A stretch of DNA of 50,273 bases, taken from positions 7,544 through 57,816 of the forward strand of contig JARGOD010000008.1 of the NCBI GenBank assembly GCA_029210205.1, in the 5' to 3' direction. Positions within the stretch are counted from its first letter, which is position 1. The number at the start of each line of letters is the position of its first letter. Shown here piece after piece: positions 1 through 50,273 of the stretch. Under the pieces are notes generated by a model. That model was given only the letters and a program-made list of their open reading frames with translations, was not told the DNA's origin and did not search any database. The stretch comes from Verrucomicrobiales bacterium. GTDB taxonomy: Bacteria; Verrucomicrobiota; Verrucomicrobiia; Verrucomicrobiales; DEV007. Position numbers and translations under genes: made by a program.

Positions 1-247
1 TCCGCCCACAGTAGATTCGAACCCAACAGGAGAATACCTGCATGTCCAAATATGGATATCATGCAACGCTTTGTCTTTGCTGAAAACTGGAGATTCACGA
101 TTAAGGGGAGAAGTCGAAATCCTACTCATGAGCGTAAAACTTCAACGCTCGCAATTCAAGGCATGTTCCTGATAGATAAAAGATTCGAAAACAGGAAGCA
201 TCGAGACTCAGTTGACCGCGATAGAAGCGACTTCTACATTCGCCGTC

Positions 248-811
248 ATGCTCCTCGTAATCGACAACTACGATTCTTTCACCTACAACCTCGTCCAGTA
301 CTTTGGAGAACTGGGCGCTGAGATGGAAGTTCATCGCAACGACCAGATAACGCTCGATGAAATTCGTGATCGAGCGCCGGAGCGTATCTGTGTTTCTCCC
401 GGGCCGTGCACCCCTACGGAAGCAGGTATTAGCTGCGATGTGATCCGTGAATTTGGCGAGTCGATTCCTCTTTTCGGAGTGTGTTTGGGTCATCAAAGCA
501 TCGGTCAGGTTTTCGGAGGTGATGTCGTGCGAGCAGAGCGGCTCATGCATGGAAAAACCTCACCCGTGCTCCACAACGGAACTGGATTATTTAAGGACTT
601 GCCATCGCCGTTCGAAGCGACGCGATACCATTCGTTGATTGTGAAAAGAGAGACTTTTCCGGATTGCCTTGAAATCACGGCCGAAACTGAGGAAGGCGAA
701 ATCATGGGCTTACAGCACAAGGAACTTCCAATCTGTGGCGTCCAGTTTCACCCTGAGTCTATTTTAACCGCTGAGGGTAAGAAACTTCTGAAGAATTTCC
801 TCGAAATGTGA
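248..811 (+). CDS. trpG: Anthranilate/aminodeoxychorismate synthase glutamine amidotransferase subunit (TrpG/PabA type)
   Basis: This is a 187-residue class I glutamine amidotransferase. In the family it releases ammonia from glutamine and passes it to a TrpE or PabB partner acting on chorismate. The N-terminus [20 protein letters not shown] is the classic family start, so I place the start at the ATG at 248 rather than at the upstream in-frame codon at 212. The nucleophile elbow [10 protein letters not shown] gives catalytic Cys79, and GVQFHPES supplies His168 and Glu170 of the triad. The length is normal for the family. No trpE or pabB lies inside the window; a partner could lie upstream. 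Sequence alone does not separate TrpG from PabA, and many bacteria use one protein for both pathways. An AT-rich gap separates it from the kinase gene downstream. Confidence 0.93.
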
Positions 812-837
812 AAGGTTGAAATTATTCTTATTTTTAT

Positions 838-854
838 TGTAATTATAATTTACA
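838..854 (+). promoter_or_regulatory. AT-rich candidate promoter/operator before the sensor kinase
   Basis: The gap between trpG and the kinase gene is strongly AT-rich. It contains a perfect TATAAT at 844-849 inside an inverted repeat TGTAA-N7-TTACA (838-854). A TTGAAA at 816-821 is too far away (22 bp) to be a good -35 partner. This is a possible promoter or regulator site; no transcription evidence is available. Confidence 0.3.
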
Positions 855-882
855 TAAGTGGATTATCACCGAAATTTTCGAC

Positions 883-2337
883 GTGAGTCGATTTTTCACA
901 TCTCAAAAGCAAATTGATCATCCTGCTCCCATGGATGGTTACCTCCATCCTTCGCTTTTGGAAGATGAGGAAATTCTTCGGCGAGGGCGACTTCAGATTC
1001 GCTTCGGCATCCTGGGCGGGTTCATGGCGATCGTTTACTCGGGCCTGTTCCTTCTCCTCGGCCATTACTGGGGAGGAATTATTTTGGGGGCTTCAGGGTT
1101 CGCTATCGCGCAGGTTCCCTGGATCGTCAGAAAAACCGGCAATTTATCACTGACCGGCCACCTCTATGGCGGTGCGCTTATGCTCGGAGTGACCTCACTA
1201 TGTGTTATCGACGGTGGCCGCGAGAGTGTCATGTTTGCGTGGCTCGCAGCCGTGCCGGTGAGCGCGCTCCTTCTCATGAGGCTTCGTGAAGCCATTTGGT
1301 GGTGCGCTGTATGCACGGCTACTGCGACAGCCTTTGTCTATCTTGATCTACAGGGAATCCGATTTCTCCACACTTCTGAGCTCAATCAGAATCCCGCGTT
1401 GAGTTCGGTCAGCTACCTCGGGCTCATTTTATTTCTCACTTTTCTTGCACTCCTTTTTGAAAAAGGGCGCCTCGAAGCTTCGTTGCGATTCCAGCGGGCC
1501 AGCAAGAAACTCGAGGAAGCCAATCAACAACTCACAGATCTCAATCACCAAAAGAACGAGTTTCTCAACATCGCTGCGCATGACCTGAAGAATCCACTTT
1601 CGATCATTTGTGGATATGCTGACCTGCTTCGCGAAATAGATGAACCTACTCCCGAGGAGATTCATATTCAGGCAGGGGAAATTCTGCGTTCAGGAAATCA
1701 CATGCTCGATATTATCAGGAATATACTCGACGTGCGGGCCATCGAAGACGGACAGAGAAACCTCAGTAAAGAGCAATGCCTGATTTTTCAAATCGTGGAA
1801 GATGTCGTTTCAGGTTACCAAAAATTTGCCTCCCGAAAGAAGATTCAGATCTTCAGTAGTATTAACTCTCATTCTCCTGATGCCTGGGCTGATCCCGGAG
1901 CGACGCGCCAGATTTTAGATAATCTAATTTCCAACGCCATTAAATACACGCCCCACGGCGGCATGGTGAAAGTATTTGCGACCTCTTCAAAGGATGAAAT
2001 TTCGATCAGTGTATCCGATACAGGCCCCGGACTTTCCGAAGCAGATCAGGCGAAGCTATGGGGTAAATTCACCCGTTTGACACCGCGTCCGACCGGAAAA
2101 GAGCATTCAACAGGACTCGGCCTTTGGATCGTAAGGAGGCTGGCCACCGAAATGAACGGAAACACTTTCTGCATGAGTAGGGAGGGCGAAGGCTCCACTT
2201 TCGGCATACGACTCCCTCTTTGGACAAGCTCAAGCACGACAATGCGGAGAGAAGATAAGTCAGGCAAAGCGACGTTTGATCGGCTCCTCGCCGAAATCGA
2301 AAGTAAATCCGATATCGAGGTCGCACTGCCCGGTTAG
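883..2337 (+). CDS. Membrane-bound sensor histidine kinase
   Basis: This 484-residue protein has about six hydrophobic segments between residues 42 and 193, then a short coiled linker and a complete kinase core. The H-box is FLNIAAHDLKNPLSIICGY with phospho-acceptor His233. The N-box is DNLISNAIKY (Asn347, Asn351), the G1 box is DTGPGL, and the G2 box is STGLGLWIV. It should autophosphorylate and pass phosphate to an unlinked response regulator; none is adjacent. The N-terminal membrane region shows no recognisable periplasmic sensor, so the signal is unknown and may be sensed in the membrane. The start is uncertain: GTG at 883 gives the listed length, and an in-frame ATG at 931 is an alternative that keeps all domains. 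The C-terminal 45 residues extend past the ATPase domain. Confidence 0.88.
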   Translation: MSRFFTSQKQIDHPAPMDGYLHPSLLEDEEILRRGRLQIRFGILGGFMAIVYSGLFLLLGHYWGGIILGASGFAIAQVPWIVRKTGNLSLTGHLYGGALMLGVTSLCVIDGGRESVMFAWLAAVPVSALLLMRLREAIWWCAVCTATATAFVYLDLQGIRFLHTSELNQNPALSSVSYLGLILFLTFLALLFEKGRLEASLRFQRASKKLEEANQQLTDLNHQKNEFLNIAAHDLKNPLSIICGYADLLREIDEPTPEEIHIQAGEILRSGNHMLDIIRNILDVRAIEDGQRNLSKEQCLIFQIVEDVVSGYQKFASRKKIQIFSSINSHSPDAWADPGATRQILDNLISNAIKYTPHGGMVKVFATSSKDEISISVSDTGPGLSEADQAKLWGKFTRLTPRPTGKEHSTGLGLWIVRRLATEMNGNTFCMSREGEGSTFGIRLPLWTSSSTTMRREDKSGKATFDRLLAEIESKSDIEVALPG

Positions 2338-2347
2338 ATCGACACGC

Positions 2348-3493
2348 TTACTTCAGCGGATTCTCATACCAGGAGACGTTCCCCGTTCCTCGTCCTGCAT
2401 TGAGGAGATCGAGATCACCGTCACCATCCATATCAACGGTTCGTAGATCATAGGATTCCTGAGCGAGATCCAGGTCCTGACGGGTAAAGTTTGCATCTCC
2501 ATCATTAAGATAAATCGAAACACGCTGAGACTCGAAGCCACAACTCGCCCCGTCAAGATCCCCATCCTGATCAAGATCGTCGAGCACAAGAGTGTGTGGC
2601 GATTTGATCTCAAGATCGATCTCACGTTCTTTCCAGTCAGGCCCTTCAAACCAAATAACACCTGCGCTGTGCCCACGCGAGGCGAGAAAGTCTATCGTTC
2701 CATCACCATTGAGATCGCCAGGAAGAATGTTTGTGGCAGCCAACTGATCTTCGGCAATAACGGTCTTCTCCCAGGCTCCTTTGACTCCCGCTTTTCCGGG
2801 GTTCGTCCAGTAAGCAAACCAGTTGCCGTCTTCAAAAGGAGCCCCTTTGGCACCAATTGCAATTTCCCCCCAGCCGTCGCCGTTTAGATCACCGAAGCCA
2901 AAATAGTGGCTCCCTCCCCGCGCTGTGCGATCTGCGAAAACGTGACGATTCCAATGGGGCGCTGACTTTACTTTGGGGGGGACGCTGAACCATGCGACCG
3001 AATCAGCAAGGGGTCCCTCGGGAAAGAAATTGTTGATGATCAAATCCTGACTCCCGTCGTTATCGACATCCGCCTTCAGTATGCAATGAATGCCACGGAT
3101 CTCGTGGTCAATGATTCGCGCAGCCCAGGCACCCGATCCATCTCCAGATTGTCGACCACCGGGATTCTCCAGCCAAAAAGGACTGTTGTTCGCTTCGCTA
3201 CCCGCCCAGTCCATATCGCCATCGCCATCGATGTCGAGAGTTTCGCTATGAATACAGCGCCCTTTTAGATTGGTAAAGCGATGCAAAACCACTTCGGTCC
3301 AGTCCGGAGCGTCAAACAAGCTCACTTTACCCGCATAGCTGGTGATCACATCGACATCTCCATCTCCATCGTAGTCAGCGGCCACCGCAGAGGTGTTTTG
3401 TCCTTTTTCCATGACCACATGTTTCTTCCACTTACCAGCATGGATGTTACCCGTCAGTAGAACCATGATCAGAACTGTCTTGATGCCTTTCAT
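2348..3493 (-). CDS. Secreted FG-GAP/VCBS-repeat protein
   Basis: A 381-residue protein that begins with a signal peptide (MKGIKTVLIMVLLTGNIHAG). The rest is made of repeated calcium-loop motifs of the form D-x-D-G-D-G-D (for example YDGDGDVDVI, DIDGDGDMDWAG, DLDQDGDLDGA, DMDGDGDLDLL). These are typical of FG-GAP/VCBS seven-bladed beta-propellers. In related bacteria such proteins are exported and are thought to mediate calcium-dependent binding; no catalytic motif is visible. It converges with the kinase gene, leaving only 10 bp between the stops. The upstream gene at 3589 is divergent, so the 95-bp gap between them must hold both start regions. The substrate or partner is unknown. Confidence 0.85.
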   Translation of the reverse strand: MKGIKTVLIMVLLTGNIHAGKWKKHVVMEKGQNTSAVAADYDGDGDVDVITSYAGKVSLFDAPDWTEVVLHRFTNLKGRCIHSETLDIDGDGDMDWAGSEANNSPFWLENPGGRQSGDGSGAWAARIIDHEIRGIHCILKADVDNDGSQDLIINNFFPEGPLADSVAWFSVPPKVKSAPHWNRHVFADRTARGGSHYFGFGDLNGDGWGEIAIGAKGAPFEDGNWFAYWTNPGKAGVKGAWEKTVIAEDQLAATNILPGDLNGDGTIDFLASRGHSAGVIWFEGPDWKEREIDLEIKSPHTLVLDDLDQDGDLDGASCGFESQRVSIYLNDGDANFTRQDLDLAQESYDLRTVDMDGDGDLDLLNAGRGTGNVSWYENPLK

Positions 3494-3588
3494 ATTTTCA
3501 GAGATTGTCAGTGTTTGATTCCGTTAAGGAAAGCAGCATCTTTGGCTGAAGTCACGAATCCTAATCATCGCGATTCAGTCACCCCATC

Positions 3589-4497
3589 ATGTTTAAATCA
3601 CTCCTCCCTTTACTCTCTTTCGCCCTAGCCGGTGCAGCATTCATCTTTTCATTACCTGCCAAAGAAGTCGCTACCCGCGCCCCGATTTGGGAGCTAAAGA
3701 GCGACTCTGCGACGATTTATCTCGCAGGATCAGTCCATTTACTTCGCGAGAAAGATATGCCCATCCCGGCAGCATTCGACGAAGTCTACGCGCTCGCCGA
3801 CCGGCTCGTCTTCGAACTGGATATGGCAGACATGATGAACCCTGAGACGGCGATGACAATTCGCCAGCAGGGGATGCTGCCCGAGGATGAATCGCTGAGC
3901 GATCACTTCGACGAAGAAACGATCACGGCAATTAAGTCCTACGCGGGGGAAATGGGCCTCCCTGCTGCCATCCTCGAAAAGATGAAACCCGGCACTCTTT
4001 TCATCACACTCACTTCTCTCGCTGCAACACGTCATGGCGCGCGACCCGATCTCGGCATCGAGATTCAGTATTACCAAAAGGCGGTCAGAGACAACAAACC
4101 CACAAGCGGCCTGGAGACGATGGCTTTTCAGATGGGCATTTTTCAAAAAATCAGTACTGAGACCCTCGCTCGCATGATTCATGAAATGATCGAAAAACAG
4201 GATGAGTCAGCCGAAGACCTCGACAAAATCATCGCGGCATGGAGGAGCGGTGAAGCGAAACTGATCGAAGAAATCATTGTCTCAGAACTGGCAGAGGAGA
4301 AAGAGGTGAAGGAGTTACTTCTCGATGAACGGAATCGAAACTGGATCCCATCGATCGAAGAGGCGCTTGAAGGCGATGAAGATGTGCTCTTCATCGTCGG
4401 GGCCGCCCATCTCGCCGGAGAAGAAAGTGTTATCGATCTACTCGAGAAAAAAGGCTTCACACCTCAACAACGCTCCGCTGTTCCGCAACTACCCTGA
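3589..4497 (+). CDS. TraB/GumN family protein
   Basis: A 302-residue protein with a hydrophobic N-terminal signal segment (about residues 1-24). It then carries the family signatures: WELKSDSATIYLAGSVHLL near the start and VGAAHLAGEESVIDLLEKKG at the end, where the two GxxH motifs would form the metal-dependent active site proposed for the TraB/TIKI fold. A glutamate-rich helical segment fills the middle. Bacterial members are poorly characterised; the family includes animal TIKI Wnt proteases, so peptidase activity is a family-level guess. A glutaredoxin gene begins 6 bp after the stop on the same strand, suggesting co-transcription. Confidence 0.85.
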   Translation: MFKSLLPLLSFALAGAAFIFSLPAKEVATRAPIWELKSDSATIYLAGSVHLLREKDMPIPAAFDEVYALADRLVFELDMADMMNPETAMTIRQQGMLPEDESLSDHFDEETITAIKSYAGEMGLPAAILEKMKPGTLFITLTSLAATRHGARPDLGIEIQYYQKAVRDNKPTSGLETMAFQMGIFQKISTETLARMIHEMIEKQDESAEDLDKIIAAWRSGEAKLIEEIIVSELAEEKEVKELLLDERNRNWIPSIEEALEGDEDVLFIVGAAHLAGEESVIDLLEKKGFTPQQRSAVPQLP

Positions 4498-4503
4498 AAC
4501 GAA

Positions 4504-4752
4504 ATGCCTACGCTCAAAGTCTACCTGAAACCCGGGTGTCCCTGGTGTGTCGATGCCGTCGCCTACCTCAAGAGAGAAGGTTTTTCTTACGAAGGCATCG
4601 ACGTCATCGCTGACCGCTCGATGTATGCCGAGATGCAGCAACTTTCCGGTCAAACCTGTGCTCCTACACTCACCTATGGAGAACTCATTCTCGCCGATTT
4701 TGATGTCGATGAAATGAAAGCATTCTTCGACGAGCACGGAATCGCTCCCTGA
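4504..4752 (+). CDS. Glutaredoxin-like thiol oxidoreductase
   Basis: An 82-residue protein with the thioredoxin-fold start LKVYLKPGCPWCVDAVAYL. The CPWC dithiol motif is at residues 11-14. A cis-proline segment (TCAPTLTYGELILADFD) follows at the expected distance. The length matches a small single-domain glutaredoxin acting in the cytoplasm to reduce disulfides or mixed glutathione disulfides. The usual TVP before the cis-proline turn is replaced by APT, so the class is clear but the substrate is not. It lies 6 bp after the TraB-like gene, probably in the same transcript, and converges on the TPR gene. Confidence 0.88.
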   Translation: MPTLKVYLKPGCPWCVDAVAYLKREGFSYEGIDVIADRSMYAEMQQLSGQTCAPTLTYGELILADFDVDEMKAFFDEHGIAP

Positions 4753-4760
4753 AGTAAAAC

Positions 4761-7031
4761 TCAGGGAATCATTCCGATCGAAGGTCCCGCCGCTTCCGCA
4801 GCACTCAGGAAATCTTCAATCGCAGCATCTCTTGGCACGCCGAGATGAAGTGCCTCAAAGTAATGCTTCTCAGCCGCCTTAGCATTCGGCTCATCGCGAG
4901 TCACATAAAGCACCGCAAGATTGAAATGAGCATCTCCGTACTTCGGATTGATGGACACAGCACTCGTGAATGCTTTCTCAGCTCGTGCGACCCATCCTTT
5001 GCGTGTTGAGATCACACCGAGCGTATTGTGAGCTTTCGCATTCTGCGGATCGAAAGTGAGACCCTCCTCCAGTTTGGTCAATGCTTCATCGAGCTTGTTT
5101 TGAAGGAAATAGGTTCGACCGAGGAGATAGTGCGCCAACCCTGAATCGCTCTCAATCGCGAGGGCTTTTTCCAGAAAGTACTCCGCTTCCGAGTAATTCT
5201 TTACTGCGATCTTGAGGACTCCCAGATTACAAAGGCAGGCCACATTGCGAGGTCGATAACGAAGGTATTCGAGGAAGCCGGCCTCTGCTTCACTGTATCG
5301 CCCTTCACTGAAATCAAGCCTTGCTGCTTTCTCAATCTGCGAAAGCTCAATTGAAACTTTCTGCCCCTCGACCACGTCAACAGGGGCAGATCCTGTCCCT
5401 GCCGCGATGAGAGTCTCAGAATTGCTGTTCGAAGCTTCGACAGCCTCAGCCGCCGCCTCGGCAGGACTGAATGGCTCACTCGAAGACGCGGCATCAACGA
5501 TTTCCTGAAACTGCGGGGATTTGAACAGAGCCTTTTCCTCTTCAGTCAGTTGAGAACCGGTTGCCATGTCGTCAACCAATCCGAGGAGCGTGTCAGAACG
5601 AGTTCCGACCTTGTCGAGTTGGCGGAGGAGCAGCTCTTTAGCCTGCTTCATCTGCGCCTGACGACGCAATTGCTTCAGAACAAGAGAACGGAGCAGCTCA
5701 TTCTCCTGACGTTCCACAGGGGAAGCGGAGACGATTGAATTTCGCTCTTCCTGAGTCAAACCGTCAGATAGCATTTCCAGCTTCTGCTTGAGTTCCTCGA
5801 TGGTCTGCTGATGATCCAGGTTATCGGAAAGCAACTTATCACGCTCAACTCTGATCCTCGCGATCTCCGTCTTCAACATCGCGATGTCCTGATCTTTGTT
5901 CTTTGAAAGTTCTGAGAGACTCGTCGCAAGCTGCTCGGCTCGGTCGAGTTTGAGTGTCAGGTCACGATTACGATCCATGAGCTCCTTAAGAGCCTTTCCG
6001 CCATTCGCTTCGCCGCGGACGACTTCAGCGAGATTATCCCGCTCGCGCTCGACGTCGACGAGTCGACTACGCATCTTTTTCATCTCCGCCTGCGACTGAT
6101 CAAGCGCTGCGACCAGTTTCGAATTTCGATCAACCGACTGCTGCAACTGATTCGTCGCGTCTCGGAGCAGGCTCTTCAATTCATCGATCCGCTGCTGCGT
6201 CACGCCACCCGCTGAACTCTCCGCTTGAGCAACTCGACGATTAAGATCGAGAACATTGCTTTGAGCCTGAGTTAGTTCCCCGCGAACAGCTTCAAGTTCG
6301 GCCTCACTTCGCGAGAGCTGTGTTCGAAGCTTGAGATTTTCGTTATTCAACCAACTGATCAATGAGTCTTTTTGAGAAAGATCTTCATGGAGAGAGTTGG
6401 CGATCGCTCCGACCGAAGGAGCTCGGCGGGTCTCGACACGCGGCATTCCTGAACCCGGGGTGGTCGCGACACGTGGAAGCGCCTGGCTCGCTCCATCATC
6501 CCAGCTCGGTAGCGAAAACTCCTGATCGGGATCTTCGATCTCCATCGAACGGGAACGGGCACTCCCATAAGTCGGAAGAGGAGGGGAAGGAATTGTCTCA
6601 GCAAAATTTGGTGCCGTCGCAGGATTGACCGGTTGGGGCTGCGGGCGCGGCACGGGTTGTGGTTGGGGCTGCAAGCGTGGCGAGGGCTGAGTCGGTGGCG
6701 GGTTTCTCATCGCCTGCTTGATCTCATCACGCTTTTCCGCATTTAAATGCCGACGCTCTCTCACAATCTCTGGCTGGAAATCGGGAAACATCTGTGCGAG
6801 ATGGTCATACAGCGGAATCGCTTCGTTGATCTTCGCGAGGGCGCTCAAATAATCGCCTTTATCCTCCGAGTCGCGCGAAGCCTGAACTAAAAGAAAGCCG
6901 CGATACCAAATGTCGTTTGGATCGAGATTGTCCTGCGCTTTCACCGAACCGGCGGTCAGTACACAGCAAAAGACAACCATGGCACCAGCCATCGCCTGCG
7001 GTCTTTGAAAAAGGCCGGTCAGGGAAGTCAT
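4761..7031 (-). CDS. Large exported coiled-coil and TPR protein
   Basis: A 756-residue protein. I choose the ATG at 7031 because the next residues form a signal peptide ending near LTAGSVKAQ; an in-frame codon at 7121 would add 30 residues before it. After a short N-terminal helical repeat there is a proline/glutamine-rich stretch (PQPQPVPRPQPQP), a long coiled coil with heptad-like E/L/R content over roughly 250 residues, and C-terminal TPR repeats (NVACLCNLGVLKIA, GLAHYLLGRTYFLQNKLDEA, AKAHNTLGVISTRKGWVARA, GDAHFNLAVLYVTR). It probably acts as a scaffold in the periplasm or at the inner membrane. No enzymatic motif is visible and I do not recognise a named family. It converges with the glutaredoxin gene. 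Confidence 0.8.
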   Translation of the reverse strand: MTSLTGLFQRPQAMAGAMVVFCCVLTAGSVKAQDNLDPNDIWYRGFLLVQASRDSEDKGDYLSALAKINEAIPLYDHLAQMFPDFQPEIVRERRHLNAEKRDEIKQAMRNPPPTQPSPRLQPQPQPVPRPQPQPVNPATAPNFAETIPSPPLPTYGSARSRSMEIEDPDQEFSLPSWDDGASQALPRVATTPGSGMPRVETRRAPSVGAIANSLHEDLSQKDSLISWLNNENLKLRTQLSRSEAELEAVRGELTQAQSNVLDLNRRVAQAESSAGGVTQQRIDELKSLLRDATNQLQQSVDRNSKLVAALDQSQAEMKKMRSRLVDVERERDNLAEVVRGEANGGKALKELMDRNRDLTLKLDRAEQLATSLSELSKNKDQDIAMLKTEIARIRVERDKLLSDNLDHQQTIEELKQKLEMLSDGLTQEERNSIVSASPVERQENELLRSLVLKQLRRQAQMKQAKELLLRQLDKVGTRSDTLLGLVDDMATGSQLTEEEKALFKSPQFQEIVDAASSSEPFSPAEAAAEAVEASNSNSETLIAAGTGSAPVDVVEGQKVSIELSQIEKAARLDFSEGRYSEAEAGFLEYLRYRPRNVACLCNLGVLKIAVKNYSEAEYFLEKALAIESDSGLAHYLLGRTYFLQNKLDEALTKLEEGLTFDPQNAKAHNTLGVISTRKGWVARAEKAFTSAVSINPKYGDAHFNLAVLYVTRDEPNAKAAEKHYFEALHLGVPRDAAIEDFLSAAEAAGPSIGMIP

Positions 7032-7230
7032 GTAACTGTCTATATTCTCGTTAGTTTCGAAGGAACTGTGCAACTGAATGCTGTCTCCGCCAAGTGGAAA
7101 AATCTCATTTTCCGGTCTCAAATAAGCGACGAAATGCCACCTTTAGATCCGAAAATCAGCGATGGGGGCAGGTTATTATCAAAAAAAGCGATTTGATGCA
7201 CTCTTTTTTCGCTCTAGTCTCACAAAGTTT

Positions 7231-7851
7231 ATGTCGTCCATGAACTCCCTTTCCACTCAGGTTCTGGTGCTAAATCGGCTTTGGCAGCCGGTGAACATCT
7301 GCGGTGTCAAACGCGCCATTAGCCTTCTTTTTGTTGGGCATGCGCAAGTCGTCGATACTGAGCCGGAAGCAGGATTCCAGACTCATGATTCCACTTCATG
7401 GATGAGTCTTTCGAGCGCCTACTCCGGCGAAGACATCCTCCACTCTGTCTCCCATCAGATTCGGGTGCCTTCGGTTATCGTCCTCAACCACTATGATCGC
7501 CTCCCGAAACAAGATTTGAAATTCTGTCGGCAAACGGTGTTCGAGCGTGATAAATTTACCTGTCAATATTGCGGCGTCCGCTTTGAAAACCGCGATTTAA
7601 ATCTCGACCATGTCATTCCGAGGGAGAAAGGAGGCGAAACGACATGGGAAAATGTGGTCTGCTCCTGTATTCGCTGCAACACCCGCAAAGCAAACAAGCT
7701 CCTCGCGCAGGCAAATATGCGGCTTCTCAATGAGCCAAAGAAACCCCGATGGCGCCCCTTTTTGTCTCAGGCGTCCGTGCAACGCATTGCTCATGTCAGT
7801 TGGAAACACTTTATCGAAGTGCCGCCCGGGGAGGTTTCTCTCTCGAGCTGA
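7231..7851 (+). CDS. HNH endonuclease family protein
   Basis: A 206-residue protein from the ATG at 7231; the longer frame to 7162 adds residues that lack family character. The N-terminus VLVLNRLWQPVNICGVKRAI is typical of stand-alone chromosomal HNH proteins common in cyanobacteria and PVC bacteria. The HNH core runs from about residue 105: CQYCG (Cys111, Cys114), DHVIPREKGG with His127, WENVV with Asn141, and CIRCN for the second zinc pair. It should be a metal-dependent nuclease. Its cellular job is not established, and nothing nearby suggests a phage, intron or restriction context. It converges with the VTT gene with 3 bp between stops. Confidence 0.85.
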   Translation: MSSMNSLSTQVLVLNRLWQPVNICGVKRAISLLFVGHAQVVDTEPEAGFQTHDSTSWMSLSSAYSGEDILHSVSHQIRVPSVIVLNHYDRLPKQDLKFCRQTVFERDKFTCQYCGVRFENRDLNLDHVIPREKGGETTWENVVCSCIRCNTRKANKLLAQANMRLLNEPKKPRWRPFLSQASVQRIAHVSWKHFIEVPPGEVSLSS

Positions 7852-7854
7852 CAA

Positions 7855-8490
7855 CTACCTCATCCTCAGGTAGATAAATCGAAAAACGCCCCATATGACA
7901 GGTGGCAGCCCGGCACTTAGGATTAGCGCCATCCCCGGAGTCTTCTCTCCGGCATCACCGATCCAGGCGAAGACAAATCCCATCGGTATGCTTCCTGCGC
8001 AAAGTGCGGCAAAGAACCGCGAAAACGACATCTTTGACAGGCCCGCCATGCAAGCGACAACTTCGGGGAGAACCGGCATCCAGCGGGAAAGCGCGACGAG
8101 CCAGCCACCGGTTTCCCCCTGGAACAACCGCTCTCCTTCGCTGAGTCCTGAATCCCCCGCCAACCATCGGGCCGCGCGTCTCCCCATTTTTCGGCAAAGA
8201 ACGTAGGCAAGGACCCCCGCCATAATCGATCCCGCCGCAGAAAGAATACCTCCGAGAAACCATCCGTAGATGAGGCCAAGCGCCGACATAACTACTGTTC
8301 CCAGAATCGGAAGAAAGAGATCGATCACGAGCAAGCCGATTCCAACCGCCCAGGCCCACGCTCCCATCGATTGTAGCTGAGCAACCGTATTTTCCTGCGT
8401 CATCCATTCCTCAAATTGAGCCCCCCAGATCAAGAACGGCCCGATCACTAAAAGCGCTAGAATGATAAAGAGGAGGAAAAGTCGCTTCAT
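7855..8490 (-). CDS. VTT/DedA-like membrane protein (TVP38/TMEM64 type)
   Basis: A 211-residue integral membrane protein with an N-terminal membrane helix and several later hydrophobic segments. The SNARE-associated (VTT) core is visible: a glycine-rich re-entrant stretch (ALGLIYGWFLGGILSAAGS) followed by LSRWMPVLPEVVACMAGLSK, matching the R-x-x-P...G pattern of the DedA superfamily. Relatives are lipid scramblases or transporters and help membrane homeostasis; the substrate here cannot be told. A hairpin CTACCT-N7-AGGTAG (7855-7873) overlaps its last codons and may help end transcription from both converging genes. It is divergent from the gene at 8563. Confidence 0.85.
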   Translation of the reverse strand: MKRLFLLFIILALLVIGPFLIWGAQFEEWMTQENTVAQLQSMGAWAWAVGIGLLVIDLFLPILGTVVMSALGLIYGWFLGGILSAAGSIMAGVLAYVLCRKMGRRAARWLAGDSGLSEGERLFQGETGGWLVALSRWMPVLPEVVACMAGLSKMSFSRFFAALCAGSIPMGFVFAWIGDAGEKTPGMALILSAGLPPVIWGVFRFIYLRMR

Positions 8491-8562
8491 TTCTACAAAG
8501 ATAAGCTTTGAGTTGCTTCGAATTATCTATCACAACTCCCTGCACTCCCAGTCCGATTTTTC

Positions 8563-9018
8563 ATGAAACCTCGCCCTGAACCGGTTGATCCGACTCGCCT
8601 TCACGAGATCGCGCACGAAACCATTCGTGCCGCAAAATTCCCAATGCTTGCTACGATTGAAGGAGGCACTCAACCGCGAGTCCGTCCCGTCTCTCCCGTG
8701 CAAGTCGACGGAGATTTTACGATCTACATTGCGAACCTCGCCTCATATCACAAAACAGCGGAGATTGCCGCAAACCCGGCTGTCGAAATGGCCTACCTCG
8801 CCCCCGATCACGATCAGGTTCGCATCACCGGAAACGCTGAAGTCGTCAATGAGCCCGAAATCATTGCCGCGATCTGGGAGAAGAACCCGCTCTTGAAACA
8901 ATACCTCGGCAGTCCGGAGAACCCTGAGTTCATTCTCTACCGCATCATCCCCGATTTGGTCCGCTTCATGCGGGAGTGGGCTCTTGATTATCACGAAGTT
9001 CCCCGCAATCCGGCGTGA
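8563..9018 (+). CDS. Pyridoxamine 5'-phosphate oxidase-family (split-barrel flavin-binding) protein
   Basis: A 151-residue single-domain protein with the split beta-barrel pattern of the PNPOx-like family. FPMLATIEGGTQPRVRPVSP forms the first strands, and DFTIYIANLASYHKTAEIAANPAVEMAYL is the usual FMN-phosphate-contacting region. Near the end, REWALDYHEVPRNP lies at the normal C-terminal position. Members bind FMN, F420 or heme and mostly act as small reductases; the cofactor is not determined here. The APC permease begins 37 bp downstream on the same strand, so the two may share a transcript. Confidence 0.8.
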   Translation: MKPRPEPVDPTRLHEIAHETIRAAKFPMLATIEGGTQPRVRPVSPVQVDGDFTIYIANLASYHKTAEIAANPAVEMAYLAPDHDQVRITGNAEVVNEPEIIAAIWEKNPLLKQYLGSPENPEFILYRIIPDLVRFMREWALDYHEVPRNPA

Positions 9019-9055
9019 CCTAACCCTGTCGAATCACTGACCTAACTCTGTTCAC

Positions 9056-10384
9056 ATGACTCAGTCCACCTCAGGCACGGCCGCTAAAGTCGGCCTCCTC
9101 ACCGCCGTAGCTATCGTCATTGCCAACATGGTTGGGACGGGTGTTTTCGGAAGCCTCGGCTTTCAAGTCGCTGGTATCCCCTCAGGATTTCCAATTTTAC
9201 TACTTTGGCTTATCGGCGGGGTGATTTCCTTTTGCGGCGCTCTTTGCTACGCCGAGTTGGCATCAATGTTTCCCCGTTCCGGCGGGGAATATCATCTCCT
9301 CTCCGAAACATGGAACCCATTCATTGGTTTCCTCGCAGGATGGCTCTCGGTCACGGTTGGTTTTGCAGCTCCAATCGCCCTGAACGCGACCCTTCTCGGC
9401 ACCTACCTCGGCAATATTTTCGAATGTTCATCTTTCTGGTTTTCGATTCCGGCGGTGCTCCTTGTGACAATGATTCACCTTGGACAGGTTTCTTTCATCG
9501 GAAAATTCCAGGAGCTTTTCACATACGGCAAAGTGGCCCTGATCCTCGTTCTTGGTCTTCTCGGATTCGTTCTTGGAACCCGTCAGCCGGTGTCTTTTCT
9601 TCCCGCTGAAGGTGATCTCGATCTGATTACTTCAGGGCCATTTGCGATCTCACTTGTCTACGTCCTCTACGCCTACACCGGTTGGAATGCCGCGACCTAT
9701 ATGATGGACGAGGTTAAAAAGCCTGAACGCAACGTGCCTCTCGCACTTCTCATCGGAACGGCTGTGGTTACCGCACTTTACCTGTTCATTAACGCCTCCT
9801 TCCTCTACTCGACTCCGATCGAAGACATGGCCGGTGAAGCCGAAGTAGGACTCATTGCCGCCGAATCTTTCCTTGGTCCAAAGGGCGGGGTCGCCATGGG
9901 CATTCTCATCGGCTTCGGCCTTATTTCGTCCATCAGTTCAATGGTCTGGGCAGGTCCCCGAGTATCCGCTGCGATTGGTCGTGATCACAAAGGATTCAGT
10001 CTCCTCAGCCGGACGAATCGAAACGGAGTTCCTGCGATCGCCGTTCTTGTTCAGAGCGTTATCGTCATGATTCTTCTTCTCTCGGCCACCTTCGAGCAGC
10101 TCATTAACTATGTTCAGGCGCTTCTCACGATTTCTTCGCTCATGGTCGTCATCGGAGTCTTCTACCTCCGAATCACGAGACCTGATATCCCCCGCCCTTA
10201 TCGTGCCTGGGGCTTCCCGCTGACACCTGCAATATTCGCGATCATCAGCCTCTATGTGCTCTGGTTTCAGGTCAAAGACCGCACGACGGAGTTTCTTTTC
10301 GGTCTTCTCACCTTGGGTATCGGTGTCGTCGTCTATCTCATTTTGCCGGCCCTGAAGTCCGGTAAAAGCGCCAAATCTGAGTAA
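9056..10384 (+). CDS. APC-superfamily amino acid permease
   Basis: A 442-residue integral membrane protein with about twelve hydrophobic segments. The first helix contains IVIANMVGTGVFGSLG, the glycine-rich unwound motif (G-x-G-x-F/I) that binds the substrate backbone in APC transporters. GGVISFCGALCYAELASMFP follows as the family helix 2 motif with its AEL core, and PRSGGEYHLL comes next. It should be a proton- or exchange-driven amino acid transporter in the cytoplasmic membrane. The conserved cytoplasmic loop MMDEVKKPERNVP (E-V-K-x-P-x-R-N-x-P) is present. The specific substrate cannot be read from the sequence. Confidence 0.9.
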   Translation: MTQSTSGTAAKVGLLTAVAIVIANMVGTGVFGSLGFQVAGIPSGFPILLLWLIGGVISFCGALCYAELASMFPRSGGEYHLLSETWNPFIGFLAGWLSVTVGFAAPIALNATLLGTYLGNIFECSSFWFSIPAVLLVTMIHLGQVSFIGKFQELFTYGKVALILVLGLLGFVLGTRQPVSFLPAEGDLDLITSGPFAISLVYVLYAYTGWNAATYMMDEVKKPERNVPLALLIGTAVVTALYLFINASFLYSTPIEDMAGEAEVGLIAAESFLGPKGGVAMGILIGFGLISSISSMVWAGPRVSAAIGRDHKGFSLLSRTNRNGVPAIAVLVQSVIVMILLLSATFEQLINYVQALLTISSLMVVIGVFYLRITRPDIPRPYRAWGFPLTPAIFAIISLYVLWFQVKDRTTEFLFGLLTLGIGVVVYLILPALKSGKSAKSE

Positions 10385-10492
10385 TTCCGCAAGATAGTGG
10401 AAATCAGAGGGTCGAAGGACAACAAATCGCTTGCAGGATTTGATTAAGTTTTCTTAACTAACTCAACGTCCATCCTGTTCCCTGCAACGTTT

Positions 10493-12658
10493 TTGTCCAT
10501 CCACGAACCATCTGGCGAAAAGCCCGGGTCGACGGGTCGCGATTCATCGAATCGTACCCCGAACCCTTTTGGTGTACCGGGACCTCTAGAAACGACTGCA
10601 TCTCACCATGTCACTCCGGTTTCAAACGAAGAGGCCTCTTCGACAGAGCCGATCAATTGGGCGCTTATCGCAGATCAATTTCCCTTCGGTCTAATCGTCT
10701 TGGGGCCAGGGCAGGAACTGCAGCACGAGAACGCTGTCTGTCGAGAAATGCTCGGATCCACCGTCCGCGAAGCCGGTGGTATCGAAGCATGGCTGGCCTC
10801 GCTTTGTCCAGACGACGACCACCGAAATCGCGTCATCGACTCATTTCGCGAACATGTGTGGCGAAATCAACTGACGCGCACATTTTCACTCCGCAGTCTG
10901 AAGGGAAAACTCAGGGAAGTAGAACTGCGATCCTCACTTCACCGGGACGGTGGAATCACGATCGTTCTGCAAGATGTCACCGAATCGATTCGTGCGCAGG
11001 AAGCTCAGCGGCACGGAAAGCTGAAATTCAGGACACTTTTTGCCGGGACTGAAAACGGCGCCGTTCTTGCAGACCGTACAGGTCGAATCATCGATGCAAA
11101 TCCGGCATTTCTTGAATTCGTTAGTCTCTCTTTGCGAGAAATTAGAATGTCGGCTTTCAGCGAGCTCCTCCATCCCGAAGACTCCGGATGCCTTCAGTCA
11201 GCTGAATCTAAATTCCTGAAGTCAGACGGCAGCGGTGATTTCCCGCCACTTGAAGTTCGGATCCGCGCTCAGAAGGGGGAAAAGACGACAAAGCTTTCCT
11301 TTCATCCCATCGGAGAGATCTTCGGAGATCCGTCTATGTCACTCTACCTCACGAGTAAGTCGGGAGGCGGAAACGAAGCACTATTGACAGAGCGGCTGCA
11401 GCTCGTTGCTCGAAAAGCAAAATCACTCCTCGATGCCGTTCCAGACCTCATTTTTCTTATCGATGATGACCTGACTATCGCCGACTTCGCCCCCCCGTCT
11501 CAAGCTTGGAAAGAGCTCGAAATGCTCGATTCCTGGCGTGGGCAAAGAGTCACTCAAATTTGGCCTGCGCTCGGCGAATTACTTTCCGGCCCAAAACGAG
11601 AGTCGCTCGCAGCCGGGAAAATACTCCACGCCGATTTGCTCAGCCAGCAGGAAGACGCAGTTCAGTTTGCAGTGACTCTTTCCTCAGCCGGCGATGGTCA
11701 AATTCTCGCGGTGATTAGGAATGAGTCCGGGTTGCGCCAGGCCAGGGAAAAAGAGCTTCAGCTGAGCCGGGCTTTCGATTTCACTCGTCGCCCCGCCGTG
11801 ATCGCAAATGGAGACGGGAGAATTCTTCATGCCAATGCGGCCGTAAAACGGCTCGCACGAGACACTGGAAATAATCTCGTCGGGAGCCCTCTCACTGCGC
11901 TACTCGACGAAACATCCTGCATGCTCCTCGCTCAGCATCTCCCTACCGGCCAAAAATCAGGGAAATCATCTGCGTTTCAGGGAACGATCAAGCGACGCAA
12001 CGCTTCACCGCTTGAGACAACGCTAGAAATTTGTTCTCTCACCGATGCAGGTGAACCGGTTACTTTTGCTGTTCTTATCTGCGAAACCGAAGAAGGCCCA
12101 ATGGGACTTGAGGATGAACAATCGCAGCACCATTTTCGCAACCAGCTACAAATGGTAACGAGTCTTTTCAGCATCGAATCTCATGATGCGATGAACGATG
12201 AGAGTCTCATCAAATGGCAGCTTCGCCTACGCTCGCTCGCCTGCGCAATCCCGACAAAAGCGCCGCTCCATCTCGGATTTTTAATCCGTCAGGTTTCTAA
12301 TGAAGCGACCCGCTTACTGCAACTCGGCCCGAGCGAACGATTCATTTTCCTGAACGGCCCCGAAAATCTCGAGCTGGATCGTGACAGGGTTACAGCGATG
12401 GCACTTCTCGTCGGTGAACTGATCAGGCTGGTCACCGCCTATCGAAAGCAGAGATCAAATCCGAGGCTCCAGTTTTCCTTTACTGCTTCGAACAGTGGTG
12501 GATTTATCCTTGAATTCCTCGCTGAAAATCTAAAGCACTCAGACTTTCCAAAAACTGAAACAGAGACAATAGAGCTCCTTATCACACAGATGGGCGGCCG
12601 GATGTCGGACACAGGTAACGATTCGCATCGAGGTTGGTCCTTCGACCTTTCACACTGA
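10493..12658 (+). CDS. Multi-PAS signalling protein with a degenerate HisKA_2-type kinase core
   Basis: A 721-residue soluble protein. The frame opens with TTG at 10493, and the first in-frame ATG falls inside the first PAS domain (residue 86), so a non-ATG start is needed. PAS-like segments lie near residues 55-165, 175-290, 310-415 and 425-530 (for example TGRIIDANPAFLEFVSLS and GDGRILHANAAVKRLA). The segment QHHFRNQLQMVTSLFSIES at 545-563 resembles the HisKA_2/HWE dimerisation box, with His546 or His547 in place. The ATPase region is eroded: where the family has NELVTNALKHA this protein has GELIRLVTAYRKQ, with no N-box asparagine, and no DNGxG motif follows. It may be a pseudokinase, an allosteric partner or a relay. 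The complete hybrid kinase follows 122 bp later. Confidence 0.75.
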   Translation: MSIHEPSGEKPGSTGRDSSNRTPNPFGVPGPLETTASHHVTPVSNEEASSTEPINWALIADQFPFGLIVLGPGQELQHENAVCREMLGSTVREAGGIEAWLASLCPDDDHRNRVIDSFREHVWRNQLTRTFSLRSLKGKLREVELRSSLHRDGGITIVLQDVTESIRAQEAQRHGKLKFRTLFAGTENGAVLADRTGRIIDANPAFLEFVSLSLREIRMSAFSELLHPEDSGCLQSAESKFLKSDGSGDFPPLEVRIRAQKGEKTTKLSFHPIGEIFGDPSMSLYLTSKSGGGNEALLTERLQLVARKAKSLLDAVPDLIFLIDDDLTIADFAPPSQAWKELEMLDSWRGQRVTQIWPALGELLSGPKRESLAAGKILHADLLSQQEDAVQFAVTLSSAGDGQILAVIRNESGLRQAREKELQLSRAFDFTRRPAVIANGDGRILHANAAVKRLARDTGNNLVGSPLTALLDETSCMLLAQHLPTGQKSGKSSAFQGTIKRRNASPLETTLEICSLTDAGEPVTFAVLICETEEGPMGLEDEQSQHHFRNQLQMVTSLFSIESHDAMNDESLIKWQLRLRSLACAIPTKAPLHLGFLIRQVSNEATRLLQLGPSERFIFLNGPENLELDRDRVTAMALLVGELIRLVTAYRKQRSNPRLQFSFTASNSGGFILEFLAENLKHSDFPKTETETIELLITQMGGRMSDTGNDSHRGWSFDLSH

Positions 12659-12676
12659 GGTGCTGGAATACAGGGG

Positions 12677-12714
12677 CTTATCTCTTGAATTCGAAATTCG
12701 ATGAGAGGGATAAG
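12677..12714 (+). terminator. Stem-loop between the two PAS signalling genes
   Basis: CTTATCTCT pairs with AGAGGGATAAG across a loop of about 20 nt (nine pairs including one G-U). No T-run follows, so it is at best a factor-assisted terminator or an mRNA structure in the leader of the downstream hybrid kinase gene. Confidence 0.25.
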
Positions 12715-12780
12715 GAAATTCGCCTGTAAATATCAGAGTTTTCACGCTAGCCTGTGCCCGCTACAAGCTATTTCCCCTGC

Positions 12781-15282
12781 ATGGACGTCCCATCTAATCA
12801 AAGCCTGAAGATTCTCATTGTCGAAGACGATGGAGTCACGGCTCGTGATGTTGAGGCTACCTTGCATCGCCGGGGGTTTTCCGTAAGTGGAATTGCCGCC
12901 AGCGCTGAGGAAGCGAGGCAGTCGATTGCGGAATCAAATCCCGACGTCGCTCTCATCGACATACACCTCAGCAATGCAGATTCCGGAGCAGCCCTTGCGG
13001 GAGAACTTCGAGAGAAGTATGGCGTCGCCGTCATTTTCATTACCGGCTATTCCGAGGATGCAGTTTACGAGCAGGCCAGCGGCGCAAAACCGGCTGCCTT
13101 CATTCGTAAACCCTTCAGTGACGCTGAACTCGCAGCCTGCCTCGACGCAGTTACAGAGCGTGGCATTGCAGTGGAGGCTCTTGCCATAAAACTGCCCGGG
13201 ATTTCTGCAGTCGCCGAAGAACTGGCCGAGGGCGTCGTTGTCTCCGATCGAGACGGCGAGATCGTCTATCTGAATCGTGCCGCTGAAGAGCTCTCCGGAT
13301 GGAACCGCACTGAAGCGGTCGAGAAACTGCAAAACGAGGTGCTCAACCTCATCGAAACGGATGGCACCGTCACCGGGATCAAGGATCGAAAAGGAGGACA
13401 AGTAGCAATCTCGGAAAGATCATCTGCCATCTGCTCTGACTCTGGCGAAGTCCTGGGCGTCATTACAATTTTCACGCCCACGGAAGCGACGAAAGCTGGA
13501 GCGGAATCGAATAGTGACACCCCTGAGGCGTTCGATCCGGAAGCTCCTCGTCAGGACCTTCCCCCGGCTCGGGCCGACGCGCTGAAAAAGATCGCAGCTC
13601 TCTCCAGCGATCCTGCATTCCGCGAGCTTATCAGCGATCGGAAACCAGGCAGTGAGTCAGGTGGATTCTCAGCTTCTTCCACCGTCCCGGTTACTCCCCC
13701 AACCGGGGAAGCGAAACCGACGATATCTCCTCTCATCGATGACTTTACCGATCCCCTCGTCAAAGTGAGCACATCGGGCAAGGTTACCTATGCTAACAGC
13801 GAAGCGACCTCTCTCTTTGGGAACGGAAAGAATCTCGTTGGCCTCTCATTTTGGGACCGATTTTCTACCTCGGAATTCGAGGAGTATGACGAGCCACTAC
13901 ACCGACCACTCGCGACAGGCCGCAGCAACCGTTTTGAATTCAACGACTCAACTCGTGCGCTCTGGTTCGAAGTGAGGTCCTACCGAACTGAAGATGGTGT
14001 CCTCGCCCTTTTTACCGACATCACATCGGGGAAGCAAGAAGATGCCGAATCAGTCCGCCAGCAGCGATTGGAAGGACTCGGTCTCCTCGCGCGCGGGTTT
14101 GCGCATGATTTCAACAATCGTCTGACCGCGATCACTGGAAATATCAGTCTCGCCCGCGAACGTCAACCGGACGACATTGAACTTCACAGCCTCCTTTCAG
14201 AAGCTCAGACCGCAGCGGCCCACGCAACCGGACTCGTGCAGCAGTTAATGACCTTTGCCCAGGGGGGGCGGCCGATTCGAAAGCAAACACGTATCTCAGA
14301 TCTCATCCGAAGAATCCTGACAGAGCACCGTATTCAACACCCTGACATTCGTTACCAGTTTCAAGGAGCAGATCCAGAGTTAATCGCTAACATTGATCCA
14401 GCACAAGTCAGCCGTCTCATCGAAAACTTGATTGCAAATTCAGCTCTTGCGATGTCACAGGGTGGAGTTCTCATCGTACGAAGCGCCCGAATTTCGCCTG
14501 AAGAAGTGAAAGCGATCAAAGGCTCACATTCACCGATGCAGGAGGACCACCTTCTCATCGAAGTCATCGATACCGGACATGGGATGAACGCGGAAGCGCT
14601 TGATCAAGTCTTCGAGCCCTACTTCACAACCCGCCCTGAGAACAATGCGAGCGGAATCGGGCTGACCGTCTGTGAGTCTATCGCGAAAGCACATTCGGGA
14701 TTCATTCAACTTCAGTCAAAAGAGGGGAAAGGAACGATCGCAACGTTTTGCGCTCCGCTTGGGAAGCGGCCCACCGGGGAAACTGAGGGAGAGCTCGACA
14801 ACACCTCGGGTGGTGAGCTCCCGGTTGCAAATCTCGATTTGCCGGCACTCGGACCGCTTAACGGGACTGAAGCGGATAACTTCCTTGTCGGCACCCGCAT
14901 CCTCATCCTCGAAGACGACGCCCCGATCCGCCGGCTCATGGCTGCGACTCTGCGTCGAGCCGGACATGAAGTCGTTGAGACGGAGGATGGGAATGATACT
15001 ATTTCGGTCTATCGAGAAGCGATGGGCGAAGGAGCCCGCTTTCATCTCCTGATCTGTGACCTTACGATCGAAAATGGACTCGGCGGGGTAGAAACGATGC
15101 GACAACTGACCGAGATGGATCCTTCAATTTTAGCGATCGTTTCCAGCGGCTACTCCGATGCACCGGCGATGGCAACCCCCGAAGCCTTCGGCTTCCGGGC
15201 AGTCCTGCCAAAGCCATACGCTCCGAGCGAACTTCGGGCGGCGGTGCATCGCATTCTCATGGCACATCACATCATTTCGTGA
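12781..15282 (+). CDS. Hybrid histidine kinase with two receiver domains (REC-PAS-PAS-HisKA-HATPase-REC)
   Basis: An 833-residue cytoplasmic protein from the ATG at 12781. The N-terminal receiver (residues 9-125) has ILIVEDD, phospho-acceptor Asp60 in VALIDIHL, and Lys110 in FIRKPF. PAS domains follow at about 140-235 and 320-415. The kinase core has GFAHDFNNRLTAITGNISLA with His442, the N-box ENLIANSALAM with Asn553, IDTGHGM, and the G2-like NNASGIGLTVCESIA. The C-terminal receiver (about 705-830) has ILILEDD, Asp760 in LLICDLTIENG and Lys811 in LPKPY. The NtrB-like H-box and the receivers at both ends suggest a phosphorelay that can be tuned by another kinase acting on the first receiver. 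No DNA-binding output domain is present, so the target is elsewhere. The degenerate kinase upstream is a candidate partner. Confidence 0.9.
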   Translation: MDVPSNQSLKILIVEDDGVTARDVEATLHRRGFSVSGIAASAEEARQSIAESNPDVALIDIHLSNADSGAALAGELREKYGVAVIFITGYSEDAVYEQASGAKPAAFIRKPFSDAELAACLDAVTERGIAVEALAIKLPGISAVAEELAEGVVVSDRDGEIVYLNRAAEELSGWNRTEAVEKLQNEVLNLIETDGTVTGIKDRKGGQVAISERSSAICSDSGEVLGVITIFTPTEATKAGAESNSDTPEAFDPEAPRQDLPPARADALKKIAALSSDPAFRELISDRKPGSESGGFSASSTVPVTPPTGEAKPTISPLIDDFTDPLVKVSTSGKVTYANSEATSLFGNGKNLVGLSFWDRFSTSEFEEYDEPLHRPLATGRSNRFEFNDSTRALWFEVRSYRTEDGVLALFTDITSGKQEDAESVRQQRLEGLGLLARGFAHDFNNRLTAITGNISLARERQPDDIELHSLLSEAQTAAAHATGLVQQLMTFAQGGRPIRKQTRISDLIRRILTEHRIQHPDIRYQFQGADPELIANIDPAQVSRLIENLIANSALAMSQGGVLIVRSARISPEEVKAIKGSHSPMQEDHLLIEVIDTGHGMNAEALDQVFEPYFTTRPENNASGIGLTVCESIAKAHSGFIQLQSKEGKGTIATFCAPLGKRPTGETEGELDNTSGGELPVANLDLPALGPLNGTEADNFLVGTRILILEDDAPIRRLMAATLRRAGHEVVETEDGNDTISVYREAMGEGARFHLLICDLTIENGLGGVETMRQLTEMDPSILAIVSSGYSDAPAMATPEAFGFRAVLPKPYAPSELRAAVHRILMAHHIIS

Positions 15283-15373
15283 GAAATCGAACTGCGTAGC
15301 AGGATTCGAAACGAAGCCGATGAGACGCGATCAAAATGAAAAGCACGTCTTCTGCGCACAAGGCCTGAGCGTT

Positions 15374-17410
15374 CTATTGCTCAGTCTTTTCTTCCGCTTC
15401 CGACGATTCTGAAACAGCTTCAGCCTCCGGCACGACAGTTTCAGCAGCATCGACGACTGGTTCAGCTATTTTTTCTTCGACCGAAGCATCGGATTCAGTT
15501 TCTGACGCAACAGCCGCTGGAGGAGGAACTTCGGCGGACTCGGCCGGAGTTGCTTCAGTTTGCTCCTCATTGAGTGGAGCGCTCTCTTTCACCTCCGCTG
15601 CTTTCTTCGCGGCGGCTTTCTTCGCGGGAGCTTTTTTCTTCGGAGCGGGATCCGGTTCTCCCTGCTTTGGCTGTTTCCCAAGAGCCAGCTTCGTGTCGGG
15701 AAACTCGATGACATAGCCCTCTGAAGTGAGCCAACGAAGGTCCTTCAGAACCGTCTTCGCTTTGTCTGTCAGCTCAAGCGATTCCGGAGCCTGATCTTTC
15801 TCCGGCTGACTAAAATCATCCGCCAGTTCGACGAGGAGATCGATCACCTTCGTGCCAGGCTTCGCTAAAATTCGATCAATAATTGCCTGAACATGTCCCG
15901 TCAAAGAGACCGACTCATTAATCCCTTTCGGTCGCACACTCGAAACATGAAGAGCTTTTTTGCCACGCTTGAAAAAACGAAGCCCCTCTTTTTCAAAATC
16001 ACGGCAGAGTGCCTGGATCAGCGGAAGCGGAAAGCCACGGCGAAGTTTCTCGCTTTCCTGCTTCAGGTGAACGAGCAAGCCGCGGGAAAGATCGCGTCCT
16101 TGAACGTCTCCGCGAACCACCGCCTTTTTTGACTCAATCACAGCTTCCTCCGCAAAATGTTCTCGGAAATGGCGAGCCAGTTCTTCTTGCGATTTCAGGA
16201 GCGGCCCTTCTTCTTTCGCCGTAGGTTCGCCTTCCTCCGCCGCTTCTTCTTCGACGGAAGCTTCTTTTTTAGAGTCGACGACTTCGCTCTCTTCATCCCC
16301 TTCACTTTCAGCTTCGGGCTCCACTGCCTCTTCTTCGATATCCTCCTCCGACGCCGTTTCGACAACTTCCTCCGAGGCCGTTTCTTCAGCGATTTCGACC
16401 TCTTCGGCAGGGACTTCAGCTGAAACCTCTGCCTCTGTGGTCACCTCCGACGTTTCCTCAGCGGGCTCAGCAGCAGAGGGAGTTTCCTCCACCTCAGCAG
16501 CAGGCTCATCCTTGGGAGCCTCCTCTGACTTCAGTCTATACTGAAGACGCCTGCTGACTTTTTCCTTCCATTTTTCGACGATTTCTTCGCCGCTTTCCAT
16601 GACGATGCGGGACTTAAACCGCTCCAGAGGCATATTGGAAAACTTCTCTGCATGGAGCTTTGCAATGTTTCGCTGATATTCGTGATGGTTTGGAGGCCCG
16701 AGGATTTCCCCGCTCATGCCACAGACCGCGATGTTCGAAAAATTTCCCGAAGGAGCACCGACATCAACTTCTTCGACCTCATAGTAGCTCGATAGCACAT
16801 CTGAGCTAAGGAGATGTTTGATCGCTTCGTCGCGGCTTAGCCAAATCGATTTGTCGTCCTTACACTGATAGAAAGCGACCCCGTCCTCAGTTGCTTCGAA
16901 ACAAACCTGATAGCGGTCCCGCCCGCTCAAAATCATCTTGGCGAGATCAGCGAGGGGAAATGCTCGGTATGTTTCCCTAATGTGTTTTGTGAGGCCTTTG
17001 ATCGCAGACTCTGACGGCTCAATCGACGCCTTGACCCCTGACGCCGGTTTGTCTTCCGGCGGACGCTCGCGACGATCCCCTCCTCGAAAGTTGTCGCGAC
17101 CACCGCCGCGCCGATTGCCGCCACCGCGTCTATCATCGCGTCCTCCACCGCCTCGTCTCTCTCCGCCTCCAAAATTTCCGCGTCCCTGACTTTGGCCACG
17201 GCGGTCTCCCCCACCACCACGTCGATCACCGCCGAATCCTCCGCGACGATCACCACCGCCTCCGCGCGAGTCCCGGCGGCTATCACCCCGTGTATTTTCA
17301 CGATCATCACGCGGGCGCTGTTTCTTCTCTTTCGGCTTCGATGATTCCTGTGCCCAGTCGGGCATCAAATCAAAGGCGGAAAATTCTAGGGGCTTGTCTT
17401 CGTCGCTCAT
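15374..17410 (-). CDS. RGG-repeat, highly charged putative RNA-binding protein
   Basis: A 678-residue protein I cannot assign to a named family. Four parts are visible. Residues 35-115 are a low-complexity RG/RGG tract (GGDRRGG and NRRGGGRDNFRGG repeats). Residues 135-295 form an ordered domain with FPLADLAKMILSGRDRYQVC and a conserved-looking PPNHHEYQRNIAKLHAEKFS. Residues 300-400 are very acidic (Glu/Ala/Val). Residues 405-580 form a second ordered helical region that may contain a winged helix (VLKDLRWLTSEGYVIEF). The tail has a lysine/alanine stretch (KKKAPAKKAAAKKAA) like histone H1, then another acidic segment. RGG tracts commonly bind RNA, so an RNA-associated role is inferred. It is transcribed toward the hybrid kinase and lies downstream of hemL on the same strand. 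Confidence 0.7.
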   Translation of the reverse strand: MSDEDKPLEFSAFDLMPDWAQESSKPKEKKQRPRDDRENTRGDSRRDSRGGGGDRRGGFGGDRRGGGGDRRGQSQGRGNFGGGERRGGGGRDDRRGGGNRRGGGRDNFRGGDRRERPPEDKPASGVKASIEPSESAIKGLTKHIRETYRAFPLADLAKMILSGRDRYQVCFEATEDGVAFYQCKDDKSIWLSRDEAIKHLLSSDVLSSYYEVEEVDVGAPSGNFSNIAVCGMSGEILGPPNHHEYQRNIAKLHAEKFSNMPLERFKSRIVMESGEEIVEKWKEKVSRRLQYRLKSEEAPKDEPAAEVEETPSAAEPAEETSEVTTEAEVSAEVPAEEVEIAEETASEEVVETASEEDIEEEAVEPEAESEGDEESEVVDSKKEASVEEEAAEEGEPTAKEEGPLLKSQEELARHFREHFAEEAVIESKKAVVRGDVQGRDLSRGLLVHLKQESEKLRRGFPLPLIQALCRDFEKEGLRFFKRGKKALHVSSVRPKGINESVSLTGHVQAIIDRILAKPGTKVIDLLVELADDFSQPEKDQAPESLELTDKAKTVLKDLRWLTSEGYVIEFPDTKLALGKQPKQGEPDPAPKKKAPAKKAAAKKAAEVKESAPLNEEQTEATPAESAEVPPPAAVASETESDASVEEKIAEPVVDAAETVVPEAEAVSESSEAEEKTEQ

Positions 17411-17549
17411 GGTTGGCTAAGCCAGAATTACTTCTGACGGCTTCTACGGGATTCTAGTCGTTCTTTGTAGGGAGCTTACACCCCGGATCGGATCGTGCCA
17501 GATAGCAAAATTGTCACCTTGGCGATAATTTTCATCCGTTCATATCCCC

Positions 17550-18842
17550 TTAACTGAGAGCTACTTTAAGCGCATCAGCAGTGACTTCAGCCGTTTTTTC
17601 CATTTCATCCGGCCCGTGGGCAAGCGAGATAAATCCAGCCTCATATTGCGAAGGTGCGAAATAGACACCTCGATCGAGCGCTGCCCAAAAGAACTTTCGA
17701 AAGGCCGCGAAGTCAGATTTTTTCACATCTTCGACATTGATGATCTCTTCCTCAGTAAAGAAGAGACAGAACATTGAACCAATTCGATTCAGGGTCAGAT
17801 CGCGACCGGTTTCTTTTAAGACACTTCTAACTCCATCTTCAAATTGCTGCCCGATTTCATCGAGCCGCGCCCAGCCATTGTGACGCTCCATCTCTTTCAG
17901 TTGGGTGATTCCCGCGACCATTGCGAGTGGATTTCCGGAAAGCGTTCCTGCTTGATAAACCGGACCGTCTGGCGCGAGATAATCCATGATTTCAGCCTTT
18001 CCACCGAAGGCTCCGACGGGAAGACCTCCTCCAATCACTTTTCCCATCGCGGTGAGATCCGGTGTAATTCCGACGAGTTCCTGAACGCCACCACGGGCGA
18101 GGCGGAAACCGGTCATGACTTCATCAAAGATCAGGACAGCACCGTATTTCTCGGTAATCTCGCGAAGAAACTGCAGGTAGCCTTCCTTCGGGAAAATGAG
18201 ACCCGCGTTGGCGGGGATCGGCTCGAGAATGATCGCTGCAATGCTCTCCCCTTCGAGACGAAACGCCTCTTCAACGGCCTCGGGGCGATTGAAAGGTAGT
18301 GTGATCGTGAGATTCGCGAGATCTTTGGGTACTCCCGCACTGTCTGGCTGTCCGAGCGTCAGGGCACCGCTTCCAGCGGCAACGAGCAGCGAATCGACAT
18401 GCCCGTGATAACAACCTTCAAACTTGATGATCTTATCGCGCCCTGTGTAGCCACGGGCAAGACGGATCGCTGTCATCGTCGCCTCGGTGCCACTGCTCAC
18501 CATGCGCACTTTCTCCACCGATGGCACGTAGTCCCGAACCATCCTCGCGAGTTCGACTTCGTGGCGGTTCGGGATACCGAAACTGATTCCCTCCTTCGCA
18601 GCATGGCTCACCGCATCGATTACTGCTGACGGGGCGTGACCCAGGATCGCAGGGCCCCAAGTACCGACATAATCGATCATTTCATTGCCATCGACATCCC
18701 AAATGCGGCAGCCGCGAGCCCTCTGAACGAAGAATGGATCACCATCCACGCTCTTAAAAGCACGGACCGGCGAATTGACTCCGCCCGGGATCACTTCCTT
18801 GGCAGCGTTAAATAATTTGGAGGAAAGATCTCGGTTCGACAT
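17550..18842 (-). CDS. hemL: Glutamate-1-semialdehyde 2,1-aminomutase
   Basis: A 430-residue, full-length PLP-dependent class III aminotransferase-fold enzyme. It converts glutamate-1-semialdehyde to 5-aminolevulinate, the last step of the C5 route into heme and other tetrapyrroles. Visible motifs are the N-terminal VIPGGVNSPVRAF, SSGTEATMTAIRLARG (cofactor phosphate region), FEGCYHGHVDSLL, LIFDEVMTGFR, and TAMGKVIGGGLPVGAFGG, which carries the PLP lysine. AGTLSGNPLAMVAG follows at the expected spacing. The start is the ATG at 18842. Heme supply fits the cytochrome c-type proteins elsewhere in the window. The RGG-rich gene lies 139 bp downstream on the same strand. Confidence 0.96.
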   Translation of the reverse strand: MSNRDLSSKLFNAAKEVIPGGVNSPVRAFKSVDGDPFFVQRARGCRIWDVDGNEMIDYVGTWGPAILGHAPSAVIDAVSHAAKEGISFGIPNRHEVELARMVRDYVPSVEKVRMVSSGTEATMTAIRLARGYTGRDKIIKFEGCYHGHVDSLLVAAGSGALTLGQPDSAGVPKDLANLTITLPFNRPEAVEEAFRLEGESIAAIILEPIPANAGLIFPKEGYLQFLREITEKYGAVLIFDEVMTGFRLARGGVQELVGITPDLTAMGKVIGGGLPVGAFGGKAEIMDYLAPDGPVYQAGTLSGNPLAMVAGITQLKEMERHNGWARLDEIGQQFEDGVRSVLKETGRDLTLNRIGSMFCLFFTEEEIINVEDVKKSDFAAFRKFFWAALDRGVYFAPSQYEAGFISLAHGPDEMEKTAEVTADALKVALS

Positions 18843-19005
18843 AGAGATGAACTCAATCGCGATACGCTGAATACGTCAACTCACGTCTCACAGATGGTTT
18901 CAGAATAAAAAGAAGCCCCTAACAACCCTTTTTAGTTTACACCGCCAGTACGAATCCGCTTAGCTTACCCTCCCCCTTTCCCGAAACAGACAACACTTAT
19001 TCCGC

Positions 19006-19911
19006 ATGAACGTTCATCACCTTGAGCTGTTCTATTTCGTGGCAAAATTTGAAGGCATCACTGAAGCCGTTCGAAAGATGCCTTACGGGATTCAGCAGCC
19101 GGCCGTGAGTGGTCAAATTCTTCAGCTTGAGAAAGATCTCGGGGTGAAACTTTTTCACCGGCGCCCCTTCGCCCTCACCCCTGCCGGAGAAGAACTCTAC
19201 GATTTCGTCTATCCATTTTTTTCCCGCCTCGACCAGATGAAGGAGCGTCTCAGCGGAGAGGAAAGCCACCACCTCCGACTCGCCGCTTCGGCCGCAGCCT
19301 TGACCAATCATCTACCCGATGTTCTCCACAGCCTGCGTACAGAGTTTCCAACTCTCCGGCTCACACTGCGAGAGTTGAACAATGGTGACATCGAAGAAGC
19401 GCTGCGGAAACAGGAAGCGGACGTCGCCGTCGCGATCCTGCATCGAAAGTGCGGGCCCGGCATCAAAGCGGTTAAACTCATTGATTTACCCCTCGCGATT
19501 GTTGCCCCCGCCAGCTCGCCAGTTAACAAGTTCCGTGAATTGACAGCCAAAGCCATGGGCGGACAAATCCTTCAACCTCTCATCTCACTACCGAAGCACG
19601 AGCCTGTCGCTCAGCTCTTCCAGAGGGGGCTCACGGCACGCCATCTAAGCTGGGAAACCTCCGTTGAAGTCTCCGAAATCGGCCTCACCTCCAGCTATGC
19701 TGCGAGCGGTTTCGGCTTCGGCGTCACCGTCGACATTCCTGGAACTGTCTGGCCCGAAGGTATCAAAAAGATCAAGCTACCTTCCGACTTCCCACCCCTC
19801 TCAATTGGCGCTCTTCACTCCGGCGACCTCAAAAAAGTCGCGAAACGCTTCATTGATCTGGCGGCTGAACAGGCTTCTCTTCTCGAGAAAAAAAAGAAGA
19901 TTAAGAGATAG
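19006..19911 (+). CDS. LysR-family transcriptional regulator
   Basis: A 301-residue regulator. The N-terminal winged helix-turn-helix is clear: LELFYFVAKFEGITEAVRKM, then GIQQPAVSGQILQLEKDLGV and KLFHRRPFALTPAGEELYDF. A periplasmic-binding-protein-like effector domain follows from about residue 90. LysR regulators often control a divergent neighbour; hemL is divergent here with a 163-bp gap, so hemL regulation is possible but unproven. The HAD phosphatase begins 4 bp after the stop, so the two are probably one transcript. The C-terminus is lysine-rich (LLEKKKKIKR). The effector is unknown. Confidence 0.88.
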   Translation: MNVHHLELFYFVAKFEGITEAVRKMPYGIQQPAVSGQILQLEKDLGVKLFHRRPFALTPAGEELYDFVYPFFSRLDQMKERLSGEESHHLRLAASAAALTNHLPDVLHSLRTEFPTLRLTLRELNNGDIEEALRKQEADVAVAILHRKCGPGIKAVKLIDLPLAIVAPASSPVNKFRELTAKAMGGQILQPLISLPKHEPVAQLFQRGLTARHLSWETSVEVSEIGLTSSYAASGFGFGVTVDIPGTVWPEGIKKIKLPSDFPPLSIGALHSGDLKKVAKRFIDLAAEQASLLEKKKKIKR

Positions 19912-19915
19912 CCCA

Positions 19916-20581
19916 ATGCCGGAAGCCCTCATTTTTGATTTCGACGGATTGATCCTCGATACTGAAGTTCCCGTGTATGAAGCGTGGCGTCAGAACTACG
20001 AAGCGCACGATCAGACTCTCCCTCTCGAAACTTATGTGAATTGCGTCGGCAGCGATTTCAATCGCTTCGATCCTAAGGCTCACCTTGAGACTTTGACCAA
20101 TGCAGCCATCGACTGGAGTCACTGGGATCCACGACGTGAACAAATTGCCCGTGACCAAACCTTAGGCCTCACCCCATTTCCGGGGATCATCGACCTTCTC
20201 GAAGAGGCCTCGGCTTCGCAGGTGCCTTGCATCGTCGCGTCGAGTTCACCTCGAAGCTGGGTTGAGGGACATCTTGATAGGCTCGGTTTGCAGCACTATT
20301 TTGAGGCGACCCGTTGTCTCGACGATGTCGCCGCCCCGAAGCCGTCACCAGATCTGTTTATCGCGGCGGCAGAAGCGCTTTCGATCCACCCTGACAAAGC
20401 GATCGTTCTTGAAGATTCGCTCAATGGCCTCAATGCGGCGAAAGCGGCCGGAATCGATTGTGTCATTGTCCCGAATCGAATCACCGCTTCTCTCGATTTC
20501 ACCGGAGCAGCGGCAGTCTTGCCAACATTGGAAGGCGTATCGATCCGCCAATTGGCATCGATAAAGACAGGCACAGGCTAA
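19916..20581 (+). CDS. HAD-superfamily phosphatase (beta-phosphoglucomutase-like)
   Basis: A 221-residue protein starting at the ATG at 19916. An in-frame extension back to 19664 overlaps the LysR gene and has no family similarity. Motif I is FDFDGLILDTE, with the nucleophile and acid/base aspartates. The cap region carries the helix-rich segment after VYEAWRQNYEAHDQTLP. Motif II is CIVASSSP, the motif III lysine is in AAPKPSPDLF, and motif IV is VLEDSLNGLNAAKAAG. The C1-cap subfamily hydrolyses or isomerises sugar phosphates; the exact substrate is not readable. It is tightly coupled to the LysR gene (4-bp spacing). Confidence 0.88.
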   Translation: MPEALIFDFDGLILDTEVPVYEAWRQNYEAHDQTLPLETYVNCVGSDFNRFDPKAHLETLTNAAIDWSHWDPRREQIARDQTLGLTPFPGIIDLLEEASASQVPCIVASSSPRSWVEGHLDRLGLQHYFEATRCLDDVAAPKPSPDLFIAAAEALSIHPDKAIVLEDSLNGLNAAKAAGIDCVIVPNRITASLDFTGAAAVLPTLEGVSIRQLASIKTGTG

Positions 20582-20646
20582 GATCTTTGCATGAGTTGAG
20601 GAAAAGATCGTCTTACCAGGGAAAGCAACCCATAGCGTTCCCGGAT

Positions 20647-21612
20647 ATGAAAACGATTTATACCCTTCCCCTTCTCTCGACGACACTTCTCGCGATCGCC
20701 CTGCCGGCATCAGCGGAGTTCAACCTCGGCAAAGCCATTCAAAAGGGCATCGAAATGAGCCAGCAAGCTGAAAGACGCCCGACTCCCCGCCCTTTCCCTG
20801 TTTATCCGGGCCAACCCAAAGTTAAACCAACTCCACCACAGCGATTCCAGCCGAAGCCGACCCCCATTTACCAGCCGAAGCCCAGTCCGTCATACAAGCC
20901 GGCCCCAAGTCCATCATATAAGCCGAAACCGAGTTCGCCGGTGCGCCCCGCTCCAATGGATCCAGGAAAGATGATTTCCGTGCTCAAAGGCACTTCTATC
21001 GCCTCCACGGCCCCACCGACGATCTCCAACCGCACGACGAAGATTGATCCAAAAGTCATGCCGAAGGGATATGAAGTCTACCGTATGAAACAAGGTCGCG
21101 ACCGGGCTGAAGGAATCTCGTCCCCTCCTGCGCAAACAACGAGAGTCAAAGACGGTCGTCCTATGGCAAGTGGAGAATCGACTCCCCCCCCTTCATCAAG
21201 TCGCCCGCCTCGTGTTGAAACGCCTCCGCCGACCCTCAACTACCGCGTCGACTCTAATACACAACTCGCAACCAGTTCAGTTCGCTTTCGTAAAGGGAGC
21301 ACCGAACTCGCTGACAGCGCGTCTTATCAATATCTCCAGAATTTGGCGTCGGCACTTCAGGACCAATCACTCATGGCACATCGCTTTGTTGTCGAAGGGC
21401 ACGCATCTGCCGATGGATCTGACTACGCAAATCTTCTTCTTTCACAACGACGGGCGAACTCCATATTCGACTTCCTGATGAGCCAGGGAGTCTCACCAGA
21501 ACGCCTCCTCGCAGTCGGACATGGCGAAAGCCATGCCCGCTTCCGCTCAGGAGATCCCGAGTATCTCCTCGCTCAGGACCGCCAGGTTGTTGTCTTCAAG
21601 TTGGCGGACTAA
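20647..21612 (+). CDS. Exported proline-rich OmpA-family protein
   Basis: A 321-residue protein from the ATG at 20647, chosen because it begins a clean signal peptide ending LLAIALPASA. The middle (about residues 40-105) is proline-rich with tandem units such as PKPTPIYQPKPSPSYKPAPS, which may span the periplasm or peptidoglycan. The C-terminal 110 residues are an OmpA-like domain: SVRFRKGSTELADSASYQYL, VVEGHASADGSDYANLLLSQ, RRANSIFDFL and AVGHGES. This fold binds the diaminopimelate of peptidoglycan and tethers the envelope to it; the R-R-A-x-S motif is present. No beta-barrel precedes it, so it is probably a periplasmic anchor. A hairpin overlaps its stop codon. Confidence 0.87.
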   Translation: MKTIYTLPLLSTTLLAIALPASAEFNLGKAIQKGIEMSQQAERRPTPRPFPVYPGQPKVKPTPPQRFQPKPTPIYQPKPSPSYKPAPSPSYKPKPSSPVRPAPMDPGKMISVLKGTSIASTAPPTISNRTTKIDPKVMPKGYEVYRMKQGRDRAEGISSPPAQTTRVKDGRPMASGESTPPPSSSRPPRVETPPPTLNYRVDSNTQLATSSVRFRKGSTELADSASYQYLQNLASALQDQSLMAHRFVVEGHASADGSDYANLLLSQRRANSIFDFLMSQGVSPERLLAVGHGESHARFRSGDPEYLLAQDRQVVVFKLAD

Positions 21613-21627
21613 ATACTCAGGTCCGCC
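21603..21627 (+). terminator. Hairpin at the end of the OmpA-like gene
   Basis: GGCGGAC (21603-21609) pairs perfectly with GTCCGCC (21621-21627) around an 11-nt loop that includes the TAA stop. Only a weak T-rich stretch follows. It sits between converging genes and could help stop transcription in both directions. Confidence 0.4.
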
Positions 21628-22042
21628 GCCTCTCATTTACCCGCATTGTAGATCACCGGCATACGGCCCTTCCACTTCTCCCAAAGAGAATCGTCGGTGA
21701 TCAATGCGTTCATGAAGCTCGCAACATTGATTCGACTCGTTTTTCCCGGGTCAAAAATCGCACTTCGGGACGGTGAAGCAAAAAGATCGTAGTCGGAAGC
21801 GGACTCATCGTTGATCAAAGTATCCGGACGAACGACGACCCACTCGACCCCAGGATGATCTTGACCAATCTTCACTCGAAGAAAATCAGCGGCTGCTTCG
21901 TTATCTCTATGAGGTGGGATAGCGATTCGCAACGCAGCAATAATGAATCTTTGGGCGAGTGATATAGGCTCGTCTAGATCACGGTTGCTATTCCCGGCTG
22001 TGTTCATGAGCACGAAACGGATTGGTGTCTTGAACGGCTTTG

Positions 22043-22050
22043 ATAAGTAG
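22043..22050. repeat. Target-site duplication, left copy
   Basis: ATAAGTAG lies directly outside the left terminal inverted repeat and is identical to 24650-24657. Eight base pairs is the usual duplication size for IS1595-family elements. The perfect match suggests a recent insertion. Confidence 0.95.
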
Positions 22051-22076
22051 GGGAATTATATACTTCGCTAACCCAT
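22051..22076 (+). repeat. Left terminal inverted repeat of the transposon
   Basis: Twenty-six bases that are the exact reverse complement of 24624-24649, beginning GGGAATTATATACTTC. This is the likely transposase binding and cleavage end. Confidence 0.95.
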
Positions 22077-22133
22077 GCCGTTGGGTGAATGTTTTTCCAA
22101 AAAAGAATTTGATTAACCCAACGCTTAGGGTTA
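22071..22133 (+). promoter_or_regulatory. Two small hairpins between the left end and the transposase gene
   Basis: ACCCA (22071-22075) pairs with TGGGT (22082-22086), and TAACCC (22114-22119) pairs with GGGTTA (22128-22133). The second lies 9 bp before the transposase ATG. They share the TAACCC core with the terminal repeat, so they could be subterminal transposase sites or RNA structures limiting read-through expression. The role is inferred. Confidence 0.4.
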
Positions 22134-22142
22134 GCCTTCTTT

Positions 22143-23054
22143 ATGAAGGACGAAATCAACGTTTTTGAGTTTTTGCAGCAGTTCCCCGATGAAGACGCTT
22201 GCGAAAGCTACATCGTAAAGAAACGCTGGCCCACTGGCATTAGCTGCCCTCACTGCAAGAATCACAACATTTACAGATTGGAGAATCAAAAGCGATTCAA
22301 ATGTGGCGGTTGTCGCAAACAATTTTCTTGCAGAACAAATTCCGTTCTTGCAGAAAGTAAGGTAAAATTGCAAAAATGGATGATGGCGGTTTGGATTTTA
22401 ACATCGCACCGCAAAGGGATTTCTAGCGTTCAGCTCTCAAAAACCCTTGGTGTGACTCAAAAAACAGCTTGGTTTCTCGGACACCGGATTCGGGAAGCAA
22501 TCTCTCAGCGCCGGTCTTTGTTCGATGGAGTGGTGGAAGTGGACGAAACCTTCATCGGTGGGAAAGAGAAGAACAAACATGCCTCAAAAAAGCTAAGACA
22601 AGGACGTGGAGCTGTAGGAAAAAAGCCAGTAGTCGGGATCAAGAATCGAAACGGTCAGGTAAAAGCGGCAGTGATTCCCGACGTTAAAGGTTCAACGCTC
22701 CACTGTAGAATTCACGGCGGAGTTGAACGCGGCGCGACCGTTTACACCGATGAACACTTGGGTTACTCCGGCCTTTCAGCGTTCTACAATCACGAGTTTG
22801 TAAAGCACGGCGCCGGTGAATATGTGAAGGGAATGGCCTCCACTAACGGCATCGAATCATTTTGGTCTCTCTTAAAGCGCGGCTACATAGGGATTTACCA
22901 CAAAATGAGTTTCAAACATCTTCAAAAATACGTCGATGAATTTTGCTTTCGCCAGAACAGCCGTGAAGGTGTCGCGATTGATGTTATCGGTGACGTGTTC
23001 TTTCGGTCCAATAATAAGCGTCTAACTTACAAACGATTGATCCATGCCTCCTAA
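22143..23054 (+). CDS. IS1595-family (ISXO2-like) DDE transposase
   Basis: A 303-residue transposase. An N-terminal zinc ribbon is formed by CPHC (Cys35, Cys38) and CGGC (Cys54, Cys57). A helix-turn-helix-like segment, SSVQLSKTLGVTQKTAWFLG, follows. The catalytic core shows VVEVDETFIGGKEK with Asp134, VYTDEHLGYSGL with Asp203, and STNGIESFWSLLKRGYIG with Asn235 and Glu238; the last block ending in a GIYH-type motif is diagnostic of this family. The length and motif order look complete, so the enzyme is probably active. Its last 11 nt overlap the methyltransferase start. No Shine-Dalgarno sequence is visible before its ATG. Confidence 0.93.
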   Translation: MKDEINVFEFLQQFPDEDACESYIVKKRWPTGISCPHCKNHNIYRLENQKRFKCGGCRKQFSCRTNSVLAESKVKLQKWMMAVWILTSHRKGISSVQLSKTLGVTQKTAWFLGHRIREAISQRRSLFDGVVEVDETFIGGKEKNKHASKKLRQGRGAVGKKPVVGIKNRNGQVKAAVIPDVKGSTLHCRIHGGVERGATVYTDEHLGYSGLSAFYNHEFVKHGAGEYVKGMASTNGIESFWSLLKRGYIGIYHKMSFKHLQKYVDEFCFRQNSREGVAIDVIGDVFFRSNNKRLTYKRLIHAS

Positions 23055-23916
23055 AACTGCCCCAACATTAGAGCCAATCGACCTGCCATTCGACGAAGCA
23101 ATGGATGCGTTGCTAGATGCCCCGAAAGAAAAAGAGGTTGTTCCTTTTCCCGTTCAAAAAGACAGCAAGATTTCACCGTGGCTTGGGAAGATCCATTTCG
23201 GTGATTGCATCGGTATAATGAATCAGATCCCCGAAGAATCGGTGGATCTAGTTGTGACCTCGCCGCCATACAACATCAAGAACAGTAGTGGCAACGGGCT
23301 AAAAAACGGAAGCGGCGGCAAGTGGGAAAATGCCGCTTTGATCAAAGGTTACAACGTGCATGATGATAACATGCCTCATGAAAAATACGTTGAGTGGCAA
23401 CGGGATTGCTTAAGGGCAATGATGCGGGTTTTGAAAAACGATGGCGCGATTTTTTATAATCATAAATGGCGAGTTCAGAATGGTCTGCTTCAAGATCGTT
23501 CTGACATTCTTGAGGGGTTCCCTGTCCGCCAGATAATTATCTGGAAGCGAAAGGGCGGAATCAATTTCAACCCCGGTTATTTTTTGCCGACCTACGAAGT
23601 TATTTACGTCATCACTAAACCTGATTTCAAGTTGGCAAAAGGCGCTAACAAAATGGGCGACGTGTGGGAGATCCCACAAACGAGAGGCATCGACCACCCC
23701 GCCCCTTTTCCCGTCGAGCTGGCTCAGCGGTGCTGTGAGGCGAGCGATGGCCCTATCGTTCTCGATCCATTTATGGGTTCAGGTTCTACTGCTATCGCGG
23801 CATCAATGTTAGGCAAGCAGTGGATTGGTATTGATATTTCTCTGGATTATTGTGAACTGGCTAAATCCCGAATTGAGGAGCATAGCTACAAAGCAAAAAT
23901 CCAGAAACATGAGTAG
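23044..23916 (+). CDS. Beta-class site-specific DNA methyltransferase of a mobile R-M system
   Basis: A 290-residue amino-group DNA methyltransferase. Catalytic motif IV is VTSPPYNI (residues 71-78) and the AdoMet-binding motif I is LDPFMGSGSTAIAA (240-253). The order IV before I, with a target-recognition region between, defines the beta class. The SPPY form is more typical of N4-cytosine methylation than of N6-adenine. It should protect sites cut by the endonuclease encoded next. Its ATG lies inside the transposase gene (11-nt overlap), so translation may be coupled. An N-terminal extension of about 45 residues precedes the core. It could act as a solitary methylase if the nuclease were dead, but the nuclease looks intact. 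Confidence 0.9.
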   Translation: MPPKTAPTLEPIDLPFDEAMDALLDAPKEKEVVPFPVQKDSKISPWLGKIHFGDCIGIMNQIPEESVDLVVTSPPYNIKNSSGNGLKNGSGGKWENAALIKGYNVHDDNMPHEKYVEWQRDCLRAMMRVLKNDGAIFYNHKWRVQNGLLQDRSDILEGFPVRQIIIWKRKGGINFNPGYFLPTYEVIYVITKPDFKLAKGANKMGDVWEIPQTRGIDHPAPFPVELAQRCCEASDGPIVLDPFMGSGSTAIAASMLGKQWIGIDISLDYCELAKSRIEEHSYKAKIQKHE

Positions 23917-24619
23917 TGCGAGCCGACCACCAAAATCATCCACCGCCACATTTGCTAAAATTAAAGCAATCTTAGGCGAACACGAAATTCCCGAAGAAAA
24001 GACCTACAACGGATCAGGGGGGCCGGGCCGCTTGCTGGAGGATTTGGTAGGAGTTGCCGAAAACAACCACGACTCACCTGATTTGGATGATTGGGAATTG
24101 AAATTTCATGGTGGTTCTGGAAATCCTGTTACTCTGTTTCACAAAGAGCCTGAGCCTCGGGGGATCATGCGGTTACTCGTTCATGAGCACGGGTGGGAAG
24201 ACGCTCTTGGCAGAATCAGTTTGCGACACACCTTTGGCGGAAAATCAGACAGAGGGTTCTATGTCGTGAATGAGGATGACCGCGTTGTGATTCGCCACGA
24301 AACTGTTGATACGGTTGTCCCGTTCTGGCGACACGACACATTGCTGAATATTCTTGGCGGAAAGTTAAGACGGCTGATTTTAGTAGAGGGCCAGACTCAC
24401 AAAAACCCGAGGCGCGTAACCTACAAATCCGCAAAAGCATTTTGGGATTTTCGGATTAGAGATTTTTGCGAGGCTATGGAAAAAGGCGATGCCTTAATTG
24501 ATTTTGACGCTCGAACAAAATTAGGACCAGGAACAGCGTTGAGAAACCACGGGACCAAAATCAGGGTGAAAGTTGAAAATCTTTCAAAATTTTATCATTC
24601 AAGTAAAACGATAACCTAG
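23909..24619 (+). CDS. MvaI/BcnI-like type II restriction endonuclease
   Basis: A 236-residue protein from the ATG at 23909, which overlaps the methyltransferase stop by 8 nt. The segment YNGSGGPGRLLEDLVGV is followed by PDLDDWELKFHGG, a PD-(D/E)xK arrangement with Asp58, Glu63 and Lys65 as likely metal-binding and catalytic residues. This pattern, the overall length and pairing with an SPPY methylase match the MvaI/BcnI family as I know it. Those enzymes act as monomers on CCWGG or CCSGG. A basic C-terminal half follows. The family call comes from recall rather than a search. Its stop lies only 4 bp before the right inverted repeat, so it fills the element to its end. Confidence 0.75.
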   Translation: MSSASRPPKSSTATFAKIKAILGEHEIPEEKTYNGSGGPGRLLEDLVGVAENNHDSPDLDDWELKFHGGSGNPVTLFHKEPEPRGIMRLLVHEHGWEDALGRISLRHTFGGKSDRGFYVVNEDDRVVIRHETVDTVVPFWRHDTLLNILGGKLRRLILVEGQTHKNPRRVTYKSAKAFWDFRIRDFCEAMEKGDALIDFDARTKLGPGTALRNHGTKIRVKVENLSKFYHSSKTIT

Positions 24620-24623
24620 CGGA

Positions 24624-24649
24624 ATGGGTTAGCGAAGTATATAATTCCC
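24624..24649 (-). repeat. Right terminal inverted repeat of the transposon
   Basis: Exact reverse complement of 22051-22076, ending in ATAATTCCC on the plus strand. Confidence 0.95.
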
Positions 24650-24657
24650 ATAAGTAG
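24650..24657. repeat. Target-site duplication, right copy
   Basis: ATAAGTAG, identical to 22043-22050, directly outside the right inverted repeat. In the reconstructed gene one copy encodes part of the Ala-Tyr-Leu seam. Confidence 0.95.
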
Positions 24658-25054
24658 GCATTACATAGTCGAGCAATCGCATCAGCAACGAGCATGCGAG
24701 GATGACCAAAGATCCCGCTGAAGCTCAGCCGGTGTCCTAGGCAGGAAGCAATCGCATCACATCCTTGTAATAGAGAAGTGAGTTCGATCTCACTCAAGTC
24801 AAGCAAGCTCGCCTCGATAACCTCTAAGTGAGGATGATCAGAGAGTGATCGAGGGAGACTTCCGCACGACCGAACGACTGCCCTCACGGAATGCCCTTTT
24901 TCCAAGAGTTGTTGAACGAGAAGGATTCCAGTCGCGCCATTTGCTCCGACGATTAGGAGAGTCATTCGCAAAGAGTAATGGCGATATCTCAGGACATCAC
25001 CTTATTTCGAACACTGACCTCAGGCCTACTGACCAAATCGGCCTAAACCCAACT

Positions 25055-26680
25055 TTACTGACCAAATTCCACGACCACGCGAAATCCATAATCGTCGTCG
25101 CGGCGATCTCGTTCATCAAAGTCCCGCAACTCACTCCGGAAATCGAGTTCGGAAAAGTTATCCCAGGCACCGCCGCGGATCACTTTGAAGAGGCGGCCTT
25201 TTTCATCCCTGGATTCTTTGAGTGAAGCATTCTCCTTGAGCATTTCGCTCGAATTCAGCTCAGGCCGATAGTCATCTTCGAGCCACTCCCATACATTGCC
25301 GGCCAAATCAAAGAATCCGTGATCGTTCGCATCATAACTGCCGACACGGGCAGTGCGTTCCGCCCCGTCATCATATTCGATTCCACCAATGACTGACTTG
25401 CTCCAGTCTCCCGGTAGATTTGATATAGCTTGGAGATCCCAGAAATTCCCCGCATTGGTTGGCGGTGGCCATTCTTCTCCCCACGGAAATCGCTCAGACC
25501 CGACTGCAGCAGACCACTCCACATCTCGAGGAAGTCGGTAGTTGTTTCCATCATGCGCAGAGAGCCAGGTCGCGAATTGTTTCGCTTCATCCCAGGTGAC
25601 GCACACGACGGGATGCTCGTCACTTTGCAGAAATCCCGGCTCTTCCCATGATGCCTTTTCACGATGGACCCAGTTGGTCGTGTAGCCGCCACCCGGCTTC
25701 TCCTTCACCTCAAAAAGGTGAGCTCCGCCTTTCTGAATGTAATCCGTAGCTTCAGTAAAAGCCCGAAAGTCTTTCACTCTCGTTTCATGAGTCGACATTA
25801 GAACTCCGGGGCGTCCTGGAACGGGACAAAATTTCATCCCAAGAGAATTGATCCAAGGTCGGTCTTTGGTCGCTTCTTTTGGAGAATTGATGACTCCGGG
25901 CAGGCCGGCGCCCTCTTCCACAAACTGGAAATTACCGTAAAACTTGCTGTTAAACCATGGCTCCTGCTCTCCTCCCGTAAGACTGGCCACATCTCCGCCT
26001 ACCGCCTTAAAGACTTCCTCGAAAGGACGACCGGGTTTTGGTAAGTGCTTAAGCAAAGCCGCCGTGTAAGGGCTGTTTTTTCCCTCCCCATCATCAGCAA
26101 CATCATCAGGGGAGGTCGAAAAAGCGATGAACATGCCCTGTGGCGCGCCTCCCGGCATCGCCAGTCCACCGGAAGAAGTGCTCCTGCTCCCGCGCCATGA
26201 TCGGGAAAAGGGATCATTCCGACAACAGTCCAGAATCAGAAGGTTCAACCCCGCCCCGGCTGTCTCCAGCCCTTCCATGATCAAATTCATCGAAAGCGTC
26301 TCGTCGGGCACCTCGTAGTCCCGTGTCATCTCCGCATCGACAGGAATTAGAAAATTTTCTCCCTTCATCTGCACGCCATGCCCAGCGAAGAAAACGAGCG
26401 CCACGGCTTCGGGATCCGGGTCAGCAGGCAAACTGTCGACGAATTCCCGAAGCGCCCGCTTCATTGATTTCAAGTCAGCATCGACCCGGAAAGTGACATC
26501 AAAATCAAGTCGGCGAAGCAACCCCGCCATGTCAGTGGCGTCGTTTGCGGGATTGCTGAGAGAGCGCGCGTGAACGTATTCGTTATTTCCGATCACCAAT
26601 GCTTTTTTCGGAGAGTCTCCTCCGATAACAAGACCGGAAAGCATGAAATAGATCAGGGAGTGGCAAAATAGAGCTCTCAT
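25055..26680 (-). CDS. Exported caspase-like (p20/metacaspase) and FGE-sulfatase-domain fusion protein
   Basis: A 541-residue protein with an N-terminal hydrophobic signal. A caspase-fold peptidase domain follows at residues 25-255: KKALVIGNNEY is the first strand, VFFAGHGVQ carries catalytic His101, and LLILDCCRNDPF carries the nucleophile, most likely Cys153 by analogy with D-x-C-R-N in orthocaspases. Residues 275-541 form a formylglycine-generating-enzyme-like fold (INSLGMKFCPVPGRPGV, HPVVCVTWDEAKQFATWLS, YRLPRDVEWSAA, DLAGNVWEWLED, VIRGGAW). The place where true FGE has its catalytic cysteines reads FRSELRDF, so this half is probably a binding module. Caspase-FGE fusions are recurrent in PVC bacteria; their targets are unknown. 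Confidence 0.88.
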   Translation of the reverse strand: MRALFCHSLIYFMLSGLVIGGDSPKKALVIGNNEYVHARSLSNPANDATDMAGLLRRLDFDVTFRVDADLKSMKRALREFVDSLPADPDPEAVALVFFAGHGVQMKGENFLIPVDAEMTRDYEVPDETLSMNLIMEGLETAGAGLNLLILDCCRNDPFSRSWRGSRSTSSGGLAMPGGAPQGMFIAFSTSPDDVADDGEGKNSPYTAALLKHLPKPGRPFEEVFKAVGGDVASLTGGEQEPWFNSKFYGNFQFVEEGAGLPGVINSPKEATKDRPWINSLGMKFCPVPGRPGVLMSTHETRVKDFRAFTEATDYIQKGGAHLFEVKEKPGGGYTTNWVHREKASWEEPGFLQSDEHPVVCVTWDEAKQFATWLSAHDGNNYRLPRDVEWSAAVGSERFPWGEEWPPPTNAGNFWDLQAISNLPGDWSKSVIGGIEYDDGAERTARVGSYDANDHGFFDLAGNVWEWLEDDYRPELNSSEMLKENASLKESRDEKGRLFKVIRGGAWDNFSELDFRSELRDFDERDRRDDDYGFRVVVEFGQ

Positions 26681-26805
26681 CGTTAGAGTTTTAGATTCGT
26701 GTTGGACGAATCAGAAATCCAGATTTGCACAAATGCTGCCTCAAATCGTCAATTCGGCACAAATCCCGAAACGACAAAAACCCTTTTCAGCCTCTTTCCG
26801 GACAA

Positions 26806-27123
26806 TCAGGAATACTTCGGATCTTTTCCCGGCTCGGTTTCGTACAGGTACTCACGACGGGCGGAGGTGTGGGGCTTAATCACATCTGATTCAAAGCGGA
26901 GATAATTGGGGTCCTCACGAAACATCGAAAGCTTATCCTTGCTCTCAAAATCCGCAGAGATAAAAAAGCCAAAATCATTTTCGGCTTCGATACTTCTTCC
27001 GGAGCGGAAATTATGCGCCTCATTGACGCGATGAAAACAGGTCCGGCTGAGGCGGATCATCTCCTCAATCTCGTCTTCCGAAGTTCCTTTCTTAAGTCGA
27101 AAGAGGGCAATGAAATGAACCAT
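26806..27123 (-). CDS. Dabb (dimeric alpha/beta-barrel) domain protein
   Basis: A 105-residue protein from the ATG at 27123, where MVHFIALFRLKKGTSEDEIE begins the ferredoxin-like strand-helix pattern. An upstream in-frame extension to 27219 overlaps the end of nuoA and looks unrelated. ENDFGFFISADFESKDKLSM matches the second half of the stress-responsive A/B barrel fold. Such proteins usually form dimers. Some are stress-induced and some are small enzymes; no active-site residues can be assigned here. It is the gene immediately after nuoA, in the place where nuoB would usually be. Confidence 0.75.
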   Translation of the reverse strand: MVHFIALFRLKKGTSEDEIEEMIRLSRTCFHRVNEAHNFRSGRSIEAENDFGFFISADFESKDKLSMFREDPNYLRFESDVIKPHTSARREYLYETEPGKDPKYS

Positions 27124-27166
27124 GATGGAAACCTGCGATTGAGATCCTGATGCTTTCCGCACAGAA

Positions 27167-27541
27167 TCAGTTGCGCCACTCGAGCGCTCCCTTTTTGAGA
27201 GCGTAGAGATAGGCGACAAACAAAATCATCACAAAGCTGAACATCGACCAGAAGAAGACGCTCGCTCCGGCAGCAATCTGCTCTTTATAGACAGCGGCCC
27301 AGGGATAGAGAAAAACAACCTCGATGTCGAAAAGAACAAAAAGCATCGCAACGAGATAGAACTTCACACTGAATCGAGCCTGCCCCTCGCCGATCGGGAG
27401 CATTCCACACTCGTAAGCGGAGTCCTTCGTTTTGTTTCTCAAGGCTCTTTTTCCGAGCAAGGCACTAGCGATGAGAGTCGCTACAGCAAAGCCTGAAGCG
27501 AGAACGACCTGGATGACGACTGGGATGTAATCAGACAACAT
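27167..27541 (-). CDS. nuoA: NADH-quinone oxidoreductase subunit A
   Basis: A 124-residue membrane protein from the ATG at 27541. Three hydrophobic helices are present. The diagnostic block is intact: YECGMLPIGEGQARFSVKFY, then LFVLFDIEVVFLYPWA, containing the conserved FD-x-E region that contributes to the quinone/proton module of complex I. The length is normal for NuoA. The longer frame reaching 27688 crosses a hairpin and has no family similarity. No other nuo gene is adjacent: a Dabb gene follows and an unknown small gene precedes it. The rest of complex I must be encoded elsewhere. Confidence 0.92.
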   Translation of the reverse strand: MLSDYIPVVIQVVLASGFAVATLIASALLGKRALRNKTKDSAYECGMLPIGEGQARFSVKFYLVAMLFVLFDIEVVFLYPWAAVYKEQIAAGASVFFWSMFSFVMILFVAYLYALKKGALEWRN

Positions 27542-27544
27542 GGC

Positions 27545-27585
27545 AAAAAAATTCCGGTGCTTCGGAAAAACCAAAGCACCGGAAT
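27545..27585 (-). terminator. Terminator-like hairpin with T-run directly before the nuoA start
   Basis: On the minus strand a perfect 12-bp stem (ATTCCGGTGCTT with AAGCACCGGAAT, 27551-27585) encloses an 11-nt loop. It is followed by six Ts, then GCC and the nuoA ATG. It has the form of an intrinsic terminator for the gene at 27700, or of an attenuator in the nuoA leader. Confidence 0.7.
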
Positions 27586-27699
27586 GTATTGAAATTAGCG
27601 GTGTCGTCCAGACGATTTCGTCGGAACGGGAAGAATTGGTCAAACTGACTTCAAAATGCTCCTGAAATGGAGCCTTAAAGCCGTTCAACTACCATCTTA

Positions 27700-27999
27700 T
27701 CAGCTGCTAGCTGCGGCGGCGGCACTGGAAGCATCGCCGATGTTTTCGAGACCACGGTATTCTTTTCCGTTCTTCTCGACCAGACCGCGTGTGACGAGGT
27801 TCTGGAGTTTCTCATAGGCACGGAGACGGAGCATTTCTTCGCCTCCGCTAACTGCGTTACGAGCCTTCAGATTCTCATAGACAACTTCAAAGAGGTCATT
27901 GAATCCAAAGGTCTTTTTATCAGAGAGGACGGTGACGAGTTCGTCTGTCACATGATCTGGGACTCGGCGTGAGAATCGTGTTCTGCGTGTGGTTGACAT
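27700..27999 (-). CDS. Small conserved-looking basic protein of unknown function
   Basis: A 99-residue protein I do not recognise. The N-terminus is arginine-rich (MSTTRRTRFSRRVPDHV). The middle is helical and may form a small winged helix (FNDLFEVVYENLKARNA, then LRAYEKLQNLVTRGLVEKNG), and the tail is alanine/serine-rich. A nucleic-acid-binding role is possible from the charge and the helix-turn-helix-like pattern, but this is inference. The ATG at 27999 is the only sensible start. The strong hairpin at 27551-27585 lies about 115 nt after its stop and may terminate its transcript before nuoA. Confidence 0.6.
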   Translation of the reverse strand: MSTTRRTRFSRRVPDHVTDELVTVLSDKKTFGFNDLFEVVYENLKARNAVSGGEEMLRLRAYEKLQNLVTRGLVEKNGKEYRGLENIGDASSAAAAASS

Positions 28000-28072
28000 G
28001 GCCGTCAGTATACCACATTCGGCTCCCCATGCCTACCGATTTCTCTCTAGATTTCGCAAAAACTGGATATTC

Positions 28073-28435
28073 TCAAAATTGAGTTTCTGAAATCGCTTCG
28101 AACCCAAAATCAGTAAGTGATTGATAAACAATGACCTTTAATGAAGGTAAACTAATCTGTGGTGCATTCATGAGAGTGCAGCAGTGCACATAGCCGACCA
28201 TCTGCGGGAAAGGCCGCTCTGACACTTTTTGGGACTCCAACCAGCCGTCGAATTCGACCAACGCTTCAGCCCAATCAATCGCTGAATAGTCAGAGGAATC
28301 GACCTCTTCAAGTAACAGATCGAGATCGAAATCATCAACTCGTGACCTGAAATGAGCGAAGCCGTCGATCAAGTCCGTTTTGCCTTCAAGATGACGATTG
28401 AATACCGTGAGATCGGGGTGGTTGGCTTCAGACAT
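28073..28435 (-). CDS. Hypothetical acidic protein
   Basis: A 120-residue protein without a recognised family. It is acidic in the middle (SRVDDFDLDLLLEEVDSSD), has two adjacent cysteines (GYVHCCTLMNAPQ), and lacks a signal peptide or membrane helix. It begins 18 bp after the stop of the PVC dehydrogenase gene on the same strand, so the two may be co-transcribed with the SGNH hydrolase gene further upstream. The codon pattern and start context are consistent with a real gene, but function cannot be inferred. Confidence 0.55.
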   Translation of the reverse strand: MSEANHPDLTVFNRHLEGKTDLIDGFAHFRSRVDDFDLDLLLEEVDSSDYSAIDWAEALVEFDGWLESQKVSERPFPQMVGYVHCCTLMNAPQISLPSLKVIVYQSLTDFGFEAISETQF

Positions 28436-28453
28436 GGAAAAACGTGTGCCTCC

Positions 28454-31054
28454 TCACTTCATCTTCTGAAGCTCATGAGCAGGCCATGGAGCCCTCACTT
28501 CGGTCGATTCCCGATATTTGGTGAGCTGATCTGTCTCGACGGGTGTCGCCGCATTTCCCCAGGCATTTCGCACATAGGTTAAAATCGCGGCCATTTGTTC
28601 GTCATCGACTTCCGGATTTAATCGTAGACCCGGCATGAGAGGCTGGATCTCAGGCGCGGTGTAGGTTTTGCCCAACACTTCAATGGGACCCTCGACACCA
28701 TCCATCACCAGGGCGATGAGACGATCCGTCGATCCGACGACCCACTCACTGCCGACGAGCGGAGGCGCGAGGTATTGCTGACCATTACCGTGGACCTGAT
28801 GGCATCCCATGCAGACACGCTGATAGTGGATCTCACCTTCCTTAAATTGACGGCGGTGAGCATCTGTCAGCAGAAAGTTGGCCTCTTTGCCAGATCCGAC
28901 GTCAAAGAGCCTGCCCAACTCCTTCGCTTGCTTCTCGTCGATTCCATTCAGAGAAGCCAACTCAGTCACCGGCATTGGCTTGAACTTCTTATCTTTTCCT
29001 CCAGCGACCATTCCTTCGATGACCGCTTTCCGAGTCGAAGCATCGGTATTCTCTTTCACTGATAGGGAAACCAACTCTTTTGCTGCGGTGCCACGACGCA
29101 TCGTCACCACGCTGCGTGCGAGAGTCTTCCACTCGGCGGGAGTCTCCACTGCAGCGAAAAGTTCACGCAACTCCGAGCGATCGTTGCGCGAAACGAGGGT
29201 CTGGATCAACGGAACACGCAGGTTGTGCGACTCGGGGAGAGAGGCAAACAGTGACAGCTCATGCCCACTTAGACCGCTCACGGCGAGGTCTCCGAGAAGT
29301 ACGTCTTCGTCATTCACCTTCAATATCTCAGCAATCACCGCGACTGACTCTTCACCAAAAAGGCCAAGAGAAGCAACAAGTTGCCGGCTGACAATCAATT
29401 CATCGGTCGATGCTTTCGAAGAGAGCAGAGAGAAAATCTCGTCATGAACGGAGGTGTCAGTGAGAGCTTCCGCCGCGCGGACTGCCTCAGCAACGACCCG
29501 GGGATGAGAGTCGCTCAGGGCGACTTTCAGGATTGCCGGATCGAGACTGTTGAGACCTTCGAGAGCCCAGATCGCGTGAATTTTGCCATAGTGGCTTTCA
29601 GCATTCTTCACGACCTCTTTCAGGGCAGGCACCGCGACCTTGTCACCCCGTTCCACGATGATACGCTGGGCGGTGTCACGCCACCAACCGTTGGCGTTCG
29701 AAAGATGCGCAACAAGAGCCACTGAGTCTTCGCCCTGCATTTGAGGCTGGTCCGTAAGAGACTTCCCATCTTCATGACGAACCCGCCAGATACGGCCGAG
29801 GCCAATGTGCTTGTCGAGTTCGCGTTCAACGACCTGGGCACGCAGGTAGGAGGTCATGTAAGTCTGGTGCTGGATGATCCCCCGGTAAAAATCGAGGAGG
29901 TAAAGGCTGCCATCAGGAGCAGTGAAAGCGTCAACCATACGGGAGCGCTCGTCCGTTGAAGTGAGGAACTCTGCATTCTCCATTGCATTCGTGATCTCGC
30001 GGAATCCATCGGATCCTTCCGTGACCACAGCACGCTTCACGAGATTCCCGGCTGGCTCCGGGATGAAAATGTTGCCGTAGTATTCCCCGGGAAACTGATC
30101 GCCACGATAAATCGCCATACCTGAAGCGGCCGTAGCTTTAGTAAGACGACCGGTATCCGTGAGCATCCCGTCCATGTAACCACGATTAATGCCCGGAGTA
30201 ATTCGGGCAGGCCAAACCGCCTGCGTATCCATGCGGCGCTTCACGTTGGCCCGGAAGTCATAGTGTTTGTTGCGAACGGTCGCGCCCGGCGGGACCTCTT
30301 CGACGCTGATGAGATTGGAATTCGTATTCGTGAGAAGACGTCCGTAGCTATCCTGCTTGATCCCCCACTGCCCGCGGTCCTCGGTCTTTTCTTTGACCCA
30401 CTGGCCATTCATTTTGCGATATCGAAGATCGCTCTTCGCATTGTAGAACCAGTTATCGAGGCCATAGACGAGGCCGTTTGGCTTGTGCTCAGGATTTCCA
30501 CCCTCAGCATAGGTTTCATCGACGACCGTCACTTCCCCGGCTGAAATCGTTCCATCGTCCGCAATTAAAATCTCCGCTTCGTAAAGCTTCTGATTGTCGG
30601 CAAAGAGGAGGGACTCGTCTCCATCCACCAATGCAACGGCGCGCGGCAGGAGATATTCTTCGAGAAAAACGGTGTGCTTGTCCGCTTTTCCATCCCCATC
30701 GGTGTCTTCCAGCACGGAGATGCGGCCGTAGGTTTCATCCTCCAGTTTCGCATCGATATCCGGCATATAGCCCTGCATTTCCGCGACCCAAATCCGACCG
30801 TTTCCGTCAAATGCCAGAGCGACCGGGTCATGGATCATAGGCTCGGCAGCAACAAGTTCGAGCTTGAATCCTGACTCCATTGCAAAGGTATCGAGAGCTT
30901 CACCGGGCTTGATCACCGGTGCATCCGGAATTTCCCAGTGTGCCGGAGGAGGAGTCATGACATGACCTTCGCGATCACCGTTCTGCCCGAAAACAGGCAC
31001 GGCGAGAGAGCTCAACGTAGCGACAGCAGTGATGAGGAGAAGTTGGAGTCTCAT
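28454..31054 (-). CDS. PVC-type membrane-bound dehydrogenase-like protein with HEAT-like repeats and cytochrome c motif
   Basis: An 866-residue exported protein from the ATG at 31054; the codon at 31060 is TTG. The signal peptide ends near LAVPVFGQ. Residues of about 50-430 form a propeller typical of the PVC dehydrogenase family (DGNGRIWVAEMQGYMPDI, ISVLEDTDGDGKADK, HKPNGLVYGLDNWFYN, DGSLYLLDFYRGIIQH). Alpha-helical repeats follow. The C-terminal domain has VCMGCHQVHGNGQQ, a CxxCH heme-attachment site, with a downstream methionine-rich stretch for the distal ligand (PLMPGLRL). These proteins are abundant in Planctomycetes and Verrucomicrobia and are thought to oxidise sugars or polysaccharide products in the periplasm. 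The substrate is unknown. The SGNH hydrolase gene lies 18 bp upstream. Confidence 0.9.
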   Translation of the reverse strand: MRLQLLLITAVATLSSLAVPVFGQNGDREGHVMTPPPAHWEIPDAPVIKPGEALDTFAMESGFKLELVAAEPMIHDPVALAFDGNGRIWVAEMQGYMPDIDAKLEDETYGRISVLEDTDGDGKADKHTVFLEEYLLPRAVALVDGDESLLFADNQKLYEAEILIADDGTISAGEVTVVDETYAEGGNPEHKPNGLVYGLDNWFYNAKSDLRYRKMNGQWVKEKTEDRGQWGIKQDSYGRLLTNTNSNLISVEEVPPGATVRNKHYDFRANVKRRMDTQAVWPARITPGINRGYMDGMLTDTGRLTKATAASGMAIYRGDQFPGEYYGNIFIPEPAGNLVKRAVVTEGSDGFREITNAMENAEFLTSTDERSRMVDAFTAPDGSLYLLDFYRGIIQHQTYMTSYLRAQVVERELDKHIGLGRIWRVRHEDGKSLTDQPQMQGEDSVALVAHLSNANGWWRDTAQRIIVERGDKVAVPALKEVVKNAESHYGKIHAIWALEGLNSLDPAILKVALSDSHPRVVAEAVRAAEALTDTSVHDEIFSLLSSKASTDELIVSRQLVASLGLFGEESVAVIAEILKVNDEDVLLGDLAVSGLSGHELSLFASLPESHNLRVPLIQTLVSRNDRSELRELFAAVETPAEWKTLARSVVTMRRGTAAKELVSLSVKENTDASTRKAVIEGMVAGGKDKKFKPMPVTELASLNGIDEKQAKELGRLFDVGSGKEANFLLTDAHRRQFKEGEIHYQRVCMGCHQVHGNGQQYLAPPLVGSEWVVGSTDRLIALVMDGVEGPIEVLGKTYTAPEIQPLMPGLRLNPEVDDEQMAAILTYVRNAWGNAATPVETDQLTKYRESTEVRAPWPAHELQKMK

Positions 31055-31072
31055 GATCAAAAGTGAAAAAAG

Positions 31073-31807
31073 TTACTCAGCGAGAGAAGCTTCGATGACG
31101 CGCACGACGTCAGCAGCGAGAACGCGTGAACCTTCCGGGGTGTAGTGGACGTCCGCCTTTTTCTGAATTTCGTCCGCTCTCTCTTTCGCGAAGGTATAGA
31201 GGTCGTGGATTTCAACGTCGGCCTTATCCATCACCTCAGCCGCAATCGCATTGTAAATTGCCGAATCGCCCACGACCCGTCCGCGCGCTCCCTCCGGAAC
31301 CGGAGTGGTGTTCCGCCAGATGAGCGTGGCTCCAGTTTCTTTCAATTGAGAAACCAGTGCCGTGAGGTTCTTCCGATAATCTTCCTGCGAGACCTGAGGC
31401 TTGCTCGTCTCGGCATTCGGGTCTGAAAGATTCTCTTTGTTCGGCCCCATGTATTTGAGATCGTGCAGCCCCCAGTTGAAATGAATGAGATCCCAAGTCT
31501 TGCCCGACCCGCCGGTTTCGAGCCAATCGCTCAACTTCGCGAGACCATTCGTGGTCGGGCCGCAATTGGTAAGTGGGCGATGAACGTTCGCTTTCCCTTT
31601 CATCATTTCCTGGACTGCGACGGTGTAGCCCATTGAAATGCTATCCCCGATCAGGAGAACACGGGGAAGTCCGTCGACGTCCGTCACAGGAGTTAATGCC
31701 GGGTGGGGCTTCTTCTTCGCCTTCTCAGCGAATGCACCGGCCGGACCCATCACGAGGCCGAGGATGAGAAATGACAAAATTCCGGATAGTTTGAGGGATC
31801 TGGGCAT
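31073..31807 (-). CDS. Secreted SGNH/GDSL-family hydrolase
   Basis: A 244-residue protein from the ATG at 31807, which gives a clean signal peptide (MPRSLKLSGILSF through AGAFA); an ATG at 31819 would add four residues. The nucleophile block is VLLIGDSISMGY with Ser56. The oxyanion block appears as HFNWGLHDLK (G-x-H-D in place of G-x-N-D), and the catalytic Asp-His pair is in DVHYTPEGS. It should be an esterase, for example a carbohydrate deacetylase, acting outside the cytoplasm. It lies immediately upstream of the PVC dehydrogenase gene in the same direction, which suggests the two act on the same polysaccharide-derived substrate. Confidence 0.85.
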   Translation of the reverse strand: MPRSLKLSGILSFLILGLVMGPAGAFAEKAKKKPHPALTPVTDVDGLPRVLLIGDSISMGYTVAVQEMMKGKANVHRPLTNCGPTTNGLAKLSDWLETGGSGKTWDLIHFNWGLHDLKYMGPNKENLSDPNAETSKPQVSQEDYRKNLTALVSQLKETGATLIWRNTTPVPEGARGRVVGDSAIYNAIAAEVMDKADVEIHDLYTFAKERADEIQKKADVHYTPEGSRVLAADVVRVIEASLAE

Positions 31808-31903
31808 GATAAGAAGCATCCGCCCGTGATACGGATTTTCAACCGGCCTGAACAGGCGTAAAAACTGGTATTTTTGCGCAAAGCCTTAGACAACTGTTGA
31901 ACA

Positions 31904-32554
31904 ATGCCTGCTCTAACCCCGATTTCCGCCCCAGGATCGCTCCTTGCCGAGTCGAAGCTTCTCGCTGTTCTCGTCATCGACGACCTCGATGCTGCGGTGC
32001 CGGTCGCCTCGGCTCTACTTGCCGGGGGTGTTAATGCCATGGAGCTAACCCTCCGGACACCGGTGGCTCTGGAAGCGGCCCGCCTCATAAAGGAACAAGT
32101 CCCTCAAATGATGGTCGGCATCGGTACAATCCTGACCACCGATCAAGTCGACGAAGCCATCACCGTTGGCGCCACCTTTGGTGTATCACCGGGAATCAAT
32201 CCTGAAGTGATGCGACACGCCGCAAGCGTCGGTCTGCCCTTTGGCCCCGGCGTGATGACTCCCACCGATATTGACATTGCAATCCGTGAAGGCGCTCGAC
32301 TCCTGAAATTTTTTCCCGCCGGCTCGAGCGGAGGTCTCGCTCATTTGAAAAACATCGCTGCACCCTTCTCCCATCTCGGCGTTCAATTCATCCCCCTTGG
32401 AGGGGTCACCCTCGATAACATGACCGACTATCTGAAAAGCGACCTCATCGCCGCCGTCGGTGGCAGCTGGCTTGCCCCTCGCGACGTGATTGCACGTAAC
32501 GATTGGAAAACCATCGAAGAAAACGCACGGGTCGCAAGGGGACGATTGAACTAA
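31904..32554 (+). CDS. eda: 2-keto-3-deoxy-6-phosphogluconate (KDPG) / 4-hydroxy-2-oxoglutarate aldolase
   Basis: A 216-residue class I aldolase of the KDPG/KHG family. NAMELTLRTPVALEAARLI contains the conserved glutamate and arginine, VGIGTILTTDQVDEAI the GxGT block, and LLKFFPAGSSGG the Schiff-base lysine with its phosphate-binding loop. FIPLGGVTLDNM and VGGSWLAPRDVI are the last two family blocks. It cleaves KDPG to pyruvate and glyceraldehyde-3-phosphate in the Entner-Doudoroff or uronate pathways. The gene stands alone; no edd, kinase or uronate gene is adjacent. A 189-bp non-coding gap follows, holding a small hairpin AGAGGC-N8-GCCTCT (32649-32668) without a T-run. Confidence 0.9.
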   Translation: MPALTPISAPGSLLAESKLLAVLVIDDLDAAVPVASALLAGGVNAMELTLRTPVALEAARLIKEQVPQMMVGIGTILTTDQVDEAITVGATFGVSPGINPEVMRHAASVGLPFGPGVMTPTDIDIAIREGARLLKFFPAGSSGGLAHLKNIAAPFSHLGVQFIPLGGVTLDNMTDYLKSDLIAAVGGSWLAPRDVIARNDWKTIEENARVARGRLN

Positions 32555-32743
32555 GCGGCGGTCGTGACTGTCAACGAAGATAAAGCCGATCCTGTGATCT
32601 CGTGAGACTCGGTAGAGTGTCTAACGACAAGCCCTAAGGGAAAATCGAAGAGGCACCTTCGCGCCTCTGCCCTTTCACGTAGCCGAATCGAGCCCTGAAT
32701 TCTACGGGACATTCGAATCGGGCGATGGTAGCTGTGGGAACAG

Positions 32744-34204
32744 ATGAAAAAGTTTCTTTTGATTCACTTCGCCCTTCTCGCCTCAATTGGAATCGTCCAC
32801 GCCGAGGCAGTTACCATCACTCAGACGAAATCCGGGAAGTCCCTCGAAGTTATTGTGAAAGGAGTCGAGGCCGGGATTCTTTCTTTCGAAATTAGTTCCG
32901 GGCAGTCATTCTCGATTCCCGTGGATCAACTCACTCCCGAGAGCATCGAAACGATTAAACAACATCTTGCGGAGGCCCATCAGCCTGCCGCCTCAGACTC
33001 CGGGGAAGTGGCAGCCATCAACAGCGTCATCGGACACGATCTCTTTGGAAATGTCGCCTCGCTGTGGCAGGAAGACGCAGAATCTATCGCCGGGCGACTC
33101 TCATGGAGACTCGAGAGCAAGAAAGAAAAATCCAGCAGCTACCGGAGTTACACTGAACTCGATTACCTTTTCCTGGGAGCTCACCCATACTGTGTGACTC
33201 TCTACGGCGGCGAAGGCAACCTCGCAAAGAGCCTTTCACTCGTCTACGCCAACAAGGGAGATTTCGGGAGCCGGCTCGGCATGGGGGAAGACCATTTTAA
33301 AGAAGTGCTCCCCGATGTCACTCCCCCCGGGAATCTCGAAGAGGCGATCGAGCTCGATGCCCGCCTTATTCAAGAGAAACTGACCTCCGGGCTGGGTGAA
33401 CCGGTCGAGCAATATTACGGCGAGAAAGAAGATAAACGGAAAGTGAAGCGCTGGGATCACAAGGATCACGCCTTCCTTCTCTCCAGCATCGAAAGTGAGT
33501 ACACGCACCTTCTCATCGTGCCCACCAACAACGCAGACCTTGAGGGAAAAGTGGATTTCATCGTCGATTCTGATTTTCGTAAGATCCAAATCAAGAACGT
33601 AAGATATGAAGAGAACGGGGACGTCTGGGTTGATAACATTCCCATGGTCGACCAGGGGCCCAAGGGCTACTGCGCCCCTGCCACCTTTGAGCGCGCAATG
33701 CGCTACATGAACGTCCCGGCAGACATGTATCTCCTTGCCACCGCCGCAACTGCACCTGGCGGCGGCACGAATACGACAAAGCTCTCAGAAGATTGCAAAC
33801 GCATCGTGCGAAGCAAAGCCCGGCGGATCAAAGAGCTGGAACTGCATGAAGATTTTGACTTTCGAACCCTGAAAAAATTTATCGATGACGGCGTTCCCGT
33901 GCTCTGGCAAATGTGCAGTCTCGATGACTACAATCAGATCGCCAATGATCGCTCCAAAGCCCGCGAGAGCGTCGAAGACTTTGCTGCATGGGCTTCTGAG
34001 ATCAGCGCCGAGGCCGCTGAGGTCGCTCCGCGCCTCGCCGGTGTGAAAGACAATTTTCACATCTGCATGGTGATCGGATATAACGAATCCACCAACGAAG
34101 TCGCGGTCAGTGACTCGTGGGGTCCGCGCTACGAGGTCCGATGGGTCCACATCGACATCGCGCGAGCGGTGACGAATCGTGGAGGCTTCGCGATCGACTT
34201 TTAG
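32744..34204 (+). CDS. Exported C39-like cysteine peptidase-fold protein
   Basis: A 486-residue protein with signal peptide MKKFLLIHFALLASIGIVHA. Residues 22-75 (ITQTKSGKSLEVIVKG, FSIPVDQLTPESIETIKQHL) resemble the SHD1-type small beta domain often found at the start of verrucomicrobial secreted proteins. The C-terminal 200 residues match a papain-like C39_2 fold: MVDQGPKGYCAPATFERAMR gives Cys310, DNFHICMVIGYNES gives His439, and VAVSDSWGPRYEV gives Asp457. With these three residues in order, an active peptidase or transglutaminase-like enzyme is plausible. It is not next to any ABC exporter, so a bacteriocin-maturation role is unlikely. It converges with the amidase gene. Confidence 0.75.
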   Translation: MKKFLLIHFALLASIGIVHAEAVTITQTKSGKSLEVIVKGVEAGILSFEISSGQSFSIPVDQLTPESIETIKQHLAEAHQPAASDSGEVAAINSVIGHDLFGNVASLWQEDAESIAGRLSWRLESKKEKSSSYRSYTELDYLFLGAHPYCVTLYGGEGNLAKSLSLVYANKGDFGSRLGMGEDHFKEVLPDVTPPGNLEEAIELDARLIQEKLTSGLGEPVEQYYGEKEDKRKVKRWDHKDHAFLLSSIESEYTHLLIVPTNNADLEGKVDFIVDSDFRKIQIKNVRYEENGDVWVDNIPMVDQGPKGYCAPATFERAMRYMNVPADMYLLATAATAPGGGTNTTKLSEDCKRIVRSKARRIKELELHEDFDFRTLKKFIDDGVPVLWQMCSLDDYNQIANDRSKARESVEDFAAWASEISAEAAEVAPRLAGVKDNFHICMVIGYNESTNEVAVSDSWGPRYEVRWVHIDIARAVTNRGGFAIDF

Positions 34205-34216
34205 TCTTTCACCCCA

Positions 34217-34972
34217 CTACTTCGCTTTTGGCCCGATCCAGCGGATCAAGTATTCCGCGATCGATGCGGCAATCGTCCGGAATTTCTCTTCGCGATTTCC
34301 CTTTAACAGCGCCTTCTCAACATCCGGGTTGTCCATGAATTCCACCTCGAGAAAACATTTCGGAACCGAACGCAGGTTTTTGTGCCTCGCCATTTGAAAG
34401 AAAAAATTCGAACCGAGCCCCCCATGAAGATGCCCATCGGTGATAACACCCCGGCTTTTTGATGACGGCAGGTACTGCCGAACCCCGGCATTACAGGCTT
34501 CGGCGAGAGCTTTTCCGAAAGCTTCATCAGCGGCGTAGTTGGCATTGCGTTCGCGAGCGGAAATGAGAGAGAGACTCCCTTTCGCCTTCCCTCCGCCACC
34601 CGCATTGAAGTGAATACTGATAACGCAGGCTGTATCAGAACGATTTGCAATCGCCGCTCTTTCGATAAAATTCAGATTCCGGTCATCATGTCGTGTGAGG
34701 AGGACACCAACCTGAACGGCTTCACCGGAAGCCTGCCTCAGAATTTCGTCATGCAGAATTTTGCTAAATTCGAGCGTTAGATCCTTCTCTTTGAGACCAC
34801 CCGGCGAGTTTGCATTATTAGGTGAACTATTGCTCCGCGATGAGAGGGAACCGGCTACTGAGCTTCCGCCGTGGCCGGGGTCAATAATGATCACGGGAGG
34901 AGCTGCCTTCAGAATCGGCAAGAAGAGAAATCCTGCGAAGAGGACAAAACAGGGCGTGGAAAATCGGAACAT
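34217..34972 (-). CDS. N-acetylmuramoyl-L-alanine amidase (Amidase_3)
   Basis: A 251-residue exported zinc amidase from the ATG at 34972; a GTG at 35005 would add 11 residues. A hydrophobic signal (about 1-24) is followed by VIIIDPGHGG with zinc ligand His34, GLKEKDLTLE with Glu62, SIHFNAGGGG with His121, and the catalytic glutamate in CFLEVEFMDNP (Glu209 or Glu211). It should cleave the amide bond between N-acetylmuramic acid and the stem peptide in the periplasm, helping daughter-cell separation or wall turnover. A serine/asparagine-rich insert follows the first motif. No AMIN or SH3 targeting domain is present. Confidence 0.9.
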   Translation of the reverse strand: MFRFSTPCFVLFAGFLFLPILKAAPPVIIIDPGHGGSSVAGSLSSRSNSSPNNANSPGGLKEKDLTLEFSKILHDEILRQASGEAVQVGVLLTRHDDRNLNFIERAAIANRSDTACVISIHFNAGGGGKAKGSLSLISARERNANYAADEAFGKALAEACNAGVRQYLPSSKSRGVITDGHLHGGLGSNFFFQMARHKNLRSVPKCFLEVEFMDNPDVEKALLKGNREEKFRTIAASIAEYLIRWIGPKAK

Positions 34973-35104
34973 GAGAAAAAACTGAAAGATCAGTACGCTT
35001 TTCACTGTATCACACCTGTTTCAATATGACGCGTTTTCCTAATAGTCCGCCTCTTTGAAACGTCTTGTCTCTGAACCGATTCTGCCTCATCTTTCCTCTC
35101 TCCC

Positions 35105-36187
35105 ATGAAACTCATCACCCGAATTTCACTCCTCGTCGCCATCGCGACCATACCCCTGTCTTCTCAGGCTCAAAATTCCGCCCGGGAAGCCCTCGGAATC
35201 ATCTCGACTCAATACGGACCCAACGCCTCACAATGGATCGCTGAAATTAGTGGGAGTGGCGGGGTTCCTCAGCCTTTCGAATGGGATGTCGTCGCCTTCG
35301 ATGATCGTGCGCCACGTCTTCTCTATCGCTTTCGCACCGCAGGGGGACGTGCCTCTGATTTGGGCGTCGATCGGCAGTTTTATCCGGAATACGCCCCCGC
35401 CGGCTACTTCAGTGCAAACCAGATCGGAGTGGACAGTGTGGCCGCTTTCACCATTGCCGAAGGGGAAGCCCGCAAGGCCAAAATGGCATTCGACAGCTGC
35501 AATTACCTTCTGCGAGTCCGCGACTTTTCCACTGAACCTTTCTGGCGTCTTGACCTTGTCGATGTGCGACGTGCTATTGTCGGAAGAATCTATTTGTCTG
35601 CTAATAGTGGCGCGGTCTACAGGACGATCTGGATCTATCGCGATCAAAGGGCAAGACCTGACGGCGAGCCACTAATCATCGACTCCTCCGCGCCAACGCA
35701 ACGCTCGCTTACCACAGGCATCACCGGCGGTGATATCCCGGCACGCACACCTTCTCCCGGAGAAAGCCCAGGCATCGTTCAAACGGTCCCTCCTGCTATG
35801 GCTCCTTCTTTCCCTGCCCCTGAACAGGGAGATACCGGAATCACCGGAGCTCCGGCACCCCCTGCCACGCCTCAAATGACTTCGCCATCGATTTCGGGGA
35901 TACCGCCGGCTACGTCGTCGCCGCAAGTCTTCCGCCCCGTCGATCCTAATGGCCGCGTCATAGACAGCGCAGGGTCAATCCCGGATCCCCCGGCAATCAC
36001 TTCACCCTCGACAACCACGGCAATACCTCCGGCAACAACCCAAACAACGCCGAGAAGCGGCATGGCCGACTTGAGAGACGAACCGGCTGCATCTACCCGC
36101 TCCGATCCAACAAAACCGCCGATTGAAGTACCGGCTGGAACCGGCGGATCCAGTGAGCGGATTCCGCCACCTCCGATCCCCCGCTAA
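35105..36187 (+). CDS. Exported protein of unknown function with a proline/serine/threonine-rich tail
   Basis: A 360-residue protein with signal peptide MKLITRISLLVAIATIPLSSQAQ. Residues 25-195 appear ordered: REALGIISTQYGPNASQWIA, FEWDVVAFDDRAPRLLYRF, AFTIAEGEARKAKMAFDSCN, RLDLVDVRRAIVGRIYLSANSG. The alternation of helix and strand with the AEGEARKAK segment recalls a PepSY-like arrangement, but I cannot assign a family. Residues 200-360 are low-complexity (SPGESPGIVQTVPPAMAPS, PPATTQTTPRSG), likely a flexible extracytoplasmic tail. It converges with the cyclase gene, 16 bp away. No operon partner. Confidence 0.65.
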   Translation: MKLITRISLLVAIATIPLSSQAQNSAREALGIISTQYGPNASQWIAEISGSGGVPQPFEWDVVAFDDRAPRLLYRFRTAGGRASDLGVDRQFYPEYAPAGYFSANQIGVDSVAAFTIAEGEARKAKMAFDSCNYLLRVRDFSTEPFWRLDLVDVRRAIVGRIYLSANSGAVYRTIWIYRDQRARPDGEPLIIDSSAPTQRSLTTGITGGDIPARTPSPGESPGIVQTVPPAMAPSFPAPEQGDTGITGAPAPPATPQMTSPSISGIPPATSSPQVFRPVDPNGRVIDSAGSIPDPPAITSPSTTTAIPPATTQTTPRSGMADLRDEPAASTRSDPTKPPIEVPAGTGGSSERIPPPPIPR

Positions 36188-36203
36188 GGTCTGACGTGGT
36201 GAT

Positions 36204-37982
36204 TTAGCTGCGAGGCAAACCGGCACAGGGGGCACGACCAAGTGCTTCCACGGTCCAAATGATGGGATAGCTTCGCTCGAAATACCAAAGCCGGGCAAAG
36301 TAAAACCCAATTGGGCTAGGTATGAAACGGGTTCCATTTCCCGTTTCTTGAAGGAGCCATGCCACTCCCCGGGTCACGTTTTCCAAGGCCTCACGCCTCC
36401 ATGCAAGGCTCGCCACGGCTAGAGCTGTTTCTTCGATAGTGGACGGAGTGACATCTTTTGCAGCACCCCATCCGCCGTCCATATTCTGATTCGCGATGAG
36501 CCAACCGGCGCCACGATCAGCTAGACCGACTTCTCCAATTTCATCAAGGGCCCGCACCACCATTGCAGTTCCATACGTCGGATTCTCCTCGTCGACGATT
36601 CGATACTGATTACCAAACCAGAGAGGCGACCAGGAGCCGTCGGCCCGCTGTTTTTTCTTCAAGTAGCGGAGCGCTCTTGCCTTTGATTCCTCGATTCGTT
36701 TAGCGACTTCGGGGGACATCCGGTCCTGCCACTGGTGCCAGGCCCGGAGTGTGTGAGCCGTCAGATCTTCCGACGATCTATCAAAAGGAAGGGCCCCCCA
36801 ACCACGACAGAAAGTCGGAATTCCACCATCACGATTCTGAAGGTCGAGTAGCCAAACGACACCCTTTCCCGCTGCTTTTTGAATTTCCGCAGCACGATCC
36901 CCTCGATCCAAATAATCGATCGCGAGAAGCGCGCCCGGAGTATCATCTGCATCAGGAACGCCACCGGAGAGATCCGTCCAGGCCCAGCCACCGGGAGCAC
37001 TGTTCGTAAAAGGATGAACCTCCTCGTATTGCTGACCAAGAAGCCAGTCGAGCACGGCGTTTTCACCCTCAAATAGGATTGGCCGCTCAGATAGGGTTGC
37101 GTTATTGACCTGACCCTCTTGAGTCTCCGCAAGCGCTTTGACCGAGAGGGTCGTCGACCAGGTCGCGAGGTTGGTATCGATCGGCCAGCTTCCATCGGCG
37201 CGAACAGTATCGAGCAGAAAGTGGACACTTCGTTTCACAACAGGATGATCATTTTCCCCTGCGGCAACGAGCGCCATCGTTACGAAACTGGTGAGGGGAG
37301 CTGCCTCAAGAAATCCTCCTGAAGACGGCTGAATTTCCTCGAGGAGTCGAGAAACCCGCGGCCAGAATGGATGCGGAAAACAACCGGCCCAACTTTTCCG
37401 GTATCCAGCGTAGCCAATTGCGATCAGCGCGGGAAGGGCGTAGCTCACGACAGGCAGCCGCATTATCGCGAACCACTCTCTGGGAAAAGCAGCAAGTTCG
37501 AATGGCAATCGCAGGACAAGTCGCCAACCTTTGGGTCCCAGCGTGCCGCATATCGCGCACAACATCAGGATGGGTACCGAGAAAGTTCGATCTTTCCCAT
37601 AGCGGGCTTTCACTGTCTCCGCAATGAGGCCGGGATTCATCGAACCAACGTAGTCACGGATCCACGAACGGGCGCTATCGATGGAGAGGATTGCAGCATC
37701 GCCGCCGAAACGGGTCAGTGCTGACCAGCAAAGGAGCGTCGTGGAAATGTTGGAAAAACTTTTCGTAGTGTCCCCCCAGCCTCCATCATCGTTTTGATTT
37801 GCGATGAGCCAGCCTGTCGCCTTGAAAACCTCTTCCTTATATTTTTCAGAATCGACACACCCAAGGGCGACGAGTGCGGTGGCGGTGGAGAGAGCTGAAG
37901 TTGATAGCTCACCTTCCCAGTGACCAGCTTCGACTCTTTCTTCGAGAAGGCGTCGTCGGGCGTTTTGGAGAGCTTCAATCAT
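36204..37982 (-). CDS. Squalene-hopene-cyclase-like (class II terpene cyclase) protein
   Basis: A 592-residue protein. QW-type repeats appear at NQNDDGGWGDT, QNRDGGIPTFCRGWG, KKKQRADGSWSPLWFGN and NQNMDGGWGAAKDV. The decisive motif is GGVPDADDTPGALLAI, a DxDD (residues 344-347) that supplies the acid protonating the isoprenoid in class II cyclases. NPTYGTAMVVRAL and the C-terminal YFERSYPIIWTVEALGR also match SHC ends. It is shorter than typical SHC (about 630-720 residues), and the hydrophobic segment around residues 130-195 may serve as the membrane-contact region. It follows the prenyltransferase-beta-like gene by 4 bp. Hopanoid or another polycyclic product is inferred; the substrate may differ from squalene. 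Confidence 0.75.
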   Translation of the reverse strand: MIEALQNARRRLLEERVEAGHWEGELSTSALSTATALVALGCVDSEKYKEEVFKATGWLIANQNDDGGWGDTTKSFSNISTTLLCWSALTRFGGDAAILSIDSARSWIRDYVGSMNPGLIAETVKARYGKDRTFSVPILMLCAICGTLGPKGWRLVLRLPFELAAFPREWFAIMRLPVVSYALPALIAIGYAGYRKSWAGCFPHPFWPRVSRLLEEIQPSSGGFLEAAPLTSFVTMALVAAGENDHPVVKRSVHFLLDTVRADGSWPIDTNLATWSTTLSVKALAETQEGQVNNATLSERPILFEGENAVLDWLLGQQYEEVHPFTNSAPGGWAWTDLSGGVPDADDTPGALLAIDYLDRGDRAAEIQKAAGKGVVWLLDLQNRDGGIPTFCRGWGALPFDRSSEDLTAHTLRAWHQWQDRMSPEVAKRIEESKARALRYLKKKQRADGSWSPLWFGNQYRIVDEENPTYGTAMVVRALDEIGEVGLADRGAGWLIANQNMDGGWGAAKDVTPSTIEETALAVASLAWRREALENVTRGVAWLLQETGNGTRFIPSPIGFYFARLWYFERSYPIIWTVEALGRAPCAGLPRS

Positions 37983-37986
37983 CTCT

Positions 37987-38874
37987 TCAAAGAGCTAGAT
38001 GGCCGAGCGCTAGGAGTCCGTAGTAGGTATATTCAATGTCGAGATCGTCATCGTCCCAAGTCCCATGAAACCCGCCTGCGGCCGTCCAGAGACTGTCGAC
38101 AAAATCGAGGACGCGATCCTTTTTTTCCTCAAATGAAATCTGAAGACCGTCCAGGGCATGCAATGCCACTGCTGTCGAAAGGAGATCCGGTAACGGAGCC
38201 ATCGGAAAGGGAAGAAATCCGCCAGTGGGATGGAGAGAATTCAGAATCCAACCCGGGGTATCATCGGGAATAGGGAGTCGTAAATTTCGACAGAGCGTGA
38301 CTGCGGCTGCGGTAGCAGGAACGTTGGGAATAGGCAACTCGACATCGTTGGCCCAGGCGCCACCCTCGACTTCGAGCTGTTTCAATGAACGGGCGACACC
38401 CTCAGCATCGGGAACGGGTTGCCCGTGATCGGCATAGGCGCCATAGGCCAAAAAACATGCATATGCCGAGCCGGTTTCAGCCTCATCACTCTGATTGTAA
38501 CCGCCATCGGCAGTTCGGTATTTTTCAATGGCAAGAAATACAGGAGCAAGAGTGCTAGCGGTCGGTTTTTCTGCCAATGCGGAAAAACACCGGGCGAGGC
38601 AGCAAAGGTGAACAAAATCGAGAGCTGCAAGTTGGGACAATTTGGAGGTCAGAAAACTGCTCAGTTTTTCTTCAGGTAACTCAGCTTGCAGCGCCGTGAG
38701 ACAGTCTATCGCGAAACTGGTGTAATAAAGATCAGGATCACCATCACGATCGCAAAACCCTCCCTCGACATGAGCCTGTGAAAGGACGAAGTCGCGGATC
38801 AGTTGACTGGCTTCGTCACCCAATACGGTTGGAGCCAGACGCGCGACTTGCAGCATTTCGAGTCGCAGGGACAT
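37987..38874 (-). CDS. Prenyltransferase-beta/terpene-cyclase-barrel-like protein
   Basis: A 295-residue protein from the ATG at 38874 (a GTG at 38877 directly precedes it). It is built from alpha-alpha barrel repeats: VEGGFCDRDGDPDLYYTSFA, YRTADGGYNQSDEAETGSAYA, VEGGAWANDVELPIPN, LHPTGGFLPFP, and GGFHGTWDDDDLDIEYTYYG. The spacing resembles the beta subunit of protein prenyltransferases, but the third zinc ligand (His in the eukaryotic D-x-x-H-T block) is Tyr here (IEYTYYG), and DxDD is not used as in cyclases. It is probably a non-catalytic barrel or an enzyme of a different type. It is sandwiched between a lipoprotein gene and the cyclase gene, with near-zero spacing on both sides. Confidence 0.7.
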   Translation of the reverse strand: MSLRLEMLQVARLAPTVLGDEASQLIRDFVLSQAHVEGGFCDRDGDPDLYYTSFAIDCLTALQAELPEEKLSSFLTSKLSQLAALDFVHLCCLARCFSALAEKPTASTLAPVFLAIEKYRTADGGYNQSDEAETGSAYACFLAYGAYADHGQPVPDAEGVARSLKQLEVEGGAWANDVELPIPNVPATAAAVTLCRNLRLPIPDDTPGWILNSLHPTGGFLPFPMAPLPDLLSTAVALHALDGLQISFEEKKDRVLDFVDSLWTAAGGFHGTWDDDDLDIEYTYYGLLALGHLAL

Positions 38875-38877
38875 CAC

Positions 38878-39468
38878 TCAATTTCCCGAAACGAGCATCT
38901 CGTTCTTAATATCTTGGAGATACGGACCAGCAAAGATGTTGATCGCCAACTCCTGAAAAAGGCGGAGACTTCTTTGGTCCTTACATTTCCCCTTCAGAAT
39001 CACGATACCCTCTTTATAAGCGACATAAGGCTCTTCGATTTCCGTGAAATAAGGAATGAGAAACCCAACACTGACACGATTTCCCCACCCGACAGGATAG
39101 CGGTGGGCTTCAACGACGAGTTGGTCGTCCACTTTGAAATCCGGCATGTCTCGTGCGAAGTCGTCTGCGATTCGCTTTTTCTGAAGGCGACTCTTCAATG
39201 CTCCCTGAATGATGATGGTGTCGCCCTGAAGGTAAACTTCCAGTTCCGGATACGTGAACTCAGGCGGTTCAGCTTCAGGTTCTGGAGCAGAAGTAGTCGT
39301 GGGCGTCTCGTTGACGACCGGACCACCGGAACTCACGAGCGTTCCGTTCACCTCAGGTGCTGAAGATTCCGGAGCCGCCAATTCCGGTTTCTCACAGGAG
39401 ACAAAAAACAAACCACCGATAAGGATGCCGGGAATCAGTAAGGTGTGAAGTAAGGTTTTCGTCATCAT
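38878..39468 (-). CDS. Lipoprotein with two BON-like folds
   Basis: A 196-residue protein with an N-terminal lipobox (LFFVSC, Cys25) predicting an outer- or inner-membrane lipoprotein. A proline/serine/threonine linker reaches about residue 70. Two beta-alpha units follow: YLQGDTIIIQGALKSRLQKKRIADDFARD and YKEGIVILKGKCKDQRSLRLFQELAINI. The repeated G-x-V/I-x-L-x-G-x pattern resembles BON domains, which bind phospholipid membranes. I am moderately sure of that fold. The stop codon TGA abuts the GTG/ATG start of the next gene, so this is the first gene of the cyclase cluster. Confidence 0.65.
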   Translation of the reverse strand: MMTKTLLHTLLIPGILIGGLFFVSCEKPELAAPESSAPEVNGTLVSSGGPVVNETPTTTSAPEPEAEPPEFTYPELEVYLQGDTIIIQGALKSRLQKKRIADDFARDMPDFKVDDQLVVEAHRYPVGWGNRVSVGFLIPYFTEIEEPYVAYKEGIVILKGKCKDQRSLRLFQELAINIFAGPYLQDIKNEMLVSGN

Positions 39469-39552
39469 TGATGTTTTCAGATTGGCTCAGGGAAGTTAAA
39501 GAGTGATGCTTTCATCGTGCCAAGTCCAGAAATTGTCGATACACAAAGCAAC

Positions 39553-40974
39553 ATGAATTCAGTTTACGATTTTTTAGTTATCGGAGGTGGAAGCGCAGGA
39601 TACGCTGCCGCACGAACTGCTCACGATCTCGGAATGAAGACAGCAGTGATTGACGGCGCTGATGAGCTGGGCGGGCTCTGTATTCTCCGCGGCTGCATGC
39701 CATCGAAAACACTGATCGAATCTGCAAATCGTTCCCGTTCGATGCGCCGCGCGGACGAATTTGGATTACGAGCCGGCCTGACCGAAGTCCATCCCGCAGA
39801 AATTGTAGCAAGGAAAAGACGACTCATTGGAGAGTTTGCTGAGTATCGACAGGAACAACTCGCCGATGGCCGCTTTGAGCTCATCCGCGGGACAGCCGCT
39901 TTTTCCGGTTCCAAATCTGTCAACGCAACACTTCACGATGGCACCACTCAGGAAATAGAATTCCGTTCTGCACTGATTGCGACCGGCTCGAAAGTGAAAC
40001 GCGTTCCAATTGAAGGGCTCGAGGAAACTGGCTACTGGATAAGCGACAATGTCCTTGAGGCGGAATCCATCCCCAACAGCATCGTAGTGCTGGGCGGAGG
40101 CGCCATCGCCCTTGAAATGGCCTGCTACCTTGAGGGAATCGGACGGGAAGTCACCGTGATTCAGCGGAGCGATCAATTACTCTCCGGCTCCGATCTCGAC
40201 GTGGCAAAAGCCCTTGAGGAGGCGCTGCAAACCCGTCAAAACCTGACGATACATACCGGAACGTCCCTGAAACGCGTTTTCCGCGACGACGCTTCCGGAG
40301 AGAAAGCTGTCGTTTTTGAAAAGGATGGAGAAGAGGTCACCGTGATGGCAGGAGAAATTCTTCAGGCACTGGGTCGAACTCCCAACACGGGCACTCTCGC
40401 GCTAGATCAGGCAGGCGTGAAATTGAACGATAAGAGCTCGCACATTTCCTGTGATCTCTCACAACTTACCTCTTCTCCCCATATTTACGGAGCCGGTGAC
40501 GCCTGCGGGCCACACGAAATCGTCCATATCGCAATTGAACAGGGAGAACTGGCAGCTCATAACGCAGCGGTGGACCTCGGATTCACTTCGGAACCTAAGA
40601 AGACAATCAGCTACCGGCTCAAACTTCTCGGGATTTTCACTGATCCTTCTGTCGCAATGGTGGGAATGTCAGAGGAAGACGCCAAAAAAGAGGGCCGGAA
40701 TTTTGCTACCGCCACTTATCCGTTCAACGATCACGGAAAATCGATGGTCATGGGTGAAACCCATGGCTTTGTGAAGATGATGGCAGACGCCGAAACGGGC
40801 GAAATCCTTGGTGCTTCGGTAGTTGGGCCAGAAGCGGTGGAAATTATTCACGAACTTGTTGTCGCCATGCATTTCCGATCCACGACCAATGAATTTCTAA
40901 AAATTCCTCATTATCACCCGACTTTGAGCGAAATATGGTCATATCCGGCAGAAGATCTTTTAATTTCCGAATGA
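39553..40974 (+). CDS. FAD-dependent pyridine nucleotide-disulfide oxidoreductase (dihydrolipoamide dehydrogenase/mercuric reductase type)
   Basis: A 473-residue enzyme from the ATG at 39553; an in-frame codon at 39517 adds twelve residues before the Rossmann strand. MNSVYDFLVIGGGSAGYAAA is the FAD-binding start. GGLCILRGCMPSKTL carries the redox disulfide Cys43/Cys48. IVVLGGGAIALEMACYLEGIG is the NAD(P)H-binding Rossmann motif, and HIYGAGDACG is the second FAD motif. The C-terminal HYHPTLSEIW supplies the catalytic His-Glu pair for the partner subunit. It could be a dihydrolipoamide dehydrogenase or a relative; no E2 or mer genes are nearby and no N-terminal heavy-metal domain exists. Confidence 0.85.
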   Translation: MNSVYDFLVIGGGSAGYAAARTAHDLGMKTAVIDGADELGGLCILRGCMPSKTLIESANRSRSMRRADEFGLRAGLTEVHPAEIVARKRRLIGEFAEYRQEQLADGRFELIRGTAAFSGSKSVNATLHDGTTQEIEFRSALIATGSKVKRVPIEGLEETGYWISDNVLEAESIPNSIVVLGGGAIALEMACYLEGIGREVTVIQRSDQLLSGSDLDVAKALEEALQTRQNLTIHTGTSLKRVFRDDASGEKAVVFEKDGEEVTVMAGEILQALGRTPNTGTLALDQAGVKLNDKSSHISCDLSQLTSSPHIYGAGDACGPHEIVHIAIEQGELAAHNAAVDLGFTSEPKKTISYRLKLLGIFTDPSVAMVGMSEEDAKKEGRNFATATYPFNDHGKSMVMGETHGFVKMMADAETGEILGASVVGPEAVEIIHELVVAMHFRSTTNEFLKIPHYHPTLSEIWSYPAEDLLISE

Positions 40975-40980
40975 TTATTG

Positions 40981-40986
40981 TATAAT
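40981..40986 (+). promoter_or_regulatory. Candidate -10 box for the first bactofilin gene
   Basis: A perfect TATAAT in AT-rich sequence, 60 bp upstream of the bactofilin GTG. At the expected distance there is only a weak -35 (TTTTAA at 40958-40963, three matches to TTGACA). Confidence 0.4.
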
Positions 40987-41045
40987 TCGTCGGAAGGTTA
41001 GGAATTCGCCTTAACCTCAAGATATAAATTTAAAACTTTCTCGCC

Positions 41046-41561
41046 GTGCTTAAGCAAATCATCAACCAAGACGACGAACCGAACTCCGGTGACAAATCTT
41101 CAGCTCCTTCGGGCAGCGGAACTTCGAGCAGCAAACCGAAAGGCACTTCCTCATCCATGACTTCAAGTAAAAACATTCTCTCCAGCGACGTTGAAATCAA
41201 AGGTAAGCTTCGTTTCTCAAACGATCTCATCATCGATGGTCGCATCGAGGGCGAGGTCAATTCCGAAGGTGATCTCACCGTCGGTGAGAACGCGCAGATT
41301 GTCGGTGACATCAAGACCCGTTCCGTTGTCGTTTTCGGCAAGGTTCACGGAAACATCACCGTCACAGATCGCTGCGAACTTAAGCAGAATGCGGAACTTC
41401 ACGGAGATGTGGTTGCCGGTAAATTGGCAATCGAAGAAGGCGCCGCTTTCATGGGTGCTTCAACGGTAGGCGCTCCAGCGAAGCTCGGAGCATCCAAGCC
41501 GGCTTCTTCACCGGCCCAAAGCTCCGGAGGCTCCCCTTCCGGTGGCGAAGGCCCAAAGTAA
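41046..41561 (+). CDS. Bactofilin family cytoskeletal protein
   Basis: A 171-residue protein starting at GTG 41046. A flexible serine/glycine-rich head (about residues 10-38) leads to a single DUF583 beta-helix: DVEIKGKLRFSNDLIIDGRI, GEVNSEGDLTVGENAQIVGD, SVVVFGKVHGNITVTDRCEL, AELHGDVVAGKLAIEEGAAF. The repeats in G-x-I/V-x-G spacing form the polymerising core. Bactofilins assemble into filaments without nucleotide and organise cell shape or stalk and wall synthesis. The tail is disordered (SSPAQSSGGSPSGGEGPK). A strong intrinsic terminator follows, then a second bactofilin-type gene. Confidence 0.9.
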   Translation: MLKQIINQDDEPNSGDKSSAPSGSGTSSSKPKGTSSSMTSSKNILSSDVEIKGKLRFSNDLIIDGRIEGEVNSEGDLTVGENAQIVGDIKTRSVVVFGKVHGNITVTDRCELKQNAELHGDVVAGKLAIEEGAAFMGASTVGAPAKLGASKPASSPAQSSGGSPSGGEGPK

Positions 41562-41612
41562 ATTTCTCACTCACATTAACCCGGGATTCATGATAAGATT
41601 CCGGAGACGGAG

Positions 41613-41641
41613 ACGCGCCGAATCCCTCCGGCGCGTTTTTT
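41613..41641 (+). terminator. Intrinsic terminator after the first bactofilin gene
   Basis: ACGCGCCG pairs perfectly with CGGCGCGT across an 8-nt loop, followed by a run of six Ts. It lies only 25 nt before the next gene's GTG, so the second bactofilin must rely on read-through or a promoter of its own. Confidence 0.85.
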
Positions 41642-41665
41642 GTCTTTGCCCTCTCCGATCACATT

Positions 41666-42823
41666 GTGTTTCGTAAGCTGAACAAGACCAAAAGAATCAC
41701 GCTGACCTGCCCTGCCTGTGGTCACGCGCAAGGGGAACCGTCGCTTGTTATCTCCTCTTTTTGCAAAAGCTGCGGTGAGCACTTCAGGGTCATGAAAGGG
41801 AAGGCAATTCCCAACCCCGGCCTGAGGGTCAGCGGCCTCGCAGAAATGCGAGCGCCTGAAGAGACTCAGGAAGCTCCCTTTATCTGGGACGGTCCCGACG
41901 AGGCATCTGACGAAACAAATGCCTCCGACGAAGCATGGTTAATCTCAGCGGAAGACAAAGAGAGAAAAGCCAAGCCCCTGCCCCGGCCAACAGACGAAAG
42001 CGAAACTATCGAAGAGGGAATTTCAGCCGGTGCCTTTTTCGGTCTCACTGACGACGAGAATGAGGAAACGCAGCCTGCCACTTCGGGCTCACCTTCACTG
42101 GGTCGTCAAGCACAGGGGAAAGAGACTCTTGCTGAAGGTTCGATGGCGGCATTAATCCAATCTCAGGGACCCGTCATTTCCGGTGAGGAAGAGAAAATGC
42201 CGCCTAACTATCAGGCCCCCGACAAACGGCGTCGCGCCGTCGATGCCACAACCGAGCTCGAGGTTCGCTGCTTCCGCTGCTATCACATCCAACACGTTTC
42301 CCGATTTGCTAAATCAACACAGTGCGAACGTTGCAGCGTGTATATCAGTCTCGCAAATTACGAGATCAAAACCCAGAAAACCCACACACTTCGCACTCGA
42401 GGAGACATTGTTATCGGGCGCCGGGGAGGCCTGAGAAAATGCGAGATTGCCTGCCACCACTTGACTGTAAACGGAGTCATTGATGCTCTCGTTGACTGCT
42501 CCGGTGACGCTGTCTTCCGTCACTCCGGTATTGTCCGCGGCAATCTCTACTGTCGGAAACTTCTCATCGAAAAAAACTGCACCGTTGAATTTCCCGATGG
42601 AGTGAAAACTCAACGAGCCGATATTCAGGGACAGCTCATCGGTGATCTCACCTGCTCCGGACCGGTCCGCGTTTCCCGCGCCGGCTCCATCACCGGCGAC
42701 GTCCACGCGGCGGAGATTGATTTAAAAGAAGGCGCCGTCATTTCCGGCGAAAGCCGTGTCGACCCTGACATTTCTACAGAACTACCCGTAAAAATGGGCT
42801 TCAACCCCTCTGTAATCGGATAA
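41666..42823 (+). CDS. Zinc-ribbon-containing bactofilin-like protein
   Basis: A 385-residue protein starting at GTG 41666. An N-terminal zinc ribbon is formed by CPACG (residues 15-19) and CKSCG. A long acidic linker follows (about residues 60-175). A second ribbon is formed by CFRCYHIQH and CERCSVY. The C-terminal 150 residues are a DUF583 beta-helix: TLRTRGDIVIGRRGGLRKCE, LTVNGVIDALVDCSGDAVF, GIVRGNLYCRKLLIEKNCTV, and AGSITGDVHAAEIDLKEGAV. The zinc ribbons could anchor the filament to nucleic acid or protein partners. nadA begins 5 bp after its stop. The architecture is uncommon for bactofilins. Confidence 0.8.
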   Translation: MFRKLNKTKRITLTCPACGHAQGEPSLVISSFCKSCGEHFRVMKGKAIPNPGLRVSGLAEMRAPEETQEAPFIWDGPDEASDETNASDEAWLISAEDKERKAKPLPRPTDESETIEEGISAGAFFGLTDDENEETQPATSGSPSLGRQAQGKETLAEGSMAALIQSQGPVISGEEEKMPPNYQAPDKRRRAVDATTELEVRCFRCYHIQHVSRFAKSTQCERCSVYISLANYEIKTQKTHTLRTRGDIVIGRRGGLRKCEIACHHLTVNGVIDALVDCSGDAVFRHSGIVRGNLYCRKLLIEKNCTVEFPDGVKTQRADIQGQLIGDLTCSGPVRVSRAGSITGDVHAAEIDLKEGAVISGESRVDPDISTELPVKMGFNPSVIG

Positions 42824-42828
42824 CCCCC

Positions 42829-43773
42829 ATGACGACCACTCTAAGTTCAACAGATCTGCGCGCCGACATCCTCGCCCTGAAAAAGGAGCGGAATGCCGTG
42901 ATTCTTGCTCACAACTATCAAATCGCTGAAATCCAGGAAATTGCTGATTATGTCGGTGACTCCCTCGGCCTCGCATTCCGTGCCCAGGAAACAGATGCCG
43001 ATGTGATCGCTTTTTGCGGCGTTCACTTCATGGCAGAAACGGCAAAGATGATCAATCCGGAGAAGACGGTCGTCCTTCCTGATGCCAACGCCGGCTGCTC
43101 TCTGGAGGACTCCTGTCCGGCGGAAGATCTCGGTGCTTTTCTCGAGCAGAATAAGGAAAAGAACTATTATGTGATCACTTACATCAACTCTTCGGCAGCC
43201 GTAAAAGCGCTCTCGGACGTGATCTGCACCAGTGGCAATGCGGTGCGCATCGTTGAAGCGGCTCCCGAGGATCGCCCGATTCTATTTGTCCCCGACCAGA
43301 ATCTGGGTGCCTGGGTTTCCCAGCAGACCGGAAGAGAAATGGATTTCTGGAACGGTAACTGTTACGTCCATGTCGAGTTCACAAGGGACAGTATTCAGCG
43401 GATCAAAGACGAGCACCCAGATGCCGTTACGGTTGCTCACCCCGAGTGCACCACTGCGGTCCGCCTCCTCGCGGATGTCGTTTGTTCAACCGAGAAAATG
43501 GTCGATTTCTGTAAAGAGACTGAATCGCAGAATATCATCGTCGTTACTGAGGCGAACATGCTTCACCGTCTTCGCCGCGAAGTTCCTGACAAAAACCTCA
43601 TTCCCGGCCCGACCGACAACTGCGCCTGCGCCGAGTGTCGCTACATGATGATGAACACGATGGAGAAACTCTATCTTTGCCTTCGCGATCTCAGCCCTCA
43701 GGTGCAGCTCGACGAAACGACACGAGAGCGGGCCAAAGCTCCGATCATGAAAATGTTGGAACTCAGTAAGTGA
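42829..43773 (+). CDS. nadA: Quinolinate synthase
   Basis: A 314-residue enzyme of the usual length. It condenses iminoaspartate with dihydroxyacetone phosphate to quinolinate for NAD synthesis, using one [4Fe-4S] cluster. The likely cluster cysteines are Cys90 in DANAGCSLEDSC, Cys207 in AHPECTTAV, and one of the CACAEC group (Cys265, Cys267, Cys270). Other family blocks include VILAHNYQIAEIQEIADYVG, VDYV-like VIAFCGVHFMAET and TYINSSAAVKAL. It starts 5 bp after the second bactofilin, and a following gene overlaps or abuts its stop. No nadB or nadC lies in the window. Confidence 0.95.
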   Translation: MTTTLSSTDLRADILALKKERNAVILAHNYQIAEIQEIADYVGDSLGLAFRAQETDADVIAFCGVHFMAETAKMINPEKTVVLPDANAGCSLEDSCPAEDLGAFLEQNKEKNYYVITYINSSAAVKALSDVICTSGNAVRIVEAAPEDRPILFVPDQNLGAWVSQQTGREMDFWNGNCYVHVEFTRDSIQRIKDEHPDAVTVAHPECTTAVRLLADVVCSTEKMVDFCKETESQNIIVVTEANMLHRLRREVPDKNLIPGPTDNCACAECRYMMMNTMEKLYLCLRDLSPQVQLDETTRERAKAPIMKMLELSK

Positions 43774-43799
43774 GCCGAGATTTAAGCGTCTATTGCAGC

Positions 43800-44324
43800 A
43801 TGAACAACTACCAGTGGGACACTCAATTCACCGAACTCTTCGAGCGCTGCCTTGATCGTTATCGCGGCGGCGACGAGGACTTCACGGGATATTATAGCGA
43901 TGAGGATCATGATTTTCTGAAATCGTTCGGCTACAAGCCTCGCGAATTTTTTGATTTCGTAGAAGACTTTGGAGACGGAGCCGAGCCTACTCTCACCACT
44001 GCGATTTTGGTCGCCAGTGCCCGCCGTGATTATTTCAAATGGGAAATGAATGGCGATTTAAGCACTCGCGAAATCAAGCCCGCAGACCTGCCCGGAAAAA
44101 GCGAAACTCTGGATGATATTGTTTGGCTTCCAAGAATCATCATGAAAGCGGTCGGCAAACTCCGGGGCGAGCTCGATCCCGAGATCATGTTCTGCTGTGG
44201 CGGAGATCGGAACTTTCTTCGAACTCATAACATTGCCCCCGCCGACTTCCTTCGCGCCATCTGGAGCTCCGGAGGCGATGCCGATAAAATGGTTAGCTTC
44301 GTCAAGAGTCACGCCTCCGGTTGA
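43800..44324 (+). CDS. Probable DUF5069-family protein
   Basis: A 174-residue soluble protein starting at the ATG at 43800; a GTG at 43770, overlapping the nadA stop as GTGA, would add ten residues. The conserved-looking block VWLPRIIMKAVGKLRGELDP with MFCCGGDRNFLRTHNI resembles DUF5069, which has an LPR-x-x-x-KA-x-x-L-x-G core and a following C-x-x-D. The N-terminal half has alternating helices with FTGYYSDEDHDFLKSFGYKP. The function of the family is unknown. It sits between nadA and a TPR gene on the same strand with tight spacing (8 bp to the next start). I am moderately confident about the family name. Confidence 0.6.
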   Translation: MNNYQWDTQFTELFERCLDRYRGGDEDFTGYYSDEDHDFLKSFGYKPREFFDFVEDFGDGAEPTLTTAILVASARRDYFKWEMNGDLSTREIKPADLPGKSETLDDIVWLPRIIMKAVGKLRGELDPEIMFCCGGDRNFLRTHNIAPADFLRAIWSSGGDADKMVSFVKSHASG

Positions 44325-44332
44325 TCCTTGGC

Positions 44333-46684
44333 ATGAAATCCTTCCGAAGATGGTTCAGTATTGCCACCTGTTGCAGCCTCTGGCTTTCAGCGGGAGAAAC
44401 AGCCCGGGCTCAAGAAAGCCTGTCCGATCTTCCCTCATTTCGCGACGGGTGCCGCGCCCTCGCTGATGCCCGATACAAAACGGCTGCTGATCATCTCCGG
44501 CAGGTATGGGAAAGACTTGAGATCGAGGGAGCGGGCGAAGTTGAAAAGGAGTTTGTCACCACCCGACTCTTCGAAGCGTGGGTCAAGAACGGTGACACTG
44601 ACCATGTCGTTGAGTGGCTTGATACGAACCCTTCCCTCGATCCTTCGCCAGCTAGACTTCGTTGGACAGCACTAGCCCTCCAGGAGCAACTTCGATTTTC
44701 GGATGCGGCTGAAGCCTACAGCCTCCTTCGCGGACTCCCGGGAGCTTCCGAAGAAACGACCGGTCTTGATCATGCGTTTTGCCTCGCCATGAGTGGTGAT
44801 GCCGCCGGAGCAAATGAGCAAATGCAATTGGTAGCCCCGATTACGACTCCCGCGGAACATCTTCAAGCGGCGTTAGTTGCTGGAAAAACATCTAATCATG
44901 AAGCGGCGTTGAACTGGCTTGAAGGAATCGAAGAGGCGGTTGATTCCGTTGTGAAACTGAATCTCCAATCATGGAATCTAATTCAACTTGGACGAAGCAC
45001 TGAGGCCTTCGACAAAATTCTCACAGCTATCGAAGAAGAGACCGTAAACGAGATTCGACTCCGTAAGTTTTTGCTGCTCGAACAAGCCGAAAAGACCAGT
45101 CCTGCCATCGCCCCTCGCGAGACTCTTCGGGCATGGGCTTCCGGTGAAGATTCTCATCTTGCTGAAGGCGCTTCCTTTTTTCTCGCAATTACCGGGTCCG
45201 ATCAGGAGCAGTTGCCGGTGCAGCTCACCGAATGGCTGGAGCAACACAATGAAAGCATCTACGCAGAGGAGGTCAGGTTCCGCACCGGGAAGTGGGAGGA
45301 AGGGCCCCGGGACACTAACTCCACTCCTCCTAGCTTCACAGGGATTCCTGAATTTTCTGTCCACGCGCAATTTGCTCTCGCCTCGGCCGACTATCGTGAA
45401 GGACTCTTTGAGAGTGCTGTCCAGAGATTTGTAGATCTCTCTGAATTAGGAAATCCGGAGAATCGCCACCGCAGCCTCTACAACGCGGCGCTCGCCTCAC
45501 TTAAAGCTGAAGACTTTGAGTCATTCCGGCTTCATGAAGGGAATTTAAAAAAGCTCATCCCAAACTCCGGGAGAGTCGCCAACCTCACTTATCTTGCCGG
45601 CCTTTTCCGAGCTGCGCGGGCAGAATCTGATGCCCTCGCCTTTCTTCAAACTTTCATTCGTAACAACCCTTCTCATCCAAGGCGAGTTGAAGCACAACTT
45701 GCTCTCGCTGAAATTCATCTCAATCAGGCCCCGGCACGTCCGCAGGCGGCTCGACAAATCTTCGAAGCCCTGAGAACTCAAGCCCTGACACTCGTGCAGA
45801 ACGAACGACTCGACTACACTGGTGTCTGGTTGGAGTTAATAGATAACAATGTCTCCAATTTCACGGAAAGGGCGGAAGTCTTTCTTCGCGAGTGGCCGGG
45901 CTCAAACTACTTTCCCGAGGTCGCAATGCTGCTTGCCCGAAGCTATTTCGCGGAAAATCGGCTCGAAGAGGCAAACTTGCTCTTTAATCGCGTTGCCAAG
46001 GATTTCCCAGAATCCCCCTTTGCGGACCTTGCACCTCTTTTTGCTGCCAAGTCCAGTGCACCTGGAGATTCCGCCATTCTCGCCTGGAAGACAATCGCCT
46101 ACGGAAGCGGACCTTACGCAATTGAAGGGCAGCATGGACTTGGCCTTCTATTTTTGAAGCTCGATCGGTTTAACGAAGCCCGCGAAGTCTTCTCAGAGGT
46201 TCAAAGAGAAGCAACTCCCGGCTCAGAGTTGCACTTCGCTGCCATTGCCGATACCGGCTATGCCTACTACCTCGAGGCCCTTGCAGCCGGCCAGGATGAG
46301 AAATTACTACTTCAAGCAGCCGGGACGTTCTCTGATCTTTCAGAAATGCCTGAAGCGTCAACCTACTGGCACTACTCAGCCACCTTGAGGAAGGCTCGTT
46401 GTCTTGAGGGGATCGGCAATAAGGAAGTCGCTCTGGAACTCTACCGCTCAATCGTCGAGAGCTCGTCCGACTCAGAATCCGGGTTTTCCACTGATGAAGA
46501 CCTCAGGACCCGGGAATGGGTTTTCCGGGCCGGCTTTTTTGCTATCCGAATTCTCGAAGAAAATGAGGATTGGCGAGCTGCAATTAAAATGGCGGATAGT
46601 CTCTCCCGAAAGAACGGACCGAGAGCCATCGAAGCATCAAATCTCGCGGAACAAATGAGACTCAAGCATTGGGTTTGGGATTGA
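44333..46684 (+). CDS. Large exported TPR-repeat protein
   Basis: A 783-residue protein from the ATG at 44333, chosen for the signal peptide MKSFRRWFSIATCCSLWLSA that follows. The rest is almost entirely helical repeat with TPR-like A-x-x-A patterns: RLRWTALALQEQLRFSDAAEAY, MLLARSYFAENRLEEANLLFN, GQHGLGLLFLKLDRFNEARE and YALE-type ends. It resembles YbgF/BamD-like or outer-membrane assembly TPR proteins in layout, but no specific motif identifies it. It probably acts as a periplasmic scaffold. It begins 8 bp after the DUF5069-type gene and converges on the HAD gene, whose stop lies 8 bp away. Confidence 0.8.
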   Translation: MKSFRRWFSIATCCSLWLSAGETARAQESLSDLPSFRDGCRALADARYKTAADHLRQVWERLEIEGAGEVEKEFVTTRLFEAWVKNGDTDHVVEWLDTNPSLDPSPARLRWTALALQEQLRFSDAAEAYSLLRGLPGASEETTGLDHAFCLAMSGDAAGANEQMQLVAPITTPAEHLQAALVAGKTSNHEAALNWLEGIEEAVDSVVKLNLQSWNLIQLGRSTEAFDKILTAIEEETVNEIRLRKFLLLEQAEKTSPAIAPRETLRAWASGEDSHLAEGASFFLAITGSDQEQLPVQLTEWLEQHNESIYAEEVRFRTGKWEEGPRDTNSTPPSFTGIPEFSVHAQFALASADYREGLFESAVQRFVDLSELGNPENRHRSLYNAALASLKAEDFESFRLHEGNLKKLIPNSGRVANLTYLAGLFRAARAESDALAFLQTFIRNNPSHPRRVEAQLALAEIHLNQAPARPQAARQIFEALRTQALTLVQNERLDYTGVWLELIDNNVSNFTERAEVFLREWPGSNYFPEVAMLLARSYFAENRLEEANLLFNRVAKDFPESPFADLAPLFAAKSSAPGDSAILAWKTIAYGSGPYAIEGQHGLGLLFLKLDRFNEAREVFSEVQREATPGSELHFAAIADTGYAYYLEALAAGQDEKLLLQAAGTFSDLSEMPEASTYWHYSATLRKARCLEGIGNKEVALELYRSIVESSSDSESGFSTDEDLRTREWVFRAGFFAIRILEENEDWRAAIKMADSLSRKNGPRAIEASNLAEQMRLKHWVWD

Positions 46685-46692
46685 AGTCCTGG

Positions 46693-47358
46693 TCATCGAC
46701 GCGCCTCCAGAGTGCGCGCGCACCCGATGAGTTCGCTTGGATGATCAATGCAGAACTCAGGCCCCTCGGTTTCCATCGCCTCTCTACCATTTGCACCCCA
46801 ACATACGGCGAGACCAATGACTTTACTATCTCTTGCCGCCTCCATATCGCGGGTTTCATCACCGACATACATCGCGTGACGAGGCTCAAGCGATCCTTTT
46901 TTCAACACGCTAAGAATTCGATGCGATTTCCCAAAGAGGCTAACTCCCGCTTCAATGAACGAAAAGCACTCCAACAAATCGAAGCGCCGCAGTACTAGCC
47001 TGACATTATCTGCCGAATTTGAACTGAGCACTCCGAGTTGAAAGCCCTCTTTGTGAAGCTCAATGACTGCCTCTTTCACCCCCTCGATCATCTCCACATT
47101 ATCCATTTGTTGATGAAGCACTTTTCGAATGTGAGCACCGAGTTTTACAGCGAGGAGGCGCGAGATTCCGAGCTGGTCGAGAAGTGCCCGCGTATTCAGT
47201 TTCCGAAGCTCCTTCACTTCATCAAGTGTCACTGATTTTAATCCGTAATCAGGGGCGAGATCGTTGAAAATGCCAATTCCCATCTCGAGCGTATTGGCAA
47301 GAGTCCCGTCGAAATCGAAGATGAGTAAAGGCTTGGAACGAACGGCCATTTCCCGCAT
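46693..47358 (-). CDS. HAD-superfamily phosphatase (Gph-like)
   Basis: A 221-residue protein starting at ATG 47358; ATG 47349 is a close alternative. Motif I is LLIFDFDGTLANTLEM, with the nucleophile aspartate and acid/base aspartate. Motif II is GVLSSNSADNVRL, the motif III lysine lies in KKGSLEPRHA, and motif IV is YVGDETRDMEAARDSK, with paired aspartates. The helical cap between motifs I and II is about 60 residues, as in phosphoglycolate phosphatases. The exact substrate is unknown. It is divergent from the PVC protein gene at 47489 with about 130 bp between them. Confidence 0.85.
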   Translation of the reverse strand: MREMAVRSKPLLIFDFDGTLANTLEMGIGIFNDLAPDYGLKSVTLDEVKELRKLNTRALLDQLGISRLLAVKLGAHIRKVLHQQMDNVEMIEGVKEAVIELHKEGFQLGVLSSNSADNVRLVLRRFDLLECFSFIEAGVSLFGKSHRILSVLKKGSLEPRHAMYVGDETRDMEAARDSKVIGLAVCWGANGREAMETEGPEFCIDHPSELIGCARTLEARR

Positions 47359-47488
47359 ACTTTCCGACCCGATCTTCGATTGGCAAGCGATCTATCGCTC
47401 CAAATCCCGGGCGTTTAGCGTCATTGAGGCATGGCCCATGCTTGAATTAACGTTGCCATGCAACAGTTTAGGGCTCCCTGAAAATTTC

Positions 47489-50254
47489 ATGAAAATTAAA
47501 GCCCTTATCCGGAACAGTGTAATCACTTGTTCAGCCTTTACTCTCCTCCTGACAGCTATCCCTCCCCTATCCCTTTTGGCTCAGGACGCCCCCCCCAAAT
47601 TCCCAACCGCCGATGCTGAAATTGTTCCCGAAGAGCTTTTCGTCGTCCCTGAAGGTCTTGAGGTCACCGTTTGGGCGAAGTCGCCTCATTTCTATAATCC
47701 AACGAATATTGATATAGATAAGGACGGTCGTATTTGGGTCGCTGAAGGAGTCCGCTACCGTCGAAATTTTGACCGGCAGCCTGAAGGTGATCGCATCATG
47801 GTTCTCGAAGACACCGACGGTGATGGCACCGCTGACTCCAGTCACACCTTTGTTCAGGAGCCACTGCTCATCGCACCCCTTGGCGTAGCCGTGATCGACA
47901 ATCAGATCGTCGTTTCACAACCTCCCCACCTACTGGTCTACACCGACGAAGATCGCGATCTAAAATTTGATCCTGCAATCGATAAACGCGAAGTGCTCCT
48001 CACCGGTTTTAACGGTCAAAACCATGACCACTCGCTTCACTCCGTCACGGTTGGACCAGATGGAAAATGGTATTTCAATCAAGGCAACTGCGGCGCGCAA
48101 TTCACGGACAAGTCAGGCCAGACTTTCACTATTTTCGGCTCCTATCGTCCGAAGCCGATCGGACCGTTCGAATATCCTCATGACGGCGCGGCTCTCGCCG
48201 GCAAGCCCAGCGATGATGGCCACACCTACGTCGGCGGGTTCACTGTCCGCATGAACCCTGATGGAACTGACGCTGAAATTATCGGACACAACTACCGCAA
48301 CTCTTACGAGCAATCGATCAACTCCTTCGGTGATGTCTTTCAAAACGATAATGACGACCCACCAGCCTGTCGTGTCAGCTGGGTGATGGAGTATGCCAAT
48401 TTTGGATTCTCGTCCAACGACGGCCAGCGCACCTGGCGCGTCGACAAACGTCCCGGTCAGGATATCCCCACTGCGGAATGGCGTCAGGATGATCCGGGCA
48501 TGACTCCTGCCGGCGATGTCTACGGAGGCGGCTCCCCCACTGGCAACGTCTACTACGAAAATGGTGCCCTTGGTGATGAGTGGATCGGAACTTTCCTCGC
48601 CTGTGAGGCCGGGCGAAACGTTGTCTTTGGGTATCAGCCGGAACTGGAAGGAGCCGGGTTCAAACTCGATCGCATGGATTTCATGACCAGCAATCCAGCG
48701 GGCGAGCATGACAACGGTAAAGAAGACGAGTCACGTTTTGCCGGATCTGACTTTCTCGGCGGCAGCGACAGTGTTCGGAATGAGGCAAAGACCCTGTTCC
48801 GTCCTTCAGATATCGCAATCGGCCCCGATGGAGCGCTCTATGTTTCGGACTGGTTTGATCCACGTGTCGGCGGTCACCAGGATCTCGACGAAACCTGTTC
48901 GGGGGCAATTTACCGAATTGCTCCGAAAGGCTTCAATCCGGTCGTTCCGGAAATCGATCTCGATACCATCGAAGGTCAAGTGCTGGCACTCAAATCACCC
49001 ACACCTAATGTCCGCGCGATCGGTTTCGAGCGACTCAAGGCTCAAGGCCGCGCCGCACTCGATCCGGTTGCTGAGTTGCTGAAAGATGAGAATCCCTACA
49101 TTCAGGCTCGTGCTGTCTACCTCCTCTACCAGCTCGGCATTAGCGGCCCCCGCGTCGCCGGTTATCCAGCCGAGCAGGCTACTCCAGAATTGAAGATCGC
49201 CGCCTACCGCGCGATGCGTCGTGCGAACCTCGATTTTCTTGCCAGTGCGATGCGTTTGGCCGCCGATGAGAACCCCGCCGTCCGTCGCGAAGTCGCACTC
49301 TCGATGCGCAACGAGACGATTGAGACATCCAAAGAGATACTCGTCACAATCGCCTCCGGCTTTGACGGCGAAGACCGCAGCTACCTTGAAGCTCTCGGGA
49401 CCGGTGCTACCGGTAAAGAAAAAGAGGTCTATCAGGCGATCAAAGCAGCAATGGGGAGCGAGGACTCACGCGCCTGGAGCGAGCCATTCGCGGCAATTGC
49501 GTGGCGCCTCCACCCTTCCTCTGCCGTTGAAGATTTCACGATTCGTGTGAAGAATGAGGGGCTCTCCCAAAAGCTCCGCAAACAGGCACTCGACGCGATT
49601 GCCTTCATCAACACGAAAACTGCGGTGGATGCGATGTTGAATCTGGCGATGTTGGACACCCCCCTGAAGGCCGACGCGATCTGGTGGCTCATGAATCGCG
49701 CCAATAACCATTGGCAGCGATACGATCTCATGACGCAGCTTAAAGAGCGGGGCATCTACGATCCGGCGAAAGTGACAATTCAGGAGATCGTTACACCAGA
49801 GCCTGACGAGGCAATGCAGAACGCGATCACCGTCGAGCAAGTCCTCGCTCTCACCGGCGACGCTGAGAAAGGTAAGATCACTTCAGCCCGATGCATCATG
49901 TGCCACGAGATCGGGGGCATGGGGGTGCAGTACGGACCCGCGCTCGATGGCTGGGGCAAGACTCAGACTCCCGAAGTCATTGCCCGCTCTATCGTCGATC
50001 CAAGCGCTGACATTGCCCATGGCTTTGACGGCACGGAGATTAAGATGAAGGACGGCAAGACAGTTCACGGCATGGTCATTCAGGCGGGTAATCCCCTCAT
50101 CACGGTGAGTATGGGGGGCGTCACGCAAATGATTCCTGCAGGGCAGATCAAAGGGAAGCCGAAGATGAAACGCTCATTGATGATGTCTGCCGCACAACTC
50201 GGACTCACCGCTCAGGACGTCGCCGATATTGTCGCTTTCATGAAGGAGAACTGA
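47489..50254 (+). CDS. Second PVC-type dehydrogenase-like protein with HEAT-like repeats and cytochrome c motif
   Basis: A 921-residue exported protein from the ATG at 47489; the in-frame sequence back to 47264 overlaps the HAD gene and lacks signal character. The signal peptide is MKIKALIRNSVITCSAFTLL continuing to PPLSLLAQ. The propeller contains DKDGRIWVAEGVRYRRNFD, DTDGDGTADSSHTF, FNGQNHDHSLHSVTVGPDGK and IGPDGALYVSDWFDPRVGG. HEAT-like repeats follow (NPYIQARAVYLLYQLG, NPAVRREVALSMRNE). The C-terminal heme site is RCIMCHEIGGMGVQYGPALD (CxxCH), and a later M (KMKDGKTVHGMVIQ) could be the distal ligand. It differs from the protein at 28454 in propeller details, so the two are paralogues rather than a recent duplication. 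A substrate such as a sugar or alcohol is inferred only from the family. Confidence 0.9.
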   Translation: MKIKALIRNSVITCSAFTLLLTAIPPLSLLAQDAPPKFPTADAEIVPEELFVVPEGLEVTVWAKSPHFYNPTNIDIDKDGRIWVAEGVRYRRNFDRQPEGDRIMVLEDTDGDGTADSSHTFVQEPLLIAPLGVAVIDNQIVVSQPPHLLVYTDEDRDLKFDPAIDKREVLLTGFNGQNHDHSLHSVTVGPDGKWYFNQGNCGAQFTDKSGQTFTIFGSYRPKPIGPFEYPHDGAALAGKPSDDGHTYVGGFTVRMNPDGTDAEIIGHNYRNSYEQSINSFGDVFQNDNDDPPACRVSWVMEYANFGFSSNDGQRTWRVDKRPGQDIPTAEWRQDDPGMTPAGDVYGGGSPTGNVYYENGALGDEWIGTFLACEAGRNVVFGYQPELEGAGFKLDRMDFMTSNPAGEHDNGKEDESRFAGSDFLGGSDSVRNEAKTLFRPSDIAIGPDGALYVSDWFDPRVGGHQDLDETCSGAIYRIAPKGFNPVVPEIDLDTIEGQVLALKSPTPNVRAIGFERLKAQGRAALDPVAELLKDENPYIQARAVYLLYQLGISGPRVAGYPAEQATPELKIAAYRAMRRANLDFLASAMRLAADENPAVRREVALSMRNETIETSKEILVTIASGFDGEDRSYLEALGTGATGKEKEVYQAIKAAMGSEDSRAWSEPFAAIAWRLHPSSAVEDFTIRVKNEGLSQKLRKQALDAIAFINTKTAVDAMLNLAMLDTPLKADAIWWLMNRANNHWQRYDLMTQLKERGIYDPAKVTIQEIVTPEPDEAMQNAITVEQVLALTGDAEKGKITSARCIMCHEIGGMGVQYGPALDGWGKTQTPEVIARSIVDPSADIAHGFDGTEIKMKDGKTVHGMVIQAGNPLITVSMGGVTQMIPAGQIKGKPKMKRSLMMSAAQLGLTAQDVADIVAFMKEN

Positions 50255-50273
50255 TCCACCTTCCTTCTTCTTC

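Follow-up and report, generated by a model that had tools for sequence, protein, structure and literature searches.

It has long been asked how restriction-modification (R-M) systems pass from one bacterium to another. These systems have been described on plasmids, phages and transposons, and between copies of insertion sequences (ISs). In a 50,273-nucleotide stretch of a Verrucomicrobiales genome (contig JARGOD010000008.1; hereafter, the window), a first-pass annotation had proposed that an IS1595-family transposon carries a complete R-M pair as cargo. We asked whether these genes form one mobile unit, and whether that unit is a local accident or a lineage. The locus is very probably a 'transporter IS' (tIS)-type IS1595 transposon in which transposase, methyltransferase and endonuclease genes form an overlapping array between terminal repeats, constituting a predicted mobile Type II R-M system. 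Its features are as follows.

21633-22050, minus strand: interrupted host gene, 3' part (restored frame)
22043-22050, no strand: left copy of the 8-bp target duplication, ATAAGTAG (direct comparison)
22051-24649: IS1595-family element, 2.6 kb (ends, target duplication and empty site)
22051-22076, plus strand: left terminal inverted repeat, 26 bp, perfect
22071-22086, plus strand: small terminator-like hairpin with a T-rich tail, just inside the left end (folding)
22143-23054, plus strand: IS1595-family transposase, 303 aa, zinc ribbon and DDE domain (PF12762, PF12760, NF033547)
23044-23916, plus strand: DNA methyltransferase, 290 aa (PF01555, 6.4e-40)
23909-24619, plus strand: MvaI/BcnI-family restriction endonuclease, 236 aa (PF15515, 1.5e-26)
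24624-24649, minus strand: right terminal inverted repeat, 26 bp, perfect
24650-24657, no strand: right copy of the 8-bp target duplication, ATAAGTAG (direct comparison)
24650-24971, minus strand: interrupted host gene, 5' part (restored frame)

Direct comparison confirmed the perfect 26-bp ends and perfect 8-bp duplication noted in the first-pass annotation. The repeats at 22051-22076 and 24624-24649 are identical at 26/26 bp, begin with GG, as IS1595 ends do, and are flanked by the duplication. In a window-sized sequence of uniform bases, perfect 26-bp inverted pairs are expected by chance about 3e-7 times. Insertion as a transposon was borne out by the empty site: removal of the element and one duplication copy restored an uninterrupted 243-codon host frame on the minus strand, with a TTG start. 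Judged by eye, the interrupted gene resembles an NAD(P)-binding reductase. Its N-terminal 105 residues had matches in 14 of 32 other genomes of the genus; eight of these were strong (E 8e-38 to 2e-21) and lay in open frames of 208-285 codons, and the remaining six were weak.

Within the element, with ATG 23909 taken as the most likely endonuclease start, the methyltransferase gene overlaps the transposase gene by 11 bp and the endonuclease gene by 8 bp, and the right repeat begins 4 bp past the endonuclease stop. Both cargo genes lie between the 26-bp ends and within a single target duplication, the arrangement that defines a tIS. The element occurs once in its own genome, a metagenome-assembled genome (MAG) of 195 contigs and 86.6% completeness; two further genome matches are its own ends matching each other. 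With one transposase gene and one full genome match, a composite transposon was ruled out. Sequence signals for expression were also inspected. The left-end hairpin folds at the same place in 6/7 left ends of the window clade (z-scores -0.2 to -2.8), being weak in L089 and absent in L091, and this leader was set aside as weak evidence. No sigma-70-like promoter was found upstream of the transposase. The region holds three sigma-70-like sites, as compared with a shuffled mean of 3.7; the best of them (11 of 12) is at 23431-23460 within the methyltransferase gene, and all were discarded.

The transposase had been described as intact-looking, and its frame is indeed complete, with matches to PF12762 (1.4e-42) and PF12760 (5.6e-13) in profile searches. 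It scored 202 bits against NF033547 (cut-off 75). In an alignment of 15 transposases, the zinc-ribbon residues C35, C38, C54 and C57 are invariant, as are D203 and E238, and D134 is nearly so. We take D134, D203 and E238 to be the candidate acidic catalytic triad.

The two genes filling the space to the right end matched PF01555 and PF15515, in agreement with their first description as a methyltransferase and an MvaI/BcnI-like endonuclease. The methyltransferase is of the N6/N4 type and probably N4-cytosine specific: it has a TSPPY motif, which we take to be typical of N4-cytosine methyltransferases, and its nearest solved chain is a DNA cytosine-N4 methyltransferase. The endonuclease is homologous to R.MvaI (1e-28) and R.BcnI (4e-16), and its D..ExK region, presumably the active site, aligns to that of R.MvaI. 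The methyltransferase gene adjoins and overlaps the endonuclease gene, an adjacency kept in relatives. The two proteins are presumably cognate partners and, by homology, the cargo is a putative Type II R-M system.

The same three-gene element with its own matching ends was then sought elsewhere, and was present at 10 further loci: eight genomic loci, from seven phyla by title, and two viral contigs. Counting the window, 11 loci hold all three genes together with inverted-repeat ends matching at 19-26 of 26 bp and duplications matching at 8/8 (the window, L089, L090, L091, L092, L100, L101, L102, L108, L036 and L124). Gene order and orientation are the same at all 10 further loci; in L100, the ends and duplication are intact and the endonuclease is truncated. 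Before counting, we dropped duplicates (L017, L031 and L041, the same elements as L016, L030 and L039, and L077, the same element and contig as L076), L120-L123, L125, L127 and L128 (contigs identical to earlier loci), and L118 and L119 (no match). Also set aside were L114, L116, L117, L132, L143, L156 and L157, used as distant outgroups, L107, at a contig edge, and L130, whose transposase is cut by a contig edge. Together with the anatomy and the empty site, this recurrence supports the view that the element is a transposon of the IS1595 type whose cargo is a full R-M pair. Because the trio with matching ends recurs in distantly related bacteria, it has the look of a DNA-defence unit that moves itself and has lasted a long time, not of a one-off.

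Searches of relatives and other replicons gave further context. A close endonuclease was found in 0/94 relatives, one of which had a 28% match; none therefore carried the R-M genes at the window locus without the transposase and ends. In a Caldilineaceae MAG, element ends occur at at least four sites, with two insertions paired by target duplications. In this multi-copy genome, one copy only was assembled through, and copy B leaves the reference after ~245 bp. Visible copy numbers are mostly low, as the window genome has a single copy and 15/20 other carrier genomes searched have a single endonuclease match. Viral contigs searched with the window endonuclease alone gave eight pattern matches, with no relative among them. 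Plasmid searches returned 13 records for the endonuclease, all at <60% identity; seven for the transposase, with no annotated R-M genes alongside in the four examined; and one, an Acinetobacter plasmid, for the L033 methyltransferase.

To follow the inheritance of the trio, we used quick trees with SH-aLRT support and no bootstrap. The transposase tree, of 60 rows that we chose from the fetched transposases, contained two carrier clades, of 8 and 10 members, each with SH-aLRT 100; carrier labels changed 2 times vs 15.8 in shuffles. A search by transposase alone found 88 loci, and of these the seven closest to the two clades (six of them distinct) all had both cargo homologues. In 16 full trios, transposase distances correlated with those of the endonuclease (r 0.89 overall, 0.48 and 0.62 within clades) and of the methyltransferase (r 0.77 overall, 0.80 and 0.82 within clades), all with p < 0.024. 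These data show that the trio is a long-lived lineage of two transposase clades, each with its own diverged version of the R-M pair, in several phyla. It is highly improbable that the pair is a chance passenger recently gained by one IS copy, with no lasting place in the element. The single copy in the window MAG, the lack of a close endonuclease in its relatives and cargo swapping among related IS1595 elements would suit such an origin; the two deep clades that keep the pair, the correlated distances and, decisively, the recurrence of the trio with the same order, orientation and matching ends largely refute it.

R-M genes of these families also occur without a transposase. No transposase match was found at 13/26 close genomic R-M loci, including L107, at a contig edge, which runs off the contig on the left with its right end visible, and L109, with only ~0.5 kb of contig upstream. 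At 6/36 close loci, only a transposase fragment was present, away from a contig edge, and 43/53 viral loci found by methyltransferase had no transposase match. Transposase status was only weakly clustered in the endonuclease tree (10 changes against an average of 13.1 in shuffles, of which 29/500 were as low), and R-M loci without transposase are scattered through the cargo trees. Therefore, these cargo families exist independently of the transposon as well. The loci with a transposase fragment or no transposase match and the one copy in the window genome are what one would expect of an immobile element whose R-M genes are kept for defence and whose transposon parts are relics. We nevertheless consider this reading decidedly improbable for the window: its transposase frame is complete, its ends and duplication are perfect, and the transposase genes of L102/L105 are under strong constraint (dN/dS 0.07-0.09 across all three genes).

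Gene decay at the close loci is asymmetric: the endonuclease was broken in 5/36 (L100, L015 and L088 among them) and the methyltransferase in 0/35. This asymmetry, and sister elements that carry a methyltransferase and no recognised nuclease (L037, L030), would accord with a cargo that is mainly a mobile methyltransferase of epigenetic or anti-restriction role, the endonuclease being dispensable. That interpretation is unlikely, as the endonuclease is intact in 31/36 loci and under purifying selection in L102/L105 (dN/dS 0.09). An active R-M system predicts the same asymmetry, because a cell whose endonuclease still worked would be killed by the breakdown of the accompanying methyltransferase; the asymmetry, based on five broken endonucleases, goes no further than to fit an endonuclease that is active in cells.

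For the mobile R-M transposon, a mode of action can be proposed. By the chemistry of its family, the transposase would cut and join DNA at the 26-bp ends and, in line with the observed target duplication and multi-site copies, would insert the element into A+T-rich 8-bp targets. Homology suggests that the methyltransferase, first in the cargo and predicted to be N4-cytosine specific, would mark host DNA, and that the MvaI/BcnI-type endonuclease would cut unmarked DNA. As the three genes move together, every insertion would bring a self-contained defence and potential addiction module. Punishment of element loss is plausible, in line with Type II systems. Selection on the R-M pair may thus help the transposon persist, and transposition may spread the pair.

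IS1595 passengers and transposon-borne R-M systems are each already known. Tn7-like transposons have several transposition genes and many cargo genes, unlike the window element, whose 2.6 kb are filled by one transposase and two R-M genes. tISCpe8 is reportedly a lincomycin-resistance element, going by the title of a cited paper. Like the window element, tISCpe8 and MTnSag1/tISSag10 have an IS1595-type transposase, inverted ends (of 25 bp), an 8-bp duplication and a passenger gene inside; in the available portion of their description they are mobilizable elements with no mention of R-M (PMC5704250). IS220 is likewise a tIS with a methyltransferase passenger, but belongs to the IS1380 family, and the excerpt describing it mentions no endonuclease and does not specify the kind of methyltransferase (PMC11891212). 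Defence genes are also borne by Tn7-like transposons, in which R-M is the commonest defence cargo (947 transposons), according to the text available (PMC8649781). R-M mobility through IS transposition has a precedent in PaeR7I, whose plasmid joined the chromosome mostly via IS1 or IS5 copies resident there; the same extract describes R-M genes with IS copies on either side, whereas those of the window lie inside a single IS-like unit (PMC3031569). Recurrent addiction-type gene pairs are shared with Tn3 transposons, although there, in the section consulted, the pairs are toxin-antitoxin genes and the transposon is not IS1595 (PMC7157771). The Type II systems of R.MvaI and R.BcnI have a homologous endonuclease; that of the window lies, together with a transposase gene, between IS ends. 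We found no earlier report of an IS1595 element with an R-M pair in the literature covered, which excluded some key sources.

This 2.6-kb unit of transposase, methyltransferase and endonuclease is about the smallest possible self-moving R-M system, and makes the idea of selfish mobile R-M directly testable in one cloned fragment. Multi-copy, assembly-breaking elements such as that of L105 may hide R-M systems from short-read genomes.

Sister IS1595 elements carry other cargo. In a raw count, at least 8/25 bore other methyltransferases or R-M pairs, and one cargo swap was seen among them. L055 and L048 show right ends only (by eye), with truncated or unclear left parts, and neither was counted as complete. 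On balance, we favour a dedicated R-M transposon lineage, its core pair inherited with the transposase over deep divergence and carried into different phyla by transposition together with horizontal transfer, within a wider IS1595 subgroup acting as an exchangeable shell that repeatedly acquired single methyltransferases, R-M systems of unrelated kinds and further anti-phage genes. A structure model of the gene partnering the methyltransferase in L035 was discarded (pLDDT 34.5), and a viral scan with this partner returned itself as the sole match. Methyltransferases and nucleases not yet described can be found among the sister elements, as exemplified by L019/L035, in which a C5 methyltransferase accompanies this unrecognised partner gene.

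The element spans 2599 bp of the window (22051-24649). Its ends are 26-bp inverted repeats identical to each other, and it is flanked on both sides by an 8-bp direct duplication, ATAAGTAG. With the element and one duplication copy removed, the interrupted host gene reads as one continuous minus-strand frame of 243 codons. Using the N-terminal 105 residues of this gene as the query, we found matches in 14 of the 32 other genomes of the genus: eight were strong (E 8e-38 to 2e-21) and lay in open frames 208 to 285 codons long, and six were weak. The restored frame and its open-frame homologues therefore show that the element inserted cleanly into a host gene, in agreement with the first-pass annotation of an IS1595 transposon with perfect 26-bp ends and an 8-bp duplication. 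The genome of origin, a MAG of 195 contigs, contains one copy of the whole element. Two small hairpins lie between the left repeat and the transposase start, at 22071-22086 and 22113-22134; the former is shared by several relatives and could act against transcription running in from beyond the element. Adjoining the interrupted gene is a 541-aa protein (25055-26680, minus strand) which, judged by eye from the ORF, resembles a caspase-type peptidase fused to a formylglycine-enzyme-like domain.

The element carries three overlapping genes on one strand.

Genes of the element (window coordinates)
22143-23054, same strand as the other two: transposase, Pfam DDE_Tnp_IS1595 and its zinc ribbon
23044-23916, same strand as the other two: methyltransferase, Pfam N6_N4_Mtase
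23909-24619, same strand as the other two: endonuclease, Pfam MvaI_BcnI

According to NCBIfam, the transposase belongs to IS1595, with a score above the family cut-off. In profile searches against solved chains, the endonuclease was nearest to R.MvaI (1e-28) and R.BcnI (4e-16), and the methyltransferase to a DNA cytosine-N4 methyltransferase (6e-45). The motif TSPPY occurs in all seven aligned methyltransferases and DPFMGSG in six, the locus L088 having I in place of M. The right repeat begins 4 bp past the endonuclease stop. The Pfam assignments, the R.MvaI match and this spacing confirm the earlier proposal that a methyltransferase and an MvaI/BcnI-like endonuclease fill the space to the right end. 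The 11-bp transposase–methyltransferase overlap recurs in loci L089, L090, L091 and L092, and a 4-bp overlap occurs in L033, L036, L103, L108 and L124, as measured from script-chosen start codons.

We searched viral contigs with the transposase and genomes with an endonuclease alignment. The former yielded 74 loci, seven of which had methyltransferase and endonuclease homologues after the transposase (L015, L016, L017, L033, L036, L084 and L088; L017 is the same element as L016). The latter yielded 31 loci, with a directly upstream transposase match that was full-length in 10, partial in three and absent in 18. Two of the 18, L118 and L119, matched none of the three proteins and were set aside with the distant L114, L116 and L117. 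Of the 26 remaining, close genomic loci, 13 had no transposase match. A search for ends identified inverted repeats (19-26 of 26 bp) and an 8/8 duplication at 11 loci, the window included. The same three-gene element, sought after the first-pass annotation, was thus found at 10 further loci, eight genomic and two viral (L124 came from a methyltransferase scan).

Further loci with the trio
L089, Parvularculaceae: repeats and 8/8 duplication
L090, Olavius spirochete symbiont: repeats and 8/8 duplication
L091, Planctomycetes: repeats and 8/8 duplication
L092, Nitrosomonas: repeats and 8/8 duplication
L100, Flavipsychrobacter: repeats and 8/8 duplication; endonuclease truncated
L101, Acidimicrobiaceae: repeats and 8/8 duplication
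L102, Caldilineaceae: repeats and 8/8 duplication
L108, Omnitrophota: repeats and 8/8 duplication
L036 and L124, viral contigs: repeats and 8/8 duplication

By label, the genomic loci fall in Pseudomonadota, Spirochaetota, Planctomycetota, Bacteroidota, Actinomycetota, Chloroflexota and Omnitrophota, labels that are firmer for L089, L092, L102 and L108 (98-167 kb contigs) and weaker on the short MAG contigs of L090 (3.3 kb), L101 (4.4 kb), L100 (5.7 kb) and L091 (8.1 kb). Both repeats, but not a complete duplication, were present at L016, L033 (6/8), and L015 and L084, whose repeats are weaker; at L103 and L105 the contig ends at the right repeat. The target duplications were A+T-rich (91 of 104 bases, 13 sites). 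Overall, these data support the earlier interpretation as to structure: judged by its sequence, the element is a transporter IS (tIS) with a complete predicted Type II R-M system as cargo, conserved and widespread.

Transporter ISs as such are already known. In the excerpts available of the papers cited here, tIS passengers are regulators (ISNha5, IS1595 family), methyltransferases (IS220, of the IS1380 family) or resistance genes (PMC11891212). The passenger of the window element is a complete predicted Type II R-M system, apparently a new cargo for a tIS. Two IS1595-type mobilizable elements have 25-bp ends and 8-bp repeats (PMC5704250). R-M systems occur in 947 Tn7-like transposons (PMC8649781); movement of PaeR7I is mostly via IS1/IS5, and R-M systems flanked by IS copies are cited in the same paper (PMC3031569). 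R-M genes are reported to be mobile within insertion sequences or transposons (PMC4176335, citing the PaeR7I study and one other), IS1–site-specific DNA methyltransferase neighbours are over-represented (PMC9208149), and methyltransferase duplicates were suggested to arise through transposon insertion (PMC10333322). The excerpts of PMC6211672 and PMC9296519 mention no R-M system as IS cargo. Among the literature titles and abstract openings listed, none reported one as cargo of an IS or of IS1595; an earlier description is possible, for example in ISfinder, TnPedia or REBASE.

In a transposase tree of 60 rows, a chosen subset of those retrieved, the 18 carriers of the MvaI-type pair formed two groups (8 and 10; SH-aLRT 100 each), and the carrier label required 2 changes versus a shuffled mean of 15.8. 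Among 16 full trios, Mantel correlations were 0.89 for transposase–endonuclease (0.48 and 0.62 within the two clades), 0.77 for transposase–methyltransferase (0.80 and 0.82) and 0.73 for methyltransferase–endonuclease (0.63 and 0.71), all with p < 0.024. Of 88 transposase-found loci (74 viral, 14 genomic), eight had a transposase nearer to the MvaI-type clades than to other transposases, and seven of these (six distinct) carried homologues of both cargo genes. Among the seven, L084 and L088 have transposase fragments only (L088, 52% over 144 residues), and the endonuclease is broken in L015 and L088. The eighth, L024, is equidistant (47% vs 49%) and carries an EcoRI-like pair. None of the rest of the 88 exceeded 56% identity to the MvaI-type clades. 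For L102/L105, dN/dS was 0.075 (transposase), 0.070 (methyltransferase) and 0.092 (endonuclease), synonymous sites being saturated in six of the eight pairs tried. The G+C content of the elements roughly tracks that of their flanks. Together, these data suggest that the three genes have long been inherited as a set and have also spread horizontally.

Endonuclease-profile matches numbered one in 15 of 20 carrier genomes, two in four and five in one, the Caldilineaceae MAG of L105. In this MAG, element ends are also present on other contigs, and most of these contigs stop ∼140 bp into the repeat, the pattern expected of a repeat with several copies. Outer flanks distinguish four right-end and three left-end sites, two of which pair exactly by duplication: CTTGTCAT (C240/C183) and TTTCCATG (C224/C5). 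Just one copy is assembled along its whole length; the TTTCCATG copy diverges from it after ∼245 bp. The four distinct right-end sites therefore mean that these ends are inserted at four or more places in that genome, with R-M content read in one copy.

The endonuclease is truncated or split in five of the 36 close loci (L015, L088, L100, L113 and L115) and the methyltransferase in none of 35, L107 running off its own contig. These small numbers are consistent with an active R-M pair, in which the methyltransferase would be expected to outlast the endonuclease because the opposite order of loss would be lethal. A transposase fragment lies away from a contig edge in six of the 36 (L084, L088, L097, L099, L106 and L126). 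Loci lacking a transposase are scattered through the cargo trees, and the endonuclease tree shows only weak clustering by transposase status (10 changes against a mean of 13.1 in shuffles, 29 of 500 of which reached so low a value). The methyltransferase search of viral contigs gave 53 loci, 43 of them with no transposase match. Both cargo families therefore also exist away from the transposon, through transposase loss or a separate origin. In L095 and L113, R-M loci without a transposase, the endonuclease falls in the window clade and the methyltransferase among distant outgroup rows, as would follow from reassortment of the pair.

Sister IS1595 elements carry other cargo. Among the 74 viral loci, 25 distinct elements combine repeats with a duplication that matches at 7 or more bases. 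At least eight have a DNA methyltransferase, recognised or homologous (L029, L030, L035, L036, L037, L038, L042 and L058) and at least five of these a nuclease partner, likewise recognised or homologous (L029, L036, L038, L042 and L058; L042 and L058 assigned by BLAST against L038 proteins), counts that are lower bounds because the scan covered part of the small cargo ORFs. In the remaining 17, cargo is absent, unrecognised or made up of other genes, examples being KilA-N, P63C, a trypsin-like protein and an NYN domain. The cargo of L025:4902-7058 (8/8 duplication) matches the anti-phage protein BstA (1e-118), and that of L050 more weakly the anti-phage SspD.

Four further loci have repeats without duplication, or one end only. 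L019 carries a C5 methyltransferase and an unrecognised protein, and L024 an EcoRI-like endonuclease and methyltransferase at a contig end. L026:2995-7012 has perfect ends but lacks a duplication; its cargo is an HsdM-like methyltransferase with an HsdS-like specificity gene, and no restriction subunit was recognised between the ends. In L055:4791-7159, with a right end only, by eye, a methyltransferase and then an Eco47II-type endonuclease (RE_Eco47II) come after an IS1595 transposase and form a second R-M pair on such an element, unrelated to the MvaI-type pair. The unrecognised protein of L019 (6872-7612) has a counterpart in L035 (3034-3771; 245-246 aa, 56% identical), and its gene overlaps the C5 methyltransferase gene inside the ends; it is possibly an undescribed restriction enzyme, and its structure model was too poor for use.

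Within the window's phylum, a close transposase was found in 8 of 387 genomes, its own counted; nine of the 14 loci retrieved have ends and an 8/8 duplication. The cargo scan of these nine covered L179 and L182, from one genome, which carry EcoRI-type methylase cargo; L182:1196-3087 (transposase on the minus strand) has perfect 26-bp ends, an 8/8 duplication and a GmrSD/HNH nuclease beside the methylase. Finally, the viral elements L030:4947-7188 and L037:4947-7256 are 85% identical over the left 1000 bp and 93% over the right 155 bp, and their cargo (C5 vs N6/N4 methyltransferase) does not align. Such alike outer parts around non-aligning cargo indicate a cassette swap, one transposon shell around unrelated predicted methyltransferases.
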